This document shows, one piece after another, positions 1 to 64,000 of a stretch of 64,000 nt of DNA. Below the pieces are notes generated by a model. The model was not told where the DNA came from and did not search any database. It saw only the letters and a list, made by a program, of their open reading frames with translations. A program made the position numbers and the translations under genes. Position 1 is the first letter of the stretch. Each line of letters opens with the position of its first letter. This DNA is from Chamaelirium japonicum. Its lineage: Eukaryota; Streptophyta; Magnoliopsida; Liliales; Melanthiaceae. The DNA lies in the NCBI GenBank assembly GCA_947650365.1, contig OX393549.1, forward strand, positions 22,469,572 through 22,533,571, in the 5' to 3' direction.

Positions 1-241
1 AAAGATGAGGTAGGAGGAGGAGGATGAGAAGGGGAAGAGGTGACGGTTCCGGCGACGGCGAAGGAGAGGAAGGAGGGAGATGAGGTGTACTTTGGATTTG
101 TGTTTTTTTTAGAGTTTGGAGGGTTATGAGGTGCATTGCGCGGGTTCCACGCTGGTATAGTAATAATACGTGGGTTCTACATAGGTGCGCACCCGGCACC
201 CCCCTTCTCTGACATCATCCCCTTCGTTCCTTCCAAGCCCC

Positions 242-281
<40 letters not shown>

Positions 282-398
282 CTCTCTCTTTCTCTCTCTG
301 GGTCTTCGCCTTCCCATTTCAAGGCCAGTGATCCCGCAATCAATCCAGAGGCGAAATTCGATCCATCGAACGGAGCTCAAAGCTCGCCGGCGACTCCC
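1..398 (+). promoter_or_regulatory. Upstream region and 5' UTR of the RABF2 gene
   Basis: Purine-rich sequence (about 1-90), a T-run near 105 and an AT-containing patch near 150-175 precede a CT-rich leader that runs to the ATG at 399. I see no clear TATA box, as is common for housekeeping genes. The leader contains a CT microsatellite (listed separately). The transcription start cannot be fixed from sequence alone. Confidence 0.45.
243..299. repeat. CT dinucleotide microsatellite in the RABF2 leader
   Basis: A nearly pure CT tract with two interruptions lies about 100 bp upstream of the start codon. Pyrimidine-rich CT tracts are frequent in plant 5' UTRs and core promoters. It creates long meaningless open frames (Ser-Leu or Arg-Glu repeats) on both strands. 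Confidence 0.9.
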
Positions 399-437
399 AT
401 GGCCACCGTCGGCAACAACAACCTGAATGCCAAGCTC
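399..437 (+). CDS. RABF2: RABF2 exon 1 (start codon)
   Basis: Encodes residues 1-13, beginning [13 protein letters not shown]. The ATG lies in the context CCCATGGCC, a good plant start. The donor is CTC|GTGAGT. It lacks the N-myristoylation glycine of the ARA6/RABF1 type, which supports RABF2. Confidence 0.93.
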
Positions 438-3400
438 GTGAGTCAACCCGCCCCCCCCCTCCCTCTATTTCGAAGTCTCATCGTTTCCCCCATTATTCTC
501 CGATCTCCGACCCCGATCCGTCCAATCGCAGGTCCTCCTCGGCGACATGGGCGCCGGGAAGTCAAGCCTCGTCCTCCGCTTCGTCAAGGGCCACTTCCTC
601 GAATTCCAGGTTCCATTCCCACTCCAATTCCACGATTTTTTCCCGTCCTAATGCTTTCGTTCTCATCAGCTGCTGTTTCCATCGGTAGGAGTCCACGATC
701 GGGGCCGCCTTCTTCTCGCAGACGCTGGCGGTGAACGACGCAACGGTGAAGTTCGAGATCTGGGACACCGCCGGGCAGGAGAGGTACCACAGCCTCGCTC
801 CCATGTACTACCGGGGGGCTGCGGCGGCCATCATCGTGTTCGACATCACCAACACGGTACGATAGCCGCCGCGGTGGCGGCGGTGGCCATCTTCCATTTG
901 CCTCTCAAATTCTGTTCTCTCTGTAATTCAATTGGATTACAGAGAATGTGTTTCATTCTTCTGATTTTTTTTTTCTTCCCTTCGGTTGTTAGGAGTCGTT
1001 CGAGCGAGCTAAGAAATGGGCGCAAGAGTTACAGAAGCAAGGTTGGCTGATGATGGACATCATAAATTATAATTCTAACCATTTTCTTTCTTTTATGTTG
1101 AATTGGAATTGATTAAGGAATTGGGCTGTGTCGATCGATATGTTTCACGAGCTAATGTGGATACTTGGTGTAGGTAACCCGAACATGGTGACCGCTCTTG
1201 CGGGAAATAAAGCTGATTTGGAAGATAAAAGGAAGGTGACAACTGAGGTAAGAATACTTGAAATCATTGCCTACCCTAATAAGTCAAATTATATTGTACA
1301 TATTTAGTATTTTTCAGTAGTTCAGTTTCTAATTCTGTTTTATTTTTTGGGTTTGCTTCCAAATGGCTAGAAATAACTATTTTCTTTATCTGTATTGACA
1401 AATGTCGAAATTCAATCTTGTCTCCGTAGTAGTTTACATTGTGGAAGTTGAAGAATGGTATGCGTACGGATTCTTATGTTGAGTGTAAGTTGGGGTTGTT
1501 TAGTAACATATGATTTGCACAAGGCATGCATTCATCTCCTATGTGCGTCATCTTACGTTTCATCCAGGTTAGATAAAATTTCTCCGGGGACATTTGTGTT
1601 TGTTGTTCCAAAATAAAATATCATGGAGTCATGAAAAAAAATGTAAATCTGTAATGTTTCTCAGATAAAAGAATCCATTTTCTTCCTCTGCTAATTGATT
1701 AGAAGATTTTGAAAGATGGAAAAAGCGATGGTGGGAAGCAATAAAGATAGTATGGCTAAGTAATAATACTTCATGCGATATATTGAGTGGAATTTAAGCT
1801 GATAGGGAAATAGACAAAATGACTCGAAATGCTCGGGCCCACTTATTTCGGCTGAAGTTTTGCTGAATTCGTCGAAATGCCCTGAAATGACTCGAAATGC
1901 ACCAAAATTCTTTGAAATCCAGAATACCGAGGTTTCGCATAGGTGTTTCGTTTCGGTTGTGTTTGAAACCGAAATTTCGGTTTCAAAATTTTGTCATTTC
2001 GTCCGAAATCTCAAACCATGTATTGGGCTATGGTAATATCGAAGGATTCAGAATCAGAGCTATCAATCGGACCCCTAGGTTTAGTTAAGTGGAATTAGTT
2101 CTGCTACTTATCAAAGGATTCAGCTTTGCCCGCATTTTTTAAAATTTGAACCAAACAAACAAACATTAATTAACTACATATGTGTATCAAAGGATTTAAT
2201 TTTGAAATATGGAGTTTTTTTAAGCAAGTACACCCAAAAATAAAGAAGAGCACAATCGATAGAACAAAAAACAAACAAGTACTACATAATTTCAAAATGT
2301 ATATATGAAGGAATTTAGTAAATAAATACATCGAAAATTAAAAAAAGAACATTTGTGTGGGGATTAAATAGCAGAGTAGTTTCTCTTTGTTATGTCCAAA
2401 ATCCTCAAATTTCTATGTTCAAAAGTAAAAAAAGATACATGCTTTGTGTTATAACCAAGGTTCTAAAAAACGTTAGGCGCTAGCCGGACGGTGAGGGGCC
2501 ACCTATCGCCTAGGCGTTTTGGTTTTTTTTTAATTCATTTTTAAAAAAGGGGTGAGCCACCGTTAAGGAAGGTCGGATCCAAGAAAGGGACTGCCGCTGG
2601 GTAAGGTCGGATCAAGAGAGTGACTACCACTGAGGAGCCCGCATAGCTTGCCTATCCAGCCTGGCCAGACCACGCCTAGCTCCGCCTAACTCCGCCTGGG
2701 AGGATGGCCGTTTTTTTGGAGCGCCTAGGACTTAGGCTGGGCGGTGGGGGGCCGCCTTGGCGGTCGCCTAGGCCGCTTTTTAGAACACTGATTATTACTT
2801 ATAACCAGATTAGGAAAACTTTGTTGGGTTTTTTAAAGTATATATTTTTGTTCTAATGGAATTCCATTGGTAAACGCCTAATGTTTTGGGGCATAAAAGG
2901 TGCGGCTAACCTGGGCATGCACCCAGGCAAGGTTCAAAATCACGGTATTGGTCAGTCCTGAACCGGTATGTACCGGCCGGTATGTATCGGTACCGGCCGA
3001 TACGGACCGATACCGGTTGAGGGAAAAAAAATTAAACATGTAGGTACCGGTCCGTATCGACTGTACCTATTGGTGCCGGCTTGAAACGGCCGATATGAAT
3101 CGGTACGTACTGGTACTGGCCGATACGGACCAGGTATCGGGATCGGGTGTTGTACCGGTCTCGAACCGGGCAAAACTGGTACGCACCGGTCGTCGCCGTT
3201 GTGGGTGCAAATTTTGGCCAAATGCCCCACGGCGGGACCCACCAGCCTTGCCTGGGGGTCCACATGGATGACAGCGGGACCCACCAGCCCTGCCTGGGGG
3301 GTCCACAGGGACGACAGCGAGACCCACCAGCCCTGCCTGGGGGGTTCACAGGGACGACAGCGGGACCCATCAACCCTGCCTGGGGGGTCCACAGTGACGA

Positions 3401-6400
3401 CAGCGGGACCCATCAGCCCTGCCTAGGGGGTCCACAGGGACGACATCGAGATCCATCAGCCCTGCCTGGGGGATCCACAGAGACGACAGCGGGACCCACC
3501 AGCCCTGCCTGGGGGGTCCACAGAGACGACAACGAGACCCACCAGCCCTGCCTAGGGGTTCACGAAGACGACAACGGGACCCACCAGTCCCCGTCTGGAT
3601 CCAGACGACAGTTGTAGAAAACCGCCCTTTACCCCGGTTTTCCTTCTAAAAAACTTTATAAATAGCGGACCCTACAAGTGTAATAGATTGAATTTTTGAT
3701 TACAAAATCAGACTTTCGAAAAATCCCAGAGCTCTGACACCTTAACCCCTCGATCTGCTTTTCGAAGAGATCGGTGATACTCAACCTGTCGATATCACTT
3801 TGAGTAAAGTGTTAGTGAATTCAGGTTGCACCTTACAGCACGGAGACATAGGCTTCGGCTGAACTCCGAGATCATATCTTATGTCAATTTGTTCCTCTCT
3901 TTTCTAATTCAAAGTTAGTACTAGAAGACGTCGATCTCCGAACCTGCAGACTAGACAAACGTTCGATCAGACATTCGACTCGACTCGATTGACTGGTTGG
4001 GCGGAGTCTTTGGGTCGGCACGAAGATCATCCCCCACAGTTTGGTGCCGTCTTTGGGATCCGTTCGAAAAACTCAGTTCGCTCGACGACAATGTCAAATT
4101 GGTTGAGCAAACAACCGATCTCCAAAAGCCATACTTCTCAGTTCCTTCGGTTGAGCAGACAACTGATTGGACGCGAGCGATATGGTTGTATCCTTCGCCG
4201 CTACTGAATGGCGAAGACAAAGCATCTGGATCATCCAGAGGGAAGTAACACACAACGACATCAGTCTCAACCCGAGACTTGCTCGATGAGTCGGCGGCTC
4301 AACTTTGATCCATCTCCCGCTCTTTCTAGACAATTCATCGTCGACACCTCCCGTTGATATCCCGAGCCTTTCAATTCTGACTCACCTCCAATCCCCATAT
4401 TGGGGGTGATGTTCAAAACGAAAAGGCTCACCTGAAGACTACAACGATCGAGGGCTTGGAGACAGCCAGATCTCGAGCATCCTTTAACATTACAGATTGC
4501 TTGAAGATTCAAAAGCTGATAGGCAAAGCTATGTGTTACATATCGACAAAGTCCAAGGAGATAGCTTTGGCACTTGAATGTAAAGTCCGAGGCGCACTCG
4601 CTGCCTCGGCATCCGACAAAGTCCAAGGAGATAGCTTTGGCACTGCATCCGGCACTCGGATGCAAAGTCCGAGGCGCACTCGCTGCCTCGGTATTCAACA
4701 AAGTCCAAGGGGATAGCCTTGGCACTCGAAGACATAGTTTGGAGCGGTCGCCGCCTCTTCAAATTTCATTTCAAATTCCATCCAACCAATGGTCCAAGGC
4801 CGATCAAGTGCAACAGTACAAAGCTATGTGACTGAGACGTAGGTTAGACTGAAACGGCTCTTCGCCTAAGTCGACCGATACAAAGGCACTACGCTGAGTA
4901 TTCCGAATCATTGGTGTTGCACACGCTCTCGTTGTCACGTAAAGACACATGCGCCCGTGTCTCACTACAGTTAGATCGGTTCGCGTTGCGACACGACCGA
5001 CTAACCTGCAACAGTACAAATCTACGTGCCCCAACGTAGGGTCGACTGAAACGGTGCTTCGCCTAAGTCGACCGATACAAAGGTACTACGCTGAGTACTC
5101 CGAATCATTGGTGTTGCACACGCTCCCGTTGTCACGTAAGGACACATACACCCACCCGTGCCTCACCACAGTTAGATTAGTTCGCGTTACGACACGACCG
5201 ACTAACCTGCAACAGTACAAAGCTACGCGCCCCAACGTACGTTCGACTGAAACGGCGCTTCGCCTAAGTCCAACCGATACAAAGGCGCTACGCTAAATAC
5301 TCCGAATTCTAGCCTTCATCATTCAAACAAGCCCAAGGAGACAGCTTTGGCATTCGAAGACAGTCCGAGGTAGGCTTCGTCGCCTCGGCACCCTCCAAAT
5401 CCCTAGACATCGACATCGTCTCGGTCCAAGGAGATAACCTTGGCCTTCAAAGACAGTCCAAGGCAGGCTTTCCTGCTTCGGCAGGTAACAAGTCTGAGTT
5501 TATTGTCCTGACACTCAATGACAAGGTCCGAGACTGACGTCTTAGCATTCAATCAAAAGTCTAAATATACTACATTGGCGTGCGAGGGCAAAGTCTGAGG
5601 CTTGAACATTAGCATTCGAAGACAAAGCCCAAACTTAGTCCTAGTATCTGGCAGCAAAGTCTTAGGTCATAGCCTTGGTTCCCCATAGAAAATTTTGAAA
5701 AACAGTTGGCACACGGCTACGGCAAAGTTGGAGGCCATAGCTGACGGTTGCAGGCAAACCGTTCGGGGGATAGTCGGCGCATTCGACGGTCGATAGTCGA
5801 TCTTTCGACAGTAATTGAATATTTCGTAATGACAGATCGTCTCGACCGATCAGTAAAACTTCAATGCTATTTTTGCAAGATTTGGTCAAAACATGGATCT
5901 TGTGGACCGTTAACTGTTAGTAGAGACCGATTGGTTGGCCCTTGGTCGGGGGTCTTCTATGTTTGTCCATGCATCTTCTAAAGGTGACTCAGTTCCGATG
6001 GACCGAATCGCATTATCGATGAGTCGCACTCATAGGCGAGAAACAACTGTGATAGGGATCCTATCACAAATCCAGAGAAGCGCTACATCAACAGACATTA
6101 TTCATGCCCGCAAACGGTGGGAGCTTGGTCCATTAATTCCACAATCCCGGGCGCATGCCATCAACAAGCCGGGTTCGCATTGGTAGTGAGACCCAGTTTC
6201 AGTACAGGAGATCCCTCCAACTAAAGAGAGGAAATCCCACTAGGACCCGATCTAGTATTCAGTCCAATTGAAATGCCGTTTGGTTGAATGATGTTTGATC
6301 GAAAATTATTCAAATCAAACGACCATAGCATGCCGGGTTGAGTGCACGCGTGGTCCATGCACGAGACGTTTACATGGACCTTCACGTGGGTTGTCAACTT

Positions 6401-9400
6401 TTACTCTCTAAACCGGCGCTAACAACAAACGTGTGAATCAACGGCCACAATTTGTGACAACAATCAAAGTATCGATGACATTGCTTACAAGGTGTACAAC
6501 ATCACTCAAAGCCTCTTGTGTGGCAATCGGTCACGAGCCCATTGACCCGATCGATGGCCAGAATTTACACATTCACAAACAAACAAGGCAGCAGAGAGCC
6601 AGATAAGCCACAATTGGAGCCCGTGACTCATATGCCCAGTGGTGCTCTCCTCCTCTTCCTCTGAAGTCCACGAAGCAGCAACGTCGAGGCCCTCCGAGCG
6701 GTTGCAGGTCGTGGATCCAGCAGCAGCCTCCTCTACGCCGCCCTCGACTCCGATAAGCAACGCGCACCCGATCGGTCACAGCTGCAACGTCTCCTATCTT
6801 CACCGACAACGGCAACTCTACTACCGATCGGGTGCCGGCGACCGATCGGTCGCTGGCAACCGGTCGAGATTTCATCGATCGGTTGCCAGGAGGGGTATTT
6901 CGTCCGATCCAGTGCAAAATCACCCGATCGGCAATCTCCTCTTCCTCGACACCGGCAGGCAGCGCCCGATTTACGACCGACAGCCACAACTCAGCGACTC
7001 CGCCACTGATCGGCTGCCAGTGACCGATCGGTCACTGGCAACCGGTTGAGGTTTCAGCGATCGATGATCGGTCACTGGCAACCGGTTGAGGTTTCAGCGA
7101 TCGATCGCCAGAAGAGGTTTTTCTCCCGATTTAGTGCAAAATCACCCGATTGGTGATTTTTTCTTCCGATCGGTCAAATTTGCCCGATCGAACGAATTTG
7201 TCCGATTGGTCAAATTTGCCCGATTGGCGACCAGTGACCAGTCTCGCCCCTCTGACAACAACCCTTCGTCCACAACCCGATCGGCCAAAAAACCACTAGA
7301 TCTGGCGCCAAACGCGTGTTTCCGATAGATCGACCAAATCCCAACCGGTTGGTTTTGTTCGATCGGCGACCGACGCCCGATCGGTAATCGGCGGCCGATC
7401 CGAGTTCCCTCCGGTGACATCAGTGCGACTAAGGATCGACTACCTGCGCCCGATCGGTCTTTCCTGACACCGGCTGGTGCGCCCGATCAGCGACCATCGC
7501 CAGATCGGAGATCTACGACAGATGATCGATCCTCCTTGCCCTTAACCGGCAGAACGACGACGACTAACTCGATTGGAGATGCAATATAGTTCTTCTGGTG
7601 GTGCACGATCGGCGATCGGACATCTGCGACTGGCTGGCGGCTCCCTTCTCCGACAAGGACGGTAGCACGACGACAGACCGGATCGGCTCCTCCCTTCCCT
7701 CTATACCATTCTTGGTGGCTCATTCCTTCACCAACAGCTCCACCTTCTCCAACTCGATCGGACGGTCAGATGAGTGTGACGTTAATCAGCTTTGGAGTGA
7801 TGGATGACTACGATCGGTTCTCATACTGATCTTCAACTTGACCCGGTTGGCATAAGATCCGGCAGTCGTCCTCCAATGTCTTTAGTTTTCAAACAGCCAT
7901 GGGTAGAGGAGCCATTACCCATCCTCCCCTCTCCGATCTGATCCATCAACATTAGAGGCAGACAATCAAGTCCACCGACCCTTGGCAGGGGGTCTCCTGT
8001 TGACCGATCAATAGACATCCGATCGGTCAAAACTTGACCGATCGGTCGAAGACACCCGATCGGACATATTTGACCGATCGGACAAATTTGACCGATCGAT
8101 CAAATTTGACCGATCGGACGAATTTGACCGATTGGACGAATTTGACTGATCGAACAAATTTGACCGATCGGGCAAATTTGACTGATCGATCGAAGACAAC
8201 ACCCGATCGACAGGCAGACGATCGGGTGAATTTCCAAAGGATCGGGCAAAAAATATTGTTTTTTACCCGATCGACCCAAGCTCCATCGGCTGAATTTGAC
8301 CGATCGGATAAATTTAACCAATCGGACGAATTTGACCGATCAAGCAAATTTGATCGATCAGGCGAATTTGACCGATCGGACAAATTTGACAAATCGATCA
8401 AAGACAACACCCGATCGACAGGCAGACGATTGGGTGAATTTCCAAAGGATCGTGTAAAAACATTGTTTTTTACCCGATTGACCCAAGCTCCACCGGCTGA
8501 ATTTGACCGATCGGGCAAATTTGACCGATTGGATAAATTTGACAGATCGGATAACTTTGACCGATCGGTCAAAACCTGACTGATCGATCAAAAAACAACC
8601 TGTCAACGGGTCTTGTCTAGCCTGTTGCCAGAGTCCTATGTGAGCATAACACCAACCCATGGCAGGGGGTTTGGATTTTGCACCTGGATTCCAAGTCAGC
8701 CAGATCGGCTTCTAGCTAACTTGGAGGGGGTAACTGTGGGTGCAAATTTTGGCCAAACGCCCCACGGCGGGACCCACCAGTCCTGCCCGGGGGGTCCACA
8801 GGGACGACAGCGGGACCCACCAGCCCTGCCTTGGGGGTCCACAGGGACGATAGTGGGACCCACCAGCCCTGCCTGGGGGGTCCACAGGGACGACAGCGGG
8901 ACCCATCAGCCCTGCCTGGAGGGTCCACATGGACGACAGCGGGACCCATCAGCCCTGCCTGGGGGATCCACAGAGACGACAGCGGGATCCACCAGCCTTG
9001 CCTAGGGGATCCACAGTGACGACAACGGGACCCACCAGCCCCCGCCTGGATCCGGACGATAGCTGTAGAAATCGCCTTCTACCCCGGTTTCTATTCCAAA
9101 GCTTTCTAAATAGCAGACCCTACAAGTGTAATGGATCGAATATTTGATTGCAGAATCAGACTTTCGAAAAATCCCAGAGCTCTGACACCTTAACCCCTCG
9201 ATCTACTTTTCGAAGAGATCGGTGATACTCGGCCTGTCGAGATCACTTTGAGTAAAGTGTTAGTGAATTCAGGTTGCACCTTACAGCACGGAGAGTAGGC
9301 TTCGGCTGAACTCTGAGATCATATCTTGTGTCAATCGTTCTCTCTCTTTTCTAATTGAAAGTTAGTACTAGAAGACGTCGATCTCCGAACCTGCAGACTA

Positions 9401-12400
9401 GACAAACGTTCGATCAGACATTCGACTCAACTCGAGGTTGGGCGGAGTCTTCGGGTCAGCACGAAGATCAAATTCGTCCGATCGGTCAAATTCGTTCCAA
9501 TCAATCAAATTTATTCGATCGGTCAAATTTAGCCGGTGGAGCTTGGGTCGATCGGGTAAAAAACAATAATTTTTGCGCGATCCTTTGGAAATTCACCCGA
9601 TCGTTTGCTTGTCGATCGGGTGTCAAATTCGTCCGATCGGTCAAATTCGTCCGATCGGTCAAATTCGCTCGTCCGATCGGTCAAATTCGTCTGATCGGTC
9701 AAATTCGTCTGATCGGTCAAATTCGTCCGATCGGTCAAATTCGCCCAATCGGTCAAATTCGTCCGATTGGTCAAATTGATCTGATCGATCAAATTCAGTC
9801 GGTGGAGCTTGGGTCGATCGGGTAAAAGACAATGTTTTTTGCCCAATCATTTGGAAATTCACCCGATCGTCTGCCTGTCGATCGGGTGTTGTCTTCGATC
9901 GATCTGTCAAATTTGCTTGATCGATCAAATTTGTCCGATCGGTCAAATTTATCCGATCGGTCAAATTCGTCCGATCGATCAAATTTGTCCGATCGGGTGT
10001 CTTCGACTGATTGATCAAGTTTGACCGATCGGATGTCTATTGATCGATCAACGGGAGACCCCCTACCAAGGGTCGGTGGACTTGATTGTCTGCCTCTAAT
10101 ACTGATGGATCAGATCGGAGAGGGGAGGATGGGTAATGGCTCCTCCACCCATGGCTGTTTGAAAACTAAAGACATTGGAGGACGGCTGCCAGATCTGATA
10201 CCGATCAGGTCAAGTTGAAGATCGGTATGAGAACCGATCGTAGTTATCTATCACTCCAAAGCTGATCAACGTATCACATTCGTCTGACCGTCTGATCTAG
10301 TTGGAGAAGGTGGAGCTGTTGGTGAAGGGATGAGCCACCAGGAATGGTATAGAGGGAAGGGAGGAGCCGATCCGGTCTGTCGTCTTTCCTTGGTCGTGCT
10401 ACCGTCGTTGCCGGAGAAGGAGCCGTCAGCCAGTCGCAGATGTCCGATCGGTTGCCGATCGCCAATCGTGTACCACCAGAAGAACTCTGTTGCATCTCCG
10501 ATCGAGTTAGTCATCGTCGTTCTGCCGGTTAAGGGCAAGGAGGATAGGTCATCTGTCGTAGATCTCCGATCGGGCGATGGTCGCCGATCGGGCAAAGCTC
10601 GCTGATCGGGCGCACCAGCCGGTGTCGGGAAAGACCGATCGGGCGCAGGTAGCCGATCCTTAGTTGCATTGATGTCACCGGAGGGCACTCGGATCGGCCG
10701 CCGGTTACCGATCGGGCGTCAGTCGCCGATCGGACAAAACCAACCGGTTGGGATTTGGTCGATCTGTCGGAAACATGCGTTTGGCACCAGATCTAGTGGT
10801 TTTTTGGCCGATCGGGTTGTTGACGAAGGGCTGTTGTTGGAGGGGCGAGACTGGTCGCCGATCGGTCACTAGTCGCCGATCGGGCAAATTTGATCGATCG
10901 GACAAATTCGACTGATTGGGCAAATTTAACCGATCGGAAGAAAAAATCACCGATCGGGTGATTTTGCACTAAATCGGGAGAAAAACCCCTTATGGCGACC
11001 GATTGCTGAAACCTCGACCGGTTGCCAGTGACCGATCGGTCGCTGGCAGCAGATCAGTGGCAGAGTCGCTGAGTTGTGGCTGCCGGTCGTAAATCGGGTG
11101 CTGCCTGCCGGTGTCAAGGAAGAGGAGATTGCCGATCGGGTGATTTTGCACTGGATCGGACGAAATACCCTTCTGGCAACCGATCGATGAAATCTCGACC
11201 GGTTGCCAGCGACCGATCGGTCGCCAGCACCGATTGGTAGTAGAGTTGCCGTTGTCGGTGAAGACACGAGACGCTGCAGCTGTGCCCGATCGGGTGCGCG
11301 TTGCTGATCGGAGCCGAGGGCGGCGTAGAGGAGGCTGCTACTGGATCCGCGACCTGCAACCGCTCGGAGGGCCTCAACGTTGCTGCTTCGTGGACGTCGG
11401 AGGAAGAGGTGGAGAGCACTGGGCATGTGAGTCATGCTCTCCAATTGTGTCTTCTCTGGCTCTCTGCTGCCTTGTTTGTTTGTGAATCTGTAAATTCTGG
11501 CCATCGATCGGGTCAATGGACTCGTGACCGATTGCCACGCAGGAGGCTTTGAGTGATGCTGTACACCTTGTAAGCAATGTCATCGATGCTTTGATTGCTG
11601 TCACAAATTGTGGCCGTTGATTCACACGTTTGTTGTTTGCTCTGGTTTAGAGAGTAAAAGTTGACAACCCGTGTGAAGGTCCATGTAAACGTCTCGTGCA
11701 TGGACCACGTGTGCACTCAACTCGACATGCTATGGTCGTTTGATTTGAATGATTTTCGATCAAACATCATTCAACCAAACGACATTTCAATTGGACTGAA
11801 TACCAGATCGGGTCCTAGTGGGATTTCCTCTCTTTAGTTGGAGAGATCTTCTGTACTGAAACTGGGTCTCACTACCAATGCCGAACCCGGCTTGTTGATG
11901 GCATGCGCCCGGGATTGTGGAATTAATGGACCAAGCTCTCACCCTTTGCGGGCGTGAATAATATTTGTTGATGTAGCGCTCCTCTGGATGTTGTGATAGG
12001 ATCCCTATCACAGTTGTTTGTCGCCTATGAGTGCGACTCATCGATAATGCGGTTCGGTCTATCGGAACTGAGTCACCTTTAGAAGATGCGTGGACAAACA
12101 TAGGAGACCCCCGGCCAAGGGCCAACCAATCGGTCTCTACTAACAGGTAACGGTCCATGGGATCCATGTTTTGACCAAATCTTGCAAAAATAACATTGAA
12201 GTTTTACTGATCGGTCGAGACGATCTGTCATTACTAGATGTTCAATTACTGTCGAAAGATCGACTATCGACCGTCGAATGCGCCGACTATCCCCCGAACG
12301 GTTTGCCTGCAACCGTCAGCTATGGCCTCCAACTTTGCCGTAGCCGTGTGCCAACTGTTTTTCAAAATTTTCTATGGGGAACCAAGGCTATGACCTAAGA

Positions 12401-15400
12401 CTTTGCTGCCAGATACTAGGACTAAGTTTGGGCTTTGTCTTCGAATGCTAATGTTCAAGCCTCAGACTTTGCCCTCGCACGCCAATGTAGTATATTTAGA
12501 CTTTTGATTGAATGCTAAGACGTTAGTCTTGGTCCTTGTCATTGAGTGTCAGGGCAATAAACTCAGACTTGTCACCTGCCGAGGCGGGGAAGCCTGCCTT
12601 GGACTTTGTCTTCGACGACCAAGGTTATCTTTTTGGGCCGAGACGATGTCGATGTCTTGGGATTTGGAGGGTGTCGAGGCGACGAAGCCTGCCTCGGACT
12701 ATTTTCGAATGCCAAGGCTGTCTCCTTGGGCTTGTTTGAATGATGAAGGTTAGAATTCGGAGTATTTAGCGTAGCGCCCTTATATCGATTGGACTTAGGC
12801 AAAGCGCTGTTTCAATCGAACCTACGTTGGGGCATGTAGCTTTGTATTGTTGCAGGTTAGTTGGTCGTGTCGCAACACGAACCGATCTAACTGTGGTGAG
12901 GCACGGGTGCATGTGTCCTTACGTAACAACGGGATCGTGTGCAACACCAATGATTCAGAGTCTTAGCGTAGTGCCTTTGTATCGGTCGACTTAGGCGAAA
13001 CGCCGTTTCAGTCGAACCTATGTTGGGGCACGTAGCTTTGTACTGTTGCAGGTTAGTCGGTCGTGTCGCAACGCGAACCGATCTAACTGTGGTGAGGCAC
13101 GGGCGCATGTGTTCTTACGTGACAACGGGAGATTGTGCAACACCAATGATTCGGAGTACTCAGCGTAGTGCCTTTGTATCGGTCGACTTAGGCGAAGAGC
13201 CGTTTCAGTCTAACCTACGTCTCAGTCACGTAGCTTTGTACTGTTGCACTTGATCGGCCTTGGACCATTGGTTGGATGGAATTTGAAATGAAATTTGAAA
13301 AGGCGGCGACCGCTCCGAACTATGTCTTCGAGTGCCAAGGTTATCCCCTTGGACTTTGTTGAATACCGAGGCAACGAGTGCGCCTCGGACTTTGCATCCG
13401 AGTGTCAAAGCTATCTCCTTGGACTTTGTCGGATGCCGAGGCAGCGAGTGCGCCTCGGACTTTTCATTCAAGTGCCAAGGCTATCTCCTTGGACTTTGTC
13501 GATATGTAACACATAGCTTTAACTATCGGCTTTTGAATCTTCGAGCAAACTGCAAAGCTAAAGGATGCTCGAGAGTTGGTTGTCTCCAAGCCCTCGGTCG
13601 TTGTAGTCTTCAGGTGAGCCCTTTCGTTTCGAACATCACCCCCAATATGGGGATTGGAGGAGAGTCAGAATTGAAAGGCTCGGGATATCGATGGGAGGTG
13701 TCGACGATGAATTGTCTAGGAAAAGCGGGAGATGGGTCAGAGTTGAGCCGCTGACTCATCGAGCAAGTCTCGGGTTGAGATTGATGTCGTTGCGTGTTAC
13801 TTCCCTTTGGATGATCCAGATGCTTTGTATTCGCCATTCAGTAGCGGCGAAGGATACAACCAGATCGCTCGCGTCCAATCAGTTGTCTGCTCAACCGAAG
13901 GAGCTGAGAAGTATGACTTTTGGAGATCGGTTATTTGCTCAACCAATTTGACATTGTCGTCGAGCGAACTGAGCTTTTCGAATGAATCCCACAGACGACG
14001 CCAAACTGTGGGGGATGATCTTCGTGTCGACCCGAAGACTCCGCCCAACCAGTCAATCGAGTCAAGTCGAATGTCTGATCGAACGTTTGTCCAGTCTGCA
14101 GGTTCGGAGATCGACGTCTTCTAGTACTAACTTTGAATTAGAAAAGAGAGAAATGACAGATTGACACAAGATATGATTTCGGAGTTCAGCCGAAGCCTAC
14201 GTCTCCGTGCTGTAAGGTGCAACCTGAATTCACTAACACTTTACTCAAAGTGATCTCGACAGGCCGAGTATCACCGATCTCTTCGAAAAGCAGATCGAGG
14301 GGTTAAGGTGTCAGAGCTCTGGGATTTTTCGAAAGTTTGATTCTGCAATCAAAGATTCGATCCATTACACTTGTAGGGTCTGCTATTTATAGAGCTTTGG
14401 AATAGAAACCGGGGTAGAAGGTGGTTTCTACAGCTGTCGTCCGGATCCAGACGGGGGCTGGTGGGTCCCGTTGTCGTCTTCGTGGACCCCCAGGCAGGGC
14501 TGGTGGATCCCACTGTCGTCTCTGTGGATCCCCAGGCAGGGTTGGTGGGTCCCGCTGTTGTCCCTGTGGACCCCCCAGGCAGGGCTGGTGGGTCTGTTGT
14601 CATCCATGTCGACCCCCCAGGTAGGGCTGATGGGTCCCGCTGTCGTCCCTATGGACCCCCCAGGCAGGGCTGGTGGGTCCCGCTATCGTCCATGTGAACC
14701 CCTCAGGCAGGGCTGGTGGGTCCCGCTGTCGTCCCTATGGACCCCCCAGGTTGGACTGGTGGGTCCTGCCGTGGGGCGTTTGGCCAAAATTTGGACCCAC
14801 AGCCGTTACATACCGTTATCGGCCGAGATTTCAAACCTTGTACCTAGGCTATTAATTGTATGCTCACTTTTGTCATCCTAGGGCCTGTTTGCCCAGACTC
14901 ACGTCGACCTGGGGTGTCCTAAGGTGCACCTAAATTATCCCTTTTAAAACACTAATTCAACATACACAAATTATGAGCTGCTACCATTTTTGAATTTTGT
15001 TATTTTAATGTTTTCTTTTTAATTTACCTATTATTCTTATAAATACCTAATAATTCCTAAGTTTTGATGTTTTCTTTTAATTGTTATGCTGTATGTGGCC
15101 TCAACTACTGCATCATTGTCTGTGCAACATTAGACCCTATGTTTGTCTTTGGTTGAATCTATTCATAGATCAAGGTCATCCTCATATTAAAAAAAGTTCA
15201 TCATAGTTGTACTCCACACCATTCAACATTGTTGGGTATGCTCTTTCTTTGTGTCAATAGGCAAAGTAGTGATGCATTTTGACAAGTTTTACAGCATGCA
15301 ATTTTGTTCATTTAGGTCTTGAACCTGTTTACCCTATTTATTCTTAATTATTTGCCTTGATTTTTGTTGAAGCAATGCTTTAGGAAATAATGATGTCTGT

Positions 15401-18400
15401 TCCTTTTTGGTTGAAACAATTGTTCAATCCAAATTGCATAACTAAGATTACTAAAATCCTGGTTGTTAGCTTGATATACAGTGTTAGCCCATTCTCTTAT
15501 AGCTTAAGCAATTGGGTGCAATGGTCACTTGTATCAGAGCTCTGGTTTCTGGGAGGTCATGGGTTCAAGTCTTGTTACATCTCTTTATTTATTCCGGTAT
15601 CTCCCCATTTCTTTAATTCTCCACGTGCGGCAGGAGACCACATGTGAGGGAGGGTGTTAGCCTGATATACATTGTTGGTCTATTCCCTAATAGGTTAAGC
15701 TTTTGGGTACAAGGTCGCTTAACACTGATCATTGAAAGTGGATCTGATTATGTTTGTGTATTTGATTACGCAAAGAACAGTTTACATGTGTTAGGTTCAT
15801 ATTTAGATGCTATTCGTGCAGTTCTTGTGTAGGATGAAAGATAATCGTGTGACACATAGTTTGATGTCTTAGTTGCTGTGGGGGAAAATCTTCGTGCCGA
15901 CCCGAAGACTCCGCCTCACCAGTCAATTGAAGGTTCGAGTCGAAGATCGTTGTTCGATCTATTGATTGATTGAAGTTGCAGTTCCCAATAGACAAGAGAG
16001 ATGCAATCAGAGAGTCGACGCGAGAGATGTGATCTCGGAGTTCAGCCGAAGCCTACGTCTCCGTGCTATAGGGAGCAATCCGAATTCACTAACACTTGTA
16101 TCGAAGTGATCTCGACAGGCCGAGTATCACTGAAACCACTCTGATCTCTTCAAAGACAAGAAGAAGATCGAAGAGAGGAAGAGGAGGGATGGAAACTGAA
16201 ATCCAGAGCTCTGGTTTCTGAAAATCAGATCTCGGAACTGAAAATCGGATTTCGGATCCCTTTTACATTCGAAGGGTTGCTATTTATAGGATTTTCTGGT
16301 GGCAAATGGCGGTTTCTACTGTCGTATCTGGGGATCCTCCAGGTAAAGCTGGTGGGCCCCGCTACTGTCTCCTGGGGGATTCCACAGACACTTGGGCCCA
16401 CTAGGCAGGACCGGTGGGTCCCGCGGTAGTCTTCGTGGGCCCACCAGGCAAGGCCGGTGGGTCCCGCCGTTGTCTTCGAGGGCCCACCAGGCAGGGCCGG
16501 TGGGTCCCACTGTTTGCAGACTTCTTGCCAAAATTTGCACCCACAGTTGCCTTTTTACTTAGAGATCCATGTATTAATTTTCTGATGTCTTGTTTTGCAG
16601 GAAGCACGAACATATGCCGAGGAGAATGCTCTTTTCTTCATGGAAACCTCTGCTAAAACAGCCATCAATGTTAATGACATATTCTACGAGATAGGTATGG
16701 GTAGTTAGCTTTCCTTTTGTTACTGATCAGGTAGGGCGAGTATGTTGGTTGTGGGATTCTATTGGTAATAATAAAATTCCCTTTTAAAGATTTTTCATGT
16801 GCATTTGCCATCAACAAGATATCTAGTAATGGATTAGGTCAATTGACAATTGTGGAGCAAATTGTCTTGGTGATCACTCAATCCCAGTATATAATACAGT
16901 ATGAATCGCTTTGTAACTCTCCTTGAGAAGATTTCTGTCAAGCATGCCTTTTTGGTCTTCTGTTTTCAACTTTGTTATGTATGAAACTGCAATGTTTTAG
17001 AATATTGTTGCACCTCAATATTGTTTTACCATTATGTTAATATAATGATGTGGTTGGTTTGTAATAGACGAGTTAGTTACTTAGTTTCTTATTTTCTGTA
17101 CATTTTTTAAAAGTATACCCAAGTGAATTTGCTAACAGTTTTTAATTGAAGGGAATTCCTAGGAATTCTTTTTAACTTGGTTTCGAGAATAATATGTTGG
17201 AAGAGCATTTTCATAATATTGACTTGGTCTAATATAGGGCACAAGTGCTCTTCAGAAAATAGGATTTAAGTCGAGTTTCTAAATGTTTACTGGTTGTTGT
17301 GGATGCTCTTCATAGGTCTAGTAGCTAAACAATTTTTTCCTCAAGTTCGGGTTTAGCATTACTCATTTGTTAAGCACATCACTAGAGATCCCTATTAATT
17401 GCACTGTAGATTGTGGTGAACCCAGATTGCATACCATTTCCATATGTGTTGTGGTAGCAAGCAGTTGACTTCATTTTAAAACCTCTTCAAATTATCTTGT
17501 AAAGATTTTATAGGCCAATTAATGGGTATCTGTCCTCCCTATTTTGTTTCATTCATGGTTCTGTAGTAGCAATTTACTTCCCTACAAAATTTCAGTAATC
17601 GCTGCAACAACCAACACACCACACACTATAGTAAACATAGAATCTGCTATCCTTATTGTAACTGATCATATATATCCTGCCAAGGACAATCAAATTTAGA
17701 ATTTAATTAGACTGACAAGTTGACTCTGGTGTTAACAATGATGCATGTACCATTTCTAATCATTAGTTCGGCATCAAGCACGAATGCATGAATTAGATGA
17801 TCCTTCATAGAGAGTATTCTTGAAGCCGAAGTAAATGGTGAGTGAACCAAGTGATTATTGTCCTTATAGTCACCAAGTTTGGGTTCGGCAATAATTCAGC
17901 TCATGTAAAGATCGGAAAAAATATGAAAGTTCGGAATAAAAACGGGAAAATATCGGGGAAAAGATCGGGTTCGGGATTTAATCGGTTAGCATGGAATTTG
18001 AATTTTTTTTTCGGAAAGTAGGGAAAAAAATAGAAAACCTCAGGAATACATATAGTTGTTTAATATATTACAAATTTCTTGTAACTTTTTGGGCTATGTT
18101 TAAGTAAATAAGACATTCAAAATTAATAAATATAACATAATAATATTAGACAACAAGCCATCAATAAGAACAACATCCACATCCCAATTAAGATTTATTA
18201 ACAAAACCATATAAATATCTTTGCAATATCATGCCAAAATAAGAATTACAAATACGTTCGAAAGTCATTAATTAAAATTTAATATTTCTATGAATCCTAG
18301 TTACCATTCATCAACTCACTAAAAGCATCAAATTTCAGATTTGCATCATTCTCTACTGTTAAGTTCTCTTCATTTTCTTAAAAGATTCATTGTCACCAAA

Positions 18401-20874
18401 GTCGTTGATTAAATAGCGACTTATTGATAAAGTCGTGGTAAAAGTCGGAGATTCTGGTAACTTGAATAAGTTGTTGTAAAAATCGATAATTTTACGGCGT
18501 ATGTCTAGTTTGAGTTTAAAACGCGACTTTTTCAATAAGTTGGAGTTTTTTGTGACTATGATTGTCCTTAGCTTTGAACTAACTATTTCATCAACGGAAT
18601 TCTATGAACCTATTTAAACTAAGTAGTGTGTGTGGTGTGGTGAGGTATGTTGTAGGTAGCTCATTGATATTAATCTTTGTGTTTATTTGCAAGCTCTTTG
18701 TTTCTAGATTTGTGCTAGGGGGTTAGGTTTATGCCCCGATATAAAAGTTCATAGTTTAGAATTCTGTTACTCGAACAAATTTCCCCCTCAACATTAGGGA
18801 AAAAGTCTCATAGCCTTTTATTTTTATGAGTTTTGACTAACCAACTAAAATGAGTTTTGCTACATACTAGCATAAGATTGTAAAGTTAAGAGAAAAATCA
18901 TAATAGATAAGAAAAATTGGGGAAAAAACATGATGTATATGGAGAAATAACTAACATGAGATATGATGTCAAGTTTGATTATGAATTTACATATTTCTCT
19001 ACCTTAAAACTATCTAGTATACTCAAATTTGATATATTTGGATGTTTTCATGTAGAAAAGGGAAATATGTTGAAATGCATATATTTTATCACATAGATAA
19101 CAAAGCATCTCACGATGTTTGTCCGTCACTTTCATTCAAGATCAATACTAGCTACGACAGGTTATAACTGTTCCACCATTCAATTTTGTTTCAGTAGCTA
19201 ACAAGTCAAGAGACATGACACATGTAGACCCATAATCCATACTTGCAGGATTCTTCTGATTTCTTTTTTGAGTGAAGAAGCCTTTTTCGTAGAGTATTTT
19301 GAATCCTATATTGTAAATCGGAATGGATTTGATGCCTTCGTGGACATGTTGCAAAGATGCCTCCTAGGTGTTGACTGAATGTGGCCCCACGGACACCCCG
19401 ATTAGAGGGTTTACATTGTTTGGATCCTCTTATACCACCATTCTGGCAGCAATAAATGTTGAGAATCTTGAGATAGGGTCGTGTCCTCTTCTTCTGGTTC
19501 TTTCACTTCTAATAACAGTATCTGGATTCTGGAAGCAGCAACGGCTGCAGCGCCTGCTCATGAAAACATAGGAGAGGAGTCTATCTAAAGGGAAGGAGGG
19601 GGAGGAAAGGAGGCGTAAGAAAAGGTAAGGGAAGGGCAAAAGGAAAGGTTTTTTTATATAACAAACACGAATAAGTCTTAATGGTCTGTAGCTGATGTAT
19701 GGTTTTTCTTGATTATAATAAGCCCCATAACTTATTATTATTATTTTGAATATTCCTTTTCTTTGCAATGTTTGAAAGTTTCTAATTATGTGGACTTTTC
19801 TCCATTTTATTTATTTCCTAAATTTTTTATTGTTTTGATGCTTTTCTTCTAAGGCACTGCTTATTATGGTCTATTCTAGTTCAGTCATTAGATTAAGACG
19901 TACATGAAAAGCACAAAACATACTGAGAACACTTGACAGATAGTTATGAGATGGCCTTTCTTAAAGGAATCATGAGTTTATATTTTGATGGATGTATTGG
20001 GTTAGCAAGACACGCTCCTTTTATTTTATAACTTTCATTTTTTGTATGGTTAAATTTTGAGTGATTTATTTCTGATTTTTAACTTCTTCTTTTAACTTTC
20101 TATTAAAAAAAAAAACTTCTTTTAACTATTAATATTTTATTGAATTCTATGTTTAGGATGCGGAGAATCTGATACCTCGTGCCAGTGTCCATTATCCAGG
20201 CAGTATTACTCACTGGAATATCCACTTCTTTAAGCAAAATCAATAATAAAAATTTGGAAGAGCTGGTTATATTTATTGGAAAGGGTAAATCAGCACATCT
20301 AGAGGTTTTGCTAAAGAACATCGTGCTATGCTGCTAGTGCTACATTAATTAATCAGATCCTCTCTATATGAAAGTTTTTACTGTCAAATGTTAATTAACA
20401 ATTGTGCTACCTACACTACCTTTTTTCTCCTGGATAGGGGACAAATGAGTTGACACTTTTCTTAAATTTCATAATTTGCTTCTGCTGGAATTCAACCTTA
20501 TCTTTGTGGTACTCAAAAATAGTTGATCAGGATGGATTACGTTTCTAATCAAAATTGGTTGCAAATAAGTGTCAACTCAATGGATAAATGTGAATACTGA
20601 CTTACATATCACAATATATTACGATGGAGAACTTGAGCGTTGAGAAGTTGTCTCTACTCTAGCATCCTGTGATATCGTTTCTTATGTACTTTTTTTCAGG
20701 CATGTGCTGGCAATCTTTTTAATCTCTCTCTGAAATTTCTGATTTTGTGGCACTTTCCTTCTGGTGCATGCAGCAAGAAGATTGCCTCGTGCTCAACCTG
20801 CTCAGAATCCGGGTGGGATGGTTCTTGCAGATAGACCAGCGGAGCGGTCACAGACTTCAGCGTGCTGTTCTTAA
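399..20874 (+). CDS. RABF2: Rab5-type small GTPase, RABF2 (ARA7/RHA1-like), seven coding exons
   Basis: Joining 399-437, 532-609, 689-856, 993-1041, 1174-1247, 16601-16694 and 20774-20874 gives 603 nt: a 200-residue protein plus TAA. All introns have GT-AG ends and the frame is kept throughout. Visible motifs: P-loop GDMGAGKS (17-24), switch I with ESTIGAAF (40-47), WDTAGQE (64-70), NKAD (123-126), ETSAK (151-155) and a C-terminal CCS for double geranylgeranylation. Ser24, Gln69 and Asn123 fall at the same numbers as the residues used for classic ARA7 mutants, so the length is canonical. Rab5/RABF2 proteins cycle between GDP and GTP on endosomes and prevacuolar compartments and direct vacuolar and endocytic traffic. 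Introns 1-4 are short (79-136 bp); intron 5 is 15,353 bp and intron 6 is 4,079 bp. The coding sequence is intact despite the insertions. The RABF2a versus RABF2b paralogue is not resolved. Confidence 0.95.
532..609 (+). CDS. RABF2: RABF2 exon 2 (P-loop)
   Basis: Encodes residues 14-39, including the phosphate-binding loop GDMGAGKS. Acceptor ATCGCAG|GTC, donor CCAG|GTTCCA. The 78 nt keep the frame exactly. Confidence 0.95.
689..856 (+). CDS. RABF2: RABF2 exon 3 (switch I/II)
   Basis: Encodes residues 40-95, including ESTIGAAF, the magnesium and switch II motif WDTAGQE with catalytic Gln69, and YYRGAAAA, the most conserved part of Rab5 proteins. Acceptor GGTAG|GAG, donor ACG|GTACGA; 168 nt. 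Confidence 0.96.
993..1041 (+). CDS. RABF2: RABF2 exon 4
   Basis: Encodes residues 96-111 plus the first base of Gly112 ([16 protein letters not shown]). Acceptor TTGTTAG|GAG, donor AAG|GTTGGC. Confidence 0.94.
1174..1247 (+). CDS. RABF2: RABF2 exon 5 (NKAD motif)
   Basis: Completes Gly112 and encodes residues 113-136, including AGNKADL, the guanine-specificity motif. The donor GAG|GTAAGA is a strong consensus, as expected for splicing over a 15-kb intron. Confidence 0.95.
1805..2030. repeat. Dispersed repeat rich in CGAAAT/TTTCGG motifs
   Basis: Repeated short motifs such as GAAATGC, TTTCGGTT and CGAAAT end with CTCAAACCATG. The same motifs and a similar AAACCATG end occur at 22070-22490, so this is probably one family of non-coding repeat. 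TIRs and TSD are not clear. Confidence 0.5.
2458..2798. mobile_element. Small TIR element with 9-bp TSD TTATAACCA
   Basis: The left end AGGTTCTAAAAAACG is mirrored by CTTTTTAGAAC near the right end. The 9-mer TTATAACCA occurs immediately left (2449-2457) and again right (2799-2807). The interior is GC-rich with repeated GCCTAGGCG-type motifs. A 9-bp duplication is typical of Mutator-like elements. No coding capacity is visible, so it is non-autonomous. Confidence 0.65.
3195..3199 (+). other. Left target-site duplication GCCGT
   Basis: The five bases directly before the first LTR (TGTGGG begins at 3200) match the five bases at 14802-14806 directly after the last LTR. Five base pairs is the usual duplication size for plant LTR elements. 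Confidence 0.8.
3200..4038 (+). mobile_element. LTR 1 of the palindromic element (forward)
   Basis: Starts TGTGGGTGCAAATTTTGGCC and ends ATCATCCCCCACA, giving the short inverted ends TGTGGG/CCCACA. Contains a U3 minisatellite, a TATA-like TTTATAAATAG near 3654 and a R/U5 region. Directly followed by a PBS-like sequence. 839 bp. Confidence 0.85.
3234..3600. repeat. U3 minisatellite, ~43-44-bp unit, nine copies
   Basis: Tandem units begin GGGACCCACCAGCCCTGCC and continue through GGGGGTCCACAGGGACGACAGC. I count nine, the last one diverged. The same array is in LTR 2 (seven copies, 8768-9060) and in LTR 3 on the other strand (eight copies, 14455-14775). The repeat creates long spurious frames on both strands. 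Confidence 0.88.
4040..4057 (+). promoter_or_regulatory. Primer-binding-site-like sequence after LTR 1
   Basis: TTTGGTGCCGTCTTTGGG starts one base after the LTR. The mirror copy next to LTR 3 (complement of 13988-14005) reads TTTGGCGTCGTCTGTGGG. Plant Ty3/gypsy elements carry related TGGCGCCGTC-type primer sites. The exact tRNA is not assigned. Confidence 0.6.
4540..5290. repeat. Two tandem repeats in the forward internal region
   Basis: 4550-4740 repeats a motif of about 60-75 bp built on AAAGTCCAAGGAGATAGC and CGAGGCGCACTCGCTGCC. 4805-5290 then carries three copies of a ~203-bp unit, each starting near CAACAGTACAAAGCTA. Both are mirrored at about 12780-13500 in the inverted arm. Non-coding. 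Confidence 0.75.
8034..8580. repeat. ~18-bp array based on CCGATCGG, forward arm
   Basis: Dozens of variants of TTTGACCGATCGGACAAA follow one another, interrupted by two copies of a longer segment containing ACACCCGATCGACAGGCAGA. Because CCGATCGG is its own reverse complement, both strands show similar open frames ([10 protein letters not shown]-type). The mirror array is at 9471-10060. Single CGATCG motifs are also very dense from about 6760 to 11230. Confidence 0.85.
8723..8734 (+). other. Polypurine tract before LTR 2
   Basis: GGAGGGGG followed by TAAC lies directly before the TGTGGG of LTR 2 at 8735. This is the expected primer site for plus-strand synthesis and shows that LTR 2 is a genuine 3' LTR of the forward element. 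The inverted arm lacks this stretch. Confidence 0.65.
8735..9470 (+). mobile_element. LTR 2, central, forward, lacking its last nine bases
   Basis: Starts TGTGGGTGCAAATTTTGGCC and follows LTR 1 to CACGAAGATCA. LTR 1 continues with TCCCCCACA, but here the sequence passes straight into the inverted internal array at 9471. Carries seven minisatellite units. Confidence 0.82.
9471..14006 (-). mobile_element. Inverted internal region of the palindromic element
   Basis: Reading the minus strand from 14006 to 9471 follows 4039 to about 8590 with substitutions and small indels. The stretch corresponding to about 8600-8734 (end of internal region and PPT) is absent. Mirror partners include 5662-5889 with 12171-12398 and 7833-8030 with 10021-10218. 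No coding region is recognised. Confidence 0.85.
14007..14801 (-). mobile_element. LTR 3 of the palindromic element (inverted)
   Basis: On the plus strand it reads TGTGGGGGATGATC through TTGGACCCACA, the reverse complement of LTR 1, with an eight-unit minisatellite. Its outer end is a U3 end. The PBS-like sequence lies at 13988-14005 on the minus strand. Confidence 0.85.
14802..14806 (+). other. Right target-site duplication GCCGT
   Basis: Identical to 3195-3199. After it the sequence (TACATACCGTTATCGGCCGAG) returns to the GGTA/CGG-rich interior of the small TIR element that was the target. Confidence 0.8.
15464..15724 (+). mobile_element. TRIM element (SMART-like), 70-bp LTRs
   Basis: Two similar ~70-bp terminal repeats start TGTTAGCTTGATATACA (15464) and TGTTAGCCTGATATACA (15655); the second ends CGCTTAACA. 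After the first comes GTATCAGAGC, the core of the initiator-Met tRNA primer site. Before the second comes the purine-rich GTGAGGGAGGG. The flanks CTGGT (15459-15463) and CTGAT (15725-15729) match at 4 of 5 positions. The first LTR has lost its last few bases. The interior includes a GGTTCAAGTC box resembling a tRNA T-arm. No coding capacity. Confidence 0.72.
15877..16545 (-). mobile_element. Solo LTR related to the palindromic element, TSD GTTGC
   Basis: Reads TGTGGGGGAAAATC through AAATTTGCACCCACA, so it is an inverted LTR of the same broad family, but with its own shorter minisatellite variant (GGGCCCACCAGGCAGGGCC type, 16400-16510). GTTGC at 15872-15876 and 16546-16550 is a perfect 5-bp duplication. 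No internal region remains, as expected after LTR-LTR recombination. Confidence 0.85.
16601..16694 (+). CDS. RABF2: RABF2 exon 6 (ETSAK motif)
   Basis: Encodes residues 137-167 plus the first base of Ala168, starting [19 protein letters not shown]. Acceptor TTTTGCAG only 50 bp after the solo LTR duplication; donor ATAG|GTATGG. Confidence 0.95.
16695..20773 (+). other. RABF2 intron 6 (4.1 kb)
   Basis: AT-rich sequence between donor GTATGG and acceptor GTGCATGCAG. I recognise no gene; weak repeat character is seen at 17880-18050 (repeated ATCGGG motifs) and A/T runs at 20101-20115. The open frames at 19148-19768 have no recognisable domain. Confidence 0.85.
20774..20874 (+). CDS. RABF2: RABF2 exon 7 (C-terminal prenylation signal)
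   Basis: Completes Ala168 and encodes residues 169-200, starting [20 protein letters not shown] and ending SACCS, then TAA (20872-20874). The hypervariable tail and paired cysteines target Rab5 proteins to endosomal membranes through Rab geranylgeranyl transferase. The stop is followed at once by G|GTATTA, which looks like a splice donor, so the 3' UTR may be spliced. Confidence 0.94.
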
Positions 20875-21720
20875 GGTATTACCTAGTAGGAAGAAAACAT
20901 GTTTTTGTGATATCTTCATCATCAGAAGCTCATTAGTCTGCATCACCACCAGAAATGACCAAATTGGACAGAATAAGATAGATCCACTAAATATGTGTGG
21001 CTGTGATATCAAACTAATAGTTTGGCTTTCCAAAATCTAGTTGCAAAAGCTAGTGTCCATGTGTAGGATCTCCTCATAACCATCATTCAAGCCTTATCCC
21101 ATGATTCCCATCAAGATGGAATTGATTATATGGATGACTGACAAGGATACTTCGATCGGCTGTCAACTTGATGTCAAACCTCTAGGATTAGTGTTGAAAA
21201 TCTTACCAAGATAACTTGGCTTCGGAGCACATATTCCAAGAAATGTTAAATACCAGTTGGCATCAAACCTAAATACCTCAAAGCAATGCTCCAAGGTTCC
21301 CATAGACTAGAAAAGAGAGGGGTGGGGGGTGGGGTTAGAGTTCCATATTTGATATAGGAGGTTGCATTAATCACTGTGGCACAAATTATAACCGAAATGG
21401 TTGAACTGAAACAAAATTTCTATAGTGAAAAAAAATTCGTAGGACCTTGCATATCTCTTGGCAGCAAAGTCCTTGGGTACATCTAGGGGTCCCGGTTGAT
21501 GGCAAAAGGGTCCCTACAAGTGCTTATGTGTTTTTGGTCGCCTTGGTTCAAAATTTTCTAAAATTTCTCAAAATTTCATGAATATTTTTAATTTTTTGAC
21601 CCTCGAAATAAAATATGAGGGACATATATATTCCAAAATTTATCAAAAATTTATAATTTTTTCCTAAATTTCAAGCCTGACCCTTAAAATATGAAGCCTA
21701 AAACCCTAAACCCAGTCTAT
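20875..21720 (+). other. RABF2 downstream region, no further coding sequence seen
   Basis: Either 3' UTR or the start of a 3' UTR intron. No clear AATAAA-type polyadenylation signal close to the stop. A frame at 20747-21040 overlaps exon 7 in another phase and is a shadow. Confidence 0.5.
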
Positions 21721-21915
21721 TCAACTTCTACACATGGTTAAAATTAGGTCGATACCGAGTCGTACCGATCGATATGACTTAGGTTCCGACCAAAGTGCAC
21801 CGGTACCACCCTCGAAATTGAAACCATATCTGTATCGGTCGATACCTAGCGGTATTGGTCTGTACCGACCGAGTTAGTTAGGTATCAACCGATACAACTC
21901 GGTATCGAGTCATAG
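21720..21915. repeat. CGGTA/CCGATAC-rich repeat related to the 2928 element
   Basis: Repeated TCGATACC, CGGTAC and GTACCGACC motifs resemble 2950-3190. Probably a second, decayed copy of that small element family; ends not resolved. Confidence 0.45.
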
Positions 21916-22069
21916 GAGGAGGAATCATGACATGGTATATTTATCTAAATAATAATCAATCTTGAACTTGTGTCAAGCTTGAACTTGTTGAATTTGGATG
22001 GCACATACCGATCTTAAGCAGAAAAAAAAACTGCAGGAGAATGAAAAATCTTGAGCAGTTGAAATTAAC

Positions 22070-22490
22070 TAAAATTTGGAATTGAAATATGCCAAAATGG
22101 AGCAAAGTATGTCGAAATCCTCTGAGGTTGGGCGAAATATGCTTATCTACCATCGAAATACGGGCTATTTTATAGATGCACATCCACCGAAACCAACCCA
22201 TAGGTTTTCCGATATTTGTGGGTTGGTTTCGGTCAAATCCCGAAATGCCCATGAAAAGCTGACATCTCGTCGAAATGGTGAACGAAACCATCCCACCATT
22301 TTTAAAACAGCACGGTTTCAGTCCCCCCTAGTTTCCGACCGAAATTCACCCGAAACGACTAAATCCAACCAAAATGTCAAAGCCCCCCCGTTTCTACCCT
22401 GATTTCATATTGGTCCCCATCGAAACCGAAATATACCAAAATATTTCACCAAAGTTTCGTAGTTTCGGTCAAAATTTGAAACCATGGGCA
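22070..22490. repeat. Dispersed repeat rich in CGAAAT/TTTCGGT motifs
   Basis: Shares TTTCGGTCAAA, CGAAATGCC and an AAACCATG end with 1805-2030. Non-coding; the open frames on both strands come from repeat composition. Confidence 0.5.
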
Positions 22491-23150
22491 CATCTAGGCG
22501 TGCCTTGGCATACTACTTTATACAATTGATCAAGGCACCCATCACCTAGACTCCTCCATGGAGTCTTATTGCTTAGGTGTGCAGCACGCCTTGACAACTA
22601 TGGTTATGGAGCTGTTTAACATGCAAAGAAACACATGCTATATGGAGCACCATATACCTAGATAGCGTAGAAATTTGATTTAAGTGTTCGAAAGTATGTA
22701 TCTATGGTTGATTTATAATTGCATAGAGTTTCGTTATAAGATTTCATCATCTAACTAATATTTCTATCTTTTCTATAAAACTACAATATTTCTATACTGT
22801 TGTAATATTTTTATGCAATATTTCCATATTCTGCAGTGTCCAAGGTTCAAAGTTTTGATTTTGACTAATATTTTCATACTGCGGAATATGAAAATATTGT
22901 GGAAATATTTCGACAGTGTGGAAATATTTCGATAGTTTTATTGAAAGGATATGAATATTACTTACATGATCGAATATTTTATTGAAACTTTTGACAATCA
23001 TAAATCAAGTATAGATACAGTCTTTGGAATACTTAAATTATATTTTAAGTTTTTAACACTATCTAGGGGTATGGAGATCCATGAAGAATTCAGTGTAGTC
23101 AAAGCGGCGTTGAAATTAGGTTCTTTAGGGTCCATTCTTTTGATGTATTG
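22490..23150. other. AT-rich intergenic stretch, nothing recognised
   Basis: Contains inverted AATATTTC/GAAATATT motifs at about 22790-22940 suggestive of a fold-back, but no clear TIR or TSD and no coding signal. Confidence 0.5.
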
Positions 23151-23151
23151 A

Positions 23152-23521
23152 TAGTTAGGTCCTTTAGAGTCCGTTCTTTCGGTGAGTAAATTAGGTTGGA
23201 CATTAATTTACCCGGGTAATCTCACTTTGTACCATGTTCTTTTGTCCAATGTCCCGGGTAAATGGTTTTGTAAGATTCATGTTTTTCCTAGTTTGGTGGT
23301 ACATTAGAGTCCCACAAAATTGGTCAGACATTGATTGCCCATTGTGAGCAAGACATTATTTGCCGAGATCTATTTGATCCACCAAAAATTTAGATGGTTT
23401 TACCCAGCTGAAAATGACAAGGCATTTAATTTCCCAAGACATCATTGTCATTGCCCACGAATGTCTCAAGCAAATGAATTTCCCACCCATTTATGTCTCG
23501 CCAAAAGAACGGACCTTTAAT
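23152..23521. mobile_element. MITE with GTCCGTTCTTT terminal repeats
   Basis: The left part (TTAGGTCCTTTAGAGTCCGTTCTTTCGGTGAG region) is mirrored by CTCGCCAAAAGAACGGACCTTTAA at the right. Both ends adjoin TTA/TAA, compatible with a PIF/Harbinger-type 3-bp duplication. The interior repeats CCCGGGTAA-type motifs. Ends are approximate. Confidence 0.55.
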
Positions 23522-23984
23522 GATTTTGTGGTGTTCTATATGTTGTCAAGCCGATAAACTTGCTTATATTGACAACTTTTATTTTATCTTCTTGAGCACA
23601 TAAAGAATATCATTTTATATAAACAGACCAAAACGGCTAGGCACCACTTAGCCGCCTTGACTACATTGGTAGTGTTTGGATGCGTTTTTTGTTGAATTGA
23701 TCTCCCCAGGTTGGTGTTGGATGGTGTAGATCTCACACCCCAAAATTTTTTTGGTAAAAAATCACATCGGAGAAGCCGAATGGTCTGCTTAGAGGGTTTA
23801 GTGTTTAGGATTTAGGTTTCAAGGTTTTACGCCCTTTAGGGGTTAGGGTTAAAAAATTTAGAGGACTTTTAGAAAATTTTGATAAATTTTGGAATATTTC
23901 TGCCCCTCATATTTCGTTTCGAGGGTTACAAAAATGAAATATTCCGTGAAATTTTATGAAATTTTTGGAAAATTTTGAACCATG

Positions 23985-25290
23985 GCAGTGTTAAAATATT
24001 GGTCAAAATTAAAATTTGGAACATTGTTTGTCACTAAGACTATATGCCAAACTCGTTGGATGGAAGTGCCGTAGTCTCTCCCAAGTAGGCCGGTTAGTCC
24101 TACTCCAATATGTCCTACGGGCTAACCCGGCCTACTGCCTTGGAGCATCTTGGATACCGTTGGGGATTTTGGATAGGATAGAAAGATCGGGCTGTGCCTT
24201 TTTTTGGGGTCACGACCCTCGCAAATGAGGACTACACTTGCTTGGGAACTTATTTTATAAGCCTAGAGATGAAGGTGGATTAGGCTATCTGATGCTAAAG
24301 AACTTGTACCACCTACTCAGATGAGGGGATGGCTAATATGCTGGGTTATCATCCCTAGTGGTTTCGTTTAGCTCATCGAGGACAACTGGAGACATGAAGC
24401 AATGGCTTGACATATGGGTGTTGAGTGTACCACTGAAAACAAAGTTATATTTGTGGAAATTTTAACATGGAGCACTAGCAACAGAAGCCCTCCGAAGAAC
24501 CATCCATTTCCCTTGGTGCAACCATCCACAGAGGAAGACAATTGACACTCAACATCTATTTTTTCAATGTTCCTGGGCGGCCAAGGTATGGCAAGAGAAG
24601 TCCGCCTTGGCATCTATGGCGGTTTGCGGGGCGACACAGTGTAGGCAAGGAACTGAGCACGTGCACCCTTTGGTTGATATTGAATGCTCGATGCGATAAT
24701 CTCTTTCAAAACAACTCTACTCCTGTGGTGGTTGTGGTCCAGAAAGCTATATCCCAAGCAGAGGAGTATCAATACCTTAGGCAACCAACGCGTTTAACAC
24801 AGATGACTCTTTGAGTCTAGTATTGTGCAACAAACAGACCTATGCTCGCTTTGTGTGACGGTTCATACTTGTTTCCTTGCGGGCGGTGCCTGGGTTATCT
24901 AGACCTCAGATGGTTGGTTTATCGCGGCGTGCTCTTTCACTAGCCATGTAGGTACGTAGCGCTGCTCACATTGGACTCTTGGCTCTCAAAGCAGCCCTAC
25001 ACGAGGTCCAACGTAGAGACATGCAGAACGTTGAAGGTGCTGACAGATTGCTGCTCAGTCAGTGATTTAATTGGTAGAGGGAGAGGCCTTACTTCTGAAT
25101 TCTTCAAACCCGCATTCATGTGCAGAACCTTGTTGCAGAGCGTGGCTGGTGTTCGAAGAATCCAGATTTTCGCTACTTTCAGGCACGCTAACACATGCAC
25201 GGCCTGGCTCGCGAAGGCGGCACGAATTACAGCCTCTGAGAACTACTGGGACCACTCTTGCCCCCCTCGTGTACTCTTTTGATGCTGGTA
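23985..25290 (+). pseudogene. LINE (L1-type) 3' relic: RT C-terminus, zinc domain, RNase H
   Basis: 24016-24228 reads LSLRLYAKLVGWKCRSLSQV and onward to FFWGHDPRK, matching the region after the RT palm in plant L1 elements. 24380-24610 retains a zf-RVT-like piece (HSTLNIYFFNVPGRPRYG-type). 24960-25280 resembles the plant LINE RNase H end, with FATFRHANTCTAWLAKAAR. The pieces lie in different frames with stops, so it is inactive. A LINE in this position would fit a poly-A tract at 26567-26585 if later insertions separated them. Confidence 0.65.
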
Positions 25291-25479
25291 AGACTTAATG
25301 TACGTTCGCCACTAGCTTTGGCCGCCGAATACCAAAAAGGAAAGGATCAAGTAGGGATTCACGAAGGCCAATATAATAGGAAGGCCGTTCGTTCATGCTA
25401 AGTTCATGAATAGGCCGATAAATATCATGTGGCCACCAGCATAGCAATACAAGAATCACCCCCATTACATAACTCCTCA

Positions 25480-25740
25480 TGCATATCCTGATGACTTGGC
25501 AGGTGGTGGCCTTCTATTTCTTGGAAGGGAGTTGGGGGCTTGAAGAGTGACTGGAGTGCAGTACATTATGAAGCCACAAAATGAGGGGATGGAAGCTGAA
25601 GAAAATTTCAGGTTATGTGATTTTCTTCCCACCTGCATAGTTAGAAGGCTTCTCCTTCATGTTTTCCAGTTTCTTTAATGTGGTAGACTCTGTAAACCAG
25701 CAGTGTGATGTATGTGCGCACCCAAGGTCTCAGTACCAAT
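25480..25740 (+). other. Possible spliced 3' UTR exon of RABF2
   Basis: GACTTGGCAG|GTGGTGG resembles an acceptor, followed by about 220 bp of mixed-composition sequence ending in TTTCTTTAATGTGG. With the GT directly after the RABF2 stop codon this could be a 3' UTR exon 4.6 kb away. This is only an inference; it may be ordinary intergenic DNA. Confidence 0.2.
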
Positions 25741-25894
25741 GTATACCCCCCTGGTGTACGATATTCAGTATCCCCCAATAATAATATTCCATTGAGTTTG
25801 GATTGTTACGAAAAATGTATTTATTTATTATTGGTCGAACCGTCATACCATTGCACTATTTATTGTTAAATAGTGGAATATCTTTTCCCGGTAA

Positions 25895-26347
25895 GGGTGT
25901 GTTTTGTTGCCCAAAGTCGCGAGGAAGTGGGAGAACCGGCGGAGCTAGTACTTCCATGACCGAAGTCCCGGTTCAGTGAGCGGTTTGGTTACCAGGAAGT
26001 TGGCAGGTTCAGAACTCTGGCTATCAGGGCTTCCACCGATTTTGTTGTTTGGTTGCTAGGAAATCTGCAGGTTTTAACCGTTGGGGAAGTATATACGTTG
26101 ATGTGGCGTTTTTTAGTACTTCCCCAACCATCTTGAAGTGCCACTTTGGAGTATTTCTGGGCAGAAGTCACTTGTAAATTTGGAGGAAGTGGAGGGGAAC
26201 TAGAAGTTCCACTTCCGACTTCGGACTGGACTTCCATGCAACCAAATGTTGAAACTCGTCCACTTCGCGGACTTCCATCACTTTGGGCTGCACTTTTGGG
26301 CAACCAAACACAGTGATGGATGCACTTTTGGGCAACCAAACACGCCC
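25895..26347. mobile_element. Tourist-like (PIF/Harbinger) MITE, TSD TAA
   Basis: The left terminus GGGTGTGTTTTGTTGCCCAAA and the right terminus TTTGGGCAACCAAACACGCCC are inverted repeats, flanked on both sides by TAA (25892-25894 and 26348-26350). 453 bp, no transposase. A 130-residue open frame on the minus strand inside it is repeat-derived. Confidence 0.85.
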
Positions 26348-26566
26348 TAAACGTAGCTCGGTGAATATGTATATTGCTCATCTCTTGCTGTCTCGCATTA
26401 TCATGTTAATATTTTGTGCTTCTAAATCTTGATTTACATCTTGTTTTGCATTGATATAAAGAACAATCCATGTAGTCTTGTTTCCGCAGGATGGTGGTCT
26501 TTTATGTTGTGCCGGTTTATGGCGGCTCTTGAGAATCCGGTTGTGATCCTCCCGTGAATATGAATA

Positions 26567-26585
26567 CAAAAAAAAAAAAAAAAAA
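26567..26585 (+). repeat. Poly-A tract
   Basis: Eighteen or so consecutive A residues. Could be the tail of a retroposed sequence such as the LINE relic upstream. Confidence 0.7.
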
Positions 26586-26695
26586 TCCATGGAGTCTCAT
26601 TGTAGGGTCAGATTCCACAGCTATAATTTCAAATTATTCATATTCCTTATTTTTTGTAAATAGTCTCAGCAAATTCCAATAATGAGATGTCACTA

Positions 26696-26696
<1 letters not shown>

Positions 26697-26735
<39 letters not shown>
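26697..26735. repeat. Compound CA/GA microsatellite
   Basis: A run of CA repeats followed directly by GA repeats, next to the fold-back element at 26741. Confidence 0.9.
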
Positions 26736-26740
26736 GAATG

Positions 26741-27127
26741 TTACAGTGAGCTGTGAGCTGTTGTTTTAGAAAACAAGATGCGGGTATTTTCACGCACCTA
26801 GAAGTTTTAGAATTTGATAAAATTTAGTGAGGGTATTGTATAGGGTAAGATGATCATCCTCATCAATTTTTATCAAATTCCAAAACTTCTAGTGCCATCA
26901 AATGGTAGAAGCAAAATCTGCCGTCCACAGTCACCGTTAAATCTGTAGATTTTGCTTCTATCATTTGATGGCTCTAGAAGTTTTGAAATTTAATGAAAAT
27001 TGGTGAGGATGATCATCTTACCCTAGACAACATCCTTACCAAATTTTATCAAATTCCAAAACTTTTAGGAGGGTCAAATCGATCACAGCTCATTTTTTTT
27101 TTTCCGGCAGCTCACAGCTCAATGTAA
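26741..27127. mobile_element. Fold-back MITE with 20-bp TIRs
   Basis: TTACAGTGAGCTGTGAGCTG at the left is matched by the complement of CAGCTCACAGCTCAATGTAA at the right with one mismatch. The interior is itself palindromic: 26799-26923 mirrors about 26930-27075 (TAGAAGTTTT...GATGATCATC). The whole element can fold into one long hairpin. No coding capacity. Confidence 0.8.
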
Positions 27128-27299
27128 TAGTCCTCTCTCTATATATATTTTGTGCGATGTTATTCATCCAACCTGTTTTCTAACTTATTTTTGTCCAACC
27201 TGTGGTGACACCGGATCACAGCCATTCCTTTGCCTACCGACTGCCCATGAGTGTGCAAAACGTTAAGTTGGACAATGAAATTGGGCAAAACAAGTTGTG

Positions 27300-27700
27300 G
27301 GCCCGATGCACATCACAGCCGCACAATGACAAGCGACCGAAGTGAATCATACTCTACTAACTGCATGCGGCTGTGATGTGCACCGGGCCCACCAACCGGG
27401 CCTGACCGACCAGAGGAGATCTGAACTAGCTTTCTTAACAAGAGGAATACTATGAGTTCGAATCTCCTTTCCGTTGGTCGGTCCAGGTCGGTGGGCAAGG
27501 TGTGCATCACAGTCGTGCGACTGTGATGCGTGCAGGGCCCACCGATTGGTCCGACCGACTTGAGGAGATTTGAACTCGAATACCATACGTGTATGGGTGT
27601 AAAACGATTTACCCAGATACCATCTGAGTCGTGTATCACATCCGATGCACAAATCTTAGCGAGGGCCCAACCTCCGTGGACCATGCATCAAGTGTGATGG
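27300..27700. repeat. Internally repeated GC-rich sequence (CACAGTCG/GCACATCACAG motifs)
   Basis: TGTGATG, GGGCCCACC and GACCGAC motifs recur two or three times in both orientations. Looks like a degenerate element with subterminal repeats; class not determined. The frames on the minus strand are not convincing genes. Confidence 0.4.
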
Positions 27701-27714
27701 ATGCGCGGTTCCAG

Positions 27715-28035
27715 TAGTATAGTGAAATCCTAATATCAGTAGTTGCTGCAATGATTTTACTGTAACTGACAGTAATTATTTCAGAGTATAAATTTGATTA
27801 CTAGAGTGATTTCACTGTAACAACTCAAATGAAATATCAATTCGAGACAAAGGAGTATCAATTCGGTTGCTACAGTGAAATCACTATAGCAGCTATAATG
27901 CAGCTACAATTATTTGGAAGTAGCAACCGAATTGATACTTTATTGTCCGAATTGATACCCCATAATCATTGTAGCAGATTTTGAAGTAGCAATTTGGATT
28001 AGCAGAGTATAAATTCAGTTGCTATATAGGGATAA
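27715..28035. repeat. TACAGTGAAATCACTGTAGC-type repeat, copy 1
   Basis: Many short inverted motifs GCTACAGTG/CACTGTAGC and GAATTGATAC. The same motifs fill 42010-42490, so they are members of one AT-rich MITE-like family. Confidence 0.6.
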
Positions 28036-28194
28036 TGGAAGTGACATTTCAATCATTTGATAGGGGTTGAACATGTCAACAAGGGTTTAATGTAAAATTA
28101 TCTTTTCGGGATGGGTTTGATCTCAAACCAAAACATTATCGGGATTGGAGCTTAAAAGCCTAATCTTAAAAGGACTTTTCATCAAGGCACTTTT

Positions 28195-28502
28195 TTTTTT
28201 AGGTAAAATTCAGTTTGACCCCATGAAGTTTGGGGACGGTTGCAATTGGTGTCAATTTGCCGACACAATCACCCTCTCGTGAGGGCCTCAGGAGGTGCAA
28301 TTGTGTCCCTACAGTTTTTTTGTAACACTTACATGCATCCCCTCGTTTGAATTTCTTTACACAATCACCCCCTTGTGAGGGCCTCGAGGGGTAAAAGTTA
28401 TGTGGTTTTTAAACTTTAAGGGGGTGTAATTGTTACAGAAGGACTATAGGGACACAACTGTAACCGGCCCCAAACTTTAAGGGTCAAACTATAATTTGCC
28501 TT
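28195..28502. mobile_element. MITE with GGCAAATTATAGTTTGACCC-like TIRs
   Basis: The left side has GGTAAAATTCAGTTTGACCCC after a T-run; the right side has GGGTCAAACTATAATTTGCC before a T-run. These are inverted relatives. The inside repeats CACAATCACCC and GTGAGGGCCTC. Terminal bases not exactly fixed. Confidence 0.65.
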
Positions 28503-28508
28503 TTTTTT

Positions 28509-29690
28509 TGGAAAATTTTATTCATACCCCATAAATCTGTAATTAGCCCCCATTTCCAACAAACTTGAACACACCCCATTTTTTTTTTCATACCCCATTC
28601 TTATCCCAAAAATACCCTTCCCCCTCACACCCCACCTTCAATACACTCCAGTTAAATGGCCCACCCCAACTTGATTATACCCCAATCAAACACATACCCC
28701 CTTAAATATACCCAAATTATATGCACTCTTAAATACACCCCACTCTTAAATAAACCCGATGCAGTTGGCTGATACTTGAAGGCATAAGTAGAGCTGCAAC
28801 TTGGGCGGGCCAACCTGAACCCAACCCGAGTCCAACCCGAACCCAACCCGAATTTGGGCGGGCTAATCCGAGCCCAACCCGAATTATTTCTCCTCGACCC
28901 GACATGACCCGACACGACATTAGCGGGTCTGGGACAAGGCTAAACGTGTTCGGGTCGTAAACGAGTTGACACGATAGACCCGTTTAATAAACGTGTTCGG
29001 GTCGTAAACGAGTTGACACGATAGACCCGTTTAATAAACGGGTCAGGTCCGGATTTAGGGTTTGGACACGGTAGACCCGGGAAGACCCGTTTAGTATTCA
29101 ACGGGTCGGGTCGGGTCGGGTCTACCAGCAATCCAATACTATAATATATAATACCAGTGGGTCTTTCGGGTCAGGTCAGGTCAAGTCGGATTGGGTCGGA
29201 TCGGATCAACTGAATAGATCCGGGTGGTAAACGGGTCTTATCGGGTCTTATCGTGTCTACTATTTATTAGCGAGTCGGGTACGGGTTTAGGATCTAGACA
29301 CGATTAGTTAAGCGGGTCGGGTCCGGGTCTAGGGGTTTTGGACACGACATGAAACTAGAAACGACACGAACCCGACCCGACACGACTCATTGCCCACCCC
29401 TAGCTGCAACTTGGGCGGGCCAACCCGAACCCAACCCGACTTTGGGCGGGTTAACCCGAACCCACCCCGCACAACCCGGCCAACCCGACGGGTTGGGCTT
29501 AGGCTAAGTTTAAACAAATATTGGGTTGGGTTGGGGGTACAAAAGACGCTGGGCAGGGGCTTTGGGGATTGGGGTAAAAAAAAAAAAGGCATTGTTGGTA
29601 TTAAAGGATTGTTGAGTAAGCTATTGAGAAACGCTAGGGATACGGGGGCTAATTACAGAATTTTGGGGTATGAATAAAATTTCCCTTTTT
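28509..29690. mobile_element. TIR element interrupted by GGGTCGGGT-rich sequence
   Basis: GGAAAATTTTATTCATACCCC and GTAATTAGCCCCC at the left (28509-28555) are mirrored by GGGGGCTAATTAC and GGGGTATGAATAAAATTTCCC at the right (29645-29688). Between them lies an insertion of degenerate GGGTCGGGTC/GACCCG repeats (about 28793-29400) bounded by duplicated AGCTGCAACTTGGGCGGGCC. Confidence 0.65.
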
Positions 29691-29764
29691 CTTTATTCTT
29701 TTTGATGGAACGGGCAGGCGGTCAGACAATAGGGCGCTGGAGCATGGATTCGGATTGTCTCTAT

Positions 29765-29950
29765 TCTTGTGTGTCTCTATTCCCCTATATTTGTTGCTCT
29801 CATCCGCGGGATCGGGAGTGAGCGGTGCAGATTGAAAACTTCAATTTTCAACAGTACATTACATATGTACGGAACAAGTTGAAAATTAATCTGCACCATT
29901 GAATCCTGATACCGCGGATGGTAGCAATAAATAGAGATGAATAGAGGCAC
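29765..29950. mobile_element. Short near-perfect hairpin element
   Basis: TCTCTATT, TTGTTGCT, CATCCGCGG, GGTGCAGATT and TTCAATTTTCAAC on the left are mirrored by the corresponding complements ending ATAGAGATGAATAGAG; the centre is ACATATGT. It is either a small MITE or a relic able to form a miRNA-precursor-like stem. Confidence 0.6.
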
Positions 29951-30091
29951 CCAGGCATAGAGACGATTCGAATCCCTAGAGCATGGGCTCAAAGAGATCC
30001 GGAAATCGAAACAGAGAAGGCAACATAACTGCTATTTTATTAAACTTCATAATCCCGTGAACAAGACATCAACGACCATGATTCACACAGA

Positions 30092-30378
30092 TAGGGATAG
30101 CAACGGTGCGGTCACCGCAACACCGAACCACCACATCCAAACTGTACCGCACCGCGACGGTGTACCGTGATGTAAAACCGAAACCGCACCATGCGGTCAG
30201 GTGCATCGCGGTTTATCACTATAATGGCCTAAACGGTGCTGTTTTATGCGGTTTAGGTCAAAACCGAAGCCGCACCGTACTGTGACGGTTTTAAATTTTT
30301 CCAAATCAAAACCGCACCATGAGTCATGGTGCGGTTTACCGCTGTTTTTGGTTTTAAACTGCACTGCTGCCATCCCTA
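30092..30378. mobile_element. MITE, hAT-like, TAGGGATAGCA termini
   Basis: TAGGGATAGCAACGGTGCGG on the left and GCACTGCTGCCATCCCTA on the right are inverted relatives. CACACAGA precedes it and a CACACA run ending in CACAGA follows, suggesting an 8-bp TSD blurred by CA expansion. The interior repeats AACCGCACC/GGTGCGGTT motifs. Confidence 0.65.
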
Positions 30379-30705
30379 CACACACACAGACAACAACAGT
30401 CTTGAGAGAAAGATCGCTACACGGTGTCCATACCGGGAGTCGAATAGGTGAGCTCTCCAGCATGGGAGAGAGGAAGCACCACTCGGATAAGAGTCCGTTG
30501 GAATGGTTCTGTATTATGTGTCCCACCAATCTTGACCATATCTTTGGTTGTGTCCCCTCTGGATTTCGTTAATCTTCCTTTCATTGTCCATTGACAATTA
30601 ATCGTCGTCTACCCAGTTCCCACCACATTCAGCATACCATGCTAAACAATTTTTCCATGCTGTTATCCACCATCCATTCAACTCTACTTAGTAAGAAACC
30701 CGGAC

Positions 30706-30823
<118 letters not shown>

Positions 30824-30844
30824 TTGTTAGCGACCGATCGATCG

Positions 30845-31227
30845 ATGGAGCGCACCCAACGAATGCTTCCAGCTATCTTGCTCTTCTTTTTGCTTCTCAC
30901 CGCCTCTGGATTCTTTTCTCCTCTTCTTCATACGCTTCTTCTTATCGAATTTCATCTGCTAAGACAGCTAACTGATCTAACATGGTTAGGTTAACATGTA
31001 GTTGAGCATCTGCGTCTAACCGCATTATGTTGCTCCTCTCTTCTACAGGGATGGGGCCGAGGGTGGTTGAGGCGAGGATTTGCGCATCGCAGAGCCAGAA
31101 ATTCAAGGGCCGGTGCGCGCACTCCACCAACTGCGCCAATGTGTGTCTGACAGAGGGCTTCACTAGTGGCGAGTGTCGCGGGCACCTCCGCCTCTCCCGC
31201 CAGTGCTTCTGCACCAAGTATTGCTGA
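30845..31227 (+). pseudogene. Plant defensin copy 1; splice donor apparently lost
   Basis: By homology to copy 2 the first exon is 30845-30908 (signal peptide MERTQRMLPAILLFFLLLTA) and the second is 31049-31227 after the acceptor TTCTACAG. Exon 2 retains all eight cysteines of the plant defensin fold and ends in a Tyr-Cys and TGA. Defensins are secreted, disulfide-stabilised antimicrobial peptides. The expected donor is GA instead of GT (CCTCTG|GATTC against CCTCTG|GTTC in copy 2), and reading through meets TAA near 30995. The nearest downstream GT would shift the frame. It is therefore probably a pseudogene, unless a rare GA-AG splice is used. The mature region also has an insertion before the sixth cysteine (HLRLSRQ where copy 2 has LRRR). 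Confidence 0.75.
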
Positions 31228-32056
31228 TGAACTCCTCACTCTGGCTTGATAATGATGATGTGCTGCTTGTCTGGCTTGATTTCTTTTGGTGTGACTCCTA
31301 TTGATAATATGTACCTCAGTGTCCATTGCATGGATTAAGGTTATCTAGCTATGTTCCTGCTTTTGTTTGCCAAGCAGCATATGTTTTTTGATTCCAGTGT
31401 CTTTTTTACTATGGAGTGAGATGTCTATCTTAATAAAAATCAGTTCAACCTTTTATTACTCTTTGTTTAGCCTATTTGATACTCCCACGTGCTCTCCTAA
31501 TGAGCGGTTAGTCTCATATCGATAATGGGAGTGGAGATCATTATCATCATATATCGACTACGCTCTCCTCCCTCCAAGAGATCAGTCTTTTGAAGCACTC
31601 GGGTGTTGTCAAATGGTGTCAGAGATGAATACACTTCGGAAGCATCCTGAGTGGACCCGTCGTACCCGTTGATGTCTCTCTCTATGTATGGGTAGATCCC
31701 CGGTGAAATGCACTCTGCATGCTCTTCTTCTTTCGAGGTTGACCTTTTGGAGCACTCGGGTGTTGTCTGCACATCCCTTTTTAGGAATAAAAAATGTCTC
31801 CTTCATGCTGAGAGTAATCTTATGGAGAGAGTTGTTACGGTGCAGCGTGCGGCGTCGCACCAGAGTTGTCTGATGCACTGTTGCGTGCATGCGATACACA
31901 CAGCGGAAGCATCAGATGACTGTGGTGGACACCACATATACCGTATCATATTTTATCATTTCTCATCTCATGGATACATGTGAAAAGAATAAAATAGAGC
32001 AAGATGACCAAAGTTTGAAACTCATCAACATGGATATTAAGTCCCACAGTTCTAAT
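31228..32056. other. Intergenic stretch downstream of defensin copy 1
   Basis: A motif GGAGCACTCGGGTGTTGTC/GAAGCACTCGGGTGTTGTC occurs twice (about 31593 and 31750), suggesting a decayed repeat. I see no gene. Confidence 0.45.
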
Positions 32057-32061
32057 CAAGA

Positions 32062-32411
32062 TGTTAGATACCCTCGCACCTCAAAACCCAGGTTGTAAGG
32101 GGAGGTCCATAGAGGGTATATAAAGAGGGTGATAGGTGTCTCCCTCACCGATGTGGGACTATCCGTTAACACTCCCCCTCCCGTGGAGCACGCGTGGCAA
32201 AGATCCTCCCACGCGAAGCACGCGTGGCAAGGCACGATCGGTGGGGAGCACCCGGAGCGGGAGCAGGAGCAGGAGCAGGGGACGGGCTAGCTCTGATACC
32301 ATGTTAGATACCCTCGCTCCTCAAAACTAGGGTTGTAAGAGAAGGTCTACAGAGGATATATAAAACGGGTGATGGGTGCCTCCCTCACGGATGTGGGACT
32401 ATCCGTTAACA
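32062..32411 (-). mobile_element. Complete TRIM element with TSD CAAGA
   Basis: Two 110-bp LTRs (32062-32171 and 32302-32411) start TGTTAGATACCCTCG and end CCGTTAACA on the plus strand. Against the right-hand LTR lies GCTCTGATACCA, the complement of the Met-tRNA primer site TGGTATCAGAGC (32290-32301). Against the left-hand LTR lies CTCCCCCTCCC, the complement of a polypurine tract. The element is therefore read on the minus strand. CAAGA at 32057-32061 and 32412-32416 is a perfect duplication. Internal region 130 bp, non-coding. It must be mobilised by another element's proteins. Confidence 0.92.
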
Positions 32412-32869
32412 CAAGAAAACTCGACAAAGTTGGCCTTCTGACTTTAAATAGAAAGGGAAAAGGCAAAGACGGTTCATGAGGTACGAGAGGTCGTATCGCA
32501 CGTTGTCATCACTGCCGTTGTGGATTTCGAAGCAAAGCAATAGCAAGCTTGCCCAGTACCAGCTAACGGTGGGGCTATCGTGTATGGATAAAATATAACC
32601 AAATATGAGATTGACATGTGGCATAAGAAGTCTCTAAGAGCAGTGCTGGGACCTCGATAGGGTCCAAGGAAAGGTAAAGCCTTGAGGTGTCGGGAGACGA
32701 GCGAAAATGCTATAAGACAAACTCCACCTGGTGAACTTTCGGCCAATGCTCCCGTTCCAATGAACCTCCATTTTGGTGAGTCTCAACTTGCCTCTATCGC
32801 ACCTCAAGTGGTGAAGTGCTTTCTCCACTGCGTTAATAGGAGACAAGTTGAAGCAAGCTTGAGCAATAC

Positions 32870-34045
32870 TCAAATTTCTTCTTGGTGACCGGTTTCGTGA
32901 GAAAATATGAAGTGTTTTCATCTGTGTGAACCTTCTCTACCTCGATCTTACCATCATCCAACCAGTCCCTGATCCTGTGTTATCTGATGTCTATGTGCTT
33001 CATCCTTGCATGGAAGACCGAATTCTTTGTCAAACAAATCATACTCTGACTATCGCATTGTACCATAATTGAGTTCTAACTCAGTCCCAATTTGCCAGTT
33101 AGGCCCTTCAATCAGATAGCCTCCATCACGATCGTTATCAGAGCCATATACTCTGCCTTGATAGTGGAGAGAGTTGTAACCGACTGTAGCATAGACCTCC
33201 AACAGACCGGTCTCCCTCCATATGTGAGTACATATCCTATGGTAGACCTTTTCCTATCAAGATCCACTGTGTAGTCTGAATCAGAATATCCTATAATACC
33301 AATATCTCCCTTTTGCCTGGCAAACAAGATTCTTTTATCTGCACTGCCCTTCAAATATCTTAAGATCCACTTGACCGCCTGCAAATGGACATTCCCCGGA
33401 TTCGATATGAATTTGGATAAGACGCTCACCGCCTATGCCAGATCTGGCCTCGTGCAGACCATCACATAGGTTAGACATCCTATCGCACTAGCGTACAATG
33501 TGTTTTTCATTTTCTAGATCTCCTTCTCCATAGTAGGGGACTGCTTCTTGCTCAAAGCGAAGTACAAAGCCAATAGGGTAGAGGTTGGCTTTGCATCCTT
33601 CATATCAAACCTTTCAAGAACCTTTCGGATATAGGTTCCTTGAGACAACCATAGCTTCCCGGCCTTTCAGTCCATCTTGATCTTCATGACAATGATCTTC
33701 CTCACATGTCCTAGTCCTTCATCTCGAACTCCCTGCTTAGTATCTTTTTGTGTTCGACTATCTTTCTCATGTCACAACATGCGATGAGTATATCGTCAAT
33801 ATAGAGCATCAATGTCATAGTCTCTCCATCCTCAAAGGCATGAGTGTAGACGCAACAGTCATACATCCCTGACGAGTAACTGATATGTACCATAAACGAG
33901 TCAAAGTGCTTGTACCATTGTCTCAATGACTGCTTGAGTCTATATATCAACTTCTACAGTCTCTATACGTGATTCTATTTGCCTTCTTCAACAAACCGTC
34001 CGACTGTGACATGTAGATCTCCTCATCGAGATCCCCATGAAGAAA
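32870..34045 (-). pseudogene. Copia-type pol relic: RT end and RNase H
   Basis: On the minus strand, near 34040, GDLDEEIYMSQSDG matches the Copia RT; 33711-33950 has YRLKQSLRQWYKHFDSFM and LYIDDILIA (the RT catalytic motif); 33112-33429 has the RNase H core (LRYLKGSADKRILF, SDSDYTVDLDRKRSTIGYV, KAEYMAL). About 32880-33110 continues toward the pol C-terminus (MKHIDIR, VHTDEN). Several frameshifts and stops break it. It is cut at about 34045, next to the sequence leading into the Harbinger region. Confidence 0.8.
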
Positions 34046-34639
34046 TCATTATTCAGGAGTTCATGGACTTGCGGTCTTTGAGAATCTGCGGACTTTTTTT
34101 TAAAAAGTCTTTAGGTTTTTTTAGAAGTATGCAGCCTTTTCTGAAAAGTCCACGGTCTCATAAATCCCTTTTTTAGGAGTTCACATGGGATTTTTATTGT
34201 GGACTTGGACATAAAATCCCATTTGACTAACACATTTGAAGAACAATTTTGATGAATTTTGAAGGCCCAATACGAAAAGTATTAAAATATTCATTAAAAA
34301 AATATACAAGAACAATAAAACAAAATTAAGCCCGATTTAATCAACATTGCCTCTGCCATTCAAGATTGTCTCATCACGTTGGATAAATAGTTTGACCAAT
34401 TTTTACATATGTCAAATGGTAAAAAAATTTCATATCAAAGATTTTAGTAATTTTCCATATAGAAATTGATAATTTTTTCATAAATAAGATCATATTTCAA
34501 ACAAGATTAACAATTATCTCATACCAAAAGACTTTAACATACCATCAACCAAGGAGGTCATTTCCACAAATAACATACAAATTGGAAGTAACATACTAAT
34601 TAAAATAATAAGTCTAATATATGACCAAGGAGACAAATG

Positions 34640-35885
34640 TACCAAAGTCTAATTAGTATTCCTTCTATTAAGATGATCTTTCCACATGGATTGAGCAATA
34701 TTGTTTCGCCACTCTTTTGCTTCCTCGTGTTTTCCATCTTGGGTCTGAAAGACTTCTTCAGGATTCGGCTCGTCCCCTATATTTTTCAAGAGTTCCTCAG
34801 ATTGATCAATAGGAAACTCATCGAAGCTGCACTCCCGACGAATATAGTTGTGCAAAGCTGCACATGCCATCACTAGTAATGCTTAGGTCTTGTAAGGAAA
34901 TGGTGGGGTGACTTTAAATATAGTAAATCATGATTTGAATACCCTAAAAATTATCTCAATTGCAGCTCGTAGAGATGAATGATGATGATTAAATAACTCA
35001 TTCTCATTCTCTGGGCGACGACCGGGTCCATACTCCATCAGGTGATATCGAACATTGCGATAAGGGACTAAAAATTGCATTTGGTTTGAAAAACTGGCAT
35101 CTACTAAATAAAAGTTTCCTACAAGAATATAAAAATAATTAATATATAGATTTTTTTGGTTACTAATAATCAATGTTAATAGTAATATAGTAATAATAAT
35201 TTTACCTCGTAAAACTATAAGCCCATCCGTCCGAGATAATGTATTTTGCAAGACTCATGCATCGTTTGCAAAACCCTCCCAACCGCTGAGGATATATATG
35301 AATTCTGAGAAATTTGACCTTTGCGGTTTCGAGAATTTACTGTGTTCTCCCTAGGAACTATAGTCGAAATATGGGTACCATCAATAGCTACAACGCAATT
35401 CTTATAAAAAAAAATATTTATAACAGAAGGAAATAACAAACTTATTGATGGTAAAATTATAGATGTATGTATAAGATAACTTTTTACCTGAAAATATGGA
35501 AAGAATCAATAGTCGTTCAAGATTTTAGGTGGAGTTGTAGTGGGAGGAGTTGCCATAAGATCTGGTGCTAATAAAACCAAAGCATTTAACACTTTATTGA
35601 AATTCTTACTAGCAGTCCATCTAGAACGTCCAAATATTTCAAGAGTATTTCCATATCGATCGATTTGGCCAATAGTCAGTAGAAACATCCTGACCATTTC
35701 CTCAACACAAATGAATCTAATATCCGATATTAGAGATTTCTCTCTAAGTATCCGACATAATTTTTGGAATACATCTGGATACATCCTGTATAATTCACGG
35801 AACTCAACCGGATTACCATCAAGTTTTGTATGAATATATTTATATCCAGCACTAGTGATAGGACGCTGTGGTCCAACTTGTCATG
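34640..35885 (-). pseudogene. PIF/Harbinger transposase, degenerate
   Basis: Reading leftward: QVGPQRPITS and FRELYRMYPDVFQKLC (35760-35885), then a helix-turn-helix-like part (35506-35760); after a short intron, NCVVAIDGTHI with the first catalytic Asp (about 35340-35400) and RNRKGQISQN; then a WEGFAND segment in a shifted frame carrying the second Asp; YLVDASFSNQMQFLVPYRNVRYH, then SLRAAIE with the catalytic Glu (34930-35110); and ACAALHNYIRR (34840-34873). In-frame stops and frameshifts are present (for example FKS*F near 34925). Harbinger nucleases act with a Myb-like partner, which lies next door at 36470-37330. Confidence 0.82.
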
Positions 35886-36469
35886 CATGTGATCTCATAA
35901 TATATAAAACTGCAATTGTTACCACAGAATATATAATTTATATAATGGCTGATAACTCCTGATGAGGTGGTCTTATTTTTTATCTGAAATAAACATTGTA
36001 CATTCACAATCAAGAACAAACCACATTCGAAATGAGCAAAATATTATTGCATTTATAATCATTTTGTTTATAAATATAACATCCAATAATAAAGAATAAA
36101 AACTCTAATTTTGCATGAGCCGAGGGTGAAGCTGTAAGCTGTAAATATTTGGAATATTGAGCTAGATAATAAAAATGATTGTTGAGTAGGCAACATTTAG
36201 GAAATACTAAAAAATATACAATATAATCATCGTATGAATGCATTCATAATGTGATCTTTATTAATATAACGTCCAATAATAAATATACCATTTCACGATA
36301 CGAGTGCAAATAAAGAAAGTTTTATTACATCTCAAAACGAGTCCCAAATAAAGCATAGAAATCAACCCTAACAACTCGGGCATCTAAAGAGTATCCATTC
36401 CTTCCTAGTCTCAGGGTCCATCTTTACAAATATGTCCTGCAACGCCGGATTCACCAATATCTCAGCAGC

Positions 36470-37330
36470 TCAAAAGCGAAGTGTGAGATCTAGACCCGTG
36501 GTCTCCTCCAGAAACTTCCACAAGTCAAGCTGCTCGTAACTCTCACGTATTGTTTTCATATTTTTAGCAATGACTTCCACACTACTCATAAGTCTATCAA
36601 TCGTAGGGTCGACACCCTTGCCTTTACCATTGGATGATGAATCTTCTCTAACTTTACATTTACATAGGGACCTACTGGATCGAGTAGTGGGAGATGCACT
36701 TTGAGTATCAGAACTCATACCAGGATGTGACTGACTTGTTGGGAAGGATGAAGGTTCATCGCCGGTGTTAACCTCCAAACTAACATACATACGGTAAATC
36801 GCATTCATTGGATCTTCCTCCGTCTCCATATCTTCTATGCCAGGTGGAGTCACACCAACTCCCATACCATAAGATTGTTTTCCAGTAGCATATGCATTTC
36901 CAACCACAATCTTCAAGTCATCAAAGTCCTCAATCCTTTCTGTTAAGTACTTACGAGCACTAGGGTGGTGCTATAAAAGAGAAAGACAATTTTTAATAAT
37001 AATGACAAACAAATATATATGAGTAAATAATTATTAGATGTGAGTAGATATTACCGTAAAATTTTTCTCCCACACCTCATTTGGGGCTGTAATCTTTTGG
37101 GTCACAGGGTCCCATCCAACCCTTGAATTAGAAGCCATCAGGTCAGCGACGGGTTGATATTGCCTTTTCCACACCTTGAGCTTGCTACGAATGTGCTCTA
37201 CCGTCTTATTGCCTTTGAATTTTCCATTCAAAGTTGGCAGAATTTTCATCATTAGCAAGTTCTTTGAGAATGATCAATCTACACTTCTGTCGCCATTGTT
37301 TGTTGCTTCAACCAATAAACATAGCAACTC
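36470..37330 (-). pseudogene. Myb/SANT-like partner protein of the PIF/Harbinger element
   Basis: 37034-37258 (minus) encodes LKVWKRQYQPVADLMASNSR, WDPVTQKITAPNEVWEK, typical of the Myb/SANT-like DNA-binding domain of plant PIF ORF1. 36470-36916 continues, after a probable intron at about 36970-37050, with a low-complexity acidic/Ser-rich part and a C-terminal helix. It lies on the same strand as the transposase and about 600 bp upstream of it, the usual two-gene arrangement. Frame integrity over the join was not proven. Confidence 0.7.
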
Positions 37331-37449
37331 ATCCTTTTCAGCATTACTCCATTTCTCATAGTTTGATTTCTTCGTTTCTATTACCTAGTCCAATTATCAT
37401 AAATTCTTTAATCTCAACGAAATAACAAGAAAATAGATCATCCAAATCA

Positions 37450-37710
37450 AAGACAATAAGAACTAGAATTGACTTAGGTATTTTAATCGGTTTCGAACCA
37501 AACTGACTGATTTTGATCTAAACCAAACCAAATAAACCGACTGATTTTGATCCAAACCAAACCGACTAAACTGACCAAACCAAACCGACTGATTTTGATC
37601 AGTTTCGACATACTCAATGGATCGAATTGGATTAGGTATTTTAAAAACCGACATAATTGGATTGGTTGACAGATTTTTAAATTTTAAACCGACCTAAACC
37701 GAACCAACAT
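37450..37710. repeat. Degenerate AACCAAACCGACTGATTTTGAT repeat
   Basis: The motifs AACCAAACCGACTGA and GATTTTGATC occur three times within 150 bp and GGTATTTTAA twice. Non-coding. Confidence 0.55.
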
Positions 37711-38032
37711 ATGTATATACATATAATATTTATTAAATATACCATATGTTCTCTTATATCTTTGCTACCAACAACCATTGCAATACTGTAGGATCATTCA
37801 AAATCAGTTAAAAAACTTATTTAGGCCAAATGATTTGATATAAATTATTATTTTTTAAGTACAAAATAGGTCCTAATAGAAGAAAAAAAGAGCCGATAAG
37901 TATTATTATTTTTCGACATACACAATATTTTTTCAATCGCATTCAGCTGATGGTAGAGTAACGTAGTAATATTTTAAAATTGAGTTTACGTACGTGTTGG
38001 ACTGAGCTATAAGGAATCACAATTCTCATGGC

Positions 38033-39000
38033 TCTGTCCGGTTTCGTCGTGATGTGACGTCCGTCCAACACATCGGAGCCGGACGGATCCATAAAGTGTT
38101 GGACGGAGCCATGAAGTGTCGGATCGGAGTCGGGCATCACGAAAGAGTGGACTGAGTTGGACGTGCGTTGAGACGAAGCCAGATGCAACAATAAATTTTT
38201 TAAAGCTCATAATCTCCATGGATAATCACAAGGACAAACAAGAGCCATGAAGTGTTAGACTAAGCCCTGGGCCCCGCCGTCACTTCATGGCTCTGATTTT
38301 TCATAGTGATTAACGATGGATACTGGACAAGCAATGAAGAGAGGAGGAGGGCATCACAATTAGAGGTTCTTTCTTTCTTTCCTAGAAGAGAAAAGAGGCA
38401 TCATCAATTAAACAAAATTTTTCATTAATTACAACAAGACCCTCTCTTTGTATATGGCTGAAGAAAAAAAAAATGTATACAAAACTTACTGCACAGTTTC
38501 ACTGTACACAGCCACACCATCCTGAAAGTCTACGTCGTATTGGTGTAAAGCTGAGATCAACAAGCACCGACAATCCGATCACATCATGAACCTTGGGTGT
38601 CATGATTAGAGCCGGACGGAGCCGGAGTAGGGCATTGCGATTGGATGAGGGGATCGTGATTGGAGCCGGAGCCGGATTCGGAGGAGGGCATCACGATCAG
38701 AGCCGGAGGAAGGCATCGCGATCGGAGCCGGAGGGCGTCGCGATCGGAGTCGGAGGAGGGCATCACAATCGGAGCCGGAGGGCGTCGTGATCGAAGCCTA
38801 GGGCCGCCGCGATGCTGTGGTGCCCTCGTTGAGCCGGACGAGCCGGGAGCCAAGCGCCGTGGTCTTTGGCCATGGAGCGGCCGAATAGGGCCACCGGGAT
38901 GTTGGCGGTGGCACTGCCGTCGTTGGCCACGGAGCGGGCTAGTAGGGCCACCATGATGCTGGCGGTGGCACCATCGTCGCTGGCCGCGACTCAGCCCAGA
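38033..39000. repeat. GC-rich GGAGCCGGA minisatellite region
   Basis: Variants of ATCACGATCGGAGCCGGAGG recur from about 38610 to 38800, and the pair CCACGGAGCGGGCTAGTAGGGCCACC/CCATGGAGCGGCCGAATAGGGCCACC at 38868-38955. Repeat composition explains the overlapping frames on both strands; I see no real gene. Confidence 0.6.
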
Positions 39001-39763
39001 ATCCATCGCATCTCATCCCTCTCTCTCTCTCTCTCTTGTATTTTGTTCGGATCGACGGGTGGCCGAGAGGGGTTGGGAGAGGGCGGCCGAGAGGGTTTGG
39101 GTCTCCCGACTAGGTTTCCGATGGGTACAAAGAAGAGGGAGGAGGGAGATAGAGAGATAGGGAAGGAGAGAGGGAGATAGAGAGAGAGATACCTGGAATG
39201 TCTGGGATCCAACGATGGCGATCACCGGCGCAAGGGTATGCCGTACGTGAAGAACTAGGGTTTCGAGCATAAGAGAATGTCTCACGTAAGGGGATTCAAA
39301 ATTTCACCTTTAAGGTGGAACTTTTGACGGGAAAAAGTATATATACTAGGGTTTCTGAATCCCTTTTGTTATGAAGTCATGGACTTATCCCATGATTATT
39401 GACTAACGCCTAGCTTAGGACTCCAAACTCATATGAAATATTGACTAACGCCTGGATCAGGAGTTCACGCTGTGGACTCCGCAACCACTAACGCCTAAAT
39501 CTATAATACCGTAAAGAAGTTCAGAACCACTACTGATGTAATCCTAAATACAAGGAACTCTTCACAAAATCCTAATTGACTAACACCCCCTTAGTCGATT
39601 GCTCTCACCATCCGGCGCGATGCCGGTAAGGTTTTTCATGCGAAGGGTTTCCTCCTAAAAATATTTGTGTGATATATATAGTAATATTTTGAATGCAAGC
39701 CTTATATGCTTATGCCCAGTACTTCACATAAACTCCTAAACTGATTATTTTTGACAAATGATG

Positions 39764-39764
<1 letters not shown>

Positions 39765-39824
<60 letters not shown>
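39765..39824. repeat. GA microsatellite
   Basis: About 60 bp of pure GA/AG repeats. Confidence 0.93.
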
Positions 39825-39825
<1 letters not shown>

Positions 39826-39892
39826 AATCATTGCTTTCTTATTAGAAGGCCTTCATTAGTGGCCTCTCGTGTGATCTTTTGGTAGTTTTCTT

Positions 39893-40186
39893 GTGTGTCG
39901 ATGCTTTAGAATGGGCTCGATCGGGACCATGGTGAGAGAGAATATTTGCAATGAAGGATCGATGCATTGGAATGCGGAGGCTAGCGCAAGTCCCATTGCT
40001 TTTATACGGAAGCTGGTTCGTGGAAAGATTCCACACCCTTGTCACCTTTCAAATATTGGTGTGGATAACCCTACGGAGTGCCCAAAATGTTTGGACAAGG
40101 AGGAGAGCAACAAGCATCTGCTATTTGAATGCATCTCTGCGGTTGAGGTGTGGAGCAAACTGTGTAGCTTCCGTTCAAGGGCATAG
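39893..40186 (+). pseudogene. LINE zinc-binding RT domain (zf-RVT) fragment
   Basis: GKIPHPCHLSNIGVDNPTEC, CPKCLDKEESNKHLLFEC and AVEVWSKL match the conserved zf-RVT domain near the 3' end of plant LINE ORF2. It is an isolated fragment, cut on the right by GGGTCGGGT-type repeats. Confidence 0.75.
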
Positions 40187-40189
40187 TAC

Positions 40190-40420
40190 CAGCAGGTCTA
40201 TTGGGTCAGGTTGGGTCGAGTCGGACTGGGTCGGATCGAGTCAACTGAATAGACCCGTGTGGTAAACGGGTCTAACGGGTCTTATCGTGTCTACCCGTTT
40301 ATAAACGGGTCGGGTATGGATTTAGGATCTAGACATGATAAGTTAAACGGGTCGAGTCTGGGTCTAGGGGTTTTGGACACCAACCGAAACCAGACCCGAC
40401 CCGTTGCCACCCCTAGTTTT
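40190..40420. repeat. GGGTCGGGT-type degenerate repeat
   Basis: Dense GGGTCGGGT/ACGGGTC motifs related to 28793-29400, ending CCGTTGCCACCCCTAG. Confidence 0.65.
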
Positions 40421-40540
40421 CTTCCATGGCTCAGACTCGATAAAACGTTTGAGGACCAAAACCCAGGAGGGGGAACTGTCAGCTGGATCATTATCTTACC
40501 AAGCAGATGATCTTCATTAAATGGGAGCCATCGGCCGAGG

Positions 40541-41120
40541 GAGCAATCAAGGATTGTTGGCGCATGGTTTGTGATACGGGATGTTATAGGGGGAGGATGT
40601 TGGGGGTTGGGAGTAGGGGTGGCAATCTTTGACCCGACCTGTCAACCCGACCCGAAGTTAGCGGGTTTGGGTTTGGCCTAAACGGGTTCGGGTCATAAAC
40701 GGGTCGACCAGATTGACCCGTTTATTTAATGGATCGGGTTCGGGTTTGTACTTATAACCCGATTGACCCGTTTACCAAATGGATCGTGTCGACCCGACCC
40801 GAGCCAACCCGATCAAACCCGGCCCAATCCGACTTGTCTTGACCCAACCCGACAGGTTTACATGGGTTATGTTGACTCAACCCGAGCTAACCCAACCCGA
40901 CACGACCCGACCCGTTTAGTAAACGGGTTAAATGGGTCGGGTCGGGTTTGGGTTTAAGTTTTTGACCAGTTTTTTAAACGGGTCGGGATTAGATTGGGTG
41001 TTTTGCCCTTATACCTATGTCTCAACCCGACCCGAACCCGACATGACCCGACCCATTGCCACCCCTAGTTGGGAGTTTCCCTTTGGAGCAGGTTTCACAG
41101 TGGTACAGGCTTGGGGGGGG
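40541..41120. repeat. 580-bp tandem duplication, unit 1
   Basis: Begins GAGCAATCAAGGATTGTTGG and contains a MITE bounded by TAGGGGTGGCAATC (40613) and TTGCCACCCCTAG (about 41070), packed with GACCCG/GGGTCGG motifs. Unit 2 follows directly. Confidence 0.85.
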
Positions 41121-41705
41121 GAGCAATCAAGGATTGTTGGCGTATGGTTTGTGATACGGGATGTTATAGGGGGAGGATGTTGGGGATTGGGAGTAGGGGT
41201 GGCAATCCTTGACCCGACCTGTCAACCCTACCCGAAGTTAGCAGGTTTGGGTTTGGTCTAAACGGGTTCGGGTCATAAACTGGTCGACCAGATTGACCCG
41301 TTTATTTAATGGATCGGGTTCGGGTTTGTACTTATAACCCGATTGACCCGTTTACCAAATGGATCGTGTCGACCCGACCCGAGCCAACCCAATCAAACCC
41401 GGCCCAATCTGACTTGTCTTGACCCAACCCAACAGGTTTACATGGGTTCTGTTGACTCAACCCGAGCTAACCCAACCCGACACGACCCGACCCGTTTAGT
41501 AAACGGGTTAAATGGGTCGGGTCGGGTCAACCTGTTTGTTAGGCGGGTCGGGTTTGGGTTTAAGTTTTTGACCAGTTTATTAAACGGGTCGGGTTTAGAT
41601 TGGGTGTTTTGCCCTTATACCTATGTCTCAACCCGACCCGAACCCGACATGACCCGACCCATTACCACCCCTAGTTGGGAGTTTCCCTTTGGAGCAGGCT
41701 TGTTT
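41121..41705. repeat. 580-bp tandem duplication, unit 2
   Basis: Repeats unit 1 from GAGCAATCAAGGATTGTTGG onward with few substitutions, plus one extra ~27-bp GGGTCGGGT segment near 41520. Includes its own copy of the MITE (TAGGGGTGGCAA at 41196 to the CACCCCTAG end at about 41675). Confidence 0.85.
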
Positions 41706-42009
41706 TGCATTGGCATAAAGAATGATCCATAAAAATTCGCTGGTGGCTATTGATCTCGGATGGTTTTCTCTTGCTCCTTCCTGGATAATCTTGTACCTTC
41801 CCTTTTCTTTACTTTAATAAACTAGTTGACATCATCATCATCACCTAACCAGCCTCCACCATAGAGGATTTCTACGACAACTTGATCATTTGAGCTCAAA
41901 CCCCTCCTGAAAAGATAGTTTCATATTAAACCTTCGTTGACTTTTTCAGTCCCTATCAAATGACGAAATGCCCCTTCCATGACCTCTCGTGCAGTAGAGA
42001 ATCAATAGT

Positions 42010-42490
42010 ATTTGTATGGTGATTGCTAGCTACAGTGATTTCACTAGTAATTCCACTGTACTGCGACAGTAAAATCACTGTAGCCGTGGTTTCTATCAGT
42101 TGCTATAGTGAAGTTTAGCAACCGAATTGATACTCTGCTAACCCGAATTGATATTTCGAAATTGTTAATTTGCCACAGTGATTCTGGAGTATCAATTTAG
42201 GCAGTAGAGTACGAATTCGGCTCCTACAGTGATTCGCTCTAGCAAATGCATTGATTTCACTGTAGCAATCGAATTGATACTTTATTGTTCTAATTGATAC
42301 TTTACTGTAGTAGGTACAATGATTCTGGAATATCAATTCGGGCAGTAGAGTATCAATTCGCTTGCTACAGTGAAATCATTCACTGTAGCTGCTGCAGTGA
42401 TTTCACTATAGAAACCGAATTGAAATCATTACTGTGGTGAAATCACTATAGCGCTACAATGAAATCCTATAGCTAACACTCTATAGTCAC
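42010..42490. repeat. TACAGTGAAATCACTGTAGC-type repeat, copy 2
   Basis: Same motifs as 27715-28035 (GCTACAGTG, CACTGTAGC, GAATTGATAC) in both orientations. Confidence 0.6.
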
Positions 42491-42847
42491 ATTACCAAAA
42501 TCATGTACCAAGTGCTATATAGGCCCTATTACTAGAGTGGTAAAATGGATATTAAAAAAAAACATAAAATCACGAGGAGCTTAAGGCTAAATGATCTTGA
42601 GCCAAGGATCTATCATAATGCAAGGATAGTTTGAAGGGCCTTATGCTAATATCCTTGGTCTTGAACTAAGCGTGATGGGCATGGCTCATGCATTGTCCTT
42701 CTACACTAACCACATCTGCACATAGCCGCATAGAATCTGCCGACTTAACGTATCTTCACATTCTTCTGATGTGCCTCATCTGGATTGATGTTTCATTTAC
42801 AAACCAAAACCAGTGGGAACCAGAAGAATTCTTCCAAAGGAAGGTGG

Positions 42848-43083
42848 GGGTGTTTGGCATGCGGAACAGCTGTTCCGCTTAATCCCCATCCAGCAGAGGG
42901 TGTTTTTGTCAATAGCCAAATCTATTGAAATTTGATGGCTCAGCGAGCGGTTGGCAGAGAAACGCACGGTGCGACGATTTCTCGTTCCCAGTTCTTCATT
43001 CTGCCGGAACAAATACTAGCCGTTACTTTTAAAATCCGGAACCGGAATAGAAACGGGCGGTTCCGGATTGATGCCAAACACCC
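42848..43083. mobile_element. hAT-like MITE, GGGTGTTTGGCAT termini
   Basis: GGGTGTTTGGCATGCGG at the left and ATGCCAAACACCC at the right are inverted repeats around a 236-bp element. A second, related element is at 43562-43798 (TSD-like CTAAG on both sides). Both are partly or wholly repeated in the second tandem unit (44883 and 45371-45600). Confidence 0.75.
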
Positions 43084-44687
43084 TCGTGGTTTTCCGTTCC
43101 CACATTAACCATATAATATTAAAACCACCGTTGCATAGGGCAGTTGGTAGTGGAATGCCCGTTTTGGGCTCTTTCTTGCATTCGATCCTGGCTCCCGATC
43201 ATTTCTCTCCTGCATGAGTGGTGCTTCCCTGCTCGAAGTGCGGTCCTTCCATTCGTGTGGTGTGTTCTCCCCACTCATGTGTGGCTCAGTTGATCTGCTT
43301 GATGAGGTGACAACCTCCCGGTGTGGTGTCCTTTGCTCGTGTGGCATCCTTCTGCTGGTGTGGTGGTTCCTGTTGACAGTGGGCTTGTGGCGATGTCGCT
43401 TTGCACCCAGTTATGGCACCTATAGGGTCTCATTTGGGCCCTATCTATGCACACACATACAAAAAAAAAAACTAACTGATGTATGAAAAAAAAAGCTGAC
43501 CAAAGCTTACGCTGACCGAAATAAAACTGTTGAATATCTTATCATCATGGAAACTAAGGGGCTGTTTGGCATGCGGAATAGCTGTTTTGTTTAAACCTCA
43601 TCTGAAAGGGGGTAATCCGGACAACTACGATTTTTAGTGTAATTTGATGGTTCAGAGTACCGGTTGACAGAGAAACTCACGGAACTCAATTTTATTGTTC
43701 CCAAATCTTGCTCTAGCGGCACATTTATATTCATTCTTTTAAAATACCACCCCTAAAGAATAGAAACGGCGGTTCCGGATTGATGCCAAACACCCCCTAA
43801 GTCTCACAGTTCCGATCAAGAAAGCTTCAGACTAAAATTTGGTGCTTGAACCTCTCCTAGCCTAACAGGGGGATGAGGGCTGGAAAGTCACATTTATTGA
43901 ACCTCTCCCAACTTGAACCTCAAATCGTTGGACAATCCCCCCATAGAGTACTTAAAATTTTAAATACAAAGAAATTGCATACAACTCTAAGTAGTTTGAT
44001 ACTTTGTATTTGACTTAATATTGACTTCAACTAACTATGAAATTTGGGATCTCGTTGAGTTGCCTAAGGGAGTCAAGTCGGTTGGTTGTAAATGGATTTT
44101 TAAAATTAAAAGAGAATCCAAGGGCAATATAGAACGATACAAGGCTAGACTCGTAGCCAAAGGGTTCACTCAGAGGAAGGGCACTGACTACCATGAGATA
44201 TTCTCTCATGCTTCTAAGGACTCATTTAGGATTATCATCGCTTTGGTAGCTCAATTTGATCTAGACTTACATCAAATGGATGTGAAAACGATATTCCTTA
44301 ATAAAAATTTAGAGGAAAAGATGTACATGGATCAACTTGATGGTTTCTTTTCTAACAAAGGAAGTCACTTGGTGTGTAGACTTAAGAAATCCATTTATGG
44401 ACTTAAACAATTAAGCCTTCTGTCAATGATATATAAAGTTCAATAATGTTATTACTTCATTTGATTTCTTGAAGAATATTGTTGACCAATGGATATACCT
44501 TGAGGTTAGTGGGAGCAAGTTTATTTTTTAGTTGTATATATGGATGATATCTTGCTTACCAGTAGCGATTTGGGATTTTATATGAAACTGAGAAATTCAT
44601 AGAGACAGATTCTTAGGGGTTCTTGGTTTGTCTCAAGAGTCTTATATTAAAATATTTCTTGATAGATTCAATATGCAAAATTGCTCT
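42884..44687. repeat. 1.8-kb tandem duplication, unit 1
   Basis: CCCCATCCAGCAGAGGGT at 42884 recurs at 44688, and the sequence between is repeated nearly base for base. Contains most of a MITE, a region with CATTCGATCCTGGCTCC, a second MITE and a Copia RT fragment. Confidence 0.88.
44021..44446 (+). pseudogene. Copia RT fragment, unit 1
   Basis: NYEIWDLVELPKGVKSVGCK, YKARLVAKGFTQRKGTDY and KKSIYGLKQ are the conserved Copia RT start. The frame breaks after GLKQ, and LVVYMDDILLTSSDLG continues out of frame near 44530. Inactive. Confidence 0.85.
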
Positions 44688-46494
44688 CCCCATCCAGCAG
44701 AGGGTATTTCTGTCAATAGCCAAATCTATTGAAATTTGATGGCTCAGTGAGCTGTTGTCAAAGAAACTCACGGTGCGACAATTTCTCGTTCCCAATTCTT
44801 TATTCCGCCGGAACAAATACTAGCGGTTACTTTTAAAATCCGGAACCGGAATAGAAACGGGCGGCTCCGGACTGATGCCAAACACCCCCTAATCGGTGTG
44901 GTTTTCAGTTCCTACATTAACCATATAATATTAAAACCACTACTGCGTAGGGCAGTTGGTATTGGAACTGCCTGTTTTGGGCTCTTTCCTCCATTCGATC
45001 CTGGCTCCTGATCATTTCTCTCCTGCACGAGTGGTGCTTCCTTGCTTGAAGTGCGGCCCTTCCGTTAATGTGGTGTGTTCTCCCCACTCATGTGTGGCTC
45101 ACTTGATTTGCTGGATGAGGTGACAACCTCCCAGTGTGGCGTCCTACTTTGCTCGTGGGGCGTCCTTCTTCTGGTGTGGTGGTTCTTGTTGACAGTGGGC
45201 TTGCGGCGTTGTCGCTTTGCACTTAGTTATGGCACCTATAAGGTCTTGTTTGGGCCCTATCTATGCACACACACAATAACAAAACCAACTGATGTACGAA
45301 AAAAAAACCTGACCAGAGCTTACTCTGACCGAAATAAAACTATTGAATATCTTATCATCATGGAAACTAAGGGGCTGTTTGGCATCCAGAATAGCTGTTT
45401 TGTTTAAACCTCATCCGAAAGGGGGTAATCCGGACAACTACAATTTCTAGTGTAATTTGATGGTTCAGAGTACCGGTTAATAGAGAAACTCACAAAACTC
45501 AATTTTATCGTTCCCAAATCTCGCTCCAGCGGCTCCGTTACTTTTAAAATACTGCCCCTAAAGAATAGAAACGACGGTTCCAGATTGATGCCAAACACCC
45601 CCTAAGTCTCACAGTTCCGATCAAGAAAGCTTCAGACTAAAATTTGGTGCTTGGCCCAATCTCTCCTACCCCAACAGAGGGATGAGGGCTAGAAAGTCAC
45701 ATTTATTGAACCTCTCCCGACTTGAACCTCAAATCGTCGGACAATCCCCCGTAGAGTACTTAAAATTTTAAATACAAAGAAATTGCATACAACTCTAAGT
45801 AGTTTGATAATATGTATTTGACTTAATGTTGACTTCAACTAACTATGAAATTTGGAATCTCGTTGAGTTGCCTAAGGGAGTCAAGTCATTTGGTTGTAAA
45901 TGGATTTTTAAGATTAAAAGAGAGTCCAAGGGTAACTTAGAACGATATAAGGCTAGGCTCGTAGCCAAAGGGTTCACTCAGAGGAAGGGCATTGACTACC
46001 ATAAGATATTCTCTCATGTTTCTAAGGACTCATTTAGGATTATCATCGCTTTGGTAGCTCAATTTGATACAGACTTACATCAAAGGGATGTGAAAATGAT
46101 ATTCCTTAATGAAAATTTAGATGAAGAGATGTACATGGATCAGCCTGATGGTTTCTTTTCTAACAAAAGAAGTCACTTGGTGTGTAGACTTAAGAAATCC
46201 ATATATGGACTTAAACAATTAAGCCTCATGTCAATGATATATAAAGTTCAATAATGTTATTACTTCATTTGATTTCATGAAGAATATTGTTGACCAATGT
46301 ATATACCTTAAGGTTAGTGGGAGCAAATTTATCTTTTAGTTGTATATGTGGATGATGTCCTACTTGCTAGTAGCGATTTGGGATTTTATGTGAAACTGAC
46401 AAATTCATATAGACAGATTCTTAGGGTTCTTGGTTTGTCTCAAAAGTCTTACATTAAAAATTTTCTTGATAGATTCAATATGCTAAATTGCTCT
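44688..46494. repeat. 1.8-kb tandem duplication, unit 2
   Basis: Direct copy of 42884-44687. Unit 1 ends in ATTGCTCT and joins CCCCATCC, while unit 2 runs on from AATTGCTCT into TTGGCCCAACACC, so the Copia sequence continues only after unit 2. Confidence 0.88.
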
Positions 46495-47095
46495 CTTGGC
46501 CCAACACCAAGTAATGACGATGAACTTTGTAAAGCTCAATGTCCGAGAAAAGATTTAGAGATGACAGATAGAAGTAATTGCTTATGCATCCTTAGTTGGG
46601 ACCTTAATGTATGCACAAACATATACTGAGCATTTGTTATGTTATTGAAATGTTCGGTATATACTAGAGTGATCCAGTGTTGAATTATTGGAAGGCTGCA
46701 AAGAAAGTGTTGTGATATTTATAAGGTATAAAGGGCTACATGCTTACATATAAACAGTCTGATCATTTCAATGTGATTGGATATTATGACTCAAATTTTG
46801 TTAGGTGTCTCGATAGCCGGAAATCTACATTGGGATATATATTCCTACTTGCTGGAGGTGCCATTTCGTAGAAGAGCGACAAGTAGACATTGGCCACTCC
46901 TTCCTGGATGCGAGTTTGTTGTTTGCTATGAGGTTACTTCATAAAAGGTTATAGTTGCAGAATTTATCATAGGACTCAGGTTGTACATTCTATCTTGAGA
47001 CCATTACGAAATTTCTGTGATAATTTTGCTTATGCAGTTTTCTTTAAAAACAACAAAAGTTCTAATGGGTCTAAACATATTAACATAAATCATTT
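45826..47095 (+). pseudogene. Copia RT and RNase H relic, unit 2
   Basis: 45826-46254 repeats the RT fragment. In a shifted frame YVDDVLLASSDLG (46345 on) gives the RT active site, followed by SQKSYIKNFLDRFNM (46438 on). An RNase H region with stops follows up to GSKHINIKH at 47090, where a LINE is inserted. The C-terminal end of the same Copia (TIVEPLTKALAATLYKEHV) resumes at about 50000. Confidence 0.82.
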
Positions 47096-49945
47096 ATTTT
47101 TTTTAGTGGTAAATAAATGATTAAATCCAAAGAAAAAACCAAAAGAAAAGGGTAAGGACTGTAGGGTAAGATCCCAATAGTAGCATACGAACATGATTGC
47201 TATCAAAGGAGTCTAGTCCAACATTGCAAAAAACTAAAATCCTAAACTGAACAAACACTACAGAAGCTAGGAAAAGTGATTGATAGCAACCCCAAAATTA
47301 AAAGACTGCCAATAGATAGACAGAGGAAAAGATTACCTCTCATTGTCTAGGGAGAACATAAGAGGAACCAAAGGATGACTTCCGTCCTACCAGGGCAAGA
47401 ATCAGCACGAACATCCAAGGATCTAGAAGGACTTGGACCCTCTGAGCTAAGTGAATATATTCTGGCTAGCTAGGAAGATTTTTGGAGGATCAAAGAAGAA
47501 AACTTCTTTCCTACCAAAGCAATAAACAACAGCAGCAACCGACCAAGCAGCAATTGAGGAACAAGAAGGGCTTGGGCCCTTCGAAGTAGATTACCTGTCT
47601 TTCAATTAACATCTAGAAACAGTGCTGCAATCAAGGAACTAAAAGGGCTAGGACCCTCCAAACAGATAGTCGAAAGGCAAGAAATGATCAACTAACACTC
47701 AAACAACAAAAACCCCACAAACAATTTGGCAGGAACTACAAATCAGGCTTCAAGAAGGATCAGATAAGGGGTCAGACAAATGGGCCAATGAAATAAAAAC
47801 CTTTGCACTAGGGCCCAATCTGTAACCAACTAAAGAACAATAGGGGCTGTTTTTCTGCACTCTACAGTCTGAAGAATCTCCACATACCTGTAGGCCACCT
47901 TGGAAAAAACCTCTTCCTTAGTGGATATATTCCCATTATGAGCCTTGCTATTCCTTTCAAACCATAAGGGAAAATCAATGTGGTCAACGGTAGTTCCCCA
48001 TTAAGCTTATAGCCTTATCAAGTAAAACTAAGATAATTTTGCAAGTTTCTTTTAAGGAGAACCTTGTGGCTAAGGGAACCCATCACATTCTCTCATAGCT
48101 ATTAGCCCATACATGTTGAGCAAAGAGACATTTAAAGAACAAATACTTTACAGTTTCTTCTTCTTGACAACAAAGGAAGCATCTAATGGCAAGAAAGATT
48201 CCACTCCTTCGAACCTAAGGGATAGTGAGAAGTCTATTCCAGATGGCCCTCCAAGAACAAAAGCTATGATTTGAGGGTGAGTAAGAATTGCATAGGATTT
48301 TTGCCCAAGCTTTCGGATCTCCTCCTGACCTCACAGAATCCCAAGCATGTGCGTAAAGAAAAAATACCATTACTTGTTTTATTCTAGCTGATAGAGTCTT
48401 CCAACAAGTTAGAAGAAATAGGGACTTTTTTAATAGTAGAGAACATATTGGATAAGTCCTAGCTCGCAGGATGAGAATGTCTTTAAGTGCCATTAACAAT
48501 CCAGGTGCTGAGTTTAGGCCATTCCAAATGGAGATCAACCAAAGAGTGCATCCCTATCATCTGAATTAGACTTCTACCTTCAATCAATGGATCCCTCCAT
48601 CTGTCAATCTTGATGCCATCAACTATCAAAAAATTAAAATCCTAAGCTAGAACCTCTCTACTTTGAAGGATGCCTTTCCAAACACTAGAGGCATAATGCG
48701 TAGGAGAGACTTCCCAAAAAGAGTGAGGTCTAAATACCTAGCTTTCATCCAAGATGATCAAAGATCATTATCATGAGTGAGAAAAATCCAGGCATGCTTA
48801 AGGTAGCTAGCTCTATCTATATTTGCTATAGCCCGGATCCCATGCCCACCTTCTTTCTTAGGTTTACAAACCTCATTCCGGCAAACATGTACAAAAGAAT
48901 TCTCCCAATGAAATGTCCTAATCCACTTCTCAAGAGTAATTTGAATTTGTCAAAATTGTAAAAACTGCCGCCAAGTAATACAGATTGGAAGACAAAACTG
49001 ATTTAACCATAGTTAGTCTACCTCTGAATGATAAGCTTTTGATTTCCCAGTATGCAAGCTTCAGTCTGAACTTCTCCACTATGGGATGGAAGAAACTCAG
49101 CATTTTTCTACCAGAAAACAAAGGGAGGCTGGGATACTTCACTGGAAAGCTACCCAAAGAGATACCCAATTATGCTGCCAACTCATTACGCTGGGTGACT
49201 GACTTTGGAACATATAAGGTACTCTTCTCCTTGCTCACCTACAATCCCGTCTCCCTACCAAACTCTTTCAAGATGAGAGCAATTCCTTGAACAGATTTCT
49301 TGGAAGCCATAGAAAAGATCATAAGGTCATCAGGAAACATTAAGTGAGAGAAGCACGGAGCTACTCCAATACTAAAGCTTTTCCATCTGCTAGTCTATAA
49401 TCCTTCCTCCAAGGCTAATGTTAAACTTTCTACATTAATAGAGAACAAATAAGGTGATAATGGGTAACCTTGCCATAGGCCTCTAATATACTTAATAAAC
49501 CCTTGAGGGACACCATTCAGAAGAATAGAGAAACAGGGAGAGAATAGGCACTCCTTGACCCATCCTATCCATCTCATCGGGAAGCCAAGACTAGACAAAG
49601 CATGAAGAATGAATTCCCGGCTGACCTTGTCATAAGCTTCTGCAAAATCAACATTCATACAACCTCTTTTGGGTCTTCTCTTCACCTCGAACCCTCTCAC
49701 CAACTCATGAGCCAAGAGTATATTATCAGTGATCCGTCTACCAGAGATAAAAGCTGATTAATTAGCTGAGATGAGTTCTTCACCCATGAAAATCTACAAT
49801 CTATTAGCCATAATCTTAGAAATAAATTTATATAAACTGTTGCAAAGAGATATAGGTCTAAAGTTCTTAAGGTGATTAGCATTTTGGACTTTGGGAATTA
49901 GGGCAACAAATGTATGATTGATCTCTTTAAGCACAAGATTGTCAT
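47096..49945 (-). pseudogene. LINE (L1-type) inserted in Copia, 5'-truncated
   Basis: A T-run at 47097-47104 fits a poly-A tail on the minus strand. The RT reads leftward: FISGRRITDNILL and AHELVRGFEVKRRPKRGC, MNVDFAEAYDKVSREFILHA, GLWQGYPLSPYLF (49395-49760). The FADD active site is altered to FPDD near 49340. WEIKSLSFRGRLTMVKSVLS follows at 48930-49169, then the region before the zinc domain (48215-48540). Several frames and stops; inactive. It interrupts the Copia RNase H. Confidence 0.85.
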
Positions 49946-49949
49946 GTTG

Positions 49950-50445
49950 TTAAAGAGAGATCATGAGATCATCTGGTGTTCATTGAGCATATAAGCACCA
50001 GATTAACGATTGTGGAACCATTAACGAAGGCATTGGCGGCTACCTTGTATAAGGAACATGTACTATATGGGACTTGTTAACTCTTTTCGTGTATGATGTA
50101 AAGATGCCATTCAGTTATTATATGTGATCATATTTTTTAATAATGATGATCTTGTGGTTTATTTTTCTATATGTTCATGATATTGTATACATAAAAGTTG
50201 GATGTTTGACAAAAATTTTGTTTTTAACATAATTGTTTGTATCAAGAAAGACATTTCAATTTACTCATAAAGTTAATTGGCTATATAAAGTTTCTTGGTT
50301 AGAGGTGTTCAATGATAATGTGATATATGGAAAGTCGTATATCGTTAAATGATGTATTAACCACCATGATCCATACCATTAAATTTCTTCTAATAAAGAT
50401 TTATGGAATAAGATTTTGTAGACAAGATGGGCCAAGTGGGAGAAT
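49950..50445 (+). pseudogene. Copia pol C-terminus after the LINE
   Basis: TIVEPLTKALAATLYKEHV (about 50004-50062) is the usual end of Copia RNase H. Non-coding sequence and a PPT-like AAGTGGGAGAA (50434) lead into the LTR. Confidence 0.75.
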
Positions 50446-51012
50446 GTTGGATCCAACCCATTTGATTGGACCAACCCATTTAATGTAGCACATATTGCCA
50501 CTAGAGTTGGGATAGCTCTTCGTAGACGGAAGGTTGTATCTCTTCATTGAGGGTTGTGACTTTTCACGATTGAAGGTTGTGTCCCTCCATGGATGAAGAG
50601 TTGTGCCCCTTTATCGTGTCTCCTTGATGGGTTAGAAGATTCTATAAATAGAGGTTCTAGGTCCACAAATCCACTATCGGAATTGTTTATAAAATTCCAT
50701 AGCAGTTTCACACACAAGGACTAAGGACAGTGAGGAAGATCAATCATTGGGCAAGGAAACATACATTCTCGTTGCATTTATAATTTGAGTTTTTGTCCCA
50801 AGGAATGATATCAACGCTTCCGATTCTATCAAGTATGACCAACATTATATACCACTTACAAAGTGTGTGATCACGTACGGACGAGAATACCACACCGAGA
50901 TAGATAGAGTTACAACTACCCCCCAACTGATATAAAGTATAAACTAACATCAGTTTGGCTACAAAAGAAAGAAAATTTTTTATCCAATATCCACTCAAAG
51001 TGTAAATTTACA
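50445..51012 (+). mobile_element. Copia 3' LTR, copy A
   Basis: Starts TGTTGGATCCAACCC right after the polypurine-like AAGTGGGAGAA, with a TATA-like CTATAAATAG at 50642. The right end near 51010 is not exactly fixed. No matching 5' LTR is seen in the window. Confidence 0.65.
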
Positions 51013-51826
51013 CATAATAGTTTGCAGAGGAGGAAACCATAAGTGTCAGGTTAATATGCAAACAAGTTGTTCAGGGAATCCGATTAACTTGCAAGCAGAA
51101 CAACTGGGGAAACCCGACAACCAGCAAGCAAGCCGACCAAGAAACTGATGGGTCACTACAGACCGGAGCGAAGAAAACCGACGATGATGGAGGCCAGCAA
51201 TAGAGGAGAATTGAAGGGGAGTGACTAGCCGAGAGAATCGTGAGACTTCGAAGGAGGTAAGCACTAAGCCGAAGCAAGTACACGATACCTCCTGGGTGAT
51301 CTCGATCGTCATAGAGGAAGAAGAGACGAAAGAGACGCAGCTCTGATAGGGTTACACGATTGGAGAGAGAGGATCCGAGAGCCGGCACAAACGTGAAATG
51401 TGTTATCTATGTTGCGAGTGGACATGAAGACAAAGCATAGTTCCGAGGGTCAAGTTGTTCAAAAAGATTACTACCAATGTGAAATCAGGTGCATAGGTTG
51501 GAGAGGTATTTGCAATTCTCCCAACAAACTATTGTTAGCATAATGTTGCGTGGGGGCCCGGAATCCCTCTACAAGACAAATTTGACTTTCCATGATTTTG
51601 TAGCATTGTGTCTCTCCAAAATTGGAGCTACATTCTCGTGGAGTTCTCTCTGGATTGATGTTCAGTATTTGGCCTTTCTCATAAACTTGGTATGGACTTT
51701 GCCTGAGTTCTTCGATTCGCATGGTCCCCAACTTCCTACTGTGATCAACACATATAAACAAATGTTCATTACTTCAATCCAACAAATATTCAATGTTTTA
51801 TATGATCTAAAATACTCTCCAACTCC

Positions 51827-51833
51827 TATATAA
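51827..51833 (+). promoter_or_regulatory. TATA box of defensin copy 2
   Basis: TATATAA lies 47 bp before the ATG at 51880, implying a leader of about 15-20 nt. The TATA-ATG spacing is consistent with a functional gene. Confidence 0.7.
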
Positions 51834-51879
51834 GGAACAACCACCCCTCTCCTTCGCTCCGTGTGTGTACTAACAATCG

Positions 51880-52275
51880 ATGGATCCTTCTCGGCGCATG
51901 CTTCCGGCCATCTTCATGTTCTTGTTGCTTCTGATCACTACCTCTGGTTCTTCTCTCTACTCACTTCCCCGGTTTTTACCGTATTTCATCGGATATAAGA
52001 CTGATCGCAGCACGTCTAGTCATGAGTTGTACTAACATGAACCTCTATTGGATATTTGAGCGTCTGCGATATAACTGCGTATATTGTTTTTCTCTTTTAC
52101 AGAAATGGGGATGAGCACGGTGGAGGCGAGGAGGACTTGCGAGTCACTGAGCCATAAATTCAAGGGCCCATGTCTGCGGGCCAGCAATTGCGCCAACGTC
52201 TGCTCGACAGAAGGTTTCACTGGAGGCGAGTGCCGTGGGCTCCGTCGTCGATGCTTCTGCACCAAGAACTGTTGA
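51880..52275 (+). CDS. Plant defensin copy 2 (EGAD1-like), two exons, intact
   Basis: Exon 1 (51880-51946) encodes [20 protein letters not shown], a basic start plus hydrophobic core typical of a secretory signal. Intron 51947-52102 has GT...AG ends (CTG|GTTCTT, TTTTACAG|AAA). Exon 2 (52103-52275) reads [20 protein letters not shown] and ends [10 protein letters not shown]. The protein is 79 residues with eight cysteines in the defensin order (C, C, C-x3-C, C, C-x-C, C) and the conserved Gly and Glu before Cys5. It is predicted to be exported to the apoplast and act on fungal membranes; no activity can be read from sequence. It shares exon structure and splice phase with copy 1 at 30845. Confidence 0.92.
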
Positions 52276-53280
52276 GGGACTCCTCACTCCAATTGGTGAT
52301 GAAGAATATGCTGATGGTGTGCTTGTTGTCTTGCTTTCGGTGTGCCACTTAAAAATATTATGTGCCTCTGGTGCTGGGCTAGTGTATGTCCCATGCTTGG
52401 TTGTTACCTATTATTGTCTTTCGGTGTTACCTAGTATTGTCTTTCGGTGTGCCACTTAAAAATATTAACCTTTGTTTAGACCTGTTTTCCATGCTTTTCA
52501 AACATCAAGGATGCATTTTTTCACTGATAAAAATATAGTGGATGCTCTGAAGAATCTGGTGTGAATTTAGGGTTCACCACAATAGAAGCGGATTGACAAC
52601 CAGAAGGTTAGTGTAGAAGATCTACCACGTCACAAAATAAATATTAATATGATAAAAATAATCAAGTGAGAATAAAAGGAAAGATAACACATCAAATCAG
52701 GACTAATCTACAAAATGGAAAACGAGAGATTTTTTCTATTAACACCAAACAAGAACATGCTTATAGGGATTACAAAGGCTTCATAATGATCCAACGATGA
52801 CGAGGTGACTCATGAAGAATATAGGCATAAGAATTGAGGCAAAGTGCCACGCTCTTCCTCCACCGGAATCGACGTTCTTCAATCTCTTTGATCCTACTCT
52901 GAACAAGTATTGATCCAATCCCAAGCCAATCTCCACAAGGCATAAGAACGGTGACACAAAATTTTCCTCTCCAGAAAACATTCACAAGTCAAAATACACA
53001 TGATGGCTCAAGGTGTCCTTAAATAACTAGCCCAACCGAAAACCCTAATCCCAAGTCCAAAATGTGTATAGACTTTTTGGTTCGCTCGTCGCCAATTATG
53101 TTCACCCAGGTGCTAGCAACTTAGGGCCGAGCCCCCCACAAAATCCTTTGCCACAGATTTTGCCCAAGCACCGACCAAACTTGTGTTTCCGGCATGAGTT
53201 TGGCCCGCTACACGAGCCACAATCCAACCGATCCTTGAGATCCGGGGTGTCGATTTAAATGAGGCCAAAGGTCACCGAGA
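52276..53280. other. Downstream of defensin 2, nothing recognised
   Basis: Begins with the probable 3' UTR, in which GGTGTTACCTA and TGTCTTTCGGTGT are repeated. The rest is AT-rich with no coding or TIR signal. Confidence 0.5.
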
Positions 53281-53913
53281 TGTTAACATACATAGAACAA
53301 ATGATCGATCGACAAACAAACCAAACACACCAGTGACAAATAAGAAAAGAAACAACCAAGTTCAAATCACAAACTGCAAGAGAGAGATATTCTTTGGGGT
53401 TCGATAATACTTCGCTACGTCCCCACTTCATGCATGATACCACTATGCTTCAATACAATGGAGCAATTGCCCGATTACAAGAGTATCCCCTTTCTATCTG
53501 ACACAAGCCCTCAAGGTTTTTCACAAACCGTAATCCAAAGAATTATGATCTCTCCTCGTTTTTACACCTCTACAACCCTTTATATATTTTGGGGTTACAA
53601 TAGTTATAAGATCAAAACCAACAACAAATAAGATTCTTGAAACAATTAAACCGATCAGGCAGATGAGAACTCTGATCCGTCAATTAATTAATATAATCCT
53701 AACTACATCGATGTGAGTTGTCAAGTTCGATCAGTCTGCGAAGATTTGATCAGTCTTCTAGAGACTTGATTTCTATCCATGGACTAAAAATATCATAAAA
53801 TTTTCCAATCCAATTGGTTAGCCAGTAAGTTATAACAACTTAACTTTTTGGGTTACAGGCTTTCAATCCTGGGCTTTCCTATGATTCCTTGTGCTCACGC
53901 TTTACACATAACA
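53281..53913 (-). mobile_element. Copia-type 3' LTR
   Basis: Ends are inverted (TGTTAACATACAT...ACACATAACA). On the minus strand a polypurine tract AAGTGGGAGAT precedes TGTTATGTG. A TATATA motif lies at about 53582. The element is read leftward; the Copia pol end lies just upstream at 54021-54209. Confidence 0.75.
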
Positions 53914-54020
53914 ATCTCCCACTTGGAGACTAAGGGCAATGCTCTATCAAACATTGCTCTCCCCCTACATTTGGAAATCAATGAGACCCTTGATCTTCAA
54001 GCATGAAGACCAATATAAGC

Positions 54021-54209
54021 TTAACAAGCCTTCAGTTTCTCCACTGTAACAACTTTTTTCAGCAAATCTGTAGGATTCTTATAAGTGTGGATCTTCTCTA
54101 GGTTTATCAGCTTCTTCTTCAACAACATTCTTATGAAGTCCATACATATATCGAAATACTTTGTCTTTTCATGATTAGCTGAGTTTTTCACAAGATGAAT
54201 TGGACTCAT
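54021..54209 (-). pseudogene. Copia RNase H C-terminal fragment
   Basis: SPIHLVKNSANHEKTKYFDI and KIHTYKNPTDLLKKVV match the last part of Copia RNase H. The normal upstream RNase H core is missing, so the element is truncated. Confidence 0.75.
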
Positions 54210-56300
54210 AATGCTGTGGGTGGGTACTTTTCAATACTAACACCCCCAACATGGTACAAGTTCCTCACCTGGATTCAGCTTCGGTACCTGCAACAAAGAC
54301 CTAGGCTCTCTTTGAGAGTCAAAAGAAGATCCTACAAAAGAAAATAGGAGCTTTAGTACCAAGAGAATTCTATGATGCAAGAACTCTCACTTACCGAAAA
54401 AAGTTGCATGTGAATATATATAGTGCTCCTGGATGGATCCTTAACATTTATAGCGGATTCAGTTTTGGTAATCCCTAAAATTATGCCAAGGATATTATAG
54501 GCGCCTTGTGCCATTGTATATAATCGTCCTAGCCTTTCATCCCTTGCCATAGTCATCGAATCATATCCCTTGATTGCAGTGGATATGGCTTTATAATCCC
54601 AAAGATTACATCAGGCATTACCCGCATCGTTGTGCCCTAGCTCACCTTTTATCCCATACCTTAATGGCGATATGTATCCCACTCATCCGAGGTTTTGGCT
54701 GTGCTTGCTGAGCCTGAAAGGAAAAATCTTACTTGTGATACTTAGAGATTCATCTCCCACGTGCGCTCTACGTGCATGAATACTCAAATGATACACATTT
54801 CCTCAATCTATTAAGCTCATCTCGACGGTGAGTTTGCAGGGTAGTACTTGAGTACTTACGCAACCCATACGTTTACCCGCATTCCTATGTGACCTCACTT
54901 AAGTTGTGGTAGCTCAGGTCTGTTGGCATTGATTGTGTTCTACATGCCAATCCATGAATTTTGACATAGGACAAAGATAAGTAAAACACTTTTGCACCTA
55001 TTACAAATAACTCTTTATTATCGCAGTACATGAGATGCATAAACCATCACTTCACGTGGGTGTATCCTAGGCAACTTAATTATGTTGATGAGATGCATGT
55101 GCATGAGATATGAGTGCATCATACACACCTAACGCAATCAGTAATCAGATTGGATAGTTGGTTTGTAAAGAGATAACACCATAGTTTTCTCATGAGAGAG
55201 ATGGTCTATCTTGGCTATTGGATTAGTTAAATTTAAGCCAGGGGTGTTGATGTGCTTATAGCGCACTGAACATAATCGAGAGGGAGGACCTTGTCTAAAT
55301 AACTGTCACCCAAGACTATGATTCCTTTACTGCTAGTTAACTAACCCTAAATCTGAACATATCATATGGAATCTGGGTGCAATTCTTGAGGACTATTACA
55401 GGGCCAAAACTGAGTAGATTGGGTGGCTTTTATTAGATGATGGAAAACACATACATGCATGGAAATTCTTACTCCCCATGAGGAGCTGCATGTTTTCTTA
55501 AGCAACCTCCATGAAAGGGTATCACTATGTTTGGCCAGGTATATCTAAAAATAAAATGGTGATCACAAGGATTTGGAGAGTTGTGACTCTAGTCGGTCGC
55601 TATGCTGGGAGGTACAATCTTAGATCTCAGATATCATACACGGACACTGGAAGCATGAGGGGTTCTAGTACAACATAGTAGAGAAGGGCACTCTCGTATT
55701 GTATTTGACTTCGACTTGCAACTATGGATGGATAATGGTTGAAGCAATGATTAATTAGAGGAATGACTTAGTCATAGGATGACATGTTCATTCCCTAATT
55801 GGAGCCAAAGTTACTGGAGTCCCAGAAGAATCCACATAATAGTCACTTCCATTGGCAGTAAAAACCCTAATCCAAGTATAAGTAGAATTTCTAGTCGTGG
55901 GGCTCACCTATTATGACTAGGACAGCCTATGGTTACCTATATTAGGTGTATCACTAATTAGGTTTCCTAATGAAGCCTTCTATATGCTCTATTAGTAGGA
56001 GCCCTAGTTTGACTATGATTTCTAGCTTGACATTACGTGTGCATGAGGTCTGCTAGAGTGATTTAATTGACAAACTTATGAATGAATGTGGAAATCAATC
56101 ATGTATGATCCCTAATCGGAGCAGGATTCAGTAGACCATGATTGATTTGACTAAGTTGACACTCTTGCTTTTTATAAATTATCATAAGCTTCAAATTAGA
56201 CTAAGTTATTAACTATCTCCGAAAAATTCATAAGTATACATCCAAGGTCTCCTAGTGGACTAGATTGGGCTTCCTATAATTTAGAAGAAACCATTAATGT
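54210..56300. other. Long stretch with no recognised gene
   Basis: Moderate AT content and no frame longer than about 70 residues. No TIR, LTR or microsatellite that I can support; probably decayed retrotransposon DNA. Confidence 0.45.
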
Positions 56301-56305
56301 CCATT

Positions 56306-56575
56306 TTAATGGGCTAAGATTTCAGTCGTAGAAAATAGGAGAAACGATATGTGTCCTGATAGGAGCATGACTTCAAGTCCCTCTCTAACCGCCAATCCTT
56401 TGTGCGTACTGACATACCTTCTTGGAGTCCCGTTCAATAGAACAGATGTTTGATCTAAGGCAAGTTCCGATCCATTAATTTTATCTACTGCCAAAGTATT
56501 TGTCTTGCAGTGTATGACAGGAAGGACCATTAGATGCTATCAAAGGCCTTAGAGAAATCTAGCTTAATAAGCACA
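56306..56575 (-). pseudogene. Second LINE family RT fragment
   Basis: On the minus strand LIKLDFSKAFDSI (about 56530-56570) carries the first RT aspartate motif, and SVLLNGTPRRYVSTHKGL with SFLLFSTTEILAH (56306-56450) follow in another frame. Differs from the 48-49 kb LINE. It ends abruptly against the CACTA-like sequence at 56576. Confidence 0.7.
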
Positions 56576-56760
56576 CACTACACCAAATTAAGGAAAATAC
56601 CACATAAATAAACGACTGTTTTAAACAATAGTTATTTAAACGATGGGTGTAGTGTATAACGATGGTCGAAGACTGTCATATATTATCCATTAAATAGTTT
56701 TTAAATAGACTCACTGATGCAGATTAAATGACGGTCATAGACCATCATTTAATCTAACCT
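56576..56760. mobile_element. CACTA-like transposon end
   Basis: CACTACACCAAATT is a typical CACTA/En-Spm terminus and is followed by subterminal motifs AACGACTGTTTTAAAC, TTATTTAAACGATGG and GACGGTCATAGACC. An inverted GGGTGTAGTG occurs at 56645-56654 but without a matching 3-bp duplication. A perfect-looking hairpin AGATTAAATGA...TCATTTAATCT is at 56724-56757. The partner end was not found. Confidence 0.55.
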
Positions 56761-57022
56761 AAATTACAAGAAATCAGATCTCCCCAATCTTTCATTTCTC
56801 TATCTTTCTCCTAGTCATTCTGTTTCCCTCCTCTCTTTCCCTCTTTCTACGGTTTTTGACTGACGTCCAATGTCCAGTGGGTGTGGCATGATTCCAATCG
56901 AAGGTACCCCCCCTCTCTCTTTCCCTACCGCCACCCCCACCACCTTCTTCACCTGTTGCCAGCACCTCCCTTGCCACCGACCTCCACCACCTCCTCCACT
57001 TGACCACCTACTGCGACATCCA

Positions 57023-57023
<1 letters not shown>

Positions 57024-57054
<31 letters not shown>
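57024..57054. repeat. CT microsatellite
   Basis: About 30 bp of CT repeats in a C/T-rich region (56780-57060) that gives spurious frames on both strands. Confidence 0.9.
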
Positions 57055-57060
<6 letters not shown>

Positions 57061-57454
57061 CTTATGATCCGATCTGTCTTCCCTCTCTACCAGTCGGTAG
57101 CTGAGCTCATCTTTTAATTCTTCGATCGCTTTCTCCTCGAGCTCCTTCGACAAAGCCTTAGGTAAAAGGTCTCCCTCTGGAATGACATATGTGATGATCT
57201 ATGGCTCTAAACTCAGAACTGAATGTTGATTCACCCACTGGGTATCTGTATCCATAGCTAGGTGTAATTCACCCTTCAATGGTGAGTGCATCTAAGACTG
57301 ACAGATATTTGTTGCACCACGTCATCAACCCCTATAACTGTTTTTTTTTAATCCCCTATAATTATTGAAATAAAAAAAAAATTGTGATTCATAAGGTGAG
57401 GTAGCACTGAGTTCTGAAATTTAGATGAGGGCTCTCATGCAATTTGTATTTAAT

Positions 57455-58860
57455 ATAGGTGTTAAAGTCACCCCTTTGACACATAGATGTACCCCTCCCC
57501 TTCCAAGATGTAGTCTGGGGCGGGGGGGTACACTTGGACTCCTCTTATAAGCTGCTTCATGAAAAAGGATCCCATAATAGTCGGTCCCTTCCTAGCTATG
57601 ATACTCTTTATATTTTGGCCATATATATGCGTGTATTAAAAGTCACCCTTATGACACATAGATGTACCCCCCCACCAATGATATAGGGGGTTATACATGG
57701 ACTCCTCTTATAATCTCTTATATAAATAAGGGTCCCACAATAGTGAGACCCCTCCTACCTATTAGACTATTTATAATTTGACCACACACATGTAGGTGTT
57801 AAAGTCACCCATTTGATACAGAAAATATACCCCTCTATGATGTAGTCGAGGAGAGGGGTACGCTTGGACCCCTTTTACAATCTGCTTTATGAATAAGTAT
57901 CCCACAATAATAGGGCTCGTTCTAGCTATGAGACTCTTTATATTTGGCCACACAAATGCAGGTGTTAAAATCACCCATTTAACACATAGATGTACCCCCT
58001 AATGTTATAATCGAAGGGGGTATATTTGAACTCCTCTCATAATTTGCTGCATGAATAAGGATCCCATAATAGTGGGACCTTTTCTACCTATGGAACTCTT
58101 TATATTTTGGCCACACACATACGAGGGTTAAAGTTACCCTTTTGACACAAAGATATACCCCCATGATATAGTCATAGAGGGGGTTACACTTGGACTCTAT
58201 TGGTAATAATCTGCTACTTTAATAAGGATCCTGCATGTAATAAGGGGGCTAGTTATGAGACTTTATAATTTGCCACAATCAATCAGATGTTAAAGTTACT
58301 CCTTTGATATATAGATATACCCCCCATGATGTAGTCTAGAGGGATACACTTGGATTGCTCTCATAATCTGCTATATGAATAACGATCCCACAATAATGAG
58401 ACCCCTCCTAGTTATGAGACTCTTTATATTTTGCCCACACATATGTAGGTGTTAAAGTTACCCCTTTCATACATAGATTTATCACCTATGATGTAGTGGG
58501 CGTGGGGGGAGGGGGGGTACACTTGGACTTCTCTCATAATCTTGCTACATGAATAATGATCCCACAATAGTATGACCCCTCTTAGCAATGGTACTCTTTA
58601 TATTTTGGCCACACATATAAGTCTTAAACCAATCCTTTGACAAATAGATGTACCCCCATGATGTCGGGGGGTGGGGGGGGTGGGTACACTTGGATTCCTA
58701 TCATAATCTGTTACATAAATAATGTTCCCACAATCGAGGGATCTCTCCTAGCAATGAGACCCTTTATATTTTAGCCACATACATACTGGTGTTAAAGCTA
58801 CCCCTTTAATACATAAATATACCCCTCAATGATATAGTTTGGGGGGGGGAAGGGGGTTTA
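57455..58860. repeat. Tandem array of a ~166-bp repeat, nine copies
   Basis: Units begin GGTGTTAAAGTCACCC at about 57462, 57637, 57798, 57963, 58128, 58290, 58451, 58622 and 58792, spacing 161-175 bp. Each includes ATAGATGTACCCCC, a G-rich ACACTTGGACT, ATCCCACAATAGT and CTCTTTATATTTTGGCCACACA. Copies differ, especially in the G/C-run. A unit length near a nucleosome repeat is typical of plant satellites. Confidence 0.88.
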
Positions 58861-58861
58861 T

Positions 58862-59190
58862 GTGGGTACAAATATTGTACCGGACCAGACCCATATTGGC
58901 CCGCGCAACGGCCCAAAAAGGCAAACCTAGCCCATAGAACGAATTTATAGGGCCCGCAAGTCAAGCCCCCCCTATTGGGCCCAAGCAACGACCCAATAAG
59001 GGCCCAACGAGGAGGCGCAGGATCAGTGCCACCTCAGCACTACCATCTCATTATTACCATATCAGCACAGGCTTCAGCTATAATTGGACCCTTTTGGAAT
59101 TCAATAAAAGGGGTGGATCACTCGATCAGAGGAGAAAAGGATTCCTGAGCCAAAGCTCACGTCTCCCCTTCTTATGTAGACTAACGAAAC
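58862..59190 (+). mobile_element. Truncated gypsy-type LTR
   Basis: Starts TGTGGGTACAAATATTGTACC, similar to the terminus of the palindromic family, and contains a TATA-like CAATAAAAGG near 59101. It ends where the second duplicated segment begins (59191). Confidence 0.5.
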
Positions 59191-60087
59191 CCATATATGG
59201 ACTTAAACAATTAAGCCTTACGTCAATGATATATAAAGTTCAATAATGGTATTACTTCATTTCATTTCATGAAGAATATTGTTGACCAATGTATATACCT
59301 TAAGGTTAGTGGGAGCAAGTTTATCTTTTAGTTGTATATGTGGATAATGTCCTACTTGCTAGTAGCGATTTGGGATTTTATGTGAAACTGAGAAATTCAT
59401 ATAGACAGATTCTGAGGGCTTCTTGGTTTGTCTCAAAAGTCTTACATTAAAAATTTTCTTGATAGATTCAATATGCTAAATTGCTCTCCTGGCCCAACAC
59501 CAAGTAATGACGATGAACTTTGTAAAGCTCAATGTCCGAGAAAAGATTTAGAGATGACAGATAGAAGTAATTGCTTATGCATCCTTAGTTGGGACCTTAA
59601 TGTATGCACAAACATATACTGAGGATTTGTTATGTTATTGAAATGTTCGGTATATACCAGAGTGATCCAGTGTTGAATTATTAGAAGACTGCAAAGAAAG
59701 TATTGTGATATTTATAAGGAATGAAGGGCTACATGCTTACATATAAACAGTCTGATCATTTCAAAGTGATTGGATATTATGACTCAAATTTTGTTAGGTG
59801 TCTTGATAGTCGGAAATCTACATTGGGATATATATTCCTACTTGCTAGAGGTGTCATTTCGTAGAAGAGCGACAAGTAGACATTGGCCACTCCTTCCACC
59901 ATGGATGCGAGTTTGTTGTTTGCTATGAGGTTACTTCATAAAAGGTTATAGTTGCAGAATTTATCATAGGACTCAGGTTGTACATTCTATCTTAAGACCA
60001 TTACGAAATTTCTGTGATAATTTTGCTTATGTATTTTTCTTTAAAAACAACAAAAGTTCTAATGGGTCTAAACATATTAACATAAAT

Positions 60088-62937
60088 CATCTATTTTTTT
60101 TAGTGGTAAATAAATGATTAAATCCAAAGAAAAAACCAAAAGAAAAGGGTAAGGACTGTAGGGTAAGATCCCAATAGTAGCATACCAACATGGTTTCTAT
60201 CAAAGGAGTCTAGTCCAACATTGCAAAAAACTAAAATCCTAAACTGAACAAACACTACAGAAGCTAGCAAAAGTGATTGATAGCAACCCCAAAATTAAAA
60301 GACTGCCAATAGATAGACGGAGGAAAAGATTACCTCTCATTGTCTAGGGAGAACATAAGAGGAACCAAACGATGACTTCCGTCCTACCAGGTCAAGAATC
60401 AGCACGAACATCCAAGGATCTAGAAGAGCTTGGACCCTCTGAGCTAAGTGAATATATTCTGGCTAGCTAGGAAGATTTTTTGGAGGATCAAAGAAGAAAA
60501 CTTCTTTCCTACCAAAGCAATAAACAGCAGTAGCAACCAACCAAGCAGCAATCGAGGAACAAGATGGGCTTGGGCCCTTCAAAGTAGATTACTTGTCTTT
60601 CAATTAACATCTAGAAACAATGCAGCAATCGTAGAACTAAATGGGCTAGGACCTTCAAAACAGATAGTCGAAAGGCAAAGAATGATCAACTAACACTCAA
60701 ACAACAAAAACCCCACAAACAATTTGGCAGGAACTACAAATCATGCTTCAAGAAGGATCATATAAGGGGTCAGATAAATGGGCCAATGGATTAAAAACCT
60801 TTGCACAAGGGGCCCAATCTGTAACCAACTAAAGAACAATAGGGGCTATTTTTCTGCACTCTACAGTCTGAAGAATCTACACATACCTGTAGGTCACCTT
60901 GGAAAAAACCTCTTCCTTAGTGGATATATTCCCATTATGAGCCTTGCTATTCCTTTCAAACCATAAGGGAAAATCAATATGGTCAACGGTATTTCCCCAT
61001 TAAGCTTATAGCCTTATCAAGTAAAACTAAGATAATTTTGCAAGTTTTTTTTAAGGAGAACCCTGCGCTAAGGGAACCCATCACATTCTCTCATAGCTAT
61101 TAGCCCATACATGTTGAGCAAAGAGACATTTAAAGAGCAAATTCTTTACAGTTTCTTCTTCTTGACAACAAAGGAAGCATCTAATGCCAAGAAAGATTCC
61201 ACTCCTTCGAAACTAAGGGATAGTGAGAAGTCTATTCCAGATGGCCCTCCAAGAACAAAAGCTATGATTTGAGGGTGCGTAAGAATTGCATAGGATTTTT
61301 GCCCAAGCTTTCGGATCTCCTTCTGACCTCATAGAATCCCAAGCATGTGCGTAAAGAAAAAATACCATTACTTGTTTTACTCTAGCTGATAGTCTTCCAA
61401 CAAGTTAGAAGAATTAGGAACTTTTTTAATAGTAGAGAACATATTGGATAAGTCCTAGCTCGCAGGATGAGAAAGTCTCTAAGTGCCATTAACAATCCAG
61501 GTGCTGAGTTTAGGCCATCCCAAATGGAGATCAACCAAAGAGTGCATCCCTATCATCTGAATCAGACTTCTACCTTCAATCAATGGATCCCTCCATCTGT
61601 CAATCTTGCTGCCATCAACTATCCAAAAATTAAAATTCTGAGCTAGAACTTCTCTACTTTGAAGGATGCCTTTACAAACACTAGAGGCATAATGCGTAGG
61701 GGAGACTTCCCAAAAAGAGTGAGGTCTAAATACCTAGCTTTCATCCAAGATGATCAAAGATCATTATCATGAGTAAGAAAAATCCAGCCATGTTTAAGGT
61801 AGCTAGCTCTATCTATATCTACTATAGTCCGGATCCCAAGCCTACCTTCTTTCTTAGGTTTACAAACCTCATTCCATCAAACATGTACAAAAGAGTTCTC
61901 CCAATGAAATTTCCTAATCCACTTCTCAAGAGTAAATTGAATATATGTCAAGATTGTAAAAACTGCCGCCAAGTAATACAAATAGCAAGACAAAACTGAT
62001 TTAACCATAGTTAGTCTACCTCTGATTGATAAGCTTTTGATTTTCCAGTATGCAAGCTTCAGTCTGAACTTCTCCACCAAGGGATGGAAGAAACTCAGCA
62101 TTTTTCTAGCAGAAAACAAAGGGAAGCTGGGATACTACACTGGAAATCTACCCAAAGAGATACCCAATTATGCTGCCAACTCATTACGCTGGGTGACTGA
62201 CTTTGGAACATATATGGTACTATTCTCCTTGCTCACCTACAATCCCGTCTCCCTTCCAAACTCTTTCAAGATGAGAGCAATTTCTTGAATAGATTTCTTG
62301 GAAGCCATAGAAAAGATCATAAGGTCACCTAGAAACATTAAGTGAGAGAAGCATGGAGCTACTCCAATACTAAAGCTTTTCCATCTGCTAGTCTATAATC
62401 CTTCCTCCAAGGCTAATGTTAAACTTTCTACAATAATAGAGAACAAATAAGGTGATAATGGGTAACCTTGCCATAGGCCTCTGATAGACTTAATAAACCC
62501 TTGAGGGACACCATTCAGAAAAATAGAGAAACATGGAGAGAATAGGCACTCCTTGACCCATCCTATCATTTTCATCGGGAAGCCAAGACTAGCCAAAGCA
62601 TGAAGAATGAATTCCCGGCTGACCTTGTCATAAGCTTTTGCAAAATCAACATTCATACAACCTCTTTTGGGTCTTCTCTTCACCTCGAACCCTCTCAGCA
62701 ACTCATGAGCCAAGAGTATATTATCAGTGATCCGTCTACCAGGGATAAAAGCTGATTAATTAGCTGAGATGAGTTCACCCATCAAAATCTACAATCTATT
62801 AGCCATAATCTTAGAAATAAATTTATATAAACTGTTGCAAAGAGATATAGATCTAAAGTTCTTAAGGTGATTAGCATTTTGGACTTTGGGAATTAGGGCA
62901 ACAAATGTATGATTGATATCTTTAAGCACAAGATTGT
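60088..62937 (-). pseudogene. LINE (L1-type), copy B
   Basis: Same RT motifs as 47096-49945 (MAHELLRGFEVKRRPKRGC, GLWQGYPLSPYLF at 62393-62713). It is inserted at the same Copia position, so it was duplicated together with the Copia and did not insert independently. Confidence 0.85.
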
Positions 62938-63436
62938 CTTGTTGTTAGAGAGAGATCATGAGATCATCTGGTGTTCCTTGAGCATATAAGCACAAGATTA
63001 ACGATTGTGGAACCATTAACGAAGGCATTGGCGGCTACCTTGTATAAAGAACATGTACTATATGGGACTTCTTAACTCTTTTCATGTATGATGTAAAGAT
63101 ATCATTCAGTTATTATATGTGATCATATTTTTTAATAATGATGATCTTGTGGTTTATTTTTCTATATTTTCATGATATTGTATACATAAAAGTTGGATGT
63201 TTGACAAAATATTTGTTTTTAACATAATTGTTTGTATCAAGAAAGACATTTGAATTATTCATAAAGTCAATTGGCTATATAAAGTTTCTTGGTTAGAGGT
63301 GTTCACTGATAATGTGATATATGGAAGGTCGTATATCGTTAAATGATGTATTAACCACCATGATCCATACCATTAAATTTCTTCTAACAAAGATTTATGG
63401 AATAAGATTTTGTAGACAAGATGGGCCAAGTGGGAG

Positions 63437-64000
63437 AATGTTGGATACAACCCATTTAATTGGACCAACCCATTTGATGTAGCACATATTGCCACTAGAG
63501 TTGGGATAGCTCTTCGTAGACAGAAGGTTGTATCTCTTCATTGAGGGTTGTGACTTTTCACGATTGAAGGTTGTGTCCCTCAATGGATGAAGAGTTGTGC
63601 CCCTTTATCGTGTCTCCTTGATGGGTTAGAAGATTCTATAAATAGAGGTTCTAGGTCCACAAATCCACTATCAGAATTGTTTATGAAATTCCATAGCAGT
63701 TTCACACACACGGACTAAGGACAGTGAGGAAGATCAATCATTGGGCAAGGAAACATACATTCTCGTTGCATTTATAATTTGATTTTTTGTCCCAAGGAAT
63801 GATATCAACGCTTCCGATTCTATCAAGCATGACCAACATTATATACCACTTACAAAGTGTGTGATCACCTACGGACGAGAATACCACTCCGAGATAGATA
63901 TACAACTACCCCCCAACTGATATAAAGTATAAACTAACATCAGTTTGGCTACAAAAGAAAGGAAATTTTTTATCCAATATCCACTCAAAGTGTAAATTTA
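63437..64000 (+). mobile_element. Copia 3' LTR, copy B (runs off the window)
   Basis: Starts TGTTGGATACAACCC after GTGGGAGAA and follows 50445-51010, including the TATA-like CTATAAATAG at 63635. The right end is beyond the window. Confidence 0.65.

Follow-up and report, generated by a model that had tools for sequence, protein, structure and literature searches.

Large retrotransposon derivatives (LARDs) of the Ty3/gypsy class carry long terminal repeats (LTRs), primer-site and polypurine-like signals and several kilobases of non-coding internal DNA. Complex insertions with two internal regions, three LTRs and one 5-bp duplication were described by Sabot and Schulman (2007, PMC1950507), and the accessible text of that article explains them by template switching and abnormal reverse transcription before integration and stresses the high similarity of the two outermost LTRs. 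Tandem LTR-retrotransposon insertions that have 5-nt duplications and contain several LTRs have been reported from plants including rice (Mob DNA 2025, PMC11899658), and in one case given in the accessible part of that report the tandem insertion lies inside another transposon. For HIV-1, the accessible part of PMC5651808 describes intermolecular strand transfer in heterozygous particles, with LTRs recombined from two RNAs. Here we analysed a palindromic LTR element in a stretch of 64,000 nucleotides of the Chamaelirium japonicum genome, referred to as the window. The palindrome very probably arose by one insertion of two near-identical cDNAs, whose U3 ends were integrated together and whose U5 sides were joined.

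Results

Self-comparison and alignments resolved positions 3200-14801 of the window into a palindrome of 11.6 kb with the order LTR(+)-internal(+)-LTR(+)-internal(-)-LTR(-). The features of the locus, with the basis of each assignment in brackets, are the following.

496-639, 719-859, 1128-1304 and 16598-16705, plus strand: exon-like stretches of a Rab5-like gene (matches to successive sections of the Ras family profile)
2928..3199, plus strand: interrupted dispersed repeat (target), left part (flank comparison with genome copies)
3195..3199, plus strand: target-site duplication GCCGT, left (self-comparison, edge reading)
3200..4038, plus strand: LTR1, complete, outer edge U3 (self-comparison, alignments)
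4039..8734, plus strand: internal region A (alignments)
8735..9470, plus strand: LTR2, central, U5 without its last 9 bp (alignments)
9466..9470, no strand: GATCA microhomology at the central junction, common to LTR2 and inverted internal region B (junction reading)
9471..14006, minus strand: internal region B, inverted (self-comparison, alignments)
14007..14801, minus strand: LTR3, complete, inverted, outer edge U3 (alignments)
14802..14806, plus strand: target-site duplication GCCGT, right (self-comparison, edge reading)
14802..14843, plus strand: interrupted dispersed repeat, right end, GAGATTTCAAACCTTG (flank comparison with genome copies)

The initial annotation had described this five-part order with two outer U3 ends and GCCGT at both edges, and the self-comparison and alignments bore it out. 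On the left, GCCGT is followed by TGTGGGTGCA, and on the right TGGACCCACA is followed by GCCGT, so that both edges are U3 and the 5-bp repeat is direct. The central LTR and the inverted arm had been taken as complete, and this had to be corrected: the U5 of LTR2 is short by 9 bp, and arm B lacks roughly 150 bp of the internal 3' end that A has, together with its 3' LTR. The inverted arms (LTR plus internal region), which were proposed for arm-against-arm alignment, were 93.2% identical over 5217 aligned sites. LTR1 contains a 43-bp minisatellite in its U3 and ends with ...CCCCCACA, followed by GTTTGGTGCC on the primer-binding side; internal region A has 18-bp tandem repeats near its 3' end and terminates with the polypurine-like GGAGGGGGTAAC.

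The window element is best classified, from its sequence, as a non-coding Ty3/gypsy-type LTR retrotransposon of LARD-like organization. Its LTRs start with TG and end with CA (LTR1 and LTR3 being complete) next to the 5-bp flanking duplication, and LTRs, primer-site and polypurine-like signals and a non-coding interior of several kilobases are what it shares with LARDs; a LARD is a single unit, whereas the window locus is an inverted double insertion. A Pfam scan of five of the eight stop-to-stop frames of at least 150 aa gave no match at E 0.001 in any of the five; the three frames scanned in internal region A were without a match as well. A coding relative, the full element in locus S4, has TGTGGG ends and near-identical bases at the LTR/primer-site junction and encodes gag, protease, reverse transcriptase, RNase H and integrase domains (Pfam). 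An element of this type would be a candidate for mobilizing the LARD.

The proposed location of the palindrome in a Rab5 intron was supported by the Ras family profile matches. The palindrome sits between the exon-like stretches 1128-1304, whose Ras profile score lies below the cut-off, and 16598-16705, and the second stretch (719-859) is nearest to Rab5-type chains, with RABF2b as its best match. The left and right flanks of the palindrome align contiguously as one dispersed repeat with nine of the 11 copies compared, all of which came from a genome search with the right flank; the other two align near the right end only. Since the flanks form one repeat, the target in the window was struck at a single place. 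The joined flanks have about 6 extra bases (GTCGTC) relative to the paralog L042. We rejected the possibility that a resident element was duplicated in inverted orientation together with its flank, as the right flank begins with the direct GCCGT and not with the left flank in reverse complement.

In a tree of arms, the window arms A and B were sisters (100/99) with even branches of 0.022 and 0.020, and the row L011 was next nearest to them. This tree was built without the arms of two of the palindromes described below (C1_87 and C7) and L034-L038, which overlapped too little, without L017, L028, L030, L032 and L033 (under 500 bases) and without L018. The relations among the LTRs were less simple. 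In the non-tandem part LTR1 and LTR2 differed at 36/447 positions versus 19/447 for LTR2 and LTR3, which makes the latter, and not the outermost two, the closest pair in the window. The LTR1-LTR2 distance counts against a simple dimer, because a simple dimer predicts both to be identical at insertion. When the LTRs were polarized with four outgroup LTRs, we counted 9, 8 and 5 private changes, with 12 further sites ambiguous, and the excess consisted of 7 changes and 2 indels common to LTR2 and LTR3, five of these 7 changes lying within about 50 bp of U3. The explanation therefore needs, in addition, a patch left by conversion or a template switch.

A search for further copies bounded by two U3 ends, as the initial annotation had suggested, detected three more palindromes in the genome: C5, C1 at 87.3 Mb (C1_87) and C7. 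These loci were found through their inverted arms, with the edges playing no part in selection, so that their duplications form an unselected test. Exact 5-bp duplications were present in all four palindromes (GCCGT in the window, TACAA in C5, CAAGC in C1_87 and GTGGA in C7), and TGTGGG stood at both outer ends of each, giving two U3 termini in 4/4. A single 5-bp match beside LTR ends is expected by chance about 1 time in 1000, and three unselected matches about 1e-9, equal base use being assumed. The central junction and the age differ among the four palindromes, while the outer U3 is intact in all of them; parts of an LTR were lost at the central junction in three, and microhomologies of 5 and 8 bp were found at central junctions. 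In C7 the LTRs differ by 0.9-1.7% and the internal arms by 0.84%, and its LTR pairs (8/869 for the outer LTRs versus 9/825 and 14/825) are not separable. In C1_87 the LTRs, at 2.6-3.1%, are somewhat more diverged than the internal arms (1.87%). Within C7 or C1_87 no pairwise comparison is much older than the others.

Two of the palindromes retain bases beyond a U5 end. The central LTR of C5 continues past CACA into GTTT, bases of the primer-site side, and C7 has the arrangement LTR-GTTTGGCGCCGTC-LTR inside its outer U3 ends, with the extra LTR and 13 primer-site bases lying within the outer duplication. These bases match the primer-site side, as those of unintegrated cDNA would. The LTRs of C5 are in addition partly mosaic: the R-U5 part is common to LTR1 and LTR3, and the U3 beside the TATA box is common to LTR1 and LTR2. 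The mosaic is unclean in the first 300 LTR columns (minisatellite), where LTR1 is not closer to LTR2 (28/256 differences) than to LTR3 (22/254), and it could be a product of reverse transcription from two unlike co-packaged RNAs. In the arm tree the C5 arms A and B are not exclusive sisters, as L019 and L016 interleave with them.

The general LTR/primer-site pattern occurred at 4380 places, 100 of which were listed and inspected for pairs. For the C1_87-type junction, 2 head-on pairs within 15 kb were observed among the 57 sites listed, where about 0.007 were expected; 4/57 listed 5' junction sites of one subfamily, the four that were examined, fall in two palindromes. A one-letter variant of the pattern gave 57 places. 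Among them are one end of the C5 palindrome and one of the C7 palindrome, and no additional head-on pair. The head-on pair at C2:13.06 Mb was rejected as a palindrome, because it is an ordinary element in inverted orientation, flanked on each side by TCACC. Candidates for U5-out palindromes were sought as diverging pairs: the two found within 10 kb among the 100 places listed (L061 and L062) were not palindromes, and none occurred within 20 kb among the 57 listed subfamily junction places. The finding that all four palindromes are U3-out partly reflects the route of discovery, because the searches were aimed mainly at head-on pairs, an arrangement that by design has its U3 ends outward.

Discussion

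The exact duplications in all four palindromes, the single interrupted repeat at the window target and the sister arms together imply that two U3 ends joined one target in one event, and on these grounds the view that the element entered by a single integration through two U3 ends, rather than by sequential insertions, is upheld. Such one-event joining of two U3 ends apparently happened at least four times in this genome, and the three additional cases suggest that retrotransposition yields such structures repeatedly as a side product, and that they are not two insertions that happened to overlap. A history of two independent insertions, one in each orientation, followed by a deletion removing one 3' LTR and with duplications matching by chance, has some precedent in nested or adjacent members of the family, such as the normal inverted element in S4, which lies next to another LTR and has a TCACC duplication of its own, and in the neighbouring elements without a palindrome in L061 and L062. 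This history was nevertheless rejected, and we regard it as very improbable: it would need three unselected 5-bp matches besides that of the window, it is contradicted by the contiguity of the target repeat and by the sister relation of the window arms, and head-on pairs exceed the chance expectation given above. An assembly artefact, a fold-back read or false palindrome, has to be considered since the loci were judged from assembled sequence alone, but it is just as improbable. From a fold-back one would expect arms that are almost the same and a flank repeated in inverted orientation; divergence between the internal arms runs from 0.84 to 6.6% across the four palindromes, mostly through transitions, and the duplication at the edges of each palindrome is direct.

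For the single insertion of two cDNAs we infer the enzymes involved and the order of steps. Integrase would join the U3 ends of two cDNAs to one target in a concerted step, producing the GCCGT duplication, and the U5-side ends would be joined by microhomology-mediated end joining or a template switch, at a cost in sequence that in the window amounted to one whole 3' LTR. It is about an even chance that the dimer came first, with two cDNAs, or one folding back during reverse transcription, fused at U5 in the particle or nucleus and then integrated through the U3 ends. The extra LTR and primer-site bases inside the outer duplication of C7 argue that joined cDNA products do get integrated, and the GTTT and partly mosaic LTRs of C5 point the same way; however, these marks leave the order of fusion and integration unfixed, and repair of a break between two integrated U3 ends would also account for the sequence lost at the centre and for the 5- and 8-bp microhomologies. 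Somewhat short of even, in our estimate, is the chance that integration came first, with the U3 ends of two cDNAs taken into one integration complex and their free U5 ends afterwards joined by the host through microhomology. Retroviral integrases can use two separate donor DNAs in vitro, and outer U3 ends that stay intact next to central junctions that are all different, three with LTR loss, fit this order, but it entails a broken chromosome in need of repair and does not by itself account for the mosaic LTRs of C5. Thus, of the earlier proposal that an inverted dimer was integrated as a unit, the one integration event stands and the fusion before integration does not follow, since integration of two separate cDNAs that are joined afterwards predicts the same sequence.

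The single insertion of two cDNAs would mean that LTR-retrotransposon integration does not require a U3 and a U5 end from one and the same cDNA and can build, in a single step, palindromes several kilobases long. These may be unstable and could pass for nested insertions, and if transcribed from the host intron the one in the window could feed double-stranded RNA directed against the whole family. We consider it possible, with more doubt than confidence, that inverted insertions with two U3 ends are produced regularly here, accounting for a few percent of the insertions of one subfamily (4/57 listed sites) and formed by a U3-paired complex and subsequent repair. If so, the normal transposition machine would also make kilobase-scale palindromes, and a transcript of the intron could form a long hairpin. 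Four examples of different ages with clean duplications make tests of the pairing and joining of cDNA ends possible.

An inverted two-U3 LTR element was not found in our literature search, which did not reach subscription journals and preprints, and the accessible parts of PMC12312487 and PMC5379124 contain nothing on such insertions. The suggestion that the structure is rarely if ever described fits this search, but the structure is recurrent within this genome. Direct three-LTR insertions with duplications are already known, and the inverted two-U3 variant, seen in no search, is apparently new in the literature covered. The C5 LTRs may show a two-RNA recombination pattern like that of HIV-1, but the accessible part of PMC5651808 concerns ordinary viral genomes and does not mention a palindrome, unlike C5. 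The insertions of PMC11899658 are, in its accessible part, tandem arrays with the inverted form undescribed, whereas the window palindrome is inverted. Closest is the type described in PMC1950507, with which the window palindrome shares three LTRs and a single flanking duplication; in the accessible text of that article the two units share an LTR and an inverted second unit is unreported, whereas the window palindrome has its second unit in inverted orientation and a U3 at each outer end.

Anatomy and target site of the palindromic insertion

The window spans C1:22469572-22533571 in an assembly of 1.52 Gb. Self-comparison of the insertion at 3200-14801 revealed two inverted matches between its halves (3.8 kb at 93.1% and 1.4 kb at 86.6%) and a third, forward LTR midway between them. 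The alignments delimited the following parts:

3200-4038, + strand: LTR1
4039-8734, + strand: internal A
8735-9470, + strand: LTR2
9471-14006, inverted: internal B
14007-14801, inverted: LTR3

The LTR-internal-LTR-internal-LTR order with an inverted second half, proposed in the initial annotation, was recovered by both approaches, and reading of the termini bore out the two outer U3 ends (TGTGGGT reading inward) and the GCCGT adjoining them at both edges. LTR2 ended nine bases before the U5 end at GATCA, a motif common to this LTR end and the inverted internal repeats.

The left flank and 42 bp of the right flank are parts of one dispersed repeat, which ends in GAGATTTCAAACCTTG. The right flank, used as a genome query, matched 22 other places, 11 of which were compared as loci with the joined flanks. 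Nine of these (L042-L045, L047, L049-L052) aligned through the join, with gaps, at 68-79% identity, beginning close to the start of the repeat and reaching its end. L046 and L048 were alignable just near the right end, over 44 and 67 bases respectively. Given this continuity, both junctions lie at a single point of one repeat copy. To the left of the duplication, where copy length varies, the window had roughly six bases (GTCGTC) more than L042.

The element and its host gene

None of the five window-element frames scanned, of eight frames of at least 150 aa, matched Pfam. A related full element in S4 carries gag, protease, RT, RNase H and integrase domains (Pfam), which is the Ty3/gypsy order. 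Because of this missing match and the coding domains of the relative, our reading is that the window element is probably a LARD (large retrotransposon derivative). In locus L056 a 650-aa open frame (5752-7701, + strand) runs antisense to the gag-pol frames of the coding relative and matches Transposase_28 weakly, below the cut-off.

Family matches on either side of the element, which follow the order of the Ras family, agreed with the proposed Rab5 intron location:

496-639, + strand: Ras family-like
719-859, + strand: Ras family-like, with plant RABF2b and Rab5 chains nearest
1128-1304, + strand: Ras family-like, weak
16598-16705, + strand: Ras family-like

The last two stretches are separated by the intron that houses the insertion, which might give rise to a hairpin transcript and small RNAs. 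About 1.1 kb past the palindrome's end, this intron also holds an inverted LTR of the family in degenerate form (15880-16545; about 75-88% in pieces).

Other palindromes in the genome

Genome searches for further copies bounded by two U3 ends found palindromes on C5, C1 and C7. The C5 palindrome (C5:59896663-59906253; loci L039 and L053), with TACAA at both edges, was first seen as a head-on pair in an internal-region search (40 of 366 candidates scored). In locus coordinates it comprises:

664-1447, + strand: LTR, followed by the internal region
to 6365, + strand: LTR, followed by the inverted internal region
9519-10254, - strand: LTR

The LTR/primer-site junction pattern occurred at 4380 places genome-wide, and the 100 of these listed included at least two head-on pairs within 14 kb. 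One pair, at C1:87.3 Mb, proved to be a palindrome edged on either side by CAAGC. In its centre about 200 bp of a 3' LTR remain, and eight common bases (CGAAGACT) link this fragment to a second 3' LTR, which is inverted and lacks its last 27 bp. The other pair (C2, 13.06 Mb) was ruled out as a palindrome, being an ordinary inverted element flanked on each side by TCACC. A subfamily pattern, with all 57 places listed, contained two pairs within 20 kb, the C1 palindrome and that on C7 (C7:64219588-64231359; loci L060, L058 and L059; GTGGA at both edges). The four places forming them were read; the chance expectation for head-on pairs within 15 kb is about 0.007. A further variant pattern matched 57 places without adding a pair of its own; two more subfamily patterns, with 10 and 3 places, likewise gave no new pair.

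Of the five head-on pairs read (window, C5, C1, C7 and C2), four were palindromes, and all four had two outer U3 ends and an exact duplication. Neither of the two diverging pairs read as contrast was a palindrome. At C1:59824674-59829998 two same-strand internal matches lie 5 kb apart, possibly a direct tandem with a common LTR.

Kinship and age

The internal arms differed by 6.6% in the window (with tandem repeats), 3.8% in C5, 1.9% in C1 and 0.84% in C7. The three near-full C1 LTRs differed by 2.6-3.1%, the C1 forward 3' LTR fragment (196 bp) differed from LTR1 of that palindrome at 6 of 196 positions, and the C7 LTRs differed by 0.9-1.7%. On these divergences the four events appear to be independent and to differ in age and, judged likewise, neither C1 nor C7 contains a part much older than its other parts.

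In a search with window 5455-6069, the arms were 96% identical to each other and the best four places outside the window, among 40 of 366 candidates scored, 89-90%. In a 19-row tree arms A and B were sisters (support 100/99; branches 0.022 and 0.020) with L011 the next nearest row; the C5 arms were not recovered there as exclusive sisters. The non-tandem parts of the window LTRs differed at 36/447 (LTR1-LTR2), 32/469 (LTR1-LTR3) and 19/447 (LTR2-LTR3) positions. Polarised with four outgroup LTRs, the three had 9, 8 and 5 private derived changes, 12 sites being ambiguous; the private counts fit a single age for all three. LTR2 and LTR3 had in common seven changes and two small indels, of which five changes and both indels fell within about 50 bp of U3 beside the TATA box. 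The more distant L003 matches LTR2/LTR3 at several places of this patch, so the direction of change here is uncertain. In the patch (window ~3600-3690 and its LTR2/LTR3 counterparts) LTR1 resembles other genomic copies, L002, L004, L005 and L008. The patch common to LTR2 and LTR3 counts against the simplest dimer and calls for conversion or a template switch.

Mechanism and comparison with known elements

Each of the four insertions has two U3 ends joined to a single target, the stagger being 5 bp; judging from known LTR elements, this would be the work of integrase. The U5 sides were joined to each other. The U5-side junction showed microhomology with loss in the window (5 bp), C1 (8 bp) and C7 (1 bp); none was evident in C5. 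The inverted cDNA dimer integrated as one unit, as first proposed, was upheld in its two U3 ends, one target and duplications; fusion may have come before or after integration. We give U5-side fusion before integration an even chance. The alternative, in which one complex integrates two cDNAs and repair then joins their U5 sides, accounts for the same ends and duplications and is a serious candidate at somewhat short of even.

Two palindromes carry possible marks of reverse transcription. In the central C5 LTR, CACA is followed by GTTT, the continuation that 5' LTRs show ahead of the primer site, and the sequence then jumps to the inverted internal region; with a chance of about 1 in 256 for four matching bases, the match is suggestive of such a mark. 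The C7 left end reads LTR-GTTTGGCGCCGTC-LTR, an LTR and 13 primer-site-side bases joined to a second LTR, wholly within the outer duplication. The C5 LTRs form a partial mosaic: beside the TATA box (alignment columns 300-479) LTR1 differed from LTR2 at 5/178 positions versus 41/176 from LTR3, and from column 480 to the end, where LTR1 and LTR3 have R-U5 in common, at 66/305 versus 10/305. In the minisatellite (columns 0-299) the distances were about equal (28/256 and 22/254), so the LTR1-LTR2 likeness does not extend along the whole U3. Two unlike RNAs in one particle could have left this mosaic, and LTR recombination between such RNAs is discussed for HIV-1 (PMC5651808); conversion after insertion is also possible. 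In the excerpts of open literature covered, a scope outside which older subscription-journal retrovirus and yeast work lies, no inverted two-U3 LTR insertion was found; three-LTR insertions with duplications are known (PMC1950507, PMC11899658).
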